Origin: Ureaplasma urealyticum serovar 8 str. ATCC 27618
GTDB taxonomy: Bacteria; Bacillota_I; Bacilli_A; Mycoplasmatales; Mycoplasmoidaceae
NCBI RefSeq assembly: GCF_000169535.1
Contig: NZ_AAYN02000002.1
Location: 248,001-312,000, forward strand
Reading direction: 5' to 3'
Length of the DNA: 64,000 bases
Of the stretch, positions 1 to 64,000 are shown in pieces. A program made the translations under genes and the position numbers. Position 1 is the stretch's first letter; each line of letters begins with the position of its first letter. Below the pieces are notes generated by a model. The model was not told the origin of the DNA and did not search any database. It worked only from the letters and a program-made list of their open reading frames with translations.

Positions 1-57
1 CATCCATTAGTTAAAAAAGCAAATCTGCAAGCTAGTGAATCAACAAGTAGTCATTAA
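1..57 (+). CDS. C-terminal tail of an upstream gene (partial)
   Basis: The first 19 codons are open in frame 1 and end with TAA at 55-57, giving an 18-residue polar tail ending ESTSSH. A strong terminator hairpin follows 8 bases later, which supports this being the real 3' end of a gene. The product cannot be identified from so little. A second ammonium transporter would be plausible because Amt genes can occur in tandem, but nothing here proves it. Confidence 0.5.
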   Translation, partial: HPLVKKANLQASESTSSH

Positions 58-64
58 TTATTTA

Positions 65-97
65 AAAAAACTAAAGCCAAAAACACTTTAGTTTTTT
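65..97 (+). terminator. Intrinsic terminator after the upstream gene
   Basis: A perfect 12-bp inverted repeat (65-76 with 86-97, arms ending CTAAAG/CTTTAG) encloses a 9-base loop, and the 3' arm runs into TTTTTT. It separates the upstream gene from the Amt gene. Confidence 0.8.
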
Positions 98-140
98 ATT
101 CAATTAATACAAAAAATGAAGATTTTATGTATTAACGTAA

Positions 141-146
141 TATAAT
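141..146 (+). promoter_or_regulatory. Probable -10 box of the Amt gene
   Basis: A perfect TATAAT lies 83 bases before the GTG start, just downstream of a terminator. No good -35 box is visible 17 bases upstream. A 5' untranslated region of about 75 bases is implied. Confidence 0.45.
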
Positions 147-228
147 AGTAGAGATATACTTTTGTATGATGAATTTGTATGCGAAATTATATTTATAAAT
201 AATAAAAAGAAAACACGAGGTGAAAATT

Positions 229-1791
229 GTGTCAACTTGAGGTTTAAATAAAGATATTTATTTTTCAACTCATGAATTAACATGAGTGCCTGCAGACGCA
301 AGTCAATCAACACTTGACGCAATTGGTTTTAATCCTACTAATACACTACTAGTAGCTTTAGCAATCGCTTTTGTTTTATTAATGACACCAGGATTAGCAT
401 TATTTTATGGTGGTTTAGTAAGACGTAAATCAACGCTAACAATTATTAATCAATGCGTCGCTTCGTTGGGAATTACAACACTGATTTGAATTTTCGGAGG
501 GTTCTCACTTGCTTTTGGGCCTTCTGTTGGTAAAGGAATAATTGGTGATATTTCAACTTATTTTGCATTTAGAAACTTATTATTTGCAGATGGTTGAAGT
601 GGAGGCGCAGTTTTAGTATTTGCAAACTTCACAAATGGGGTACCATTAATTTTATTCTTTGCTTACCAATTAGCGTTTGCAATTATTACACCACCTTTAA
701 TGGTTGGTGCGTTCGCAGATCGAATGAAATTTAAAAATTATTTAGTATTTTTAGTACTATGACAATACTTAATTTACATTCCTTTTGCACATTGAATTTG
801 AGGTCAAGGATTCTTAGCAGCTGCTGGGGTAATTGACTATGCTGGCGGTATTGTAATTCATACAACTGCTGGTTTTGGAGCACTAGCTGCTTCATTTATG
901 TTGGGAAAACGAACAATGTTAGTTACAGATAAAAATCGTGCTAACAATTTACCAATGGTTGTATTAGGCGCAACATTACTATTCTTTGGTTGATTTGGAT
1001 TTAATGTTGGTGGTGCAGGTTTTGTTAAAGATAGTTCGAACCACATTTCACAAGCCATTTCATCATGATTAAATACCATTATTGCTTTAGCAATTGGAAT
1101 GGTAGGTTGAATTACGTTAGAAACAATTGTTAATAAAAATCACAAGCCAACAACTGTTGGTTTAGTAACAGGGGCAATTGCTGGATTAGCAACAATTACT
1201 CCAACGGCAGGTTTTGTACCAATCTGAGCATCTGTGCCAATTGCTATTATGGGTGTGTTAGTTTGCTATTCAATCGCAAAATTATTACATCATTTCCATT
1301 TCGATGATTCACTAGAAGTTTTACCAGTTCATGGAATGGGTGGAGTTGTAGGTTCATTATTAATAGGAGCTTTTGCTACTGATACAGTTGCTAATGGTAT
1401 TAAATATAATGCTGTTGGATTAGATAGTAGTGGTAATCCAGTTTATGGTCTTCTATTTGGATTGCAATTAGGAGCAGTAGCATTAGCTATTGTTTGAGCA
1501 TTTGCTTTCACTTGTTTAATTATTTATATAAGTAAACCTCGTTTATCAGCACGTGAACAATTAGGTCATATTGACTACATCAACCATGGCGAAGATGCAT
1601 ATAAATTTGATTTCCTTATCCCTTCAGAAGATGAAATGGCATCATACGAAGGCTTTGATCAAGTTTGAGAACAAAAAGCAAGTGGTTGTAAAAAAGCTGA
1701 TTTAGCATCAAAATTAGTTTCTGTCTTTATGGAACACGAAAGTGATTGCACATGACAATCTAAATCTCGTGAATGCACAAAAAGTAAATAA
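229..1791 (+). CDS. amt: Ammonium transporter (Amt/MEP/Rh family)
   Basis: A 520-residue polytopic membrane protein that conducts ammonium/ammonia. After a short N-terminal segment comes the family signature LLMTPGLALFYGGL (about residues 45-58). Both pore histidines are seen: one in GGIVIHTTAGFGAL and one in LPVHGMGGVVGSLL. The last 80 or so residues form a hydrophilic, Cys-containing cytoplasmic tail. The start is GTG at 229, with AGGTG 7 bases upstream; a later GTG at 286 would remove part of the first helix. Six or more Trp are encoded by TGA. In ureaplasmas ammonia comes from urease and the ammonium gradient is linked to ATP synthesis, so this transporter is expected to matter for energy metabolism (family knowledge). 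It is a single transcription unit flanked by terminators. Confidence 0.95.
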
Positions 1792-1816
1792 ATAGTTTTA
1801 TTAATAAATTTAATTG

Positions 1817-1848
1817 AGAAGTTAGTTTTTTAATTAACTTCTTTTTTA
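1817..1848 (+). terminator. Intrinsic terminator after amt
   Basis: The 8-bp stem AGAAGTTA/TAACTTCT (1817-1824 with 1835-1842) is followed by a run of T. It ends the amt unit. Confidence 0.75.
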
Positions 1849-1907
1849 TTTATAATTTATAGAAGATGAAATAATATTTCTTTCTTAATTTAAATGGGGG
1901 TGAGTTA

Positions 1908-3224
1908 ATGCCACGAATAAACACACAAGTTTTTAATGAAAATGATGATAAAAATACCATTAAAAATAATAATGATAAAACAATTGATCAAAATAAAATT
2001 CGTGCTGATATTGAACACGCTCGTTTGTTAGAAACTAAAGAATATAATGCTAATTTTTATCCTAGCAATGATCCTCAATATACTTTAATTAAAAAACAAG
2101 ATGATTGTGCTAAATTAAAACCAACTTTAAATTTTGATGATGGAGATCAATTGATTACAATTGCTCCAACTCAAAATTATGCAAATTTAAAACTGCGCGA
2201 TGTTGAAGTTGATCAAAAAAATAGCATTATTTATGAACCAAAAAAAGAATTAATAAACCAAAATTTAATTCAAGAAGATTTAAATAACCCACACTTATCT
2301 GTAAGTCAAAAACGAAATGGATTTATTCAAAAAACCAGATCATTCATTCCACAAAATATTTCAGAGTTTATTTATCATAATGAAGATATTGCTGATCAAA
2401 ATCAATATGAAAATAATTTAACTTTTAGTCAACTAGAACAAAAAGTTAACCAAAAAAACACGCCTGATTTTTATTTAAAAGAAATTCATGCGATTCGTAA
2501 TAAAATTATTGTCTGAACAATGCTATTAGCAATAGGTATGGGACTACTTTTTTATTTAGTCTATGAAGTTGTTGTTAATCATTTTAATCCATGGATTTTT
2601 TTACCAGTTAGTGTTTATTGTGTTTTAATGATTTTCTTTTTAGCTTTATCTTGTAGTAATTTTGCGAATTTCAAAAAAGAAATGCATTACCAACAAAATA
2701 ATTTTGATCGAACAAAAGCAACAAATTTTATTGTCGGGATTTATCGTAAACTAGTTGTAATGCACATTAATGTTAATTGAATTGCTTCATACCTTTATTT
2801 AACAAGTCTATTTATGATTCTCGGCGTTTTTGTTGTTAGTTATTTTATGAATTTATACTATAACGCAGCAATAGGGAGTCGTTTTGGCGATTTAATTGTT
2901 AAAATCCCAGCAATTGTTAGTGAACAATTTACACAAAAAGCTAGCATTAATAAAAACCCTTTATGAGCAATTATTGGCTTGGGCGTTATTTTAGGTTTAA
3001 CATTTATTATTCATTTATGATTAATATTTAATGCTCACCATCGTGTCAATCGTATTCAAAGTTATTATGTTAATGAAATTATTAGTGGTGAAGAAATAAT
3101 TCAATTAAAAAAACAAGCCAATCGTCGTGGATTAGTTATCTTCTTAGTTTTAAGTATTATTTTAGGCTTAATTTTTTACTTAATGTATACTATTTTAAAA
3201 CGTAAATATAGTATTAAAAAATAA
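1908..3224 (+). CDS. Membrane protein with long soluble N-terminus, function unknown
   Basis: A 438-residue protein read through TGA codons at 2517, 2781 and others. The first 200 residues are hydrophilic, Asn/Asp/Lys-rich and probably disordered. About five hydrophobic helices follow, near residues 205-225, 232-252, 291-315, 345-370 and 405-425, with a basic C-terminus. The ATG at 1908 follows GGGGGTGAG. The layout recalls the mollicute MSC_0882-type membrane family, but I am not sure of this. The stop lies 13 bases before the ATG of the formate-THF ligase, and the SD of that gene overlaps the stop, so the two are probably cotranscribed. No catalytic motif is visible. Confidence 0.8.
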
Positions 3225-3237
3225 GGAGGTGCATTAT

Positions 3238-4803
3238 ATGCCAAAAATTATTGAAGAAGTTATTAATAAAAAAGGACTATTAATTGATGATTATGAACTT
3301 TATGGTAATGAAATTGCTAAAGTTAAATCAATTAAAAAAACAAATAAAAATGATCCAAAATTAATTGTTATTACTGCAATGAATCCCAATCCTGCTGGCG
3401 AGGGCAAAACAACGACAACTATTGGTTTAGTTGATGCTTTAAATAAACATGGATATAAAGCTATTGGGGCGTTACGTGAACCATCAATGGGACCAGTGTT
3501 TGGTATGAAGGGAACAGGATCTGGTGGTGGATTATCATTTTTAAAGCCTTTTGATAAAATTAATTTACATTTTAGTGGCGATTTTCACGCCATTACAGCA
3601 GCTAATAATTTAATTGTTGCTGTAATTGAAAATGAAATTCATAATAAATCTTCAATGCAGATTGATCCTCAAAAAATTTTAATTAAAAGATGTTTAGATG
3701 TTAATGATCGTTCTTTGCGTAATATTGAATACAACCTTAATCATTATCAAACTAGAACAGGTTTTAATATAACTGCTGCAAGTGATTTAATGGCTTTATT
3801 TTGCTTAGCAAAAGATCATAAAGATTTTGAGAATAAACTTGCTGAAACAATTATTGCTTACAATATTGTTAATCAACCTATTAGAATTTGTGACTTAGAA
3901 TTAACAAAAGCTATTATGACAATTTTAGATGATGCATTATATGCTAATCTAGTACGAACAAACGAGGATAATCCAGTTTTTGTGCATGGTGGACCATTTG
4001 CGAATATTGCTCATGGTTGCAATAGTATAATTGCTACCAAAAACGCTTTAGCCTTAGGTGATTATGTTGTTACTGAATGTGGTTTTGGAAGCGATTTAGG
4101 CCTTGAAAAGTTTATGAACATTAAAATGGCTAGTTTAGATTTAAAACCAGATTTAATTGGTTTAGTTATTAGTCTAAAATCAATCGCTTATCATGCTCAA
4201 ACAAACGAAAAAGACTACATTAAGCAAGGTTTTGCCAATGTTTTATGTCATATTAATCACATTAAAAAATATAATGTTCCTTTCATTGTTTATATTAATG
4301 TTAATACTAATACTGATAGCGAAGAAGACTTATTAGCTTTAGAAAAATTATTAGATGAGAATCAAATTGAACACGCACGTTCTTATGCTTATAGTTATGG
4401 TTCAAAAAAAAGTGAAGAGATAACTAAAAAAACAGTTGCTTTAACTAATCAAGTTAATGATCATCAATTAAAATTAATTTATGATATTAAAGATCATTTA
4501 TCATATAAATTAAAAAAAATATGTGAAAATGTTTATGGTGCTGATGGATATGAATTAAGTTATGAAGCTAAAGAACAATTGAATCGTTATGAACATTTAG
4601 ATTTTTATTTATGCATTGCTAAAACACCATATTCAATTTCTGATGATGCAAAATTATTAAATAATCCTAAGAACTTTAAAATTCATATTGAACGCTTTGA
4701 AATTAATTATGCTGCAAAATTAATCATTGCTATTACAACAACTATTTATCGTATGCCTGGCTTAAATAAAGAACCAGCGGCCAAAAATTTCGTGATGAAA
4801 TAA
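3238..4803 (+). CDS. fhs: Formate-tetrahydrofolate ligase
   Basis: A 521-residue cytosolic enzyme that joins formate to tetrahydrofolate using ATP to give 10-formyl-THF for one-carbon metabolism and fMet-tRNA formylation. The P-loop PAGEGKTTTTIGL is at about residues 46-58. Other family blocks are the LREPSMGPVFGMKGTGSGGG segment, FVHGGPFANIAHGCNS and the C-terminal GADGYELSYEAKEQL. Length is close to the bacterial norm (about 555). ATG 3238 is chosen because AAGGAGG sits 8 bases upstream; an in-frame GTG at 3229 lies inside that SD. It follows the membrane protein gene directly and ends at a terminator. Confidence 0.95.
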   Translation: MPKIIEEVINKKGLLIDDYELYGNEIAKVKSIKKTNKNDPKLIVITAMNPNPAGEGKTTTTIGLVDALNKHGYKAIGALREPSMGPVFGMKGTGSGGGLSFLKPFDKINLHFSGDFHAITAANNLIVAVIENEIHNKSSMQIDPQKILIKRCLDVNDRSLRNIEYNLNHYQTRTGFNITAASDLMALFCLAKDHKDFENKLAETIIAYNIVNQPIRICDLELTKAIMTILDDALYANLVRTNEDNPVFVHGGPFANIAHGCNSIIATKNALALGDYVVTECGFGSDLGLEKFMNIKMASLDLKPDLIGLVISLKSIAYHAQTNEKDYIKQGFANVLCHINHIKKYNVPFIVYINVNTNTDSEEDLLALEKLLDENQIEHARSYAYSYGSKKSEEITKKTVALTNQVNDHQLKLIYDIKDHLSYKLKKICENVYGADGYELSYEAKEQLNRYEHLDFYLCIAKTPYSISDDAKLLNNPKNFKIHIERFEINYAAKLIIAITTTIYRMPGLNKEPAAKNFVMK

Positions 4804-4834
4804 CTATTAAAAATCTTTATTATTAAAAAAAAAT

Positions 4835-4880
4835 AAAAAATAAACAAGTTGATCGCTTCAAAGATGCTTGTTTATTTTTT
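4835..4880 (+). terminator. Intrinsic terminator after fhs
   Basis: A long stem pairs 4835-4848 (ending AAATAAACAAG) with 4867-4880 (CTTGTTTATTTTTT), with an 18-base loop. The 3' arm is T-rich. Confidence 0.8.
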
Positions 4881-4935
4881 TTCATACTTTAGAAGATAAA
4901 AAAATAAGAAATCATAAAAAGGAAAAGTAGATAAT

Positions 4936-5688
4936 ATGAAAGATTTTATTAGATATACTAAAAAAAGAAATTTAAGTCTTAACACAATTCGTACTTATGA
5001 ATCGGTATTAAAACATTATGAACCTGTTTTAGATTCGTGAATTAAAATACGAAATAAAATTATTAATAGTAACTTTAAACCACGAACAATTCATTTACAC
5101 AAAAACGTTTTATTAAGTTTTTTTGAATTTAAAAAACTAAAACGATATTTACAAAATTTAAAATTATTAAAATTACCACAAATTGAAATGAAATATTTTG
5201 ATGTAATTAGTAAAAATAATTTATATAAAAAAACTGATATCTTAGATGATGATTCATTAGAAATTAAAAAATATAAAACCATTATTAGATTTTTGTTTGA
5301 AACAGGAATTAGAGCTCATGAATTATTTTTTTTAGAACCTGTTAATAATCGTTTGTATGTGCTAGGTAAAGGAAATAAAAAACGACAAATTTTCTTTGTA
5401 AAACAAACTTTTGAACAATTACAAAAGTTTTATGAGAATCTAAAAGGATTTGAAACAACTAAAACATTACGTTTATATATTAAAAAAATTATTGGTAAGA
5501 ATTTTACTCCCCATTCATTACGTCGTAGCTTTGCTACTTTTATGTTAATTAAAGGGGCAAATCCCAAAACTGTAATGTTACAAATGGGACATGCAAACAT
5601 TCAAACAACGTTTAGCTATTTAAATTTAAATGAACAAACAAATCGTCGAATTTATAACAAAATTATGTACCAAAATGATGCAGAATAA
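4936..5688 (+). CDS. xerC: Tyrosine recombinase, XerC-like
   Basis: A 250-residue site-specific recombinase. The N-terminal 95 residues form the short core-binding domain (T-x-x-TY-x-x-L pattern near the start). The catalytic domain shows Arg126 in GIRAHEL, a Lys in GKGNKKR (about 145), H193-x-L-R196 in PHSLRRSF, His219 in MGHANIQTT and the Tyr nucleophile Y228 in TFSYLNL. All active-site residues are present, so it should be active. From memory, U. parvum has three such recombinases, and the XerC-type one has been linked to inversion at the mba surface-antigen locus; I cannot confirm that this is the same gene. One TGA codon (5038) encodes Trp. It is a single-gene unit. Confidence 0.9.
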
Positions 5689-5733
5689 ATTTTTGTGAAA
5701 ATAAAAAATAAAAATGTTAAAAATCGACGTTTT

Positions 5734-5750
5734 TATGCTAAAAAAGCATA
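5734..5750. repeat. Short inverted repeat downstream of xerC
   Basis: TATGCT and AGCATA arms are separated by five A. No T run follows, so it is a poor terminator. It could be a weak transcription stop or a protein-binding palindrome next to the recombinase gene. The rest of 5689-5901 holds a TATAAT at 5771-5776 that may serve the permease gene. Confidence 0.4.
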
Positions 5751-5901
5751 GGAAATACTAGCATTTATTATATAATCTAAATTAGAAATTAGGTTTTATA
5801 TATAGTAATGAATTTATGAGCAAATTTTTGATTGGTCGTAAGCGATTTATCAAAAATAAAATTAGTTTCAAATATTTTTAGAATAAGAGGGTGATAAAAA
5901 A

Positions 5902-8250
5902 TTGATAAATAATAAAATAAAAGAAGTAAAAATCAAAAAGAAACTAGAAAAAAACAAAAAAGTTTCTTTAATGGGTTTTGTTTTACTAACAGCTTCAGCA
6001 ATTATTGCTTTTTATACATTCCCATCACTTTCAACAGCTGGTTGAATTGCAATTATCTTTGCTTTTATTACAGCTATGTGTTGATTCATTCCAATTGGGA
6101 TTGCAGCCGCTGAAATGGCAACAATTAAAGGTTGGACCGAGGGGGGAATATTTACCTGGGTGCGAAATTTATTAGGTCCACGAAACGGGTTTATTGTAAC
6201 CTGATTACAATTCCAAGTCACATTTGGATTTGTGGCCATGATCTTATTCGTCCTTTCATCCTTCTCATTTGCTTTCGCAGGTGCTGATGGATATAATTAT
6301 TTTAATACACTTAAGTTGGGAACAACTTTAAACCAAGCCACATCAGTTAACTTCTCAAAAAACTTTAACAATGGGGCATTATATGGAATTGGTATTGTTG
6401 TTGTTGCAGGTCTAATCTTTATGAGTTTATTAGGTCAAAAACGAACTCACCAATTTGGACAAGTTGCCTTAATTATTGGTATTTTACTACCATTCTTTAT
6501 TATCTTAGGATTCCAAATTTATACAGTGGCAACAATGCCAGATCCATTATACTTTATTGGAAAACACTTCCAAAAAGAACCACATTTAGATCCAAGTGTA
6601 ACTGGTACTTCTTATGAATTAAATAAAACTTTCATGTCATCAGTTGTTATGGCATCTTTCATGGCATTTAGTTTTAGCTTACATGGTGTAGAAGTTTCAG
6701 CTATTGCTGCTAATCGAATGGATAATCCATCTAAGAAATATCCACAAGCCATGATGTTTGTTGTAATTTCTGCTTTATTTTGCATTATTATTGGATCAGT
6801 TATGATTTCAATGACTGTACCAACATCAACATTATCATTCAATGGTGGATTAGTACAAACAATTATGTTTAACTTATCTGTTAGTGGAATTGATGTTAAA
6901 CTACCAGATGGAACAGTTGCTCATTATAAAACACTAGCACATGCATACTCAGTGGTTGAAACTCAATATGGTACAGCTGCTGCTAACCAAGTTATGTATC
7001 AATTTGTGTATGGCCATCCAATTAATACAGGTAGTGACTTAGCACGTTCTGATTTATTAACACTAACATCAGAAGTTAATGATCCTTTAAAAAATCCATC
7101 TTTATTTATTTCTGTTATGAATGTAGAAACAAATAAAATGGCTATGCAAGGATTACAAGCTATTACTTTCTTTATTGGAATAGGTGTATTTGTTGAAGTT
7201 GCTGTTTGAATGTCAAACCTTTCAACCGGATTAAATTATGCAATGCGTAAAGCTCACTTCCCAGTATGGGTTACATATCGTTTAAAGAATGGGTCAGCGT
7301 TAACAGTAGCAATTTTATGAATTGCATTACTAATGTGCATTTTTGCAATTTATATGTTTGGTTATAATTCATTAATGCAATACAAAGGTCAAACAATTAG
7401 TGACGTGTTAGCAAACGAAATTCGTATTGATCAAAACCAAAAAGAACCAATGGCTTTATTATCTAATCAAAATTTAGATGAAATTAAATTAATGGCACGT
7501 TCAATTTACGAACATAGTCATGCTCCTGGAGCACAAGCTAATGTTTTACATTTTGATTTTAATAAACATGCTAATAGTGAAGTAAATGCAATTTATGAAA
7601 AAATTAAAGATTATATTGGTATTAATGCCGTAGCATCTGGAACACCAGCATCAATTACTAATATTTCATTTATTTCAAACGTTGTTTCACAAATTTCAAT
7701 GTACTACATTGGATACAACATTTTCTTAATTGGATATTTAAGATATGTGTTTAAAGCTAATTGATTACGTCGTGAATTTAGAGTTAAATGACCTTGATTA
7801 CAAATTAGTTTAGCTTTATTAGCGATGGGTGTTAATACATTTGCAGTTGTTGCAACTTACTTACCAGCTGCTCCAGAATTATACCCTGGTCAAGAAGCTT
7901 ATTATGTATTCATTTCAATTGCATTACCAATGTTTGTATGCACATTATTACTTGGATTATTTATTTATCTAATTAATTATGCTTGAAATAAAAAACGTGG
8001 TATTAATTTATCAGAACATTCAAACTTAACAAACGTTGATCAAAATGTTTTAGATGTAATTAATAATTGACATTTATATAAAAATCAAAAAGAATTTGCT
8101 AAATTTGAACGTCATGTACAATTATTACAACAAAAACAAGTAATTGTAAGAACAACAAAAGATAAAGTGCAAAGAGAGTTAGTTGCGAATGAAATGCAAT
8201 ATTTAGCAGCTGAAATCGCAACAAGATTTGCACCAGAAGAAGAACATTAA
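5902..8250 (+). CDS. APC-family amino-acid permease, unusually long
   Basis: A 782-residue polytopic transporter. The start is TTG at 5902, preceded by AAGAGGGTG at the right distance; the nearby GTG at 5891 is out of frame. The segment [23 protein letters not shown] matches the helix 1-2 region of amino acid-polyamine-organocation carriers, closest in feel to the glutamate/GABA antiporter group. Twelve or more hydrophobic helices are spread along the chain. It is about 280 residues longer than usual because of two long polar insertions (about residues 315-400 and 495-590) and a Gln/Lys-rich C-terminal tail of about 80 residues. The substrate cannot be read from the sequence. Its own transcription unit ends in a hairpin. 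Confidence 0.88.
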
Positions 8251-8255
8251 AAAAA

Positions 8256-8308
8256 CAAAAATGAGCTTTAATACTTTTAAAAAAGTATTTTTGGCTTATT
8301 TTTTTATT
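8256..8308 (+). terminator. Intrinsic terminator after the APC permease
   Basis: A perfect AATACTTTT/AAAAGTATT stem, extended by an imperfect outer stem (AATGAGC with GGCTTATT), is followed by a T-rich tract. Confidence 0.7.
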
Positions 8309-8314
8309 TTACGC

Positions 8315-8341
8315 TTGACATATTATATATATATATATAAT
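8315..8341 (+). promoter_or_regulatory. Promoter with (TA)8 spacer upstream of a lipoprotein gene
   Basis: A perfect TTGACA at 8315-8320 and TATAAT at 8336-8341 are separated by 15 bases that are almost entirely an alternating TA tract (eight TA units, 8324-8339). The spacer is two bases short of the optimum, so gain of one TA unit would give 17 bp. The start codon is 87 bases downstream of the -10 box. Confidence 0.65.
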
Positions 8342-8427
8342 GAAAATGCATATTATTATCTAAAATAAAGATAACAAATTAAATATTAAAGTTCTTATTT
8401 ATTAAATGTATAAAAGAAAGTTAAAAT

Positions 8428-9576
8428 ATGAAGAAAAATCATAAAAAATGATTATTAATGACAACGCCAGTATTATTAATTGGTGGATTATCAACATTAG
8501 CATTAACAAGTTGTAAAGACGAAAAGAAATCTAATCCAAAACCAGATAAACAATCAACTATAGAAGAATATAAATTAAGTTTATCAAGTGTTGAAACAGG
8601 TTTTAATGAAGCTAAATTAATTTTTGATAATAATGATAGTTTTAAATCATTAGATAATTTTAAAGTTATTTTAAAAAATATTCAAAACACTAATGAAGTT
8701 GTTGAAGCAAATAATTTATCTGCAACAATTGAAAATCAAAAATTAGTTTTAAAACTAAATAATTTACAAGACGGTCAAACATATAAAATTGACAAAATTT
8801 TATATCAAACAAATAAAGAAGTTATTTTAAGTAATAATCAAGTATTTACTACAAAAACTAAACCTAAAATTGAATATGAAGTACAAGAAAAAATTTTAAA
8901 ACTTGATGATAAAACATATTATGTTGTTCTAAAAGTTAAAGACCCTCAAAATTTAAATGAACCAACAAAAGAAATTTTAAAATCTGTAACTTTTACTTCA
9001 AAAATCTCAAATGTTGCAAATCTTAAAAATGCAATATTAGAAAATCAAAGACCTTACGTTAAAGAAGATTATTCAGAAATTCAAATTAAATTACCAAGAG
9101 TACCTGTAATTAGTGAAAAAATAGAAATCACTGCAAACAATTCCTTATTTAAATCATTCACAATTACTGTTGGTGAAAAACATATTGAAAATGTGGAAAA
9201 AATCATCGATATCACTAAAAAAGTTTTTGGTAATCAAGAATTAAAATCTATTAGTATTACAAAACAAAATAGTAGCAGTGCCAATATAACATTAAGCTTA
9301 AAATTAAATGGTAATTCAATTATTGCTGGTGCTAACAAATTAATTAATAAAAAAGACAAAGCAATAAAATTTAGCTTCTTTGTTAAAAATAAAGCAACAA
9401 ATACAATCAAAGAATTTAATTTCAATGAAAAATCAAAACCTATTGGAAGCTATCAATTCACATTAAATGGATTAGATGCTAATAGTGATTTTGTAATTGA
9501 AGATATTAGATATGATGATAAATCAATCAAAATTACAGAAGAGCTTTTAGCTAGCTTAAGTTTTTCAACAAAATAA
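8428..9576 (+). CDS. Surface lipoprotein with DUF1410-like repeats
   Basis: A 382-residue predicted lipoprotein. The N-terminus is basic, then hydrophobic, then LALTSC, with lipidated Cys29. The rest is hydrophilic and Lys/Asn-rich with beta-strand-like alternation. Two segments share the pattern L-x-x-L-x-x-(G)-x-x-Y-x-I-x-x-I-x-Y...FTTK: one ends with VFTTK at about residue 145 and the other with SFSTK at the C-terminus. This is how I remember the Ureaplasma DUF1410 domain, an Ig/fibronectin-like module of unknown function. The start is ATG 8428 with AGAAAG upstream. The TA-tract promoter lies just upstream, and a second lipoprotein gene follows after 56 bases. Confidence 0.8.
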
Positions 9577-9632
9577 ATTAAATACATAATTTATTGTATA
9601 AAACACAAAAAATATAGTTTAGGAAATAAAAT

Positions 9633-9950
9633 ATGAAAAAATGACAAAAAATTTTAACAATTGCACTACCAACTAGTTTATTAGTTGCTATTCCAATTGT
9701 TGCTGCTTCATGTTCTACTAAGAGTGAAGCCCAAAAAGAATTTGAAAAAACTTATAAAGAATATTTAAGTTGATTAGACAAATTAGCTTCAAAAATGCCA
9801 GTACTTAAAGAAGCTTTTAGTACTTTGAAAGAAGAAATTAATAAACAAATTAATAAGAGTGAAAAATTATCTGATGAAGCGTATAAAGCATTAACAGCTT
9901 CATTAAAAGTTTCAATTGATGGAATGAAAAAAACATTAGGACAAAATTAA
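9633..9950 (+). CDS. Small lipoprotein, function unknown
   Basis: A 105-residue protein with a signal peptide ending in VAASC (Cys about residue 27), so probably lipidated and anchored on the outer face of the membrane. The mature part is short, Lys/Glu-rich and heptad-like, and probably forms one or two helices. AGGA lies upstream of ATG 9633. The stop is 9 bases before the start of the next membrane protein gene, so the two are likely cotranslated. I do not recognise the family. Confidence 0.75.
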
Positions 9951-9959
9951 GGATAAATC

Positions 9960-10403
9960 GTGAATCAGAACAAAATTGTTAATAAAAAAGATTTAGATAT
10001 TGCATTAGCAAATTTAATTTTAAGTATAGGAGTAGTTGTTTTTATAATAATTGGCGCTATTTTAGTGCATCTTGGCATTTATTATATGGTTTACTCATAT
10101 TATGGATCACCATATTTAACGCAAGATATAGCCACAACAAATGTTGTAAATGCTTGAGCTATGTATAATGCTGGAGTGGCTTTTTTAGTAATTTTTGCTT
10201 TAATCGAAATTGCTAGTTTTGCTTTATTTGTAACAACAACAGTCAATGTTGGTTTAAATTTAAAAAGACAAGAAAACTTTGTCTTGCCATTTGTTTTTGG
10301 CATTTTAGGGTGCTTAGGAATAATACCTATAATCGGATCAATTATTATTTATGTACAATTAAATAAATTTTATAAACAACAAAACGAACCTAGTTTAATA
10401 TAA
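9960..10403 (+). CDS. Small polytopic membrane protein, function unknown
   Basis: A 147-residue protein starting at GTG 9960, with AAGGA 7 bases upstream overlapping the stop of the preceding lipoprotein gene. Three hydrophobic segments are visible: residues 17-45, about 68-92 and about 104-128. The C-terminus is basic and Gln-rich. The tight spacing with the small lipoprotein suggests they work at the same place in the membrane. No conserved motif is recognised. A strong terminator follows. Confidence 0.75.
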
Positions 10404-10406
10404 AAT

Positions 10407-10437
10407 AAAAAATGACTTTGGTTTAAAGTCATTTTTT
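10407..10437 (+). terminator. Intrinsic terminator
   Basis: A perfect 13-bp stem (10407-10419 with 10425-10437, AATGACTTT/AAAGTCATT) with a 5-base loop runs into T6. It closes the lipoprotein-membrane protein unit. Confidence 0.9.
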
Positions 10438-10526
10438 ATTACCTCTTTAATGTTCCAAATATTACACTAAAAAGACGATAATTACTGCTTCGTTTCTTTT
10501 TTACGCCTTTTTTGTATATATAAATA

Positions 10527-10532
10527 TATAAT
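10527..10532 (+). promoter_or_regulatory. Probable -10 box of the BMP-type lipoprotein gene
   Basis: TATAAT sits inside an alternating TA-rich stretch (10515-10532) 45 bases before the start. There is no clear -35 box, only a T-rich tract. Confidence 0.4.
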
Positions 10533-10576
10533 TAACTTTTTAATTTGTGTAAATGAGAATTTGTTTGGAGAAAATC

Positions 10577-12130
10577 ATGAGAAAAATTAAATTAAATAAA
10601 AAAATTATTTTAGCATCAGTTATTGGAACATTAGGCGTAGCTTTGGTTCCTACAGCATTGGTTGCATGTAGTCAAAATAAAACAAAATCTGATTCTAAAA
10701 ACTTAACTTTAAACAATTTTTATGGTCGCCCATCAAGTGATGGTGATGATGCATATCAAGCAATCTATGAGTCTAAAATTCAAGATGGTGCACGTATGTT
10801 AGGATTAATTTCATTTAGACATAAGAATCCAATTTCAAAATACTTTAATTCACCAAAAGATAATCAACAAGTTTCAGCAATATTAATTGATGAAATTTAT
10901 GATTTACAAACAGGTAAAGATCGAATTGCATCAATCACATATCGTGCAGATCAAGCTGCTTTTTTAGCTGGAATTGCTGCAGCTTATTATTTAAATAGTA
11001 ATCAAAATGTTTTTGGTAAAGATAATAAATTAACATGAGGTGGATTTGTTGGTATTCATTTACCATCAACTACAAGATTTATTCAAGGTTTTAAATTTGG
11101 TATTCAATGAGCAAATGAAAAACTAAAAAACAAAAAAGTTAAACAAACAGAAAATAATGAAGAAAAAGAATGAATTAATGTAGAACAAGTCTTTGCTACA
11201 GATTATCAATCAGGAGATTTTTCACCAACATCAGATAAAGCAAAAGCAATTGTTAATCAATTAGTTTCTAATAATGTTGATTTAATTTTACCAGTGGCCG
11301 GACTTCAAATTGATTATGCAACAACAGCAGCAGCTGAATCAAGTAAACCAATCGTTGTTGTTGGTGTTGATACAGAACAAGAATTAGATGATAATACAAA
11401 TAAAGCACGTATTAGCGAAAATAATAAAACATTAGCTAATGGTAAAACAATCATTTTTTCTATTGTTAAACGTTTAGATTTAGCTTTTAAAGGCGCTTTA
11501 TTAAAAGCATCAGAAGGCGCACAATTAACTAATGATATTAACAAAGACGCTTATAAATTAGGAACACACACTGAAGCAAGTTTTAATAAAAATACCTATG
11601 TTGATAATACAGCGTTAGTTGAATTATCAAAGGCTGGACATCAGTATTTAATTGATGCGATCAAATTAAGTGGTTTAAAAGAAGTAAATGATTACAAAAC
11701 AATTGTTGAAAAAATCCAAGAAGATCCTTTATTTAAACTTTTATCACAAACTGGAACTAAAAAATTAGATGAAGTTGCTACTAAATCACAACAAGGTGAT
11801 TGAGTTTTAAAAAGCGAATATCAAAATTTATCATTTATACAATTACAAAAAATGTTAGGTGGATTAGTTTATGTTGATCAAAAAAATGAACTATATCCAT
11901 ATGAATTATCTAATTCATTTTATTTAGAAAAAGATCTAAATAAACGCCAAGCTTCAAAAGCTTTTTATAATTATTGAAATGCTAAAGATGCTAATCAAAT
12001 AAATTTAGTTAAGATATTTTTAGGACAATCAGTTGATGTACTAAAAGATAAATCATTTTCTGAATCAATTTATAAAGGATTAGAAGAATTTTATAAATCT
12101 AAAAATATTATTATTCCTAAACTATATTAG
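10577..12130 (+). CDS. BMP-family substrate-binding lipoprotein (nucleoside-type ABC importer)
   Basis: A 517-residue lipoprotein with lipobox ALVAC (Cys31). The mature part fits the Bmp/PnrA/Med periplasmic-binding fold: an RADQAAFLAGIAAAYYL segment, then GGFVGIHLPSTTRFIQGFKFGIQWAN, then the sugar/nucleoside-pocket region VDLILPVAGLQ and KPIVVVGVDTEQ. Members deliver nucleosides to an ABC importer in other mollicutes and spirochaetes. ATG 10577 is chosen because TTGGAG lies 7 bases upstream and the signal peptide is then normal; ATG 10553 would add eight residues ahead of it. No ABC ATPase or permease gene is adjacent, so the partner must be elsewhere. It is longer than the usual 350 residues because of inserts in the second half. 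Confidence 0.85.
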
Positions 12131-12143
12131 TTAACTTATTAAG

Positions 12144-12172
12144 TTGCTTTTTACCCATAAATAATATATAAT
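12144..12172 (+). promoter_or_regulatory. Promoter of infC-rpmI-rplT
   Basis: TTGCTT (12144-12149) and TATAAT (12167-12172) are exactly 17 bases apart. Transcription would start near 12180, leaving a leader of about 148 bases. Confidence 0.7.
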
Positions 12173-12179
12173 TCTATAC

Positions 12180-12327
12180 TGTATAAAGAAAGTAGTGTAA
12201 AACTCACCTGATTTCTACTTATTTGGGAATAGGTTAATGCTTAATATTTCGATTATTACATCATTTATTCATGTTATAGATATAAATGATTTTCTTTATA
12301 CATTTAATTTTTAATTAGGAGTGTTTA
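12180..12327 (+). promoter_or_regulatory. Long 5' leader of the IF3-L35-L20 operon
   Basis: The stretch has no ORF of note. It can form AAGTAG/CTACTT near its start and TAAATG/CATTTA just before the SD. In Firmicutes this operon is controlled by L20 binding to its leader, so a similar autoregulatory RNA is possible here. I cannot match a defined L20-leader fold by eye. Confidence 0.4.
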
Positions 12328-12891
12328 ATGAATACACCAAACAATCAACGCCATATGTCATCAAATAATGATGCACGTAAAAATCAACCTTTAATTAATG
12401 ATCAAATTCGTTTTCGAACAATGGTTGTAATTGATGACCATGGTAATAATTTAGGTGAAATGAATCGTATTGATGCCCTTAATTTAGCTACTTCAAAGAA
12501 TTTAGATTTAGTTGTTATTGCTAAAAAAGGCAATATTCCTGTAACAAAAATTTTAGATTATGGCAAATATAAATACGAACAAAAACGTCGTCAAAAAGAA
12601 TCAAGAAAAAATCAAACAATTATTAAGGTAAAAGAAATTAAAATCAAACCAATGATTGGTGAACATGATTTAAAAGTAAGAGCAGAAAATGCTAAACGTT
12701 GATTAGAAGATAAAGACAACGTGAAATTTGTGATTGAAGCACGTGGACGTATGTGTACAAAAGATGAATTTATTTTACAAGCTTATGAAAAATTCATCGA
12801 CTTAATTAAAGATTATGGTACAGTTGTTCAAGCTAATAAAAAAGTTAGCAATTATCGATATGAAACAATTATTGAACCAATTAAAAAATAA
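12328..12891 (+). CDS. infC: Translation initiation factor IF-3
   Basis: 187 residues. IF-3 binds the 30S subunit, blocks premature 50S joining and checks the start codon. The family pattern is complete: N-terminal [26 protein letters not shown], the linker helix [14 protein letters not shown], and the C-terminal domain with [27 protein letters not shown] and RGRM. The start is ATG 12328 after TTAGGAG. It is first in the infC-rpmI-rplT order conserved in bacteria. Confidence 0.97.
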
Positions 12892-12905
12892 GGAAGGTAA
12901 CTATA

Positions 12906-13100
12906 ATGGCTAAAATTAGACAAAAAACAAAAAGAGCCGCTGCAAAACGTTTTAGTATTACAAAAAATGGTAAACTAAAACGTAAACACGCTTATAGATC
13001 ACATTTAGCTCTAGGTCGTTCAACAAAAGCTAAACGTCATTTAAGAAAAGACGCAATTATGAGCACATCTGACACAAAAAGATATACTCAATGCTTATAG
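12906..13100 (+). CDS. rpmI: 50S ribosomal protein L35
   Basis: 64 residues, highly basic, with the L35 signature [35 protein letters not shown] precedes the ATG. It lies 14 bases after infC, in the standard order. Confidence 0.97.
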
Positions 13101-13154
13101 TTAGAATATAAATAATTTAATAGTTATAAATAGTATTTAAGGAGTAAATTACCA

Positions 13155-13517
13155 ATGAGAGTAAAAGGCGGAAGTGTTACACGTCAACGTCGTAAAAGAT
13201 GATTAGAAAAAGCTGAAGGTTCATGAGGAACACGTAATACCTCATATAGAATTGCTCGTCAAACAGTAATTCGTGCTGCAGAATATGCATATCGTGATCG
13301 TCGTAATAAAAAGCGTGATTTTAGAAAATTATGAATTTCAAGAATTAATGCTGCAGTTCGTGAATTAGGATATACATATTCACAATTTATGAATGCATTA
13401 GTAAAAGCTAATGTTGTTACTAAAGATGGCCAAGGTTTAAATAGAAAAATGCTATCTGAATTAGCAATTAATAACCCTGAAGCATTTAATCAATTAGTTA
13501 ATAAAGTAATGAAATAA
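13155..13517 (+). CDS. rplT: 50S ribosomal protein L20
   Basis: 120 residues. The basic N-terminal extension that threads into 23S rRNA is present ([16 protein letters not shown]), then [31 protein letters not shown] and [17 protein letters not shown]. Three Trp are encoded by TGA. The SD is AAGGAG. L20 is an assembly protein and, in Bacillus, represses its own operon through the leader. Confidence 0.97.
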
Positions 13518-13525
13518 AATTAGAT

Positions 13526-13567
13526 AAAAATATACTATTCAATTGTTGGTTATAGTATATTTTTTTT
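13526..13567 (+). terminator. Intrinsic terminator after rplT
   Basis: Stem TATACTAT/ATAGTATA (13531-13538 with 13552-13559), extended by A-T pairs, is followed by T8. Confidence 0.85.
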
Positions 13568-13576
13568 ATTTTTATC

Positions 13577-13605
13577 TTGTTTTTTACTTTTGTTTCGTGT
13601 ATAAT
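13577..13605 (+). promoter_or_regulatory. Promoter of the S10-spc-alpha ribosomal block
   Basis: TTGTTT (13577-13582) and TATAAT (13600-13605) are 17 bases apart, right after the rplT terminator. No terminator is seen downstream until 29047, so this promoter may drive about 15 kb. Confidence 0.75.
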
Positions 13606-13633
13606 TTTAAAGGTTTTGTTATTGTTGAGATTG

Positions 13634-13671
13634 CTGATACGCCAAGAAACGTTGTCAATAAAACGTATCAG
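13634..13671 (+). promoter_or_regulatory. Leader hairpin upstream of rpsJ
   Basis: CTGATACG (13634-13641) pairs perfectly with CGTATCAG (13664-13671) in the 130-base untranslated leader. It is unusually GC-containing for this intergenic DNA. It could be an autoregulatory site, for example for L4 as in E. coli, but the binding protein is unknown. Confidence 0.5.
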
Positions 13672-13737
13672 GTAACTCATTAATACACAATTCTTATGAT
13701 TCGCATAATATATCGATGCAAAAGGAGACAACATTTT

Positions 13738-14043
13738 ATGAATCAAGAATTAAGAATTAGATTAGAATCTTATGACCATAGATTATTAGATGATACAGTA
13801 AAAACAATTGTAAACATTTCTAACTCAACAGGTTCTAAATTAAGAGGTCCAATTCCTCTACCAACTAAAAAAGAAATTTTTACAATTTTAAGATCACCAC
13901 ATGTTAATAAATCAAGTCGTGAACAATTTGAAAGAAGAACACACAAACGTTTAATTATTTTAGAAAATCCACAACCTAAAACAATGGAAGCTTTAAAACG
14001 TTTATCAGTTCCATTTGGTGTTGAAGTTACTTTCAAAATTTAA
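13738..14043 (+). CDS. rpsJ: 30S ribosomal protein S10
   Basis: 101 residues with the S10 pattern [15 protein letters not shown] and [35 protein letters not shown]. The ATG at 13738 has AAAGGAGAC 10 bases upstream; an upstream in-frame ATG (13696) would add 14 residues with no SD. First gene of the S10 block. Confidence 0.97.
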
Positions 14044-14065
14044 TTCATTAGGAGGCAAGTAAAAA

Positions 14066-14767
14066 ATGAAATCATTATTAGGAACAAAAGTTGGCATGAC
14101 TCAAGTTTTTACAGAAACAGGTAAAGCTGTAGCTGCCACAGTTATCTATGTTGAACCAAATAAGGTTTTAGCTGTTAAAACTAATGAAAAAGACGGCTAC
14201 AATGCAATTCAAATTGGTTATGAAACAGTAAAAGAAAAAGCATTAAACAAACCATTATTAGGTCAATTCAAAAAAGCAAACTCAGATCCAAAACGTCACA
14301 TTAAAGAATTTAGAGACGTTGTTGCTGAAGTTGGCGCTGAATTAACAGTTAGTGAATTTGAACCAGGACAATTAGTTAATGCACAAGCATATACTAAAGG
14401 ACACGGATTTACAGGTTCAATTAAACGTCATAATTTTAGTATGGGTCCAATGGGTCATGGTGCTGGTTATCCACATCGTTATGTTGGTTCTATTGCTAAA
14501 GGACGTGGGGGTAGTCAAGCTCAACGTGTTTTCAAAGGAACTAAATTACCTGGCCATTATGGGCATGAATTAGTAACAACTAAAAACTTACTAGTATTAG
14601 ATGTTAAAGCAAATGAAAATTTAATCCTAATCAAAGGCGCTATTCCAGGACCAAAAGGTTCAATTGTTTTATTAAAATCAGCTAAAAAAGTTGGCCATAT
14701 CGTAAGCGATCCACAAGTTGTTAACTACTTAGCTAATAAAGCATCATCAAGTGAAGCAAACAAATAA
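14066..14767 (+). CDS. rplC: 50S ribosomal protein L3
   Basis: 233 residues. It opens KSLLGTKVGMTQVFTETGKAV; the central loop that reaches the peptidyl-transferase centre is visible (KGHGFTGSIKRHNFSMGPMGHG..HRYVGSIAKGRGGSQAQRVFKG). TAGGAGG is upstream. The C-terminus is about 20 residues longer than in E. coli. Confidence 0.97.
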   Translation: MKSLLGTKVGMTQVFTETGKAVAATVIYVEPNKVLAVKTNEKDGYNAIQIGYETVKEKALNKPLLGQFKKANSDPKRHIKEFRDVVAEVGAELTVSEFEPGQLVNAQAYTKGHGFTGSIKRHNFSMGPMGHGAGYPHRYVGSIAKGRGGSQAQRVFKGTKLPGHYGHELVTTKNLLVLDVKANENLILIKGAIPGPKGSIVLLKSAKKVGHIVSDPQVVNYLANKASSSEANK

Positions 14768-14777
14768 GGAGTTAGTC

Positions 14778-15413
14778 ATGGCAAAAATTAAATTATTATC
14801 TATTGATGGTAACTTCGCAAAAGAACTTGAAGTAACTTCTGATCTTTTTGTTGAAGTGCCTCACAAACAAGCAATGTTTGACTCAGTGCTTGCTGAAAAT
14901 GCAGCTGAACGTCAAGGTACACATTCAACCCTAACAAAGGGTGAAGTTCGTGGTGGTGGTAAAAAACCATGAAGACAAAAACACACAGGTAAAGCACGTA
15001 CAGGTTCAACACGTAACCCACATTGAACAGGTGGGGGTGTGGTATTTGGTCCAAAACCAAATCGTAACTACAATTTAAAAGTTAACGCAAAAGTAAGACT
15101 ATTAGCTTTCAAATCAGCATTAACTATTAAATTAAATGAAGGAAAAATGTTAGGTTTAGTAGCAAATAGCGATTTAGAAACACCTTCAACTAAAAAAATG
15201 GTAAATTTCATTAATAACGCTAACTTAGAAAACCAAAAAGTTTTATTAGTAATAGCAGACCATTTTAGTAATATTAAAAAATCAACAAACAATTTACAAA
15301 AAGTTACAACAAAATTATGATACCAAGTTTCAGTTCGTGATTTAATGCATGCAAATGTTGTTGTTGTAGCTGAAGAAGCATTTACAAATTACGCAAGAAA
15401 GGTAAGTAAATAA
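14778..15413 (+). CDS. rplD: 50S ribosomal protein L4
   Basis: 211 residues. It contains the exit-tunnel loop [43 protein letters not shown], with Trp encoded by TGA, and the C-terminal domain with [23 protein letters not shown] 14778 follows AAGGAG. In enterobacteria L4 represses the S10 operon; the leader hairpin may be relevant to this. Confidence 0.97.
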
Positions 15414-15415
15414 TC

Positions 15416-15733
15416 ATGGAATTAACAAGAGTTATTTTACATCCATATACGACAGAAAAAACTTATTCTATTCGTAATAAAAGCGAGCATGAAACATTAA
15501 CTTTTATTGTTGATAAAAATGCTAATAAATACCAAATTCGTGAAGCGTTTATTGCGATTTTTGGTTTAAAACCACTTAAAATTCGTACTACAAACCGTGG
15601 TCCTGCAAAAATTCGTACTTCAACAGCTAGACCAGGATATACAAAAGCAAAAAAAATTGCTTATATAGTAATGCCAATAGGTGTTAAAGTAGCTGTAAGT
15701 AAAGAAGAAGTTGAAGCAGCAAACGCAAAGTAG
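15416..15733 (+). CDS. rplW: 50S ribosomal protein L23
   Basis: 105 residues. The pattern [42 protein letters not shown] is diagnostic. L23 sits at the tunnel exit, where trigger factor and SRP dock. It starts 2 bases after rplD; the SD (AAAGG) lies within the rplD end. Confidence 0.96.
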
Positions 15734-15786
15734 TTTAGAACAAAATTAAAAATAACAGTCGAAAAGCAAATTAGAAAGAGGCAATT

Positions 15787-16626
15787 ATGGCAGTTAAACG
15801 TATTAAAAACCATAGTAGTGGTAAAAGACAAACTGTTGTTGTTGATTACAAATCGATTTTAACAACAAGTAAACCAGAAAAATCATTGCTTGTTACTTTA
15901 CCTAAAAAAGCAGGTAGAAACAACCAAGGGAAAATTACAATTAGACACCATGGTGGTGGTCATAAACGTAAATATCGTATTATTGATTTTAAAAGAAATA
16001 AAGATAATATTTATGGAACTATTAAATCAATTGAATATGATCCAAATAGAACATCATTTATTTCATTAGTTGTTTACGCTGATGGAGAAAAACGTTATAT
16101 TATTGCTCCTAAAGGAATTAAAGTGGGCGATAAAATTATTTCAGGAAATGAAAACATTGATATTTTATTAGGTAATTCATTACCACTTGAATTCATTCCA
16201 GAAGGTACATTAGTTCACAATATTGAACTATCACCAAATGCTGGTGGTCAAATTACAAGAAGTGCTGGTGCTAGTGCACAAATTCTTGGTTTTGATGAAA
16301 CTAAAAAATATATTTTAGTTAAATTAAACTCAGGCGAAGTTCGTAAGTTTAGAAAAGAATGTCGTGCTACAATTGGAACTGTTTCAAATGATGAACACAT
16401 TCTTGAAAATTTAGGTAAAGCTGGTAAATCACGTCATTTAGGTGTTCGTCCAACAGTTCGTGGTTCTGCAATGAACCCCAATGATCACCCCCATGGGGGT
16501 GGTGAAGGTCGTTCACCAGTTGGTATGGATGCACCTCGTACACCTTGAGGTAAACGTCACATGGGTGTTAAAACTCGTAACAATAAGAAATCATCAACGA
16601 GCATGATTGTTCGTCGTCGTAAATAA
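15787..16626 (+). CDS. rplB: 50S ribosomal protein L2
   Basis: 279 residues, full length. Contains [28 protein letters not shown] and the peptidyl-transferase-proximal segment [29 protein letters not shown], where a TGA Trp at 16549 would otherwise truncate it. Ends in a basic RRRK tail. Confidence 0.97.
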
Positions 16627-16646
16627 TATAGAAAGGATTAATCGCG

Positions 16647-16913
16647 ATGTCTAGAAGTTTAAAAAAAGGTGCTTACGCTGATCCTAGTTTATTAAAAAAA
16701 GTTGAAGCAGCTAATGCATCAGTTTCTAAAAAACCAATCAAAACATGATCTAGAAGAAGTCAAATTTTTCCAAACTTTGTTGGATTAACATTTGAAGTTC
16801 ATAATGGTAAAACTTTCTTAAAAGTTTACGTAACAGAAGATATGATTGGCCATAAATTAGGTGAATTTGCACCAACACGTAATTTCAAAAACCATACAGA
16901 AGCTAAACGTTAG
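16647..16913 (+). CDS. rpsS: 30S ribosomal protein S19
   Basis: 88 residues: [20 protein letters not shown], then [23 protein letters not shown], then [20 protein letters not shown] is upstream. It contacts S13 in the 30S head. Confidence 0.97.
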
Positions 16914-16934
16914 AAGGAAAGGTAATTTATAGAT

Positions 16935-17870
16935 ATGACAAATAAAGTTATTCAAAGAAATATTCATATTTCGCACCGTAAAGCTTCTCTTGTAATTGAT
17001 TTAGTTCGAAACAAGCCAGTACATGAAGCAATTCGAATTTTAAGCAATACACCAAAGAAGTTTGCTCCAATCGTTTTGAAATTACTTAACTCAGCAATTT
17101 CAAACGTTCAACATAACTCTAAAGATATGGATCCAAGTAAACTATATATTTACAAAATTGTAGCTAATCAAGGTCCAACAATGAAAAGAACACTACCACG
17201 TGCTAAGGGTTCTGCTGATCAATTATTTAAACGTACAACACATTTAGAAATTGTTTTATCTGATGATGTTAATGAACGTGAAAAAGAATTAGCAGCTATT
17301 AAAGCTAAAAAATCAAAAAAACCATTAGTAGTTGAACCAGTCGCTAAAGTTGAAACTAAAAAAGTTGCTAAACCAAGCAAAGTAGAAACAAAACCAGTTG
17401 AAAAAGACGAAAACGTTGATCCAGAACTTTTAAAACGTGAACAACAAGTTTTAAAAGTTGTTGAAAAAACTGCTTCACAAAAAGAAGAAGAAACAACTGA
17501 AACAATTATGATTTCAACATCACCTAAGAATGCACAAGTTTTATTTGATGATTTAGAAAAAAATGTAATCTTTTATAAAACAACACCTGTTAATAAAGTT
17601 TTACGTGTACTAGTTTATGTAACTAGCCCAACTAAAAAAGTTGTTGGTGAATTTGATTTAGAATCAGTTGAAATTGGTGCAATCTCATCAATTTGAAGAA
17701 AATACAACAAACAATCTGTAATTTCTAAAAAAGAATATGATGCTTACTATGAAGGAAAAGATAAAGCACATGCACTTGTAAGCAAAAAAGCATATAAATA
17801 CCGTAATCCAAAAGATCTTAGCGAATACAACATGACTAAAGGTCCAAGTGGATTCCAATATTTAAAATAG
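16935..17870 (+). CDS. rplV: 50S ribosomal protein L22 with a fused ASCH/PUA-like C-terminal domain
   Basis: 311 residues against about 110 in most bacteria. Residues 1-115 are a normal L22, including the beta-hairpin that lines the exit tunnel ([20 protein letters not shown]). Residues 115-190 are a Lys/Val/Glu/Pro-rich linker. Residues 192-311 form a compact domain with the order [28 protein letters not shown]-x-[21 protein letters not shown] and a terminal G-P-S-G-F-Q-Y-L. This order matches my memory of ASCH/PUA-like RNA-binding proteins (COG4933-type). The linker and domain are in frame with no stop, in the normal operon position, between S19 and S3. The L22 part is certain; the domain name is inference. 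Confidence 0.93.
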
Positions 17871-17889
17871 GATAAAGGAGATTTTACAA

Positions 17890-18663
17890 ATGGGTCAAAA
17901 AGTAAATCCAAATGGACTAAGATTTGGAATCAACAAACAATGACTATCTCGTTGAGTGCCAACTGATCAATTACAAATGGCTAAATGATTAGTTGAAGAT
18001 GATAAGATTAGAAAATATTTATCAACAAAATATAAAAATGCTGGTATTGATCATGTAGAAATTGAACGTGACCAACAACGGGTAAATGTTTATGTATATG
18101 CTGTACAAAGTGGTTTATTAATTGGAACAGAAGCATCAGAAAAGAAATTAATTGAATTAGCAATTAACAAAATTGTTGGTCGTAAACAATTAGTATCTTT
18201 AAAAGTAGTTGAAGTTCAAATTCCAGAATTACAAGCTTCATTAATGGCACGTGAAATTGCTGACGCAATTGAAAATAGAGTTTCATTTAGAATAGCTCAA
18301 AAAATGGTAATTAAAAAAGTTCTAAAAGCTGGTGCTAGAGGTATTAAAACACACGTTTCAGGTCGTTTAGGTGGCGTGGAAATGGCACGTGAAGAAGGAT
18401 ATACACAAGGTGTAATGACTTTACATACATTACGTGCAGATATTGATTATTCAATGCAAGAAGCACATACAACTTATGGAATTATTGGTGTTAAAGTTTG
18501 AATTAATCGTGGCGAATTATTTGGTAATAAATTAGTAAACAGTGTTGCGCATGCTGCAAATAAAGAATTTAGTCGTAGTTCAAAACCAAAAAAAGGATCA
18601 TTTAATCGTTCATCAAGATCAAAAAATACTAAACCTGCTCCAAAGCAAGCAGTTAGCGAATAG
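17890..18663 (+). CDS. rpsC: 30S ribosomal protein S3
   Basis: 257 residues. N-terminal [23 protein letters not shown] domain, then the C-terminal [40 protein letters not shown]. Several Trp are TGA, including W at 18499. The tail is about 25 residues of Ser/Lys-rich extension. The SD is AAAGGAG. Confidence 0.97.
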
Positions 18664-18677
18664 GAGATTATAAAATT

Positions 18678-19094
18678 ATGTTACAACCAAAAAGAACAAA
18701 ATTTCGTAAGCCTCATAAAGTAAGCTACGAAGGTAAAGCTAAAGGAAATAAACAAGTTGATTTTGGTGAATTTGGATTAATGGCACTAGAAGGTGCATGA
18801 ATTGATGCGCGTCAAATTGAATCAGCACGGATTGCAATTTCAAAACGTTTATTAAAAACTGGTAAAATGTGAATTCGTATTTTTCCACATATGTCATTAA
18901 CTAAAAAACCATTAGAAGTACGTATGGGTTCTGGTAAAGGTAGTCCAGAAAAATGAGTAGCAGTTGTAAAAGCTGGAACAGTAATGTTTGAAATTGCTAA
19001 TGTTTCAGAAGAATTAATGCGTGAAGCTTTACGTGCTGCTGGAAATAAGTTACCAATTAAAGTAAAAATTGTTAAGAAGGGAGAAGCTAACTAA
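18678..19094 (+). CDS. rplP: 50S ribosomal protein L16
   Basis: 138 residues: [83 protein letters not shown]. It overlaps the L29 start by one base (TAATG), implying translational coupling. Confidence 0.97.
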
Positions 19095-19321
19095 TGAGTA
19101 GTATTGCACAAGATCTTCGTAAAAAAGATAGCTTAGAACTTGAAAAAATTGTTATTGAGCTTAAAGCCAAATTATTAGAACTTCGTTTTGCAGCTGCGAA
19201 TGGGGAAGCAGAAAAACTTCATACAGCCAAAGAGATTCGTAAAACAATTGCACGTGCATTAACAATTTTAAATGAACGTGAATTAGCAGAAAAATTAAAC
19301 AACAAGGAGGCTAATAAATAA
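19094..19321 (+). CDS. rpmC: 50S ribosomal protein L29
   Basis: 75 residues, two helices: [24 protein letters not shown] and [18 protein letters not shown]. The stop TAA overlaps the ATG of rpsQ by one base. Confidence 0.96.
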
Positions 19322-19575
19322 TGGAAAGAAGCCGTCGTAAAGTTTTAGAAGGGTTAGTAGTTTCAGATAAAATGCAAAAAACTGTTGTTGTTAGTGTTGA
19401 AACTAAAAGCAAACACCCAATATATAGAAAACTTGTAATTAGTCATAAAAAATACCACGCACACAATGATAATGATGATGCTAAAGTTGGTGACCTTGTT
19501 GAAATCACTGAAACTCGTCCATTAAGTGCAACAAAAAATTGAAGAGTTAGCAAAATTTTAGAAAGAGCACGTTAG
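19321..19575 (+). CDS. rpsQ: 30S ribosomal protein S17
   Basis: 84 residues: [19 protein letters not shown], then [17 protein letters not shown] and [26 protein letters not shown] of its SD lies inside the end of rpmC. Confidence 0.97.
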
Positions 19576-19594
19576 TGCAACTAAGGAGAAGATT

Positions 19595-19963
19595 ATGATT
19601 CAACATATGACAAGACTAAAAGTTGCAGATAACACAGGTGCTAAAGAAGTTGGAGTAATCAAAGTGCTTGGTGGCTCTAAAAAACGTTATGCATCAGTGG
19701 GCGATATTGTAGTTGTCTCAGTTAAAAAAGCAACACCTGCTGGTTTAATTGCTAAAGGACAAATGGCCAAAGCTGTAATTGTTAGAACAAAAAAATCAAT
19801 TCGTCGTGAATCTGGTTTATTAATTAGATTTGACGAAAACGCATGTGTACTTATTAAAGAAGATAAGACACCAAGAGGATCACGTATTTTTGGTCCTGTA
19901 GCAAGAGAAATTCGTGATCGTGGATACACAAAAATTGCTTCTCTTGCTCCTGAAGTATTATAG
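19595..19963 (+). CDS. rplN: 50S ribosomal protein L14
   Basis: 122 residues, standard length. [27 protein letters not shown] and the C-terminal [29 protein letters not shown] are diagnostic. Start of the spc part of the block. Confidence 0.98.
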
Positions 19964-19977
19964 GAGGTTAGCAGATA

Positions 19978-20310
19978 ATGAACAGAATTAAAAAAGGCGA
20001 TACAGTTGTTGTTATTTCAGGTAAAAACAAAAATAAATCTGGCGTAGTTATTCAAGTTAACCCTAAAGAACAAACAGCACTTGTTGAAGGCGTTAATAAA
20101 ATTAAACGTCATCAAAAGAAAGATCAAACGCATGAACAATCTGGAATTATTGAAAAAGAAGCTCCAATTCGTTTATGTAAATTAGCATTAGTTGATCCTA
20201 AAGGAAAAGATAAAGGTAAAGCAACTAAAGTTAAATATTTACTTAAAGATAACAAAAAAGTTCGTGTAGCACGTAAAAGTGGTTCAGAACTTGATGCAAA
20301 TAAAAAATAA
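19978..20310 (+). CDS. rplX: 50S ribosomal protein L24
   Basis: 110 residues with the KOW motif [27 protein letters not shown]. It helps start 50S assembly. GAGG lies upstream. Confidence 0.97.
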
Positions 20311-20326
20311 AAAGGAAGGATAAGTT

Positions 20327-20881
20327 ATGGCATTCTTAAAAGATTTATATAAAAATAAAGTTGCTAAAGATTTGCAAAAAGAATTTGCTTATTCTTCTGT
20401 AATGCAAATTCCTAAAATTGAAAAAGTAGTTATTAACGCAGGAATTGGAAATGCTGTTGCTGATAAAAAACATTTAGAAGCAGCTATTTCAGAATTAACT
20501 TTAATTACAGGACAAAGACCTGTTGAAACAAAAGCTAAAAAATCAATTGCAACATTTAAATTACGTGCTGGCCAAAGTATTGGTGCTAAAGTTACATTAC
20601 GTGGCGATCGTATGTGAGCTTTTATTGAAACTTTATTTAATATTGCTTTACCTCGTGTACGTGATTTTAAAGGAATTTCAAATAATTCGTTTGATGACCA
20701 AGGTAATTACACTTTAGGTATTAAAGAACAAATTATTTTCCCTCAAGTTGTTTATGATGATGTTAAATCAGTGCGTGGGTTTGATGTAACATTTGTTACA
20801 ACTGCAAAAACAGCCCAAGAAGCTAAAGCATTACTAGTGGGACTAGGTGCTCCATTTCAAAAAGTAAGAGGAGACAAATAA
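20327..20881 (+). CDS. rplE: 50S ribosomal protein L5
   Basis: 184 residues after reading TGA at 20618 as Trp ([25 protein letters not shown]). It binds 5S rRNA in the central protuberance. Usual length is 179. Confidence 0.97.
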
Positions 20882-20884
20882 TTT

Positions 20885-21070
20885 ATGGCGAAAAAATCAT
20901 TAATTGCTAAGCAAAAAAAACATCAAAAATTTGCAGTTCGTGAATACACTCGTTGCGTAAAATGTGGTCGTCCACATGCTGTTAATCGTAAATTTGGTGT
21001 ATGTCGTCTTTGCTTTAGAGATTTAGCTTACGCTGGTGCAATTCCAGGAATTAAGAAAGCATCTTGATAG
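20885..21070 (+). CDS. rpsN: 30S ribosomal protein S14, zinc-binding type
   Basis: 61 residues: the short C+ form. The zinc ligands are two CxxC pairs, CVKC and CRLC. The last codon before TAG is TGA=Trp (KKASW), as in other type Z S14 proteins. It starts 3 bases after rplE, with AAGAGGAG as SD. Confidence 0.97.
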
Positions 21071-21080
21071 GAGGATAGAT

Positions 21081-21479
21081 ATGTATTTAGATCCAATTGC
21101 TGAATTAATTACAAAAATTAATAATGGTCGTAAGGCCCATAAAGCTGAAGTTAGTTTTGCAACTTCAAAGCTTAAAACAGCGATTTTAGAATTATTGGTT
21201 AAAGAAGGATATATCAAATCTTATGATATTCGTCCAACTGAAAACAACAAATCTGAAACAGTTGTTAAACTAAAATACAAAAACCAAACAACATCTTCTA
21301 TCAATGGTTTTAAACAAATTTCAAAACCAGGATTAAGAATTTACTCAACACACTTAAATTTACCAAAAGTATTAAATGGTTTAGGAATTGCTATCATTAC
21401 AACTTCAAAAGGTGTTATGTCAGATAAACAAGCAAGAAAGGAAAATGTAGGCGGGGAAGTAATCGCTTACGTTTGATAA
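21081..21479 (+). CDS. rpsH: 30S ribosomal protein S8
   Basis: 132 residues: DPIAELITKINNGRKAHK, and the C-terminal G-I-A-I-I-T-T-S-K-G-V-M-S-D, RKENVGGEVIAYVW with Trp as TGA. AGGAGG precedes ATG 21081. In E. coli S8 represses the spc operon; no obvious mimic site is seen here. Confidence 0.97.
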
Positions 21480-21487
21480 GAATATTT

Positions 21488-22036
21488 ATGTCAAGAATTG
21501 GAAATCGTAAATTAACTATTCCAGCTAATGTAAATGTTAGTGTTGAATCTGGTAAAGTACATATTGTTAGTCAAACTGCAAAATTAAGTGTTGATTTTCC
21601 AGTGAATCTAATTAGTGTAGATGTTGTTGATAATACTATTAAAGTTAGTCGTGCTAACGATGAAAAACAAACAAAAATGTTCCATGGAACAGTAAATGCA
21701 AATATTGCTAATGCTTTAGTTGGTGTAACTACTGGTTGAAAAAAAGAATTAGAAGTTAAAGGGGTAGGTTTTAGAGCGAAAGTTGAAGGATCAAAACTTA
21801 ATTTAGGTTTAGGTTTTTCTCACCCTTTATTAATTCAAATTCCAACAGGTTTAAAAATTGAAACACCATCTGCAACAGAAATTAGTATTAGTGGATCAGA
21901 TAAAGCTGCTGTTGGTGCTTTTGCAGCAGTAGTACGTGCTTATCGTAAACCTGAACCTTACAAAGGTAAAGGTGTGATGTACAAGGGCGAAAGAATTGTG
22001 CGTAAAGCAGGTAAAACTGCAGATAAGAAAAAATAG
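21488..22036 (+). CDS. rplF: 50S ribosomal protein L6
   Basis: 182 residues: [22 protein letters not shown], the central [19 protein letters not shown] and C-terminal [29 protein letters not shown] 21488 is the only sensible start; no strong SD, but the S8 stop is 8 bases upstream, so coupling is likely. Confidence 0.97.
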
Positions 22037-22054
22037 AAAGGTCATTCATAAAGT

Positions 22055-22420
22055 ATGAAAAGAATTAATTTTAGTCGTGCTAAACAACGTGCACTTCGTG
22101 CTAAACGTCTTCATGTTAAAATTCGTAACCTTCAATTAGCTGCAAACAAACCTGTTTTAGTTATTACAAAAACAAATGCACACATTTGAGCACAATTAAT
22201 TTGCTATAACAAAAATATTACTTTAGCTTCATCATCATCTGTACAATTAGATTTACAAAATGGTAATAAAGATAATGCACGTTTAGTAGGTGCTGATATT
22301 GCTAAAAAAGCTTTAGCACAAGGCTTTAAACAAGTTATTTTTAATAAAAATGGTGCTAAATACCATGGGCGTATTAAAGCACTAGCAGACGCAGCACGTG
22401 AAGCTGGATTAGAATTTTAA
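22055..22420 (+). CDS. rplR: 50S ribosomal protein L18
   Basis: 121 residues: [32 protein letters not shown] and the C-terminal [19 protein letters not shown]. It binds 5S rRNA with L5. GAAAGG is the SD. Confidence 0.96.
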
Positions 22421-22437
22421 AAAGGAGCAGTTATAAT

Positions 22438-23049
22438 ATGGAAAACAATGTTAAAAAAGAAACTATTGTAGATAGTGAAAAAGTTGAAAAACAACAACCA
22501 GTAACTGCGCCAGTAGTTAACAAAAAAGAAAATACACAACCAAAAGCAAAAACATTTAAACGTGAAACAACAACATCTAATTTTGAAGAACGTGTAGTAA
22601 AAATTAAACGAATTTCAAAAACAACAAAAGGTGGACGTATGATGCGTTTTAGTGCTTTAGTTGTTATTGGTGATAAAAATGGAACTGTAGGTTTTGGTAT
22701 GGGTAAATCAATCGAAGTTCCAGATGCAATTAAAAAAGCGATTAAAAACGCAAACAATAATTTAATTAAAGTTAAGCAAACAAAAAAAGGTTCAATTTAC
22801 CACGATGTAAATGGTCGCCATGGAGCTGCTAAAGTAATGTTATTACCTGCTCCTGAAGGTACTGGAATTATTGCTGGTGGACCTGTACGTGCTGTGGTTG
22901 AATTGGCTGGATTTACTGATATTTATACAAAATCGCGTGGTGCTAATGCTCCAATGAATGTTATTCGTGCCACAATTAATGGGTTATTACAACAATTAAC
23001 ACCACAAGAAATTGCACGTTTACGTGACAAAAGTTTAAAAGAATTATAG
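22438..23049 (+). CDS. rpsE: 30S ribosomal protein S5 with N-terminal extension
   Basis: 203 residues against about 166 usually. About 45 extra charged residues (Lys/Glu/Val/Pro) precede the S5 core, which starts at [31 protein letters not shown]. The double-stranded RNA-binding and C-terminal parts are complete. It is followed directly by L15: rpmD (L30), which normally lies between them, is absent. Confidence 0.96.
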
Positions 23050-23065
23050 TGATTAGGAGTTTGTC

Positions 23066-23512
23066 ATGCAATTACATAATTTAGAATATAAAAAAGGTTC
23101 AAGAAACCACAAAGAAAAACGTGTAGGTCGTGGTCATGGTTCTGGTTTAGGAAAAACTTCTGGACGTGGACAAGATGGACAAAAAGCACGTAAATCAGGA
23201 ATGGTACGTTTAGCTTTTGAAGGGGGGCAAACACCTCTTTATCGTCGTGTGCCAAAAGTTGGTTTTAACAACGATCGTTTTGCAAATAAATACAACGTTG
23301 TAACTTTAATTTCATTAGTAAAATATGAAACAAAAGAATTAACAGCTGAATTTATGTATGCAAACAAAATTGCTAAAAATGAAGATTTACCAATCAAAGT
23401 TATAGGTAATGCAGTTTTACCAAGTGGCACAGTAGTAAGTGCTCACAAATTTAGCAAAGGTGCATTGGAATCAATTAGCAATTCAAAAGCAAAAGCACAA
23501 ATTTTAGAGTAA
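23066..23512 (+). CDS. rplO: 50S ribosomal protein L15
   Basis: 148 residues: N-terminal [30 protein letters not shown] and [17 protein letters not shown] are diagnostic. It comes straight after rpsE and before secY. Confidence 0.97.
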
Positions 23513-23564
23513 TAGAAGTTTATAATATATAATTTATTACTAAACCAAAATAAGGGGATTAACA

Positions 23565-24980
23565 ATGACTAACAAACAGAAGAAAAAAAATGCTTTTAGA
23601 CAATTGTTAATGATCTTTAAAAATAAAAAAGTTTTAGTTGCATTAATTGTAACTTTAAGTATATTAATCTTGTTTAGAATTGGATCTGTTATCCCAATGC
23701 CATATATTAAATTAAATGGTAATTTTGGTAATCAAGGTTCATTCTTTTCAATTATTAACCTATTGGGTGGTGGAGGTCTATCACAATTCTCGCTTTTTGC
23801 AATTGGGATAGGTCCTTACATTACCGCTCAAATTATTATGCAACTTTTATCAAGTGAGCTTGTGCCACCGCTCGCCAAATTATCTAAATCTGGTGAACGT
23901 GGTCGTAAAAAAATTGAAGTAATTACAAGAATTATTACCTTACCACTTGCAGTAATGCAAGCTGTCATTATTATTAATTTGATGACAAGAGCAAATGGAT
24001 TTATTTCTATTGTTCCAAACGCACCGTTTGCCATTGGTTCACCATTATTTTATGTAACATACATTTTTTTAATGGTTGGTGGTACTTACATTTCGTTATT
24101 TTTAGCTGATCTAATTTCAAAAAAAGGTGTTGGTAATGGAATTACATTATTAATTCTTACAGGAATTGTTGCTTCATTATTTAATCACTTTATTGCTATT
24201 TTTTCAAATCTAGGTAGTTTAACAAGCAGTAAAGTTTCACAAATCATCGGTTTCATTTTATACATTTTATTTTATATCATGATTTTGATTGGGGTTGTTT
24301 TTGTTAATAACTCAACAAGAAAAATTCCAATTCAACAAACTGGTCAAGCTCTAATTTTAGATCATGAGAAACTACCATTTCTTCCTATTAAAATTATGAC
24401 AGCGGGAGTAATGCCAGTGATCTTTGCATCATCTGTTTTAGCGATTCCCGCACAGGTTGCTGAGTTTTTAGATAAACAAAGTATGGGATATTATGTGATT
24501 CATAATTATTTTATTGTTGATTCTTGAACTGGTTTAGCAATTTATGTAGTTTTAATTTTATTATTTACATTCTTCTTTTCATATGTACAACTTAATCCAC
24601 CAAAAATGGCTGAAGACATTAAAAAAGCTGGTCGTTTTATTCCAGGGGTTCAAGTTGGAATGGATACTGAAAAACATATTACAAAAGTAATTTATCGTGT
24701 GAATTGAATTGGTGCACCAATCCTTGCTTTTCTAGCATGCTTGCCTCACTTAGTTGCTTTAGTAGCTAAAACAATTAATCATGGAATTCCTGTAATTCAA
24801 CCATCAACAATTTTTGGAGGAACTTCAATTATTATTATGGTTACAGCAACGCTTGAATTATGAAATGCAATTAAATCGACATCAACTTCAACATCATACG
24901 CTTACCAAAGAAAAGAATTAGAAACAGCCATTACAATAAGTGTTGAAAGTGACAAGAGTAGTAAGTCACAAATTTGATAG
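23565..24980 (+). CDS. secY: Protein translocase subunit SecY
   Basis: 471 residues, ten hydrophobic helices. SecY forms the membrane channel for secreted and membrane proteins. Signatures: ALIVTLSILILFRIGSVIPMP (helix 1), plug-region GGGLSQFSLFAIGIGPYITAQIIMQLL, cytoplasmic loop QQTGQALILDHEKLPFLPIKI, and the C-terminal PPKMAEDIKKAGRFIPGVQVG. TGA at 24525, 24705, 24861 and 24975 are Trp. ATG 23565 follows AAGGGGATT. Confidence 0.97.
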
Positions 24981-24989
24981 AGGTATTTT

Positions 24990-25631
24990 ATGAAAATCCT
25001 TTTAATTGGCCCCCCAGGGAGTGGTAAAGGAAGTGTTAGTGAATTATTAACTAAAAATAATGCATTAAAACACGTTTCCACAGGTAATTTATTTCGTGCA
25101 ATTTTAAAAGAGGATAGTGAATTAGCACGTAAAATTAAAGAGATTAATGTTTCTGGTGGTAAATTAGTACCAGATGAAATCACGAATCAAGTTGCTAAAT
25201 CAGCAATTGATGAACTAATTGAAAATCAACAATCATTTATTTTAGATGGTTATCCACGCACAATTAATCAAGCTTTAGCTTTAGAACAATATTGTGATTT
25301 AGATTATATTTTTTATCTAGATATTAATCATCAAGAATTAATGAAACGTTTAACTGGACGTTGAATGTGTCCAAAATGTGCAGGAATTTATAATATTCAT
25401 TTTAAAAAACCACAGGTTGATGGTGTATGTGATAATGATCAAGCTACTCTTTATCAACGTGCTGATGATCATGAAGATGCTGTAAGTATTCGATTAGATG
25501 AATATGATAAATTAACCCTACCTTTGATTAAGCATTATAAAACTAATCCACGTTTTATTAAAATCAATGCTAATCAACCTATTAAAGATGTTTATGAAGA
25601 CATCAATAATTATTTAAAACAAAACAAGTAG
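24990..25631 (+). CDS. adk: Adenylate kinase, zinc-binding lid
   Basis: 213 residues. Interconverts ATP+AMP and 2 ADP. P-loop GPPGSGKG (7-14), AMP site HVSTGNLFR, DGYPRT, and a long lid with CPKC (about 126-129) and a later C-x-x-D (VCDND), giving a Cys3-Asp zinc site. TGA at 25362 encodes Trp just before the lid. Conserved position between secY and map. Confidence 0.97.
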
Positions 25632-25654
25632 AAAAAGTAGATGAAGTTAAAACC

Positions 25655-26404
25655 ATGGTTATTGTTAAAACAGAAAAAGATATTACTGCTATTAAAGAAG
25701 CTGTACGAATTTGAAAAATTGCTCGTGAAGCAATTTATGAACAAGTCAAAGCAGGCGTTTCATTAAAAGAATTAGACTTATTAGCTAAAGAAGTTATTGA
25801 AGCAAATGGTGGAATTGCTGCTTTTCACAACTATTTAGGTTTTAAAGGTCATATTTGTATTTCAGTGAATGAGTGCGTTATTCATGGAGTCCCAACCGAT
25901 TACATCTTAAAAGATGGTGATAAGGTAACATTTGATGTTGGTGTTAAATACGATAATCATTATTGTGATGCGGCATTTACCATTATTATTAACAACTCAA
26001 ATGTTGAAGCACTAAAAATGTCAGAGATTTGTAAAAAATCAATCGACGAAGCCGTTGCAATTATTAAACCAAAAGTAACAACACATGCAATTTCAAATGT
26101 AATTCAAAAGTTTATTGAAAAAAACGGTTATTTTATTCTTCGTGATTTTGCTGGCCACGGTTGTGGTAATGAAATTCATGAAGATCCATTGATTCCTAAT
26201 TATCGATCTTTATTGTATCGTAATGTTACATTAGAAGAGAATATGGTAATTTGTATTGAACCAATGATTCTAAGTGGATCAAATGCTTATTATATTGATC
26301 CAAATGATCAATGATCTGTGAAATCTAAAAATCATCAAATGACTTGTCATTGAGAACACATGATTCTAATTACAAAAGATGGTTGTGAAGTTTTAACAGC
26401 TTAA
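25655..26404 (+). CDS. map: Methionine aminopeptidase
   Basis: 249 residues, type I. Removes the initiator Met from new proteins. Metal ligands are visible: Asp in VTFDVGVKY, Asp in HYCDAAFT, His in GHGCGNEIHEDP, Glu in VICIEPM and Glu in the CHWEHMI segment. The start ATG 25655 lies 24 bases after adk without a clear SD. Confidence 0.96.
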
Positions 26405-26431
26405 GGGATATATTTTAAACAAGGAATAAAA

Positions 26432-26656
26432 ATGGCAGATACAGAAAAATTAAAAATGCTTGGTAAAATTGTTGAAATTTTACAAGGCGGGAATTTTAGA
26501 GTTCAATTAGAAAATGGCATTACGATTATGAGCCACGTATCAGGTAAAATGCGTGTTAATAAAATTAACATTTTACCAGGTGATACTGTTGATGTTGAGT
26601 TAAGTCCATATGACCTAACACGTGGAAGAATTACGTATCGTCATCGTGATAGCTAA
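26432..26656 (+). CDS. infA: Translation initiation factor IF-1
   Basis: 74 residues, one OB fold: [56 protein letters not shown] lies upstream. Confidence 0.97.
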
Positions 26657-26679
26657 ACTTAAATGAAAGGAAAACTATA

Positions 26680-26793
26680 ATGAAAGTTAGAGCTTCAGTT
26701 AAAGCAATTTGCAAAGATTGCAAAATCGTAAAACGATCAGGTGTTGTGCGTGTTATTTGTGCTAATCCAAAACACAAACAACGTCAAGGTTAA
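26680..26793 (+). CDS. rpmJ: 50S ribosomal protein L36
   Basis: 37 residues: [19 protein letters not shown], then [13 protein letters not shown]. The zinc ligands Cys11, Cys14, Cys27 and His32 are retained. AAAGGA is the SD. Confidence 0.97.
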
Positions 26794-26822
26794 TATATAG
26801 TAAAGAAAGGAACATAAACAAT

Positions 26823-27221
26823 ATGGCACGTATTTTAGGGGTAGATATTCCTAATGATAAAAGAGTTGTAATTTCATTAACATACATTTTTGGTATTGGA
26901 AAATCTACATCTCAAAAAATCTTAAAATTAGCTAATATAGACGAAAATATTCGTGTAAATGATTTGGCTGATGAACAAATTGCTGAAATTCGTCGTGTAG
27001 CTTTAAACTTTGTTAAAGCAAATGGCGAAAAATTACAATTAGAAGGGGATTTACGAAGAACTGTAGCTATGGACATTAAACGTTTAATGGAAATTGGTTC
27101 ATATCGTGGAATCCGTCATCGTCGTGGCTTGCCAGTACGTGGACAAAGAACAAAAACAAACGCTCGTACACGTAAAGGACCACGTAAAACAGTTGCTAAT
27201 AAAAAGATTGAAACTAGATAA
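26823..27221 (+). CDS. rpsM: 30S ribosomal protein S13
   Basis: 132 residues: [28 protein letters not shown] and the C-terminal [36 protein letters not shown]. Usual length is about 120. Confidence 0.97.
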
Positions 27222-27242
27222 TAAGAAAGGAATAATCAAACT

Positions 27243-27608
27243 ATGGCAAAGAAGAAAAAACTTAGTTTTACTAATGGAATTGCATATATTCATGCAACTA
27301 AAAATAATACGATTATTACTTTGGCTGATGAACAAGGAAGCGTTTTATCTTGAGCATCATCTGGTTCAATCGGTTATAAAGGAACAAAGAAAAAAACTCC
27401 ATATTCAGCAGGTATTGCTGCTGAAGCAGCAGCAAAAGCTGTGATTGATATGGGATTAAAATCTGTTGAAGTTCATGTTAATGGAACAGGTGCAAGTCGT
27501 GATACAGCAATTCGTAGCCTACAAGCAGCAGGTTTAGAAGTAACAAAAATTAAAGATGTTACTCCAATTCCACATAATGGGTGTCGTCCACCTAAAAAAC
27601 CAAGATAG
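27243..27608 (+). CDS. rpsK: 30S ribosomal protein S11
   Basis: 121 residues: [50 protein letters not shown] and [14 protein letters not shown]. One Trp is TGA. Confidence 0.97.
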
Positions 27609-27644
27609 TAATTTGGTTTTGATTATTGCAAAAGGAGAAATAAC

Positions 27645-28628
27645 ATGCGTAAATTTTTAAAATACCAACTTGATGTGCCATCAATTAATAGCGAAGACAA
27701 AAATCGTACAGTTGTTAAAATTGCCCCACTTGAAATTGGTTTTGGTGACACATTAGGAAATGCCTTACGTCGAATTTGTTTATCATCAATTCCCGGTGCG
27801 TCAATGTTCGCTGTTAAATTTGGGGGATATTCGCATGAATTTCAACCATACGAAGGTGTTAAAGAAGACATCACTCACATCATTTTAAACTTAAAAAATT
27901 TAGCAATTAAAATTGATGAATTAATTTATAGTGAAGACTATTTCAACAATTTATTAATTGATAAATGACCAAAAATGAAAATTAATTTCAAAGGACCTGG
28001 TGTGATTACAGCTAAAGATATTGTATGTCCAGTAGGTTTTGAAATTGTTAACCAAGACTTATACATTGCAGAAGTAACAAAACCAATTGATGTAGAAATT
28101 GAAATTTTTGCAAAAACAGGACGTGGTCGTGTCGACTTTAATACAAATAAAGATTTTGTTTCAACACTACATATTATCGCAACCGATTCAAACTATTCAC
28201 CAGTCCTACATTACGCTTATAATGTAGAAATGATTAAAGATTCAAAATCATCAATGTCTGAGATTTTAACAATTGACATTGCAACAAATGGTACGATATC
28301 AGGAAGCGAAGCAATTGCGATTGCTGCTAAGATTATGCAAGCGCATTTAGAACCAATCATGAATATTGATAAAACAATTAATGAAATGATTATTATGCGT
28401 GAGCGTGAAGAAGAAGAAAAACGTCAAAACGCTTCAATTTCAATTGATGATTTAGATTTAACAGTGCGTGCATATAATGCTTTAAAACAATCAGGTATTA
28501 ATACCACTGCTGAATTAATTGAATTAACAAAATCACAACTTGAAAAAATTAAGAATTTAGGACGTAAATCAGTTACTGAAATTATTCAAAAATTAACTGA
28601 ACGTTCACTTGAGTTAAAAAAAGACTAA
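27645..28628 (+). CDS. rpoA: RNA polymerase subunit alpha
   Basis: 327 residues. The N-terminal dimerisation domain has [19 protein letters not shown]. The C-terminal domain that binds UP elements and regulators is complete: [44 protein letters not shown] at 27966 is Trp. Confidence 0.97.
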
Positions 28629-28655
28629 AACTTTAAAAGAAAGGAATAATTTCAT

Positions 28656-29015
28656 ATGAGTTACATTAACAAACCAGGTAAAACACGTGCATGAAGAAAA
28701 ATGGTAAGTCGTCAACAAGTATCTGATGTTATAAGTCATGGTTCAATTGTGACAACAAAAACAAAAGCAAAAGAATCACAACGTCATGTTGATCATTTAA
28801 TCACTCTTGCTAAGAAAAACACACTTGCTTCACGTCGTGCTGCAGCTGCGATTTTATTAGGAACAAACCAACACTCAGCTGATGATTTATTACGTAAATT
28901 ATTTAACGAATTAGGTCCTAAGTATGCTAATCGTGCTGGTGGATACACTCGTGTTATTAAACTTGGTAATCGTCCAGGAGATAATACAGAAGAAGCTGTT
29001 TTACAATTAGTTTAA
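28656..29015 (+). CDS. rplQ: 50S ribosomal protein L17
   Basis: 119 residues: MSYINKPGKTRAWRKMVSRQQ and the C-terminal NRAGGYTRVIKLGNRPGDNTEEAVLQLV. Last gene of the block; a terminator follows. Confidence 0.97.
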
Positions 29016-29046
29016 TCAAACAATTAATAATTAATTAAATCAATCT

Positions 29047-29085
29047 AAAAACCAGTTTTGCATTTTTGCTTTTAACTGGTTTTTT
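29047..29085 (+). terminator. Terminator of the ribosomal block
   Basis: AAAAACCAGTT (29047-29057) pairs with AACTGGTTTTT (29074-29084) around a 16-base loop and runs into T. First clear intrinsic terminator since 13567. Confidence 0.85.
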
Positions 29086-29120
29086 ATTTCTTAAAAGATA
29101 AAGAGAGCAAACTAGTATGA

Positions 29121-29423
29121 ATGAAGATAAAAAAAAATAAAATTTACTACAACAATCCTGTGAAAGTTAAAGATAATACAAAATTAAAAAAAGAAATAAA
29201 GCACGATAAAAAATTTAGTGACAAAACAAATTATAACAATGAACAAAAAACTATAAATAATAAAAAAAGTGGTTTTAAAGCTGGCTATCAAGGTTTTTTA
29301 AAACAACAAAATATGCTTGAAAATAATGAAATAAAAAATGATTTTAAAAATCAAAAACCATCTAAACACAAGTCATTTAAAAATACGAAGAATTATAAAT
29401 ATAAAAAAGTAATAATTAAATAG
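29121..29423 (+). CDS. Lys/Asn-rich basic protein, function unknown
   Basis: 100 residues, about one third Lys and one fifth Asn, with no hydrophobic segment and only a short ordered-looking stretch (GFKAGYQGFLKQQNMLENNE). It may bind nucleic acid by charge. The start is uncertain: ATG 29117 opens an 8-codon frame and ATG 29121 opens this one, with a run of nine A (29130-29138) immediately after. A loss of one A would put ATG 29117 in this frame. I do not recognise the family. Confidence 0.55.
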   Translation: MKIKKNKIYYNNPVKVKDNTKLKKEIKHDKKFSDKTNYNNEQKTINNKKSGFKAGYQGFLKQQNMLENNEIKNDFKNQKPSKHKSFKNTKNYKYKKVIIK

Positions 29424-29566
29424 TTATTAAACTTTTGCTGTTTTGTTCCACCTTTTTTAAAAAAATAAAAAATAATATTCTTCATTATTGAATTTGTGTT
29501 TTTGATTATTGATTTTTTAATATATTTTATTATCAATAACTATTTAGAAATTAGGTTTACACATTA

Positions 29567-31435
29567 ATGAAAAAACAAAAAAGAAAAATTTTAATATCAA
29601 GCTTGCTATCAGTTTTTTTAATTACTAGCTTAACTGTTGGATTAGGTACAGGATTATCTTTAGTATCTAAAAATCAAAGCAAAATTACTTCAAAAATTTA
29701 TCAAGAAACAAACTTTTTTGTTAATGATTTATCAAAACAGTTATTTTTAGATGTTTTTAACCAAAATAAAGCACAATTAAATACTTATATATATGATCAA
29801 AACAATGTTTCTGATCAACAATTATTAGATTTAAAATTTGCTCTAACACTATTAAATCCTAATCGATTAGATATTAGTGATGATGATGCAATATCAATTA
29901 TGAAAAATATTGCAAAAAGAACTATTTTTGAATCACTTGCTAATAATTGATATTGATTTTTTACAAATTTAAATGCTTTAAAATTTGTATACACACCTTA
30001 TAAACCAGATTTTTATGCTCCTTATAAAAATGAAAAGCAAGATTTTAGTGGATCATTAATTCTTAATAAAGTTATTGATATTAATAAGCCTTTAGTAAAT
30101 TATGTAAAAGTTAAACAAAAAACATTTGATCAAGAAGTTTATCATAGCGTTGATGTTTATTATTTACAATTTGGAGATCATTTAGTTTTGCGTTTACTAA
30201 AATTTAACAAAAAAAATCATTTTGATGTACGATTTGATACTGATCTTTTCCAATTTGATCAAAAAATTAATGATCTAAAATCAATAGCAACCCAAATGCA
30301 AACAAACATTGATCAACAGCGTGAAAAAAGTTTTGAAAAAGATGTTGCTAACTATAAAAATTATTATGAAGAAAATTTAGATGAAAATCAACAATTTGAT
30401 CAAGCAACTTATCAACAAGGATTAGATCGAATTAAACAAAAATATAATGAAACTAATAACTTTAACTTTTTGAATGTTAAAAAATCATTTTTTCAAAAAT
30501 TTAGTTATGAAATGTTTTTAGAGTTAAAAGATCAATTAGGCTTTAAACGATATGTTTTAAGAAATGTAAATCAAAAAGAGGTTGGTGCTCGTGATTTTAT
30601 ACAAAAAGAATATCATCAAGAAAATAAAATTAATTCTAAACCAAATCAACAAGAATTAAATCATTTTCAAAAATATATTGATCATAATTTAGATATTAAC
30701 ATTCATAAAATTTCAAAAGAAGCATATGTTACACAAAAAATAATTAAAAACCTTTTATTAGATGCTTTTAATAATGATGATGCGCAAATTACCAATTATT
30801 TAACACAACAAAACAATAAAGAATATCAAACAAAATTAATTAAACAATTAATAGAATTTAGTAATTATTTTAAATCACAAAAAATGGCAAAAGACTCTTT
30901 GGAATATAAACAAAAATTAAAAGATTACGAACAATTATTTTCTCAAAATTGATACTTTATTCTAATGAATTTAAATCATTTTGAACTAAGTTTTAATAAT
31001 TGATTTACACTACCAAAACAAACAAATCCAATAACAAAAGAAATAGTTGAACCAAGTAAAGAATATTTACAAAGATTAACTAATCTTGAACCTTATGAAG
31101 ATTATTATTTTATTAATAATTATTTAGATAAAAAACAAGAAGGCGATACTTCTATTTTAATTGGTTCATTTAAAGATTTATATATCACAAAAAACAAATC
31201 AATATTTAATATTAAAATTGATTTTGCAAATAACAAAAATCGTTTGAATTTAAATCCATTAGTTTATTTCTTTCCTAAAACTAAAAATAAATTATCAATT
31301 GATTTAATAACATCGATTTTCCATCAAGCTATTTTTCATCAAAGCAAAGAATACTATAAGTTATTTGAAACAGATATGATTGATAAATATGAATATGGAA
31401 TACCAGCCCAAATGTTACTTTTATGAAAGGAATAG
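29567..31435 (+). CDS. Membrane-anchored surface protein with duplicated aromatic module
   Basis: 622 residues. A basic N-terminus and a hydrophobic segment (8-34) without a lipobox Cys make an uncleaved or cleaved signal anchor; the rest should be extracellular. Two copies of one module are visible: residues about 55-140 and 390-475. Each starts with LxLDxFN..AQ..xY...NN and ends with NWYxFxxNLN (W128 and W462). Coiled-coil-prone Gln/Lys-rich sequence lies between them. The lipoprotein encoded 3 bases downstream carries a third copy. From memory, mollicute pairs such as Mycoplasma hominis P80/P60 and the 'aromatic cluster surface protein' family look like this; the assignment is tentative. 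Confidence 0.78.
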
Positions 31436-31437
31436 TT

Positions 31438-32745
31438 ATGTCTAAATTTTTTAAGAAACAACATTTATGAAAATGAAGTTTATTTTGTCTTCCTTTAGTT
31501 ATTATTCCCTTTATTATTAGTGCATGTAATAATTCAAGTTTACAAAAACAACAAAAACTAGTACGTAATCAAATTAGTTTTATTAGTGATGGATTTAAAA
31601 ATTATTATGTTAATTTAGCTTTTGATCAATCATTAAAGAACAATAAAAAAATGATTTTTAATGTAAGTTTAATTGATGAAAAAAACCAAAAGAATGATTT
31701 ATTAGTTAAAGATTATATTATTAAAGATAAACAAATTTTAATTAAACTACCTCGTTTAATAAAATGAAATGATCGTTTAGTTATTACAAGTAATAATCCA
31801 TTATTTAAACCTATTAATATAAGAATTTTTCTTGATGATGTAATTAAACTAGATAATAGTATAATTACTACAAAAACAAGTGTTGATTCACAAAATAATT
31901 GAACAACATTTTTAAATAATAAGGTTATTCACAATCTTTTATTAAGTATTTACCCAGATCAAAAAGAACGTGAAGAGTATATTAAATCTCAACAAAATAT
32001 TAAACCTGATTATACACAAGAAATTGCTAATTGACTAAATTATTATAATACTGTACAAAATGATGCTAATAAAGGACCTGTATATGATAAAAACCCTAAA
32101 AAAAACAAACCAAAGAAAAATCCTTTTGGTGGCGGATCAGTAAGTAATCCTTTTGCTTATCAACAAGCTCGTAAAGCTCACAACAAATTATTTAATGAAA
32201 ATTGATTATGATTCTTATTTAATTTAACAAAACAAATTTTTATGTTATACCCTGATGATAATTTATTTCAAGAATCAAGCGAAGAAACAGTGCAGAATTT
32301 AAAAGATTCAAAAGTTAATAATCATAGTTCTTTCTATCGCGCCTCTTCTAATGAATTTATTGATGGTTTATATGTGATAGAAAGTTCTAATTTAGATAAA
32401 AAACCAGAAGAATTAGATGAATATACTGATTTTAGTAAAACTGCTAAATTTGCTTTATTAAATAAAGAAGGTTTTATTTTTACAATTTTTATTGAAGAAA
32501 ATTATGATAAAACTAAAAAATTGGTTTCACGACAAGTTAGTTTAGTGCCATGAATTAAAACTTTACCTAAATTAATGTTTAATGATCATACAATAAAACA
32601 CGATTTCAATTTGGCTAATTATACTGAAAATTCATATGATTACAATGCTATTAATTTTCATTCACCACTTGAAATTAAAGTTTATGGAGATCAGTTTGGT
32701 GGTAAAGCAATTCGTTTTTCATTTGTTGATATTGATTCTAATTAA
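31438..32745 (+). CDS. Lipoprotein paired with the upstream membrane-anchored protein
   Basis: 435 residues with signal peptide ending IISAC (Cys30). An N-terminal beta-rich part (about 40-150) precedes the aromatic module at about 163-270: VIHNLLLSIYPDQ..EYIKSQQN ... NENWLWFLFNL (W256). Between them is a Lys/Pro/Gly-rich linker. The ATG lies 3 bases after the stop of the upstream gene, with AAGGAATAG as SD, so the two are made together and probably form one surface complex. Many TGA=Trp codons. Confidence 0.8.
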
Positions 32746-32760
32746 TCAAATAATATTAAT

Positions 32761-32789
32761 GAGCATTAGTATTTCTAATGCTTTTTTTA
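32761..32789 (+). terminator. Intrinsic terminator after the surface-protein pair
   Basis: AGCATTAG (32762-32769) pairs with CTAATGCT (32775-32782), with a 5-base loop and T7. Confidence 0.9.
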
Positions 32790-32828
32790 TTATAATTTAA
32801 TTGAAAAAAGCAAAATAAAAAAGAGATT

Positions 32829-33236
32829 ATGAATAATTACACACAACAAGTTATTGATTATATTAATCAGAATAATTCTAAAAATAAACCATACTTTATT
32901 AAAAAATATGCGTTTGCTTTTTTATCATCATTAATAATTTTTATTTTTTTATTAATATTTGGTTTAGCTAATTATTTTGACCCTTTAATTAGCTTGATGG
33001 GTGTTGGTTTAATTTTAGGAGTTTTAATCGTTTTTTGTATACATGTAAAAATTGTTAATAATTATTCAATAAATTTATTGAAATGACTTCGCAATCAAAA
33101 AGTATTATCTTATAAAAATATTATTAATATTTTAAAATTTATTTTAAATAAACAATTGCACTTGCATTTAACAATTGTCGAGCTTGAACAAGTTTGTATT
33201 GATTTAGAAGAGTTTAAAAAAGTCCATGTCATTTAA
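32829..33236 (+). CDS. Small membrane protein, function unknown
   Basis: 135 residues. Two hydrophobic helices (about 27-47 and 54-76) are followed by a 60-residue cytoplasmic tail with many Leu/Ile. AGAG lies upstream of ATG 32829. Its 3' end overlaps the YigZ-family gene by 11 bases, so translation is coupled. No family recognised. Confidence 0.7.
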
Positions 33237-33813
33237 AACAATTAAAAATGATCAAAACTCCTTAGTAATTATTAAAAAATCAAAATTTTATATTTCTATT
33301 AATAAAGTTAATACTAAAAAAGAAGTATCAATGTTATTAAAAAAATATCAAGATGAATATTCTGATGCAACACATATTTGCTATGCTTACATTATTGGTC
33401 CACAATCTAATTATATGAAAGCACAAGATGATGGAGAACCAAATGGTACTGCAGGATTACCAATTTTAAATATGATTAAAACAAAAGCATTAACAAATGT
33501 TATTATTTTCGTTATTCGTTATTTCGGTGGTATTAAATTAGGTGCTGGCGGATTAATTCGTGCATATACTCAATGTGCAAAAGAAATTATTGAACTTTGC
33601 GAAATTATTAATTTACAAAAATATTTTTATTATAAAGTTACTTATAAATTAAAAGACACCAAATTTGCTAGTCAAATTTTAGCATCAATTGATTATGAAA
33701 AACTCAGTGAAAACTATGATAGTAATAGTGTTGTTTTAGAGATTAGATCACTTATTAAAATCGATATTTACACCTCTCATATTCAGTTTGTTTTTGTTAA
33801 AAATGATTATTAA
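33226..33813 (+). CDS. yigZ: YigZ/IMPACT family protein (UPF0029)
   Basis: 195 residues. The conserved core is S-K-F-Y-I, YSDATHICYAYIIGP, DDGEPNGTAGLPILNMI, VVIRYFGGIKLGAGGLIRAYTQ (here VIRYFGGIKLGAGGL). Eukaryotic IMPACT regulates Gcn2; bacterial members may act on ribosomes or RNA, but the role is not settled. It overlaps the previous gene by 11 bases. Confidence 0.9.
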   Translation: MSFKTIKNDQNSLVIIKKSKFYISINKVNTKKEVSMLLKKYQDEYSDATHICYAYIIGPQSNYMKAQDDGEPNGTAGLPILNMIKTKALTNVIIFVIRYFGGIKLGAGGLIRAYTQCAKEIIELCEIINLQKYFYYKVTYKLKDTKFASQILASIDYEKLSENYDSNSVVLEIRSLIKIDIYTSHIQFVFVKNDY

Positions 33814-33820
33814 AATATAA

Positions 33821-33866
33821 AAAAACTTTTCTTAGCGTTTTTGGTTAAGAAAAGTTTAATTGTTTT
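33821..33866. terminator. Bidirectional terminator
   Basis: A perfect 12-bp stem AAACTTTTCTTA/TAAGAAAAGTTT (33823-33834 with 33846-33857) is flanked by A7 on the left and a T run on the right, so it can stop both YigZ (plus) and the minus-strand lipoprotein gene. Confidence 0.85.
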
Positions 33867-35645
33867 TTAGTTTAAAGGATTAGTTATTGAGTATTTTTTA
33901 CATACTTCATCAATAGTTCTTTCTATTTTTAAAAACAAGCGCGCAGTGTCGTATTCATTTTTCAGGTGGTGAGGAATTTGTTTTTTTAATATATATCGCC
34001 CTTCATCATCTTTAACCTTTTCGTTTTTGTCATTATTTTTATAATCTTTTTCTCAGTAAAAAGAATCTCTTTCAAAATTATAAGGTTCATAAAAATTAGT
34101 ATAATTGTACTTGTAATTGTATAGTTCTTCTAATTTAACAACATCGCTTGCTGAATTACCTTTTGTTTTAATTTGATCAAGAACAGGTTTGATTATTTTT
34201 TCTTTATAATGTTGGAAAATTTCTGGCATTTGATTTAAATAATAATTAGACCAAGTCATTAATTCATTAAAAGCTTCTTGCGGAGAAAAACCATAACCAT
34301 TTGCTTTAACATATTCAAGAATTTTTTCGACATCATCTTTAACAACTTGATCGTAAATATTTTGAAGATTTTTGCTCGCTTTTCTTGATCTTTCTTGAAT
34401 TTCGTTTAATAAATTCTTTAATTTTTCAATCAAAATGTAATATTCACCTTTTTTTGAAGGGCGATTTGGATCTATAAGTGGTGAATAATTTTCTAACATT
34501 CTCACTTTTGTGTTGACAGTAAAGAATAACCCACTAATACCAATTGCGTCAAATGTATCTCTTATAAGTGCTTGACCATACAATTTTCATTTTTCTAATA
34601 ATTGTTTTAATTCATTTACTTTATTATTTATGAAGTTTTGTTTTGATAAATTTTCGATTTTTAATGCCAATCCATACCAAATAGCAACATTAGTGTTATC
34701 CATAAAATTTTGATATACAAAATATTTTCCTAAAATATTCTCTCTTCATGTACCTCAAAAGTTTTCGTTATTTTTATTAGCATTTTCTTTAATATATTTT
34801 GATATTTTCTTATGTTCTTCAACTTCCTTTTTAAGATCATTAAATTTATTTTCAAGCGATTTTCTATTTAATATATGATCAAGAATTGAATGAATATTAT
34901 CATTAAGTTGATTAGCTTCATAAAGCAATTTAGCAATTTCTTCATCGTACAATTTGTAATATTCTTTGCCATTTTCAATTTTGTCGAAATAATCTTTTTT
35001 TAAATTTTTTATCTCTTCTTTAATTTTTTTAGTTTTATTAGTTTCTTCTTTAATTGATTTTTGGTAGTTATAATTACATGATTCAACAATTTTTTGATAT
35101 CTTATTTTAATATCATCAATATTTTCATCATTTGGCGCTTTTGTATAATTATCCAAAATTTCATCAATTCTTTTTTGAATTAAATTAAGATTAGCATCAT
35201 TAACATTATTTTTGTTTTTAAATTTTAAAAGTTCTATTTTTTTGTCTTTTAATAATTTAATAACGTCATCTACTTTAGTTAATCAATTATTATATTCTTG
35301 TGTTTTTTGTTTTAGAATAAAATCAAACTCTTGTATTAATTTTCATATTTTTGAAAATCCATATATAAGTCAATTGTTTCCACTATTTTCATTTAAATTT
35401 AAAATCTTAATAAAATTATCTATTTGTTTAGCTTTATCAATAAGATAATTTAATTTATGATTATTTGCAAAAACATAACTAATTTTTGTATTAGCTTCGT
35501 TTTTAATTTCTGAAAAAATTTTGAATCATTGTGAATTGTTTTCGTTGTTAGTTTTTGTTAACACACAAGCCAATATAACGGGAACCGGTGTAACAATAGC
35601 ACTTAAAAATGCTAACAAAATATTTCTTTTAAACCGTGTTTTCAT
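33867..35645 (-). CDS. Large coiled-coil lipoprotein, function unknown
   Basis: 592 residues on the minus strand. The signal peptide ends in VILAC (Cys27), so it is a predicted lipoprotein. The mature part is almost all helical, Lys/Glu/Asn-rich, with a strong coiled-coil-like stretch at about residues 165-310. A less charged C-terminal half (about 340-590) contains aromatic residues. ATG at 35645 gives a normal signal peptide but has only a weak SD. A better SD, AAGGTGAGG, lies upstream of another ATG (35682) that reads just seven codons because of a T8 run. No known enzyme motif. Confidence 0.78.
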
Positions 35646-35667
35646 GAAGTAAAAATCTTTATAATGT

Positions 35668-35682
35668 AAAAAAAAGTTGCAT
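35668..35682 (-). promoter_or_regulatory. Short leader ORF with T8 run ahead of a lipoprotein gene
   Basis: On the minus strand, AAGGTGAGG is followed by ATG CAA CTT and a run of eight T (A8 at 35668-35675). As written the frame ends after seven codons. With seven T it would continue without a stop into the lipoprotein at its Met1. Confidence 0.45.
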
Positions 35683-35760
35683 AGCCTCACCTTAAATTGT
35701 ACAAAATTTAGACATATTTATAATATATTAATTTGTATAATTTAATAATTTACACATTTA

Positions 35761-35808
35761 AAATAAAAAATCTAGCGAATGTTAATTATTCTACTAGATT
35801 TATTTTTA
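35761..35808 (-). terminator. Terminator of the P-type ATPase gene
   Basis: AATCTAG (35769-35775) pairs with CTAGATT (35794-35800). Reading the minus strand, the stem is followed by a T run (A6 at 35765-35770). Confidence 0.7.
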
Positions 35809-35822
35809 TAAATTTGTAATAA

Positions 35823-38807
35823 TTATATTTCTTTGTGACACTTATTAATTAAAATTTTTCTTTTAACAATTAAATTGTTTAATAGTGCTTTATAGTATTC
35901 TTTTTCATAGTTAATTTTTGTATTATTAATTTTTAAATTTAATGATTTTATTTCTTGATTTAATGAAGCATAAGTTTTATTTTTATAATCAAAACTACGG
36001 CGTAGCTTTAAATATTTAACATATTTTATTACTTCAAAAATACCTAAGGGAATTGTAAATAAAACAAATGGAAACACATTAAATCACTCGTAACCATTCA
36101 TATTATATGGATTCATATTAAATACTTCATTTAAATGAGGAGTATAAGTAATAACAATAATCATAATTACAGAAATTATTATTGAATAAACAATATATTT
36201 AGAGTTTTTTCAAAAATTAATAAATATTGAGTGATTACTTCTTAAACTTAATGCATTAAAAGCCAAACTCATTCCCATGAAAATAAATGTCAATGACGAT
36301 CCGGCCATAATTGGTGTTTTTATCGCTATAATTTTTTCATGAACAATATTAGTAATTTCATGATTTTCGCCTAATCAATTTCACACATTTTGATATATTG
36401 CTTCAAGATTAGCAAGTTCTTTAAACTCGTTTCTCATTGCTATAAAATCAAAGTCAAAATGTGATGATGCCCCTAAATAAAACAATAGAATAGAAATTAA
36501 ACCAATAAAGAAACCATTAATAAAGATTGTCATTCACATTTTTTTATTAACAATTGGAGCAGATTTCTTTAATGGTTTATGACGCATTAAATTAGCATCT
36601 GCTAAATGTACACCTAATGCGATTCCTGGTAGAGTTTCAGCGATCACATTAATTCATAAAATTTGTAATGAAGACATTGGGTTAATACCCAAAATAATGA
36701 TTCCAAAAATTAATGAAATTAATCCAGCTAAATTAGTGATCAATAATAAGACAATGATACGTTTAATGTTGTCCATGATTGAACGACCTAAACTAACAGC
36801 ATTAATAATTGTTGCAAAGTTATCATCAGTTAATATCATATCACTCGAAGCTTTTGAAACATCTGTACCAGTGATTCCCATGGCACATCCAATATCAGCG
36901 GCTTTTAGTGCTGGAGCATCATTAACACCATCACCTGTCATGCTCACGACTTTATCGTGTGATTGTCAAGCTTTAACGATACGAATTTTATCTGTTGGTG
37001 AAACACGTGCATAAACGCTATAACGCTCAACATTATTAATTAATTCTTCATCACTCATGGAACTTAATTCATGCCCACTTAATACTTCTTGCCCTTCATT
37101 TAATATACCAATTTGTTTAGCAATTGCAGATGCTGTATTAATATGATCACCTGTAATCATGACAGGTCGAATTCCGGCTTTAATTGCAATCTCAACAGCT
37201 TCTTGTGCTTCAGGACGTGGTGGATCAATCATACCAACTAATCCAATAAATTCTAATTCTCTTTCAAGTTCATCTTGATTAAAATTAGTTGGCAAGAATG
37301 CTAATTTTTTAATTCCCACACCTAAAACTCTTAAAGCTTGTTTACCTAAAAAATCATTTGCTTTATAAACATCGTTTGTAATTGGTTCAACAACAATTTT
37401 TTCAATAGCATCAATTGCTCCTTTAGTAACTAAGTAATAATTATCATTATTCCTAACAATTACACTCATTAATTTTCGTGTTGAGTCGAATGGAAATTCA
37501 TGAATTCTAACAAATTCTTTATCTAGTTCACTTTTATCTATATTTAATTTAAGAGCTGCTTCAATAATACTAGTTTCAGTTGGATCGCCAATAAATTCAT
37601 ATTCTTGTTTTTTATCATTAAAATTTCTTGAACCATTGTTTGCAATAGAAGCTCATTTAATTAATTCATAAACATCTTTTTCATTAATTAAATCTGTTGT
37701 TTTTAATATATTAGTAAAAACTTTAGTAACAGTCATTTTATTTTGTGTTAGAGTTCCAGTTTTATCAGAACAAATCACATTAGCACTTCCTAATGTTTCA
37801 ACAGCTGGTAAACGTTTAATTAAAGCATTTTGTTTTGCCATTTGTTTAACACCAAATGATAAGATAATTGTTACAATTGCAACAATTCCTTCAGGAATAG
37901 CAGCTATAGATAATGAAATAGCCATTACTAAAGCTGGATGTCAATTAATTTCTCAATTTCCACCTCCAACTAAATAAATATAAATAATAAAAACAGCTAT
38001 ACACAAAACTGATGCAAATGCACCTATAATTTTTGATAATTTATTAATTTTTTGTTGTAATGGTGTTAATTGAACTTTTTGGTCATTAATTAATTTAGCA
38101 ATTTTACCTATTTCAGTATTCATTCCAATGTTAGTAACGATTGCTTTAGCAGTACCATTAGTAATAGATGTTCCAGAGAAAATTTGATTTAAGCGATCGC
38201 CAATCCCTGCGCCTTGTTTAACAATTGCTTTAGCATCTTTTTGAACTGGTAATGACTCACCTGTTAAAACAGCTTCATCAACTTCAAGCGATGAACTATT
38301 TATTAATAGAGCATCAGCGGGAATTCAATCTCCTGCTTCTAAAATTAGAATATCACCTATTACAACCTCTCTTGAATCAATAATTAAAATTTGGTTGTTT
38401 CGTAATACTTTAGCTTGAGGAGATGTTAATTTAGATAATGCTTCTGTATTTTTTTCTGCTTTAACTTCTTGAATGGTTCCAAAAATTGCATTTAAAAATA
38501 AAATGAAGCCTATTACCCCAACTTCAACATATTGGACAATTAATTCTGTTATATCATGCGGGGGTTTAACAATTGCTAAAATTAAAGTAATAATTCCGGC
38601 AATTACAAGTAAAATAACCATGAAATCTAAAAATTGTTTAAAGAATTTTGTAAGAATATTTGATTTCTTTTTCTTTTTGATTTCATTAAAGCCATAAATT
38701 TGACGACTTTTTAAAACTTGTTCGTCATTTAAACCAGTTAATGGATCTGTATTTTGTGGATCAAACGAAACAAAGGAGTCTGTCTGATCTTCATTATTTT
38801 TTTTCAC
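35823..38807 (-). CDS. Type II P-type cation ATPase (Ca2+-transporter-like)
   Basis: 994 residues. N-terminal cation_ATPase_N region ([23 protein letters not shown]), TGES actuator loop, phosphorylation site Asp348 in DKTGTLT, nucleotide-site KGA, MITGDH and hinge GDGVNDAP are all present. Ten helices are visible; helix 4 carries [11 protein letters not shown], the PEG(L/I) motif of Ca2+/Na+ pumps. Helix 5 reads ITNLAGLI and lacks the site-I Glu of SERCA, and helix 6 reads NVIAET with Glu where SERCA has Asp. The ion is therefore uncertain. The start is GTG 38807 with GGAGG 6 bases upstream. A coiled-coil-like tail of about 60 residues ends the protein. Single-gene unit, divergent from the UPF0154 gene. 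Confidence 0.92.
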
Positions 38808-38941
38808 TTAAAACCTCCATGGTTTTTAATCTAATTCTAAGTAAATTGTTAAAAAATTAACTTAGACTTTTATTATAATAGATATTTATAATCATTAAAA
38901 TATTATAATTAAAAAAGTATTATATATTAGTATTAAATGAA

Positions 38942-38947
38942 TATAAT
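38942..38947 (+). promoter_or_regulatory. Probable -10 box of the UPF0154-engB-valS unit
   Basis: TATAAT lies 32 bases before ATG 38974, in the AT-rich divergent region 38808-38973. No convincing -35 is seen. Confidence 0.4.
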
Positions 38948-38973
38948 ATAAGTTTTATATTTTAGAGGTAATT

Positions 38974-39303
38974 ATGAGTTTTTCAAATTTTTTATTTAAG
39001 GTATCAGAGGTTTTTTCATCAATTATTCATGAAGCTACAGATATTGTTACTCAAGCTGATTTAGATAATGCTAACGCCCATGCGCATTCATTAGCTGTTG
39101 GTTTAGGTATTGGAATTGTTTTATTTTTAATTGCAGGACTTGTGATAGGTTATTTTGTTTCAATGAAAATTATGAAGCGCCAATTAAAGAAAAATCCGCC
39201 AATTTCAAAAGATACAATTCGTATGATTTATCAACAAGTAGGGCGTAAGCCAAGTGAATCACAAATTAATGAAATTTATAATCGAGCAGTAAAACAAAAG
39301 TAA
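38974..39303 (+). CDS. UPF0154-family membrane protein
   Basis: 109 residues. One transmembrane helix (about 42-66) is followed by the family block RQLKKNPPISKDTIRMIYQQVGRKPSESQIN. It has an N-terminal extension of about 40 residues not usual in the Firmicute YneF-like members. AGAGGT precedes the ATG. The function of the family is unknown. It is followed by engB after 4 bases. Confidence 0.88.
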   Translation: MSFSNFLFKVSEVFSSIIHEATDIVTQADLDNANAHAHSLAVGLGIGIVLFLIAGLVIGYFVSMKIMKRQLKKNPPISKDTIRMIYQQVGRKPSESQINEIYNRAVKQK

Positions 39304-39307
39304 ATAT

Positions 39308-39934
39308 ATGGCAAAATTTATTAAATCTGCACAATATTTTGATCAATACCCAGTAGATAAACAATTTGAAATTTGTGTAATTGGTCGATCAAATGTTGGT
39401 AAGTCAAGTTTAATTAATGCATTAGCAAACGAAAAAATTGCAAGAACATCAAATACACCTGGAAGAACACAATTAGTTAACTTTTTTGATTTTAATAGTT
39501 TTCGATTAGTTGATTTACCAGGTTATGGATTTGCAAGAGTTAGTAAAGATAAACAATTAGATTTAGCAACAATTATTGATCAATACTTAGGATATCGTCA
39601 AAATTTGTGTGCTGTTTTTCAAATTTGCGATATTAACGTATTAACAAATGATGATGTGGAAATGAGTCGTTATTTTGAAAACCAAAATTACGCTCATTTT
39701 GTTGTTTTAAATAAAGTTGATAAGGTTAATAAATCACATTTTGATAACAATAAACAAAAAATCGCGAAATTTTTAAATATTAGTGTTGATCGTTTATTAT
39801 GTGTTTCTGCTCAAAAAAATACCAATGTTGCTACATTGTTTGCATTAATGAAAAAAGTTGTGATTGAAACTAGACAAAAGCAATTGCTTTTAAAAAAAGA
39901 GGAGAAGAAGAGTAGTGAAGAAGAAATTAAATAA
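39308..39934 (+). CDS. engB: Ribosome-assembly GTPase EngB (YsxC)
   Basis: 208 residues. G1 GRSNVGKSS, G2 with TSNTPGRTQ, G3 DLPGYG and G4 NKVDK are present. EngB acts late in 50S assembly. The last 20 bases overlap the start of valS. Confidence 0.95.
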   Translation: MAKFIKSAQYFDQYPVDKQFEICVIGRSNVGKSSLINALANEKIARTSNTPGRTQLVNFFDFNSFRLVDLPGYGFARVSKDKQLDLATIIDQYLGYRQNLCAVFQICDINVLTNDDVEMSRYFENQNYAHFVVLNKVDKVNKSHFDNNKQKIAKFLNISVDRLLCVSAQKNTNVATLFALMKKVVIETRQKQLLLKKEEKKSSEEEIK

Positions 39935-42539
39935 AAATTATTTATTTAAAGAAGTTGAATCTAATAAACTTCTATTTTGACAAGAAAATAATTTATTTAA
40001 AGCTCAAGCAAATAGTACAAAACCACCTTTTGCAATTGTTTTACCACCACCTAATGTTACAGGACATTTACATATTGGGCATGCTTACGATTTTACCTTG
40101 CCAGACATTTTAATGCGTTATAAAAAACTACAAGGATATGATGCTTTTATCGTTCCTGGAACTGATCATGCTGGAATTGCAACTCAAACTAAATTTGAAA
40201 AAATTTTAAAAACAAACGAACAAGTTGATCGTTTTGTTTTAGGAAGAAAAGCTTTTTTAGAAAAATTAAAAATTTGAAAAGATGAACAAACTTATTATAT
40301 TCATAAACAATGAAATGCCTTAGGATTAGGATTAGATTATAACAATTATTTATTTACATTAGATGAACCTGTTGTTCAAACTGTGCGTGAAGTTTTTGTA
40401 AAAATGTTTAATGAAAACATTATTTATCGAGCTAAAAAATTAGTTAACTGAGATATTCAACTAAAAACTGCAATTAGTAATATTGAAGTAATTCACAAAG
40501 AAATCGAACAAAAACTATATTATATTAAATATTCTAGTGAAGACCAAAAAGATTTTGTTATTGTAGCAACTTCACGACCAGAAACAATGTTTGGTGATAA
40601 ACATCTAATTATGAATCCTAATGATCAACGTTACGTTCATTTGCATAATAAAATTTTTATTAACCCAATTAATAATGCAAAAATGTCAGTTATTTTAGAT
40701 GACTATATTGATATTGAATTTGGTACAGGGGTAATGAAATGTACACCTGCACACGATTTTAATGATTATGAATTAGCTAAAAAACATAATTTAGAATTAA
40801 TCAATATTATGAATGAAGATGGTACTTTAAATGAAAAATGTGCTGAATTTAAAGGTTTAGATCGTTTACAAGCTCGTGCTTTAATTGTTGATAAATTACA
40901 AAAAAGTAATCATTTAGTTAAAATTGAAAATTATCAATCTAACGTTGGTTTTAGTGAAAGAACTAATGAAATTGTTGAACCATATTTATCATATCAATGA
41001 TTTATTAAAATGGATAATTTAGTAAAAAACACAATTAAAATGCAAAATGATTTTAATGATAAAGTAGATTTTTATCCAAATCGTTTTAATAAAACTTTAC
41101 TAACATGATTAGAAAATACTGAAGATTGATGTATTTCAAGACAATTATGATGAGGACACCAAATTCCTGTTTGATATCATAAAAAAACTAATGAAATATA
41201 TTGCAATACAACACCACCAAAAGATTTAGAAAATTGAATTCAAGATGAAGATGTTTTAGACACTTGATTTTCAAGTGGAATGTGACCATTACTAACAACA
41301 AAATGAAATAGTAATGATCAATTCTTTAAGCGCTATTTCCCTACAGCTTTAATGGTTACTGGTATGGATATTTTATTTTTTTGAGTTTCAAGAATGATGA
41401 ATTTTAGCCAATATCTAGTTCAAAAAAGACCATTTAAAGATGTTTTAATTCATGGTTTAATTAGAGATGCACAAGGTAAAAAAATGTCAAAATCATTAGG
41501 AAATGGTATTGATCCTTTTGATATTATTAACGAATATGGTTTAGATACTATGCGTTTATTTTTTGCATCATCTACAACAGTTGGTGAAGATTTAAACTTT
41601 TCAACAGAACGTTTGGGTGCTAATTGAAATTATTTAAATAAAATTTGAAACATTGCTAAATATATTGAAAATTTAGATGAAATTAATGAAAGTTTTAGTA
41701 TTCAAGATGTTCATGAGTTTTGTGATGTTAATAAATGGATAATTGCTGAATTATCAAAATTAAGTGTTGAAATGAATAAAAATATGGATAAATATAATCT
41801 AGTTGTTGCTACAAAAGATTTATATGATTTTATTTGAAATACTTTCGCAAGCAACTATTTAGAATATACAAAAGTTTTATTACAAGATACAACATTTAAG
41901 AATGAAACCATTAAAACAATTCGTTATGTATTTAATCAAATTTTAATTATGTTACATCCTTTTGCTCCTAATATTAGTGAAGAGATTTGATTAAATCTAA
42001 ATCAAACAAATGAATCAATTTTATTACAAAAATATCCAATGGTTAATTTCGAATTTGAATCAATCATTATTAATAAAATTGCAAAAATTATTTTAGAAAT
42101 TAGAAAATTACGTTTACAAGAAAATATTAATAATAAAACAAATCTTTGTTTTGAATTAGTATCAGCTAATGATGAATTTTATAATTCGAATATAAAATTA
42201 ATTAACTTACTATTAGTTTTAGTAAACGCTAAAGTAAGTGAAATTAAAAAAAGTAGTGTAAATAGTTGCACTTATGAACTTGTTATTGATGATTTTATTC
42301 TTAAAACTTGATATGAAAAATCTATTGATTATGATACACAAATTAAAAAGGTTAGCGAACAATTAAAATATTTAGAAAACGAAATTAAACGCGCAACTAA
42401 TTTATTAAACAATCAAGGTTTTGTCAATAAAGCTCCAACAGAACTAATTGCTAAAGAAAAAGATAAGTTAAATAATTTAGAGAAAGAACAAGCAAATTTA
42501 TTAAAAATTTTTGCTGATTTAAAACAAAAGGTGAATTAA
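39915..42539 (+). CDS. valS: Valyl-tRNA synthetase
   Basis: 874 residues, class Ia. HIGH motif as HIGHA in [19 protein letters not shown] motif exact in [10 protein letters not shown], editing domain with [10 protein letters not shown], and the C-terminal coiled coil typical of ValRS (about 800-870). It begins at GTG 39915, overlapping engB by 20 bases, with AGGAG 10 bases upstream. More than fifteen TGA codons are Trp. Confidence 0.96.
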
Positions 42540-42542
42540 AAA

Positions 42543-43061
42543 ATGTTACATATTGTTTTATTTGAACCAGAAATCATTTTAAATACGGGTAATATTGCTC
42601 GAATGTGCGTTGGTTTTAATGCAAATTTACATCTTATAAGACCTTATGGATTTATTTTAGATAAAGCACGTTTTGATAAAGATTTTGTTCGTGCTTCTGC
42701 TAATCATTTAGATGAACTAAAGTTATTTGAATATGATGATTTCTATGAATTTATTGCAAAGAATAATATTATTGAAAATCAAATTTATTTTTTTACTAGA
42801 TATGGAACAAAAGCACCATGCGATTATAAGTATGCTAATTTGAATAAAGAAGATGTTTATTTAGTTTTTGGCAAAGAATCAACAGGAATTGATCATGATA
42901 TTTTAAGAAAATATCCTCAAAATTGAATTCGCATTCCTACAAGTATTAATTTAAGAAGTTTAAACATTGCTAACAGTGTTGCTATGGGGATTTATGAAGT
43001 GTTGCGTCAAAATGATTTTAGTGATTTACTTAAATATGAACCCCATAAGAAGTTTGAGTAA
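42543..43061 (+). CDS. trmL: tRNA (cytidine/uridine-34 2'-O)-methyltransferase TrmL
   Basis: 172 residues, SPOUT fold. Motifs: E-I-I-L-N-T-G-N-I-A-R, LHLIRPYGF, VFGKESTGI and IPTSINLRSLNIANSVA. It methylates the wobble base of tRNA-Leu in E. coli. It lies 3 bases after valS. Confidence 0.92.
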
Positions 43062-43066
43062 TTTTT

Positions 43067-43741
43067 ATGCGTTTACGAAATAATGCTAATGCACCACTTT
43101 ATTTAAAATCACAAGAACAATACATTGTTAATGATCAACAACTTCTTAAAAATGATTTAGCAAAAGTTTTTAAAAACCCTCATTTACCACTTCATATTGA
43201 AATTGGAATGGGAAAAGGTGACTTTATTGTTGAAAATGCTTTACGCAATCCCCAAATTAATTATTTAGGCATTGAAAAGTTTCCAACAGTAATTGTTAAA
43301 GCCCATAAAAAAGCTTTAAAACATAAATTAGATAATTTAGCAATGATTTGTTTTGATGCTAATGCAATTTTAGATTTATTAAATTCAAAAAGCATTGATA
43401 AAATATATTTAAATTTTTCTGATCCTTGACCAAAAAAACGTCATGCTAAAAAACGTTTAACAAATCCATATTTTTTAGAAAAGTTTGCAGCTCTTTTAAA
43501 AGATGACGGTCTTATTGAATTTAAAACAGATAATGAAAGTTTATTTCACTACACAATTTATGATGTTTTATTAAATGATTTAACTAAATATGAAATTTTA
43601 TTTTTAACTTACAATTTGTATGCTCTTGTAAACAATGTTGAATTATTAAAAAATATTCCCACAGAATATGAGAAGAAGTTTGTCATGCAAGGGCAACGGA
43701 TTAAAAAAGTTAGTTTTCGTTTTCTTAAAAAGAATGACTAA
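43067..43741 (+). CDS. trmB: tRNA (guanine-N7-)-methyltransferase TrmB
   Basis: 224 residues. SAM site EIGMGKGDF, then YLGIEKF, the catalytic NFSDPWPKKRHAKKRLT (Trp as TGA) and EFKTDNE. It makes m7G46. It lies 5 bases after trmL, ending the engB-valS-trmL-trmB run. Confidence 0.95.
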
Positions 43742-43758
43742 AAATATAACCAAAATGC

Positions 43759-43764
43759 TATAAT
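43759..43764 (+). promoter_or_regulatory. Extended -10 promoter of tRNA-His
   Basis: TGCTATAAT (extended -10, TATAAT at 43759-43764) lies 14 bases before the tRNA 5' end. Confidence 0.65.
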
Positions 43765-43777
43765 AATATGGTTATAT

Positions 43778-43857
43778 GGCGGTTATGGTGAAGTTGGTTA
43801 ACACGCCTGATTGTGGCTCAGGTATTTTCGCGGGTTCGAGTCCCGTTAATCGCCCCA
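43778..43857 (+). tRNA. tRNA-His (anticodon GTG)
   Basis: The cloverleaf is complete. Acceptor GCGGTTA pairs with TAATCGC, the anticodon arm is CCTGA-TT-GTG-GC-TCAGG and the T loop is GGGTTCGAGTCCC. The extra 5' G (-1) at 43778 and discriminator C73 (43854) are the identity elements read by HisRS, and CCA is encoded. The matching hisS is at 59993. Confidence 0.96.
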
Positions 43858-43871
43858 TTTTAATTTTAATT

Positions 43872-43905
43872 AAGCTTAATGTTTTATGACATTAAGCTTT
43901 TTTTA
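43872..43905 (+). terminator. Terminator after tRNA-His
   Basis: AAGCTTAATGT (43872-43882) pairs perfectly with ACATTAAGCTT (43889-43899), followed by T. Confidence 0.9.
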
Positions 43906-44013
43906 TTAAAAATTATATTTTTAATATTTATTTGAATAAATAATGATAATTTCAAAATATAAGATAATCTAGTAAAATTTTAAATATGTTTTATTATTTT
44001 TTAGTTTATTATT

Positions 44014-44685
44014 ATGATCAATCAAAATAAAAGATTTTGTTTTCAATATTTTAAAAAACAAAGCAATCAACCAATTTCTATTAAAGAATCATTAAAAAAA
44101 TATTTTGATTTTAAAAATCAAAGTGTAAAGTCAATTATTTATAATTTAGTTTTAGCTGCTTTTTTTCTTGCCTTATTTTTAATAGGGCGATTCTTAACTA
44201 AAAATTTAGATTTCTTAAATGGTTTTAGTTGACAATTACAAATGGGAATTTTTGTTTTAGCAATTGTTTGCATTCCTAATTTTTATTATAAATTAATGTA
44301 TTATATTATTGCTCCACTGGTTATGCTTGCGATTGGTTTTAGTGCTGAGCCCTTTTTTGGATATTTAATGCCACATTATGGATTTGGTTTGATCTTATTT
44401 ATAGATGTAATTTTAATTATTACTAAAAAATGAAATCAAACAATTAAAAAACAAATATTTTGAACTTATTTATTAGTTTTTAGTTTTTCAATTATTGGAT
44501 ATTTTATTGTTTGGATGGGTTATAGTATTCAAGGAACACTTTTCTATAATACGCCTTTTGCTCCTTCAATGATTTATAATTCTTTAGTAACTTTTGGCTC
44601 AATGGCAATTAATTTTGGACTATATATAATTGCTATTCCAGTGATTGCTGCTTTAAAAAATAAGTATTCTACAAAATTAATTTAA
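44014..44685 (+). CDS. Polytopic membrane protein, possibly an ECF-transporter S component (ThiT-like)
   Basis: 223 residues with about six hydrophobic segments from residue 44 on, after a basic N-terminus. The end, LFYNTPFAPSMIYNSLVTF followed by a long helix, resembles the YAP-x(5)-YSL region of thiamine-specific S components. S components bind a vitamin and share an energising module encoded elsewhere. The likeness is from memory and partial. ATG 44014 has no strong SD. Confidence 0.6.
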
Positions 44686-44731
44686 AATTATAAAATATCT
44701 TAATATTTTTATATAAAATCAGGAGTTGTTC

Positions 44732-46081
44732 ATGTTTAATCAAATTTTAAAAAGAAGAAAACGACATTTAAATTTTGAAATTTTTATTTTCTTCTTTATT
44801 TTATTTCTAATTGCTTTTTTAGCTTTATGAATTATTTCTGGAAATATTCAAACAATTACTGATTTTATTAAAACAAAAATTTATGATGCTAGTCCACAAC
44901 TAAAATATTTAACAAGTGTAAAAATTGAACCTTTTAACAATTTAGAAGAAGTCTTGGATTTTATTATTAAAAATAAAACTTTAATTAAAGAATTACAAAA
45001 CCAACCAGAAATTTTAGATGCTATTAAAAACAATCCCCAAATTTTAAAAACAATTAGTGATAATCAAGAAATCTTAAAACAAATTAGTGAGTATAAGGCA
45101 TTTATTGAAGTAGCTGGTAAACAACCTGAGATTTTAAAATTTGCCCAAAATAATAAAGAATTAATCAAACAAATTCAAGCCAAACCAGAATTATTAGATT
45201 TAATTAAAAACCATTCAAATTTAATTGATCATTTAAAAGCTAATGAAAAATATATGGATATTATCAAACAAAATCCACAAATGCTAAAAGATCTTTATCA
45301 TATTGATGATTATTTATTTAACATCATTAAAACTAGTTTAGAAAATGAAAAAGAAAATAATATTTTAGCGTTAGCTGTTAAAAATGTAACATTAATTAAT
45401 AGTTTTACTAAAAACTTAAATTTACAAGAAATAAAACATGCGATCGAGTTTTATAAAACAGTTGATTTAAACAAACTTCAAGTAGATGATAAATTAATTG
45501 ATATTATTAAAAATAATTATGAAATATTTGAAGTTTTTTTAAAAAATCCAGATTATATAAAAAATCTTAACGATAACCAAAATATTATTAACACTATTCA
45601 ACAAAATCCTGATTTAATTGATAATTTTAAGAACTTTGACTTTGATGTTTTGGTACAAAAAAAGGATTTAGTTCGTGCACTAATTAAAATAATTGAATAC
45701 AAACCACACCCTCAAATTCAAAAGTTTAATGAAAAAGTTTTTTTAAAGTTTTTTAAAGATAATCGAGAACTTGCTAATATTTTAAACATTGTGTCATTAA
45801 TTGGTTCAGCATTATTTATAATCCTTTATATGATTTTTATGTTTGCATCTTTTATTGCCCATGTTTCAATGTTAAAACAAATCAAGAATTTCAATAAAAT
45901 TTTTAAAGAAGCGAAACTAAAAAAAGCATATCTTGTATTTTCATTATTATTGCAATTCTTTTTCTTTGTAGTTTTATTTGTAATCAATTTTATCGTATTA
46001 ATTATTCTAGTTGTGGATTATAATAAATTAAAAGCTATAGTTCAAGATAATGATGATGGCGAAAGAGAAGAGGCATATTAA
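44732..46081 (+). CDS. Membrane protein with decapeptide repeats, coupled to HinT
   Basis: 449 residues. Helix 1 spans about residues 17-36. Then comes a region of eleven exact 10-residue units (80-189) and a second set of five (251-300), consensus x-N-P-E-I-L-K-x-I-x. Two helices (about 350-378 and 398-428) and an acidic tail end it. With one N-terminal and two C-terminal helices, the repeat part lies on one side of the membrane, most likely outside. CAGGAG precedes ATG 44732. Its stop overlaps the ATG of the HIT gene by one base. In Mycoplasma hominis, HinT is encoded with and binds membrane proteins P60/P80; this protein may play an analogous part, but I see no clear homology. Confidence 0.8.
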
Positions 46082-46539
46082 TGCAAGATTGTATTTTTTG
46101 TAAAATTTTAAAAGGTGAAATTATTTCAAAAATTATTGATGAAAATGAATTTGCAATAGCAATTTTAGATATTCAACCAGCAAGCGATGGACATATTTTA
46201 ATTATTCCTAAAAAACATTATCGTAATTTCTCATTAACTGATCCAATTTACTTAGATGGAATGATGCGTTTAGCAAAAAACATGACTTTTGTTTTAGAAG
46301 AAGTTTTCCCAAATGTTTTAGGTTTTAATTATTTAATGAATTCAAATTCTGGTGCTGGTCAAGTAGTAATGCACACCCACATGCATATTATTCCAAAACA
46401 AAACAATGATCGTGGCTTTGTTTTTAAAGCAATAAAAGAAGAAGGCGACATTAGCGATATTGATGAAATTTATAAAAAAATTGCTACTAAAACACAAAAA
46501 TTAAAAAAGTCACGTTTAAGTAAACATTATATGGTGTAA
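46081..46539 (+). CDS. hinT: HIT-family purine nucleotide hydrolase (HinT-like)
   Basis: 152 residues. N-terminal DCIFCKILKGEI, then IQPASDGHILIIPKKH, and the histidine triad HTHMHIIPK. HinT enzymes cleave nucleoside phosphoramidates and acyl-adenylates. The C-terminal 35 residues are a Lys-rich extension. Start ATG 46081 overlaps the previous stop (TAATG). Confidence 0.94.
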   Translation: MQDCIFCKILKGEIISKIIDENEFAIAILDIQPASDGHILIIPKKHYRNFSLTDPIYLDGMMRLAKNMTFVLEEVFPNVLGFNYLMNSNSGAGQVVMHTHMHIIPKQNNDRGFVFKAIKEEGDISDIDEIYKKIATKTQKLKKSRLSKHYMV

Positions 46540-46552
46540 TTGATTTAAAGAT

Positions 46553-47305
46553 ATGGAACAAATTAAAAATTTAATTAATTTACAAATTAAACTAAAACCA
46601 ATTCAAAAAACGTTTTATGATATATGATCAAAAACGTTTATTAATGGAATTGATAATAATGGTGAAATCCACCAACAAAATAAACAAATTATTTTAGAAA
46701 TTTATACAACTCTAAAAACTTTTTTAAACCAAAACCAAAATGTTATATCTAAACTTCCATTAAATGAAGTAAAAAAAATCGCTAATGATATTTTAAAAAA
46801 AGAAATTAACTTAGAACAACCCTTAGTTGATTATTATTATCAAAGCTCATCTTATTTTATTTTAATACCTTATTTAATTCAAATTCTTTATCAATCTTAT
46901 GATGCTAATAAACCAGCTTATAAAGCAATGGCAAAATTTATTATTAAAAATAATTTAGGATTATTTAAAGAATGAGATTTAATTGAACGTCAAACGCTTG
47001 AGATTGTCAAATTAAAAACAAATTTAATTGAAGATCAAAAAAAAGTGATTAATTTATTTAGTTGTGAGCAACGTGAAGCACAACATAATCGTTTTGTTAA
47101 ATTATTTAATAATTTTATTTTAGTATATTGAACTAAAGAAGAAGTTAAATACATTGAAATGATTCGTTTTTTAATGTATTTTGCTTGAATCCCAATCATT
47201 TTCATTATATTATTAGTTTTAATATTAGGTTTATATTTTGGCTTAACTAATTCTTCATCATCAAGCACAACACAATTATTATTAAATCTAATTAATTTAT
47301 ATTAA
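46553..47305 (+). CDS. C-terminally anchored helical protein, function unknown
   Basis: 250 residues once five TGA codons are read as Trp. The first 205 residues are hydrophilic, Gln/Asn/Lys-rich and helical. One hydrophobic segment (about 207-232) and a Ser/Thr-rich tail follow, so it may be tail-anchored. It starts 13 bases after hinT and is probably in the same transcript. Its stop overlaps the stop of the convergent HemW-like gene by two bases (47303-47304). Confidence 0.72.
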
Positions 47306-48366
47306 AAAATGTCTAAAATACTTGAATTTAATAAATTTAAATCATCAACAACTAGATGATTTTTTTTATTGATGCTAATATATTTAAGCTTATCTTTAAA
47401 ATATAGATAAGCATCATTATTAATTTTTTCATTAAGATTTAAACCTTCTTTTAATCTTAAACCCATCATTAAAATTTGTTGATAAATATCATACTTTGTC
47501 AACATTTTTTTAATTAATACAGGCTTTTGGACTGGAGCATCAAAGAAATATTCAATGTTATTTTCAAAACCATGAGCGCCTCATCCTATTGCAGCTCAAT
47601 CTTTGGTTTGCCAATAAGCTAAATTATGTTTTGCAACATATTTTAAATCACTTACTCAATTAGATACTTCATAATGTTTAAAATTTAAGGATGCAAATTT
47701 ATTATTTACATAACTCATTTGTTCAGCATCTTGATCTTCATTAATACTAATGTTAAGTTTTTTTAAAATTGATTCATCTTTAATTTCTAAACCATAAAAA
47801 GAAACATGATTAATTTTATTCTGAACAATAAAATCAAAAATATCATCTAAATCCTTTAATGTTAACATTGTTAAACAATATAAGAAATCGCATGAAATAT
47901 TGAATATTTTGTTTTTATAGAATAAATCAATCGCATTTTTAATATCTTGATTAGTATGAATATAATTCATTTTCTTTAAGATATTATTGTTTAATGATTG
48001 TGCGTTAAGACTAATACGATTGATTTTATATTTTTTAAAAAGATTAATTTGAGTTTGGTTTATGAGTTCAGGATTACATTCAATAGTATATTCACAATTA
48101 TTACTTACATAAGGAAAAATGGTTTGCAATAATTGTTTGAGTTCACAATTACTCAAACAATTAGGTACACCACCACCTAAATAAATTGTTTCAAATTGCT
48201 TTGTTTTAAAATTTTTAATTCGCATTTGCACATCTTTTAAAAAATCTTTAAAAATATCTTTTGATTGTACAGTTTTTAAAATTCGCTTAAAATCAGAATA
48301 TGTGCAAATATGGTTGCAAAATGGAATGTGAATATATAAATGTTTAGTATTTTGACTAAAAATCAT
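47302..48366 (-). CDS. HemW-like radical-SAM protein with a degenerate cluster motif
   Basis: 354 residues, laid out like the oxygen-independent coproporphyrinogen oxidase-like family (HemN/HemW): LYIHIPFCNHICTYSDF, YLGGGVPN, EYTIECNPE, NRISLNAQS, HVSFYGLEI and a C-terminal domain with GWGAHGFE. The CxxxCxxC cluster motif is broken: Cys17 and Cys21 are followed by Ser24 (codon TCT). The GGGTP motif reads GGGVP and the DLIYGLP motif reads DFLYCLT. HemW is thought to deliver heme; ureaplasmas are not known to make heme. The enzyme may be inactive or repurposed. It starts 13 bases after the small membrane protein gene upstream. Confidence 0.85.
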
Positions 48367-48378
48367 AAGATTAATTTT

Positions 48379-48588
48379 TTATGCACTTAATCTAAATAAT
48401 TCAGTGATCACAAAAACTAATAAAATAATGGCACCACAAGTCAATAAAATTAAAAAAATTGATAAAACAACACGTTTTTTAAAATCCATTTTTTTATGTT
48501 TTTTTGAATAATTTTGATGCTGATCAAGATCACTTAGAACAACGGTTTTAGTAACACGTTCTTTTGGGTTAAATGCTTTTGTGCTCAT
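48379..48588 (-). CDS. Small single-span membrane protein
   Basis: 69 residues: a basic cytosolic half with NPKERVTKTVVLSDLDQHQ, then one transmembrane helix (about 40-65). AAGGA lies upstream on the minus strand. It is the first gene of a two-gene unit with the HemW-like gene. Function unknown. Confidence 0.65.
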   Translation of the reverse strand: MSTKAFNPKERVTKTVVLSDLDQHQNYSKKHKKMDFKKRVVLSIFLILLTCGAIILLVFVITELFRLSA

Positions 48589-48764
48589 TTTGTTAAATCC
48601 TTTTTAATTATTGTATTATATAAAAAAAGTGATTAAACATTAAAAGTTATTTAGTCAATATAATTTAAAACGTGAAACTTGTTATAATTAAATGATTATA
48701 TTATTTACGATAAATAAGTTTACTTATAATGAACATTTAAGGAGATTATTAAAGAATTAAGATT

Positions 48765-49310
48765 ATGGGATCAAACAAAACAAAAAAAAATCGTTCAACT
48801 ATTCAATTCTTATTTGGCACAATTAAAAAACGTAAAATTGCCAACTATTTAATTATTGCTTTTGCTTTTTTAACTTTTGCTTTAGCTATTATCGGTAGTT
48901 TTGACGCTATTGCATCAAAATATGCCATTGGTATTGGTTCTGGACTTTCATTATTTATTACCATCGGTTTTAGCATTTGAAGAGTTTTAATGATTCATTT
49001 AGGAAAAGAATGAAATAAAAGCGAAATCATTTGGCAGTCAGTTATGGGCGCTATATTAGTGTTATCAATTATTTTTTGAATATGAGCAACAGCAACAACT
49101 AGTGTGCAATATTCAGCATTAAAAGAATACTTTCAATTATTAAAACAAAAAGACCAACGTGCTAGTTTTATTGTTTTAACACAAGCAACAACTGATCAAT
49201 TTGGCACTGCTTTAAAAGGCGGTCTTTGAGCTTGAGTTGTTACAAGTTGCGTTTATATTTTTACTAATACTTTCCATAATATGTTTATGAAAGAAAAAAG
49301 TCCAAAATAA
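48765..49310 (+). CDS. Four-helix membrane protein, function unknown
   Basis: 181 residues with hydrophobic segments at about 27-45, 54-73, 88-108 and 147-168; several Trp as TGA. The nearest SD (AAGGAG at 48739-48744) is 20 bases before ATG 48765, so the true start could be an in-frame ATT at 48756. It is followed 3 bases later by the nicotinate phosphoribosyltransferase gene. Confidence 0.72.
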
Positions 49311-49313
49311 TCT

Positions 49314-50405
49314 ATGGGACCAGTTATTCCAAATACACGTTTAATTGATTTTAAATTTGATCGTGACTTGTTAAACAAAGCCTATACTTCTCACTATTTT
49401 ATTAAAACATGTAAAATAATTGAATTACACGCTCCAAGCCATTCAGTAATTATGCAATTTACTCATTTTAGCAAAACACCTATTATGGTGTGTGGAACAA
49501 GCGAAGTTTTAGCATTATTAGAATTTTGTTTATCTAGAAAAGAATTAAAACAATTAAAAATTTATTATGTTCCAGATGGTCATGTTATTAAACCCAAAGA
49601 AGCGTTATTTGCAATTGAGGGACCATATGAGATTTTTGGTTGATTAGAAAACATTATTGATTCAATTCTTGCTCGTCGTAGTTCTGTAGCGACAAATTGT
49701 TATAACGTTTTAAATGTTATTAATGATGAACAAAAAGTTATCTATATGTCAGATCGTTCTGATGATTATAGTTTACAACCATATGATGGGTATGCAGCAG
49801 CTGTTGGGGGAATGCAATATTTTGTAACCCAAAAACAAGTTGAATTTTTAAAAGATATTAATTATGAATGTAAAGTAATGGGATCAATGCCACATGCGTT
49901 AATTCAACAAAATAATGGGCGAGTTGATTTAGCTTGCGAAATGTTTGCTCAAACTTTTCCCAATGATCCACTAATAGCTGTTATTGACTATAACAACAAT
50001 GTTTTAAATGATCTTGAACAACTAAGATATATGTTTGATCGTTTATATGCTGTTCGTATTGATACTGCTAAAGATTTAATTGACAACAGTTTACTATCAA
50101 CTTTTGATAATGTTCGTAACCATGATTTACATGGGTGTAATCCTTATCTTATTGATTTAGTACGTGAGTATTTAGATAACAATGGTGGTGAACATATTAA
50201 AATAATTGCTTCAAGTGCAATTGATTTAAATAGCATCAAAAATTTTAATAAACATAATTCTGCAATTGATTTTTATGGTATAGGAACATATTTAACACAT
50301 TTATCAATTCATATTACTGCAGATTTAGTTTGTTTAGATAATGTTTATGGTGCTAAAGTTGGACGTAAAATTGCTAAGAATTTTGCTGAAATGACTTTAT
50401 ATTAA
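49314..50405 (+). CDS. pncB: Nicotinate phosphoribosyltransferase
   Basis: 363 residues. It joins nicotinate to PRPP in NAD salvage. The type II PRTase pattern is present: N-terminal YTSHYFIKT, RRSSVATNCYNV, YDGYAAAVGGMQYF, the family motif MGSMPHALIQ, VRIDTAKDL and IDFYGIGTYLT. Starts 3 bases after the membrane protein gene. Confidence 0.92.
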
Positions 50406-50480
50406 AGTTTTTAAAATTTCATGCCTTAAAAGGATTATAATTTTAAGTAATCTATTTTTAACAGAAATGTGGGTGAATTT

Positions 50481-50648
50481 ATGTCAAGAGGTGTAAACGT
50501 TGAAGGCGATTTAGAAAAAGCTCTTAAGAAATTTAAACGTATTTCTAATGAAACAAAAAAAGATTCTAAACGTCACGAATATTACTTAAGTCCAAGAATT
50601 CGTCGTAAAGAAAAAATTAAAGAGGCTAATAAATACCGTAGTTTTTAA
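50481..50648 (+). CDS. rpsU: 30S ribosomal protein S21
   Basis: 55 residues: MSRGVNVEGDLEKALKKFKR, then KRHEYYLSPRIRRKEKIKEANKYR. GGGTGA lies upstream. Single-gene unit closed by a terminator. Confidence 0.94.
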   Translation: MSRGVNVEGDLEKALKKFKRISNETKKDSKRHEYYLSPRIRRKEKIKEANKYRSF

Positions 50649-50665
50649 TTAAAACGTATATGAAT

Positions 50666-50700
50666 CCAACCATTACTTAAATGTTTTGGTTGGTTTTTTC
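50666..50700 (+). terminator. Terminator after rpsU
   Basis: CCAACCA (50666-50672) pairs with TGGTTGG (50687-50693), then T6. Confidence 0.85.
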
Positions 50701-50767
50701 TTTAATATTAAGATTTTTTAGAAGTGATAAAATTTATAAGTAGTTTATATTTGAGGGATAACACTAG

Positions 50768-52414
50768 ATGATGATTACGCAAAAAATAAGTGAGCAATTA
50801 AGTAAAGCTTTAGAAAAAATGGGCATTTTTGAGACTAAAGTTCTTGTTGATAAAACAAAAAACATTAAATTTGGGGATTTTTACACTAATGTTGCAATGA
50901 CATTAAGTAAGCGCGTGAACCAAAGTCCATTAGTAGTTGCTAAAGAAATAATTAATAATTTAGATCAAGATTTATTTTTTAAAGTTAATTTACAACCTCC
51001 TGGGTTTTTAAACTTTACATTAAAAGCCAAGGATCATGAAGATTTATTAACGCAAATTTACGATCAAAAAGATTTGTTTGGTCAATTTGCTAAAAAAAAT
51101 ATTACTTATAATGTTGAATATGTTTCAGCTAACCCTACTGGTTATTTACATATTGCTCATGCAGCTAATGCTATTTATGGCGATATTTTAGCTAATTTAT
51201 TAAAAATTTATGGTTATGATGTAAAAACTGAATATTGAATTAATGATGCTGGAAACCAAATTGATAAATTAGCAATGTCAGTATTAGTTCGTTATTTACA
51301 ATTACAAAATATTAATATTGAATTACCAACTGATGCTTATCATGGTCAAGAAATTTACTTAGTAGCGCAAGCTTTATATGAAATTTATAAAGATCAATTC
51401 ATTAATGTGCGTTTGAATGAAAAAGAAGAGATTGATGATGTCATCGTTAATGAACAAATTAAAAAATTTGCTGTTAGTTATTTATTAGATGAAATCAAAA
51501 AAGATCTAGCATCAATTAACACATATATTGACACATATACATCAGAAAATTGAATTCGAAGTTCAGGACGTATTTTAGAAGTTTTATCAAAAATAAAACA
51601 ACACACTTACACTTTAGATGGCGCATTGTGATTAAGAACAACAGCATTTGGCGATGATAAAGATCGTGTTTTAATCAAATCTGATGGTTCATACACATAC
51701 TTTACTCCAGATATTGCTTATCATGATTATAAATTTAGTAAAGATAATACGACTAAATTAATTGATGTATGAGGAACAGATCATTTAGGTTATATCGCTC
51801 GTTTAAAAGCAGCAATGAGCGCATTAGGATATGATCCTAATAATTTAGAAATTGTTTGTGCTCAAGTGATGAAATTAGTTAAAAATAATGAAGAATTTAA
51901 ACTTTCAAAAAGAAGTGGTCAATCATTAACTATTAAAGATTTAGTTGAAATTATTGGTAAAGATGCCTTGCGTTGATTCTTAGGTTCTTCATCTATGAAT
52001 TCACACGTTGTTATTGATGTTGATATTGCTTTATCAAAAAACAACAACAATCCCTTATACTATGTTCAGTACGCTCATGCTCGTGCTAACCAAGTATTAA
52101 ATAAACAAGTTTATGAATTTGATTTTAAAACTGATTTATTAATTGAAACTCGTGAACGTGAATTATTAAATCAACTTCATTTTTATAAACAAACAATTGC
52201 TAATGCTGCAAATAATCGTGAACCACATCGAATTAGTAATTATTTATATGATTTAGCGCAAATTTTTCATAATTATTATGCGAATATTAAAATTAATGAT
52301 GAAAACAATAAAGCTTTATCAGCACAACGTTATACATTAGTTTGATGTGTTAAACAAGTTTTAGCTAATGGTTTAGCAATTATGAAAATTACTCCATATG
52401 ATCAGATGTATTAA
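50768..52414 (+). CDS. argS: Arginyl-tRNA synthetase
   Basis: 548 residues, class Ia. ArgRS N-terminal domain, HIGH-like HIAHA in [33 protein letters not shown]-like KLSKRSG and the C-terminal DALR-type anticodon domain ([10 protein letters not shown]). Two in-frame ATG (50768 and 50771) are possible; GAGGG is upstream. Confidence 0.96.
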
Positions 52415-52416
52415 AG

Positions 52417-53685
52417 ATGAATAGTTTAAATAAAAAAAGTATAAAAGACCTTGATGTAAATGGCAAAACAGTTGTTTTACATTTAGATTTAAATGTAGTT
52501 TTAGATTATGAAAATAAACGAATCTTGAATGATCGTAAATTACGAGCATCACTTCCAACCATTAATTACTTAATTAATCACAATGCTAAAATTGTTATTT
52601 TAAGTCATTTAGGTCGTATTAAAACCTTAGCAGATAAACAAAGTGGTAAATATAGTTTAGAAATTATTGTTGATGAACTTCGAGAGCGTGTTTCTAAAAA
52701 TGTTAATCGTGTTGTTTTTTCACCACTAAATTATGGAGAAACAGTTGTGCAAATGGTTAATGATCTTGAAGAACGTGACATTCTAATTTTAGAAAACACA
52801 CGTTATTGCGATATTAGCGATGAAGGTGAATATGTTGGTTTAGAATGAGATGGTTCTGAAATTTTAGGCCAATTTTGAGGGATGTTAGGTGATATTTTTA
52901 TTGATGATGCATATGGTGTTGCTCATCGTCAACTATCATCAAATTACCAAACCGCGAAATTTGCTAAAAAAAGTGCATTAGGATTTTTAATTGTTAATGA
53001 AGTTAATCATTTAGATATTGCTTTAGAAGTTCCTAAGCGTCCTTATTTAGCTTTAATAGGTGGGAACCATGTTGCTGATAAAATTGAAGCAATTGAAGTG
53101 TTGTGCGAGCGTGCTGATCAAGTTATTATTGGTGGTGGTTTAGTTTATACATTCTTGTATGCTCAAGGCTATAATGTTGGTTTAAATTTAGTTGAACGCA
53201 ATATGATTGATGATTGTAACAACATTTTAGAAAAATATGGTAAAAAAATTTTAATTTGTTTTGATTTTTTGTGTAATAATGATTTTAGTGATACAAGACC
53301 TATTTATCGTAAAATTGATGAAGGTCTTGAAGGACTATATGGCTTAGATATTGGTAAACGCAGTTTAAAATTTATTAAACATGAAATTTATCGTTCTAAA
53401 ACCATTTTATTAAATGGTCCGTTTGGTGTTATTGAAAATATTAAGTATTATGCTCAAGGTACAACTGAAATATGTAAATCAATGGCAAAACAAACAACAC
53501 GTGGCGCTTATACAATTATATGTGATATTGACACTTCAAGTCATGCTGAATACCTAGGATTGGATAAGTATATGAATTTTATATCCACTGGAGGGGGTGC
53601 TAGCTTATCATATATTGAAGAAGGAGTTCTTGATGGCCTTGAAACCATTGATAATGTTCCTTTAAATGTTTTAAAGAAGGAGTAA
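52417..53685 (+). CDS. pgk: Phosphoglycerate kinase, divergent
   Basis: 422 residues covering the whole PGK fold. Retained: LDLNVVL, SHLGR, LENTRY, FIDDAYGVAHR, VADKI, LLNGPFGVIE and ISTGGGASL. Changed: His22 where the substrate-binding Arg (Arg38 in mammalian PGK) should be; NH217-218 in GGNHVADKI where GGAKV carries the catalytic Lys215; and Cys369-Asp-Ile in the GGG of the nucleotide motif GGGDT. It may still be a kinase with altered kinetics, or a degenerate paralogue. It lies between argS (2 bases) and the M42 peptidase (3 bases). Confidence 0.9.
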
Positions 53686-53688
53686 TTT

Positions 53689-54780
53689 ATGAGTAAATTT
53701 AGTGAAAAAGAAATTAGACAAAAAGCAATTGAATATATGGAAATATACGGTATGTCACGTCATGAAGAACGTGTTGCTACAAAACTAAAAACATCATTAA
53801 AAGATGTTGGTGTTAGTTATGAACGTGATAATCTAGGATCAATTATCTTTAAAAAAACAAATTCAAACAAAGGTCCTAAAATCTTAATTGCTACACATAT
53901 GGATGAAGTAGGTTTTGTTGTTCAACAAATTCTTGATAATGGTCAATTATTATTATCAATGGTTGGTGGTGTATGACCAAATATTGTTATTGGATCAGTG
54001 GCTAAAGTTTATGTTGATGAACAACGTCAATATACAGGTGTATTTGGCCATACTTCAATTCACATTTTAGAACCAGAAGCACGTAGTAAAGCTGTACCAG
54101 TTAAAGAATTGTTTGTTGATTGTGGTTTTAGTTCAAAACAACAAGCGCTTGATTTAGGAGTTGAAATCGGAACAGAAGTTTACATGGAAGGTCCATCTTT
54201 AAATTTCCATGACGAAAACTATATTGTTGGTAAAGCTGTTGATAATCGTGTTAGCGTTGCTGTTTTAGATTTATTAGTACATAGCTTAAAAGATAAAGTT
54301 ATTCCTAACCAAACTTATTTTGCTGCTACAGTACAAGAAGAAGTTGGTTTGCGTGGTGCAAAAACAGTTGTTTCAAAAGTTAAACCAGATATTGGTATTG
54401 TTATTGATACAACAACATCACATGATACATACAAATGCCCAGAAGGTGATACAAAACTAAATGATGGTGTATGTATCAGAATGAAAGATGGTGGAACATT
54501 AGTTAATCCAGCATTAGTAAAATATTTTGAAGCATTAGCAAAAAAACATAATATTCCATTATACAAATACGTTGCAAGAGGTGGCGGAACTGATGCTGAA
54601 GAATTACAATATGGACCAGATGGTGGTGTATTAACAATTGGATTATCAATTCCACAACGTTATTTACATGCTCCAATTGGTGTAGCAACAGTTAAAGATA
54701 TGAAAGCAGCCTTTGATTTAGTGCGTGAATTCTTAGAAGTATTTGATGAAAATGAATTTGAAAAAGTTAAATTTAAATAA
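53689..54780 (+). CDS. M42-family aminopeptidase
   Basis: 363 residues. Dizinc ligands are visible: His in ATHMDEVGF, Asp in GKAVDNRV, the Glu-Glu pair in VQEEVGLRGA, Asp in VIDTTTSHD and His in YLHAP. Members release N-terminal residues (glutamyl aminopeptidase/FrvX group). In this amino-acid-importing organism it would recycle peptides. AAGGAG lies before ATG 53689. The end of the argS-pgk run. Confidence 0.94.
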
Positions 54781-54854
54781 TTTTTTATTCCAAATAAAAA
54801 CCTTTTAATATAAAATTAAATATCATAACAAATTTATTTTTAGGAGAATAAAAT

Positions 54855-55574
54855 ATGACTGCACATAATCAAGCTAAATTAGGCGAAATTGCAAAAGTAG
54901 TGTTAATGCCAGGGGATCCAATGCGTGCTAAATGGATTGCTGAAACATTTTTAGAAAACGCAATTTTAGTTAATGAAGTTCGTGGTATGTTATGTTATAC
55001 AGGAACATACAAAGGTAAAAAAATCTCAATCATGGGACATGGTATGGGAATTCCATCAATTGGAATTTACTCTTATGAACTATATAAATTCTACGAAGTT
55101 CAAACTATTATTCGAATTGGTTCAACTGGATCTTATAAAAAAGAATTAAATGTTAACGATGTTGTTCTAGTTCAAAAATCTTATAGTGATTCAACATTTG
55201 CATCATTAATAGGTGCTAAAGTTTGTGATGATAAAGTTTTATTACCAACAAAAGAAGTTAATGAATTAATTGAACAAACTGCAAAAGACTTAAATTTAAA
55301 ATTATCATTAGCAACATGTCATGCTTCTGATGTATTCTACAATAATGATTTTGAAAGCTTAGATGAAATTATTGATCGAACAAAATCTGATTGTGTAGAT
55401 ATGGAATCATTTGGATTATTCGCAAATGCACAAATTTTAAATAAGAATGCAGCAACTTTATTAACAGTTAGTGACTCACTAATTACAGGTGATGCTCTAT
55501 CACCTACAGAACGTGCTAATACTTTTAAAAAAATGGTAACATTAGCTTTAGAAAGTGCAATAAAATTACTTTAA
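54855..55574 (+). CDS. deoD: Purine-nucleoside phosphorylase (DeoD type)
   Basis: 239 residues. Phosphate site VLMPGDPMRAKWIAE, then G-H-G-M-G-I-P-S-I, IIRIGSTGS, V-D-M-E-S-F and TVSDSLITGD. Splits purine nucleosides for salvage. TTAGGAG precedes the ATG, and an upstream AT-rich gap of 74 bases suggests its own promoter. Confidence 0.95.
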   Translation: MTAHNQAKLGEIAKVVLMPGDPMRAKWIAETFLENAILVNEVRGMLCYTGTYKGKKISIMGHGMGIPSIGIYSYELYKFYEVQTIIRIGSTGSYKKELNVNDVVLVQKSYSDSTFASLIGAKVCDDKVLLPTKEVNELIEQTAKDLNLKLSLATCHASDVFYNNDFESLDEIIDRTKSDCVDMESFGLFANAQILNKNAATLLTVSDSLITGDALSPTERANTFKKMVTLALESAIKLL

Positions 55575-55592
55575 TTTAAAAAAATCAAATAA

Positions 55593-55657
55593 AATAAATA
55601 TTATTAACTTTGAATGATTTGCATTAGCTAAAATTAATTAAAACAATAATATTTATT
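55593..55657. repeat. 13-bp inverted repeat between deoD and the HU gene
   Basis: AATAAATATTATT (55593-55605) is the exact reverse complement of AATAATATTTATT (55645-55657), 39 bases apart. All A/T, with no T run after it, so it is not an obvious terminator. Confidence 0.45.
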
Positions 55658-55684
55658 ACATTTTTAAAGAAAGATCAAAGATTT

Positions 55685-56080
55685 ATGAGTGAAAAAATTA
55701 AAGCTAAAACTCGTGTGCAAATGATAGATGAGCTATCAAAGATGCTAAACATTGATAAAAAACAAACTAAAACATTTATGGACACTTACGAAGCTTTTTT
55801 AATTCTTGAATTATCACGAGCTAAAGAAGTTCGTTTTGGTAACATTGGTAAATTTAAAGTTACTGTACGTGCAGAACGTAAGGGAATTAATCCTAAAACA
55901 GGCGAAACTGTAATTATTCCTGAAAAAACAATCCCTAAATTTACTTTTACTAAAGGAATCAAAGAAATCATTAATGCTGGAATTTCAGTTGAAGATGAAA
56001 CAGTGTTCCTTGATGATAATGATTATGAAGATGATGGCGATGAATTTGTAGAGGAATACATCGCACCAGAGAGCAATTAA
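55685..56080 (+). CDS. hup: HU-family DNA-binding protein with acidic tail
   Basis: 131 residues. Residues about 8-98 are a full HU fold, with the DNA arm VRAERKGINPKTGETVIIPEK including the intercalating-Pro position. A further 30 residues are strongly acidic (FLDDNDYEDDGDEFVEEY). Standard HU is about 90 residues. Shapes the nucleoid; probably the main HU of the cell. Confidence 0.92.
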   Translation: MSEKIKAKTRVQMIDELSKMLNIDKKQTKTFMDTYEAFLILELSRAKEVRFGNIGKFKVTVRAERKGINPKTGETVIIPEKTIPKFTFTKGIKEIINAGISVEDETVFLDDNDYEDDGDEFVEEYIAPESN

Positions 56081-56092
56081 TTAAATGATTGG

Positions 56093-56124
56093 AAACACGA
56101 GTTTTTAGGACTCGTGTTTTTTAT
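56093..56124 (+). terminator. Terminator after the HU gene
   Basis: AAACACGAG (56093-56101) pairs with CTCGTGTTT (56111-56119), followed by T. A second hairpin (ACTAAAAATGC with GCATTTTTTAGT, 56135-56164) follows. Confidence 0.85.
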
Positions 56125-56219
56125 TGATTACGTACTAAAAATGCACGAAAAGCATTTTTTAGTATTACAAATCAAATATAATTAAATGATTATAGTTTAC
56201 TTACAATAATGGAGTAATC

Positions 56220-58376
56220 ATGAGTGAATTAGTTAAACAAAAATTAGATGATTTATACGATTTTCTTAGACAAAAAAAATATTCGACTCAAACCATAGAA
56301 TTAGTGCAAAAATCATTTGATTTTGCTAATTATTACCATGGAGATCAAACAAGAAAATCGGGAGAACCATATATTATTCATCCAATCGCTACTGTGCGAA
56401 TTTTAGCTTCATGAGATATGGATGAAAGCACATTAGTAGCTGGGATGTTACACGATGTTTTAGAAGATACAAATTGTCCAGAAGAAGTTATGGAAAAAAC
56501 TTTTGGTAAAGAAGTAACACAACTTGTTTGTTTTGTAACAAAAGTGTCACTTTATTCAAAAAATCGTCGTAATAAGGTTTCACATACAAACCTTGAAGAA
56601 AAATACTCAATTCAAGTATTTATGTCAATGACACAAGATATTCGTGCCATGATTATTAAAATTGCTGATCGTTATCACAATATGCAAACGATTCAATATT
56701 TACGTTTAGAAAAAGCAAAACGTATTGCGACAGAAACATTAGAAATTTATGCTAATATTTCTGGTCGTTTAGGAATGTATCGTGTTAAGACAGAATTATT
56801 AGACATGTCTTTTAAAATTTTAGATCCTCAAAACTATCAATTAGTAAATGATTCAATTAATAAATTAGTTGAAAGCAATCAAAAAAAATGAAATGAAATT
56901 CTAGCTCGTTTAAAAAACATTTTATTAGCAAATAATATTAAAGCCGAATTTGAATGACGCCTTAAAGGAATTTATTCAACATATAAAAAGATGACTAGTG
57001 GATATGAAGTTAAAGATATTCATGATATTTATGCTATTCGAGTCATTTTAGATGATGTGTATTTATGTTATCAAACATTAGGGTTAGTACATATGAACTA
57101 CACATATATTATTAATACCTTTAAAGACTATATTTCTACCCCAAAATGGAATTTATACCAATCTATTCATACAACAATTTCATATGAAGGAACTTTAGTA
57201 GAAATTCAAATTAGAACTACAAAAATGAATTTATTTGCTAATAATGGTTTAGCAGCGCATTGAAAATATAAAGAACAAAAAGATAATAAGACTGAAATTT
57301 TATTAACAGTTAATAATGTTTTATTACGTGATTTTTTATCAAGCACAGAAAAGGGTATTAAAACAATTAAAGATGTTACAACAGGAACAATTTTTGATGT
57401 ATTAATTCTTAATTCAAACAAATGAATTACTGTTTCTAATGGTTCAACGTTATTAGATGTTGCTTATAAATATGACATTAATAACTTTTTTAATATTTTA
57501 GCCATTTATCGAAATGGAGAACGTTCACATTTTGACACACATGTTGAAACTGGCGACACAATTAAAATTAGTTATTCTAATGGAATTGAAACAATTCGTC
57601 CTAATTGAATTACATTAGCAAATAATGATGTTGTTAAATTACATATTAGCAACCATTTAAAAAAATATGAATTAAATAAGCAAATTACAAAAGAACAATT
57701 CTTGGCAAATGCTGAATTCTTTTTAGAAGGTAAAATTATGAGTGAAGAGCATGCTATTAAAAGATTAGAAAAAGAATTTCAAGTTAATAGTATCAACACT
57801 TTTTTAGATAACATTGCTAATACCGATATTGATTTACAAACAAAATACAAAGTTTTTTCAGAAAACAAACAAGTTTCACGTGAAGCAATTAATACAATTA
57901 AAAACCAAGCATGAAAATGATTAGCAGATTCATCTTATTTTAGTGGTTTAGAAAATTTATATTTCACTGATTTTGAAATTTCACCATGTTGTTCTAAAAT
58001 CCCAGGAATTAATTGTGTTGCTAAAGTTGTTCGCAATAAAGTTGAAATTCATCGTAGCGATTGTCCTAAAGTTAAAAACTCACGTTCAAAAACTATTGTA
58101 ATTGAATGATCAAAAGAAAAATTAGAAAATCGACCACGTTATTTTAAAGTTAATTTAATACTAAAAGGTAATTGAAGTGAATCTGTTGGAAATGTTTTAT
58201 GCAATACATTAATTCGCATGAAAGCCAATATTTCTAAAGTTGATATTGCCAAAAATAAAGCTGCACGCACTCATGACACTTTTTTAAAAATTTATGTAAA
58301 AAATTTAGATCATTTACAAAAAATTATTTTAGAACTTCAAGCAAAAAATGTTATTAATGAATGGAGATTGATGTAA
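56220..58376 (+). CDS. rel: Bifunctional (p)ppGpp synthetase/hydrolase
   Basis: 718 residues. HD hydrolase domain: His54, H78-D79 with E82-D83 (MLHDVLEDT), and KIADRYHNM. Synthetase domain: RLKGIYSTYKKM, DIYAIRVIL, PKWNLYQSIHT, EIQIRT and AAHWKYKE. TGS domain follows (TGTIFDVLILNS), then a zinc-finger-like CC..C..C segment (SPCCSKIPGINC) and an ACT-like end. Both activities look intact. Its stop overlaps the pyrG ATG by one base. Confidence 0.95.
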
Positions 58377-59989
58377 TGAAACATAAGCAAAAAACCAAAT
58401 TTATTTTTGTAACAGGTGGTGTTTATTCATCATTAGGTAAAGGAGTTAGTGCGAGTAGTATTGGACGGATCCTTGTTGAATTAGGATATAGTGTAGCAAT
58501 GCAAAAACTTGATCCATACTTAAATATTGATCCAACTTATTTATCACCTTTACAACATGGCGAGGTCTTTGTTACAAAAGATGGTAAAGAAGCTGACTTG
58601 GATTTAGGAACTTATGAACGTTTTATTAATGCTGATTTAAATAAATATTCATCAGTAACTTCTGGAAAAATTTATTATGAAATCTTAACAAAAGAACGTG
58701 AAAATGGTTTTGGTGGAAAGACTGTTCAGACTATCCCTCACATTACATCAGCGGTTATTGATTATATTGAAAAAATTAAAGATAGTTTAAAAACAGATTT
58801 TGTTATTGTTGAAATTGGGGGAACAATTGGGGATATTGAATCTCTTCCTTTTATTGAAGCAATTAGCCAATTTAAAACAATTTATGGGGCAAATAATGTA
58901 ATGTTTATTCATTGCTCGCCACTTATTTATATTGAAAAAGTTGGCGAATTAAAAACTAAACCAACACAACATAGCGTTAAAATATTACGTTCATTGGGAA
59001 TTAGTTTAGATTTATTACTATTGCGAACTGATCAAAAATTAGATGAAGTTACTATTAAAAAATTAGCTTGATCTTGTGGCCTAGATGTTGATATGATTTT
59101 TGCTGCTTATGATGTTGAATCTGTTTATTTACTACCAAATATTTTATTTGAACAAGGGATTCATAAAGCAATCTTAGAATTTTTTGATTTACCTTTAAAA
59201 AATGACAATATTAATTCTTGAATAAGTTTTACTAATAAAATAATAATACCTAAAAAACATGAATTAATAATTGGTTTAGTTGGTAAATATGTAGAATTAC
59301 CAGATGCTTATAAATCAGTATTAGCAAGCTTAGAATTAGCAGCTATTGAATTAAATATTGATTTAAAAATTAAATATATTCAACCAATCAATTTAAACGA
59401 AAACAATGTTGATGATGAATTAAAAACTTTAAATGGCATTGTTATTCCAAGTATTGCTGGTTCAATAAAAGGTTGACCAGGCGCTTTATTAGCTGCTACG
59501 TATGCACGAAAAAATAACATTCCATTTTTAGCTATAGGAACTGGTGTTAATATTGGTGTTGGTGAATTTGTTAAAAACCAATTACAACTTCCAATCGAAT
59601 TTATTAATTTAGGAAATGGCGATTTTAGTTTTTTAAAATATGCTTTTATTAAAAATGAAATTGAAAATTATCGAATTGGAGAGTATTGTTCAAATATTCA
59701 AGTCAATACCATAACAAGTAAAATTTATTGCGAACAAAAACAATTAAATGAGCGCCATCGTCATCATTTTGAATTTAATAGTGAGTATATTAACGATCAT
59801 TTTTTAAAACATGGTTGAAAAATTGGAGCAATTTCTACAAATAATGATTATATTGATGTTTTAGAATATACAAAAAATCATTTTTATGTTTTAACAATTT
59901 TTAATGCTGAATATACATCAAAACCATCAAAACCTAACCCTTATTTTATTAATTTATTAAAAACAAGTTTAAAAATAAAAGAAAGTTAA
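58376..59989 (+). CDS. pyrG: CTP synthase with a degenerate glutaminase domain
   Basis: 537 residues. The synthetase half is intact: FVTGGVYSSLGKGVSASSIGRIL, KLDPYLNIDP, H-G-E-V-F-V-T-D/K-DG, DLGTYERF and EIGGTIGDIES. The C-terminal amidotransferase half has the right length and outline, but the nucleophile is gone: ICLGMQ of the family reads IGTGVN, with Gly388 for Cys. The oxyanion loop PGGFG reads PSIAG. The HPE motif reads N510-A511-E512, so the catalytic His is lost too. It should make CTP from UTP, ATP and free ammonia only. ATG 58376 overlaps the rel stop; an in-frame ATG 58361 lies inside rel. Confidence 0.95.
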
Positions 59990-59992
59990 AAT

Positions 59993-61258
59993 ATGAGTAA
60001 TTACACTAAACCACGTGGTACTGTAGATTTATATAACGAAGCAATGAATGAGTTTAAATCGCTTGAAAACTTTTTATTAACAACTACTAAAAAATATGGT
60101 TTTCAACAAATTAAGACTCCTATTTTTGAGTTTGCTGAACTTTTTATGAAATCAGCTGGTGAAAGTTCTGATTTAGTTTCAAAAGAAATGTATTTATTTA
60201 AAGATAAATCTGATCGTTGATTAGCGTTAAGACCAGAAGGAACTGCTGGTGTTATTCGTGCTGTTGTTGAAAATAAATTATTATTAAATAATCCATTGCC
60301 ATTAAAATTAATGTATTTTGAACCTTGCTTTCGCTATGAGCGTCCTCAAGCTGGACGTCAACGTCAATTTCACCAATTTGGTGTTGAAGTTTTAGGAACA
60401 AAAAACATTTATTATGATTTTGAATTAATTGCTTTAGCTAATAATATTTTAAAAAAATTAGCTATATCTGATTATGTTTTAGAAATTAATTACATTTCAA
60501 CAGCACACAATCGGTCATTGTGAGTTAAAAGTTTACAAGAATATTTTAACTTATATCGTGATGAACTAACGCCATTAAGCCAAGAACGGATTACAACAAA
60601 TCCTTTACGAATTTTAGATGATAAATTAGAATCACAAAAATTAGTTGTTCAACAAGCTCCTAAAATTACTAATTTTTTATCAAATGAAGAAAAAGAAGAA
60701 TTTGCTTTAATTAAAAAAATGCTTGATGAACATGATATTAAATATCGTGTTAATGAAGGATTAGTGAGAGGTTTAGATTATTATAGTGGATTGGTTTTTG
60801 AATTCATTTCAACTTCACCAAGATTATTAGGTCAGTCAACTATTATTGGTGGTGGACGATATGGCCAATTAATCAAACAAACTGGTGGCCCTGATTATGA
60901 AGGTATTGGCTTTGGAATTGGGATCGAACGTTTATTAATAGCTTTATTAGATAGTAATAAACAAATTTTAAATAATTTTGAAGATAAATATTTAATTGCA
61001 TATTTTGATAAAGAATTAGAAAATGAAGCAATAAAACTAACTCAATCTTTACGCATTAATAATCAATTAAATGTTGATATCATATTAGATACAATTAAAG
61101 CAGATAAAATTTTTAGGTTAGCACAACGTTTAAATGCTAAAAAGCTTATAATATTAGCTAAAAAAGAATGATTAAATAAACAAGTAATTTTAAAAGATTT
61201 ACTTAGTTTTGAACAAAAAACACTTAATTTAGATGAAATTAAAAAAATAAAGGAGTAA
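59993..61258 (+). CDS. hisS: Histidyl-tRNA synthetase
   Basis: 421 residues, class II. Motif 2 FRYERPQAGRQRQFHQFG, HisA LVRGLDYYSG, HisB GGGRYGQL and the class II motif 3 GFGIGIERLL. The C-terminal anticodon domain is present. Three bases after pyrG. Partner of the tRNA-His gene at 43778. Confidence 0.97.
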
Positions 61259-61261
61259 ACA

Positions 61262-62998
61262 ATGAGAGTCTATTGTGGTCGCATTGGAAAAGAACATTTA
61301 GAAAAAAATGTTATTCTAAATGGTTGAGTAAAAAAGGTTCGTAAAATGGGGAACTTGGTTTTTGTTGATTTGAAAGATCGATTTGGAATTGTGCAAATTT
61401 TTGCAACAAAACAAGATGAAGTTTTTGATGAATTAACGCAGCTTTCACGTGAAGATGTTATTAATGTTGAAGGCTTAGTTTTATTAAGAAAAAGTCCTAA
61501 TCATGAGTTAAAAACTGGTGAATTTGAAGTTCATGCGCAAAAATTACTTATTTATTCAAAAGCAAAAACACCGCCTTTAATTATTGAAGATGAAACAGAT
61601 GCAAACGAAGAAATTCGTTTTAAATATCGTTATTTAGATTTACGACGTGATGTTAATTTAAGAACTTTTGAATTACGAAGTAAAGTTTATCAAACTTTTA
61701 GAAACTATTTACATTCAGAAGAATTTATTGAAACAGAAACACCAATTTTAGCCAAGCCAACTCCGGAGGGAGCTCGAGATTTTTATGTACCAACAAGAAC
61801 TAAAAAATTTTACGCTTTACCTCAGTCACCCCAAACTTTTAAACAATTATTAATGGTAGCTGGTTTTCAAAAATATTTCCAAATTGCAAAATGTTTTCGT
61901 GATGAAGACTTAAGAAGTGATCGTCAACCAGAATTTACTCAAGTTGATATAGAATTATCATTTGCAGATGAATTAGAAATTCAAACATTAATAGAAAATT
62001 TATTTAAACATGTTTTCAAACAAACTATTAATGTTGATTTAACTACTCCTTTTGTGCGTATGAGCTATGAGCAAGCAATAAATGATTATGGTAGTGATAA
62101 ACCAGATTTACGTTTTGATTTAAAACTTAAAACATTAGATACATATTTTAAAACATCAAAATCGCAAATATTTCAAAAAGCTCTTTCAAACAACCAAAGC
62201 ATTCGTGCAATTTTAGTACCTAATGTTAATTTAAATAAAAAGCAAATTCAAAGTCTTGAAAAATTTGCCAAAGATAAAGGTGCAAAAGGCTTAGCTTGAA
62301 TAAGTATTGAAAATGAAAAAGTTATTGATGGATCATTATCATCAATAAAAGAAGATCATGTTATTTATCAAACAATTTTTAAAGATTATCATTTATCAAC
62401 AGGTACAATTTTGTTAATTGCTGATGAATTTGATATTGCATCACAATCATTAGGTTTAGTTCGTGTTAATTTAGCTTCAATGCTTAATTTAAAAAAACCA
62501 AATGATTTTAAATTTGTTTGAATAATTGATTGACCATTGTATGAATATGATGATGAAAATCAACGATTTGTTGCTGCTCACCACCCATTTACAATGCCAA
62601 CACTAGAAACGTTAGATACTTTTGATATTGATCAAAAAAATGCTAAAGGACGTAGTTATGATATTGTGCTAAATGGTTATGAAGTAGGTGGTGGATCAGT
62701 AAGAATTATTAATCAACAAATTCAACGACGTATGTTTAAATCAATCAACATGAGCGATGAGGAAGCTAATTTAAAATTTGGTTTTTTATTAAACGCTTTT
62801 GAATATGGTGTACCTCCTCATTGTGGTATTGCTTTGGGATTAGATCGTTTAATAATGATTTTAATAAATAGCGAATATATTCGTGATGTTGTTGCGTTCC
62901 CTAAAAATAATAATGGCGTTGATATGATGTTAGATGCCCCGGCTAGCATGAATGATGAAGATTTAAAAGAATTAGGTTTAATAATAAAAAATGATTAA
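61262..62998 (+). CDS. aspS: Aspartyl-tRNA synthetase
   Basis: 578 residues, bacterial type with the insertion (GAD) domain. OB-fold N-terminus, RYLDLRRD, motif 2 FRDEDLRSDRQPEFTQ, and motif 3 GIALGLDRL. AAAGGAG lies in the hisS end. The last 8 bases overlap the next gene. Confidence 0.97.
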
Positions 62999-63827
62999 CA
63001 AGAAAAAAATAATTAATCCAAATATTGCATATTTTGAACAAAACATTCCTAATTATCAAGAACATTTAGTAGTTTGAAATGATTTATATGATAAATTAAT
63101 TTTGTTAACCGATAAAATTATTGTTGATAAAAATAATAAAAGTATTTATCAACAAACTGATAAACAAACTTTAGATTTTAGTTTATGTTTATCTGGACTT
63201 TTATCTAAAACACTTGGTTTAAATCACAAATCATCTTCACTTTATTTAACAAGTGATGATGAATTAGCCCATCGTTTTAAAATCAAAGTTTTACACAATT
63301 ATTTTAATTTATATAATATCGAAGAATTTTATGCGTTTATGGATAATCAAATTCGTTTAGAAAATGCTAAAAATATTGCACGCTTAAGTTTAATTTATGA
63401 TTTAAAAAAACACGAAAATATTTTAAAAAATACAACAGATACTGATTTAGAAAATATTGATTTAGAATTTGCATTTATCAATTTTTTACGTGCCAAAATC
63501 TCAATTAATTTTGCTTATGCTTATGATATTTGCGAAACAATTTTATTATTACGAACAGGGCACGATTTACGTTTTTTAGAAAACGAACATTTTAGTAACC
63601 TTATTCCAGTTTTTGGCTTACAAGTAATTAAATATTTTAGTAATTGAAAAGAATTTTTAATTAATTATGTTATGGCTGTTGCATATCATAATTTAGATAT
63701 TAACAATCCTCAAAACGTTTTTTTAGCAACCCAAAAATTTATTGATCATCTTGATGAATTAATTGTAGATTATGGTTTAAACAAACGTGATCAATGAATT
63801 AAAAAAATTATTCCTTATGAGGAGTAG
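62991..63827 (+). CDS. Hypothetical protein coupled to aspS
   Basis: 278 residues in a frame shifted from aspS, overlapping its end by 8 bases. It is cytosolic, mostly helical and Leu/Asn/Lys-rich. Conserved-looking segments are DDELAHRFKIKVLHNYF, LRTGHDLRFLENEHFSNL and AVAYHNLDINNPQNVF; the spread of His and Asp might suggest a metal or regulatory (PRD-like) fold, but I cannot assign one. The position at the end of rel-pyrG-hisS-aspS suggests cotranscription. Confidence 0.75.
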
Positions 63828-63879
63828 TTATAGTAAAATAAAAGTTATAAAGTTAAACTGTTAATAGAAAGGTAAATTT

Positions 63880-64000
63880 ATGGTTAAAAGTATTTGAGTT
63901 GCTGGTGGTTGTTTTTGAGGAATTCAAAAATACTTTGATAGTATTAAAGGTGTTAGACATACAATTGTAGGTTATAGTCAAGGTAATGTTATCAATCCAA
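63880..64000 (+). CDS. msrA: Peptide methionine sulfoxide reductase MsrA (N-terminal part)
   Basis: The first 40 codons run to the window edge. V-A-G-G-C-F-W-G carries the MsrA active-site Cys; W codons are TGA. GAAAGG lies 8 bases before ATG 63880. It repairs oxidised Met (S-form). Confidence 0.9.

Follow-up and report, generated by a model that had tools for sequence, protein, structure and literature searches.

Introduction

Few proteins are as conserved as those of the ribosome, and it is rare for one of them to gain an entire globular domain. One fusion of ribosomal protein L22 to a further domain has already been catalogued as a whole-protein family in NCBIfam (NF008917/PRK12279, '50S ribosomal protein L22/unknown domain fusion protein'), in which the added domain is left unnamed. 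In Mycoplasma pneumoniae, a related mollicute, several ribosomal proteins, including S6, L22 and L29, carry extensions that are mostly disordered or consist of secondary-structure elements (PMC9534751).

ASCH domains are known from other settings. The Zymomonas protein ZmASCH (ZMO0922; PDB 5guq, 5gus, 5y6b and 5y6c) binds nucleic acids and is a weak ssRNase, and both activities need Tyr47, Lys53 and Ser128 (PMC5615036). ASCH proteins have also been linked to (PIN)-GNAT-EVE operons (PMC7641849), an arrangement that PADLOC lists as candidate defence system PDC-M11 with ASCH as component B. In the lambda-like phage PhiR47_2, an ASCH gene annotated 'GevA antitoxin' adjoins a 'GevT toxin'; the toxin and antitoxin labels derive from annotation and domain logic and are candidate assignments. 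The domain, its superfamily and the catalogued L22 fusion are therefore known already. A literature search, with most subscription papers beyond its reach, found nothing on the L22 fusion or on GevT-GevA, nor on the identity of the fused domain, its descent from a defence cassette or its movement among L22, S3, S20, S16 and ATP synthase. Here we compare an L22 fusion of Ureaplasma with these systems.

The rplV gene and its product

The window, the whole stretch of 64,000 nucleotides that was analysed, belongs to a mollicute genome of 0.88 Mb (G000), congeneric with Ureaplasma diversum, U. canigenitalium and Ureaplasma sp. ES3154. Its rplV gene (16935–17870, forward strand) lies in the S10 operon with S19 and S3 as neighbours and encodes 311 residues. 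The frame needs genetic code 4, because the invariant Trp254 is encoded by TGA (17694–17696). The product is the same protein as that described by NF008917, which it matches over its full length with 635.2 bits against a curated cut-off of 526.

The L22 core occupies residues 1–110 (16935–17264; PF00237 at residues 7–109, 1.4e-33; TIGR01044) and is followed by a mostly disordered Lys/Glu/Val-rich linker at residues 111–160 (17265–17414), with AlphaFold2 pLDDT below 50 at residues 127–160. A conserved 16-residue pre-motif (residues 161–176, 17415–17462) and a second flexible linker with low pLDDT in both predictions (residues 177–189, 17463–17501) precede the C-terminal domain, which spans residues 190–311 (17502–17867) and ends in GPSGFQYLK. 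The AlphaFold2 model of full-length L22, of low overall confidence (pTM 0.40, 8 sequences), consists of the core, a disordered tether and a folded domain, with residues 127–160 and 176–187 predicted disordered and 188–298 folded. A sequence-only reading of this DNA had described L22 as a 311-residue protein with a folded-looking C-terminal domain; the open reading frame, the PF00237 core and the predicted fold agree on this, and all of the motifs it quoted are found in the protein. M. pneumoniae L22 also has a C-terminal extension (PMC9534751), whereas in Ureaplasma the extension includes a complete globular domain that belongs to a known superfamily. Pfam matches to DUF365 and to a Phage_ProQ_C-like family were sub-threshold and were discarded.

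The same reading took an internal ATG (17508–17510, Met192) at the beginning of the domain as a sign that a separate gene had been captured. The other three Ureaplasma L22 proteins, from U. diversum, U. canigenitalium and Ureaplasma sp. ES3154, have Ile at this position (ETIIIS or ENIIIS), so the ATG is no mark of a captured start codon and was ruled out as the remnant of a gene start. The idea of capture holds in substance, since free-standing relatives of the domain exist.

Fold of the C-terminal domain

The last 121 residues of L22 match the Zymomonas ASCH chains in the PDB at 7.8e-11 by sequence and at 1.6e-19 with a profile. A search with the Pfam ASCH model PF04266, which had been proposed as a check, gave no match for the window L22 protein and succeeded for its relatives, the best scores being 5.3e-7 (A2) and 2.5e-8 (GevA). 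Structure prediction had been proposed as a check as well. AlphaFold2 modelled residues 161–311, together with 26 relatives, as an ASCH-type barrel (pLDDT 92.8, pTM 0.86) for which ZmASCH is the top structural match (VIA-align Z 16.1, 1.7 Å, 123 residues, 26% identity, PDB 5guq). Foldseek matched the model to ASCH structures at 2.1e-11, and in both searches ZmASCH was followed by other ASCH structures and, more distantly, by YTH domains; the TRIP4 ASCH domain reached a VIA Z of 8.6. By profile and predicted fold, the domain is an ASCH domain with a PUA-like fold, as the sequence-only reading had proposed.

The pre-motif contains a helix (residues 163–170) that is predicted with confidence (pLDDT 92 in the module model), although its link to the barrel is floppy. 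Because several YTH domains align from residue 1 of the module model in the VIA alignments, the predicted helix might lie away from the pocket and stand in for the element at the YTH N-terminus, which we suggest only weakly. The L22 domain shares its fold and the equivalents of Tyr47 and Lys53 with ZmASCH, but differs in the replacement of the Arg32, Gln127 and Ser128 equivalents, in the extra pre-motif helix and in its fusion to a ribosomal protein.

Ancestry in a candidate defence cassette

Free-standing relatives, about 125 residues long, are spread over the class and are also encoded by archaeal viruses and phages. The window domain matches PADLOC PDC-M11B (PDLC04425) at 3.4e-26 over 120 residues and phrog_3136 at 2.2e-21. 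A GevT-like gene adjoins 13 of about 26 free-standing loci examined; four of the 13 are in the bacterial family that includes Ureaplasma, with cassettes such as L021 and L025. Taken together, the sequence comparisons indicate that the L22 domain descends from the ASCH partner (PDC-M11B/GevA-like) of a (PIN)-GNAT-EVE cassette. PDC-M11B/GevA proteins are free-standing, are often paired with M11A/GevT, and keep the GxKxxExR and PQSF motifs, whereas the L22 domain is fused in frame, is unpaired and has lost both. No M11A/GevT gene lies beside rplV, and no GevT gene was found in genome G000. In the domain tree, fused and free copies fall on separate sides (support 97/95) and host labels are intermixed.

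This ancestry raises the question of whether the antitoxin role was itself retained. A GevA-like domain fixed permanently to abundant essential proteins would guard the cell against an incoming GevT (GNAT-EVE) as an anti-addiction device; the closest free relatives are partner genes of GevT-like proteins, cassettes are present within the same family, and abundant carriers would guarantee supply. However, residues kept by every free copy are lost from all fused copies, and the term 'antitoxin' goes back to the annotation of a single depositor, no GevT-GevA paper having been found. We regard this explanation as improbable. GevT is present in 7 of 95 genomes and absent from those with the close fused form, a correlation that is uninformative with GevT in so few genomes.

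Several free-standing loci are unusual in themselves. One genome (G208, contig 1) has three equally scoring free-standing ASCH genes, at 39052, 347629 and 414670 (L062, L068 and L069), as if on a mobile element. Elsewhere, a GevT-like gene split into two reading frames stands beside a free ASCH gene (L022:1869-3159, G079), and the cassette looks broken. A 297-residue open reading frame (L059, G387) appears by eye to join an acetyltransferase-like N-terminal part and a free-type ASCH domain in one frame.

Loss of signature residues and selection

We compared 17 fused with 9 free copies in ZmASCH numbering. Glu30 and Arg32 of the GxKxxExR motif are each present in 9/9 free and 0/17 fused copies. 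The PQS[FY] loop, which holds the nuclease residue Ser128, is retained as PQS in free copies and has become PSGF in 17/17 fused copies, in all of which the GPSGF loop and the YLK end are constant. Further, the pocket aromatics persist in the fused copies (Trp73 in 17/17, Tyr47 and Tyr90 each in 16/17), and Thr49 is kept in 14/17. In the window copy, the equivalents of Tyr47 and Lys53 are present and that of Ser128 is Gly by structure-based end alignment; the Arg32 and Gln127 equivalents are lost as well. With its signature residues lost, the domain has probably given up catalysis and is probably not an enzyme, while a pocket may remain. This bears directly on the idea of an active, ZmASCH-like ribonuclease tethered to the ribosome. 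ZmASCH cleaves ssRNA weakly through Tyr47, Lys53 and Ser128 (PMC5615036), and the window copy still has the Tyr and the Lys, but Ser128 is Gly in all fused copies, Lys53 varies among them, and a nuclease on each ribosome would be costly; an active enzyme is very hard to credit.

The dN/dS of the domain ranges from 0.02 to 0.24 in six orthologous pairs and is exceeded by that of the linker in four of the six. In one pair, domain and L22 core have the same value, 0.21. These values clearly point to purifying selection on the ASCH domain.

The module on other host proteins

The survey for the domain covered 95 genomes of the bacterial family. The close form of the module was found at the C-terminus of L22 in nine genomes, S3 in eight, ATP synthase alpha (AtpA) in four, S20 in one and S16 in one, all in Ureaplasma and Malacoplasma-like genomes. 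Curated models identify the hosts (TIGR01009 for S3, TIGR00029 for S20, TIGR00002 for S16 and TIGR00962 for AtpA), and each host also matches the domain part of NF008917. The pre-motif, roughly LKREQQxLKVV, stands shortly before the barrel in all close hosts, while the linkers of different hosts are unrelated. In G000, the module is carried by L22 and AtpA only. The AtpA copy lies outside the window in the F1Fo operon (contig 2, 175641–178052; L100:5642-8053), and its C-terminal extension comprises an acidic tether and an ASCH domain 54% identical to that of L22. The accessible part of a study of mycoplasma F1-like ATPases mentions no domain on AtpA (PMC3369863).

Host choice varies between close relatives. 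In three genomes (G036, G037 and G039), L22 has only a Lys-rich tail and the module is on S3 instead. In another (G033), the L22 and S3 domains share 98% protein and 94% DNA identity (dS 0.31, dN/dS 0.03), which points to recent copying or gene conversion. The sister genomes G003, G005 and G007–G009, some of them incomplete, have the module on no host, so that it seems dispensable at genus scale. An L22-core tree, built on a short alignment with weak inner support, implies about four changes in L22 fusion state and shows no clear single origin of the L22 fusion. Two L22 genes stand apart in other ways: one encodes a protein of 284 residues with an Ala/Lys/Pro low-complexity tail and no ASCH domain (L079, G029), and the other carries the ASCH module in an S10 operon of altered order, with S3 after L29 and not directly after L22 (L108:1343-4119, G034).

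Such patchy presence and shifting host choice would be expected of a passenger, that is, a module that spreads by duplication and is tolerated at flexible C-termini, its conservation reflecting only the need to fold. Against this stand the constancy of the GPSGF loop and YLK end in all 17 copies, the pre-motif kept across hosts with unrelated linkers, a pair in which domain and L22 core have equal dN/dS, and the several genomes that lack the module on L22 and have it on S3. We therefore consider a mere passenger unlikely.

The ribosomal hosts lie at unrelated sites on the ribosome, and ATP synthase alpha is part of the membrane ATPase, off the ribosome. The common element is thus the module and not the place, and the close hosts resemble one another in a single respect: each is abundant, belongs to a large complex and has a free C-terminus. 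This matters for the earlier reading of the domain as a putative RNA-binding domain near the tunnel exit, which is probably too narrow because the module is carried at ribosome positions unrelated to each other, as well as by ATP synthase alpha, and because the ASCH signature is lost in every fused copy. In a broader form, an RNA-binding auxiliary would keep an RNA or modified-base pocket in the barrel and would act in translation or in the storage of ribosomes by holding mRNA, tRNA or rRNA close to them. RNA binding is common among PUA/ASCH domains, and ZmASCH binds nucleic acids (PMC5615036). The fused domains retain Y47, W73, Y90 and mostly T49 and have net charges of +1 to +12, and ribosomal proteins make up four of the five close hosts. 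The domain is, however, also carried by AtpA and a channel-like protein, the R32, Q127 and S128 equivalents are gone, and the ribosomal hosts are scattered. With the pocket aromatics persisting, an RNA-binding role is a serious alternative, though on balance an unlikely one.

The scatter of the ribosomal hosts, together with a host off the ribosome, leads us to favour, tentatively, the exaptation of a non-catalytic ASCH module for docking, as a C-terminal domain that works independently of its host. In this account, the ASCH partner of a (PIN)-GNAT-EVE cassette became, in the Ureaplasma/Malacoplasma lineage, a module of pre-motif helix, flexible link, ASCH barrel and constant C-terminal GPSGFxYLK. 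It lost the ASCH signature residues and was placed by copying on the C-termini of the abundant complex-forming proteins L22, S3, S20, S16 and ATP synthase alpha. Held on a long disordered tether, the domain could then let ribosomes and F1-ATPase bind a common partner in the same cells. The fold, ancestry, spread over hosts, signature-residue loss and purifying selection are established by the comparisons above; to these we add, by inference, the docking itself and the shared partner. Some of the evidence runs against docking: the kept pocket residues also fit nucleic-acid binding, abundant proteins can be under purifying selection because misfolding has to be avoided, and the module seems dispensable in the sister genomes. 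It is conceivable, though rather unlikely, that in Ureaplasma a domain derived from phage defence or a toxin-antitoxin pair serves as a mobile, host-swapping address tag through which ribosomes and ATP synthase are held at one common cell structure or linked together.

Within one small bacterial family, a single domain whose origin can be traced to a candidate defence cassette is found on four ribosomal proteins and ATP synthase alpha, and it can pass as a copy from one ribosomal gene to its neighbour. The case allows a concrete test of how defence-system parts are exapted for housekeeping, and of whether a shared tag organises ribosomes and membrane ATPases in minimal bacteria. In addition, the name ASCH can replace 'unknown domain' in the standard annotation family NF008917.

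Divergent versions of the domain extend beyond the close hosts, in genus g6 to AtpA and a Pro-rich protein, in genus g9 to ion-channel-like proteins, and a widened profile gave weak extra matches (E 0.002–0.008). The Pro/Gln-rich protein of genus g6 (L111:1607-3115, L031) matches no Pfam family and ends in an ASCH module with a related pre-motif. The channel-like (Ion_trans_2) proteins of genus g9 (L105:368-1996 and L106:1314-2882) carry a strongly diverged ASCH relative at the C-terminus.
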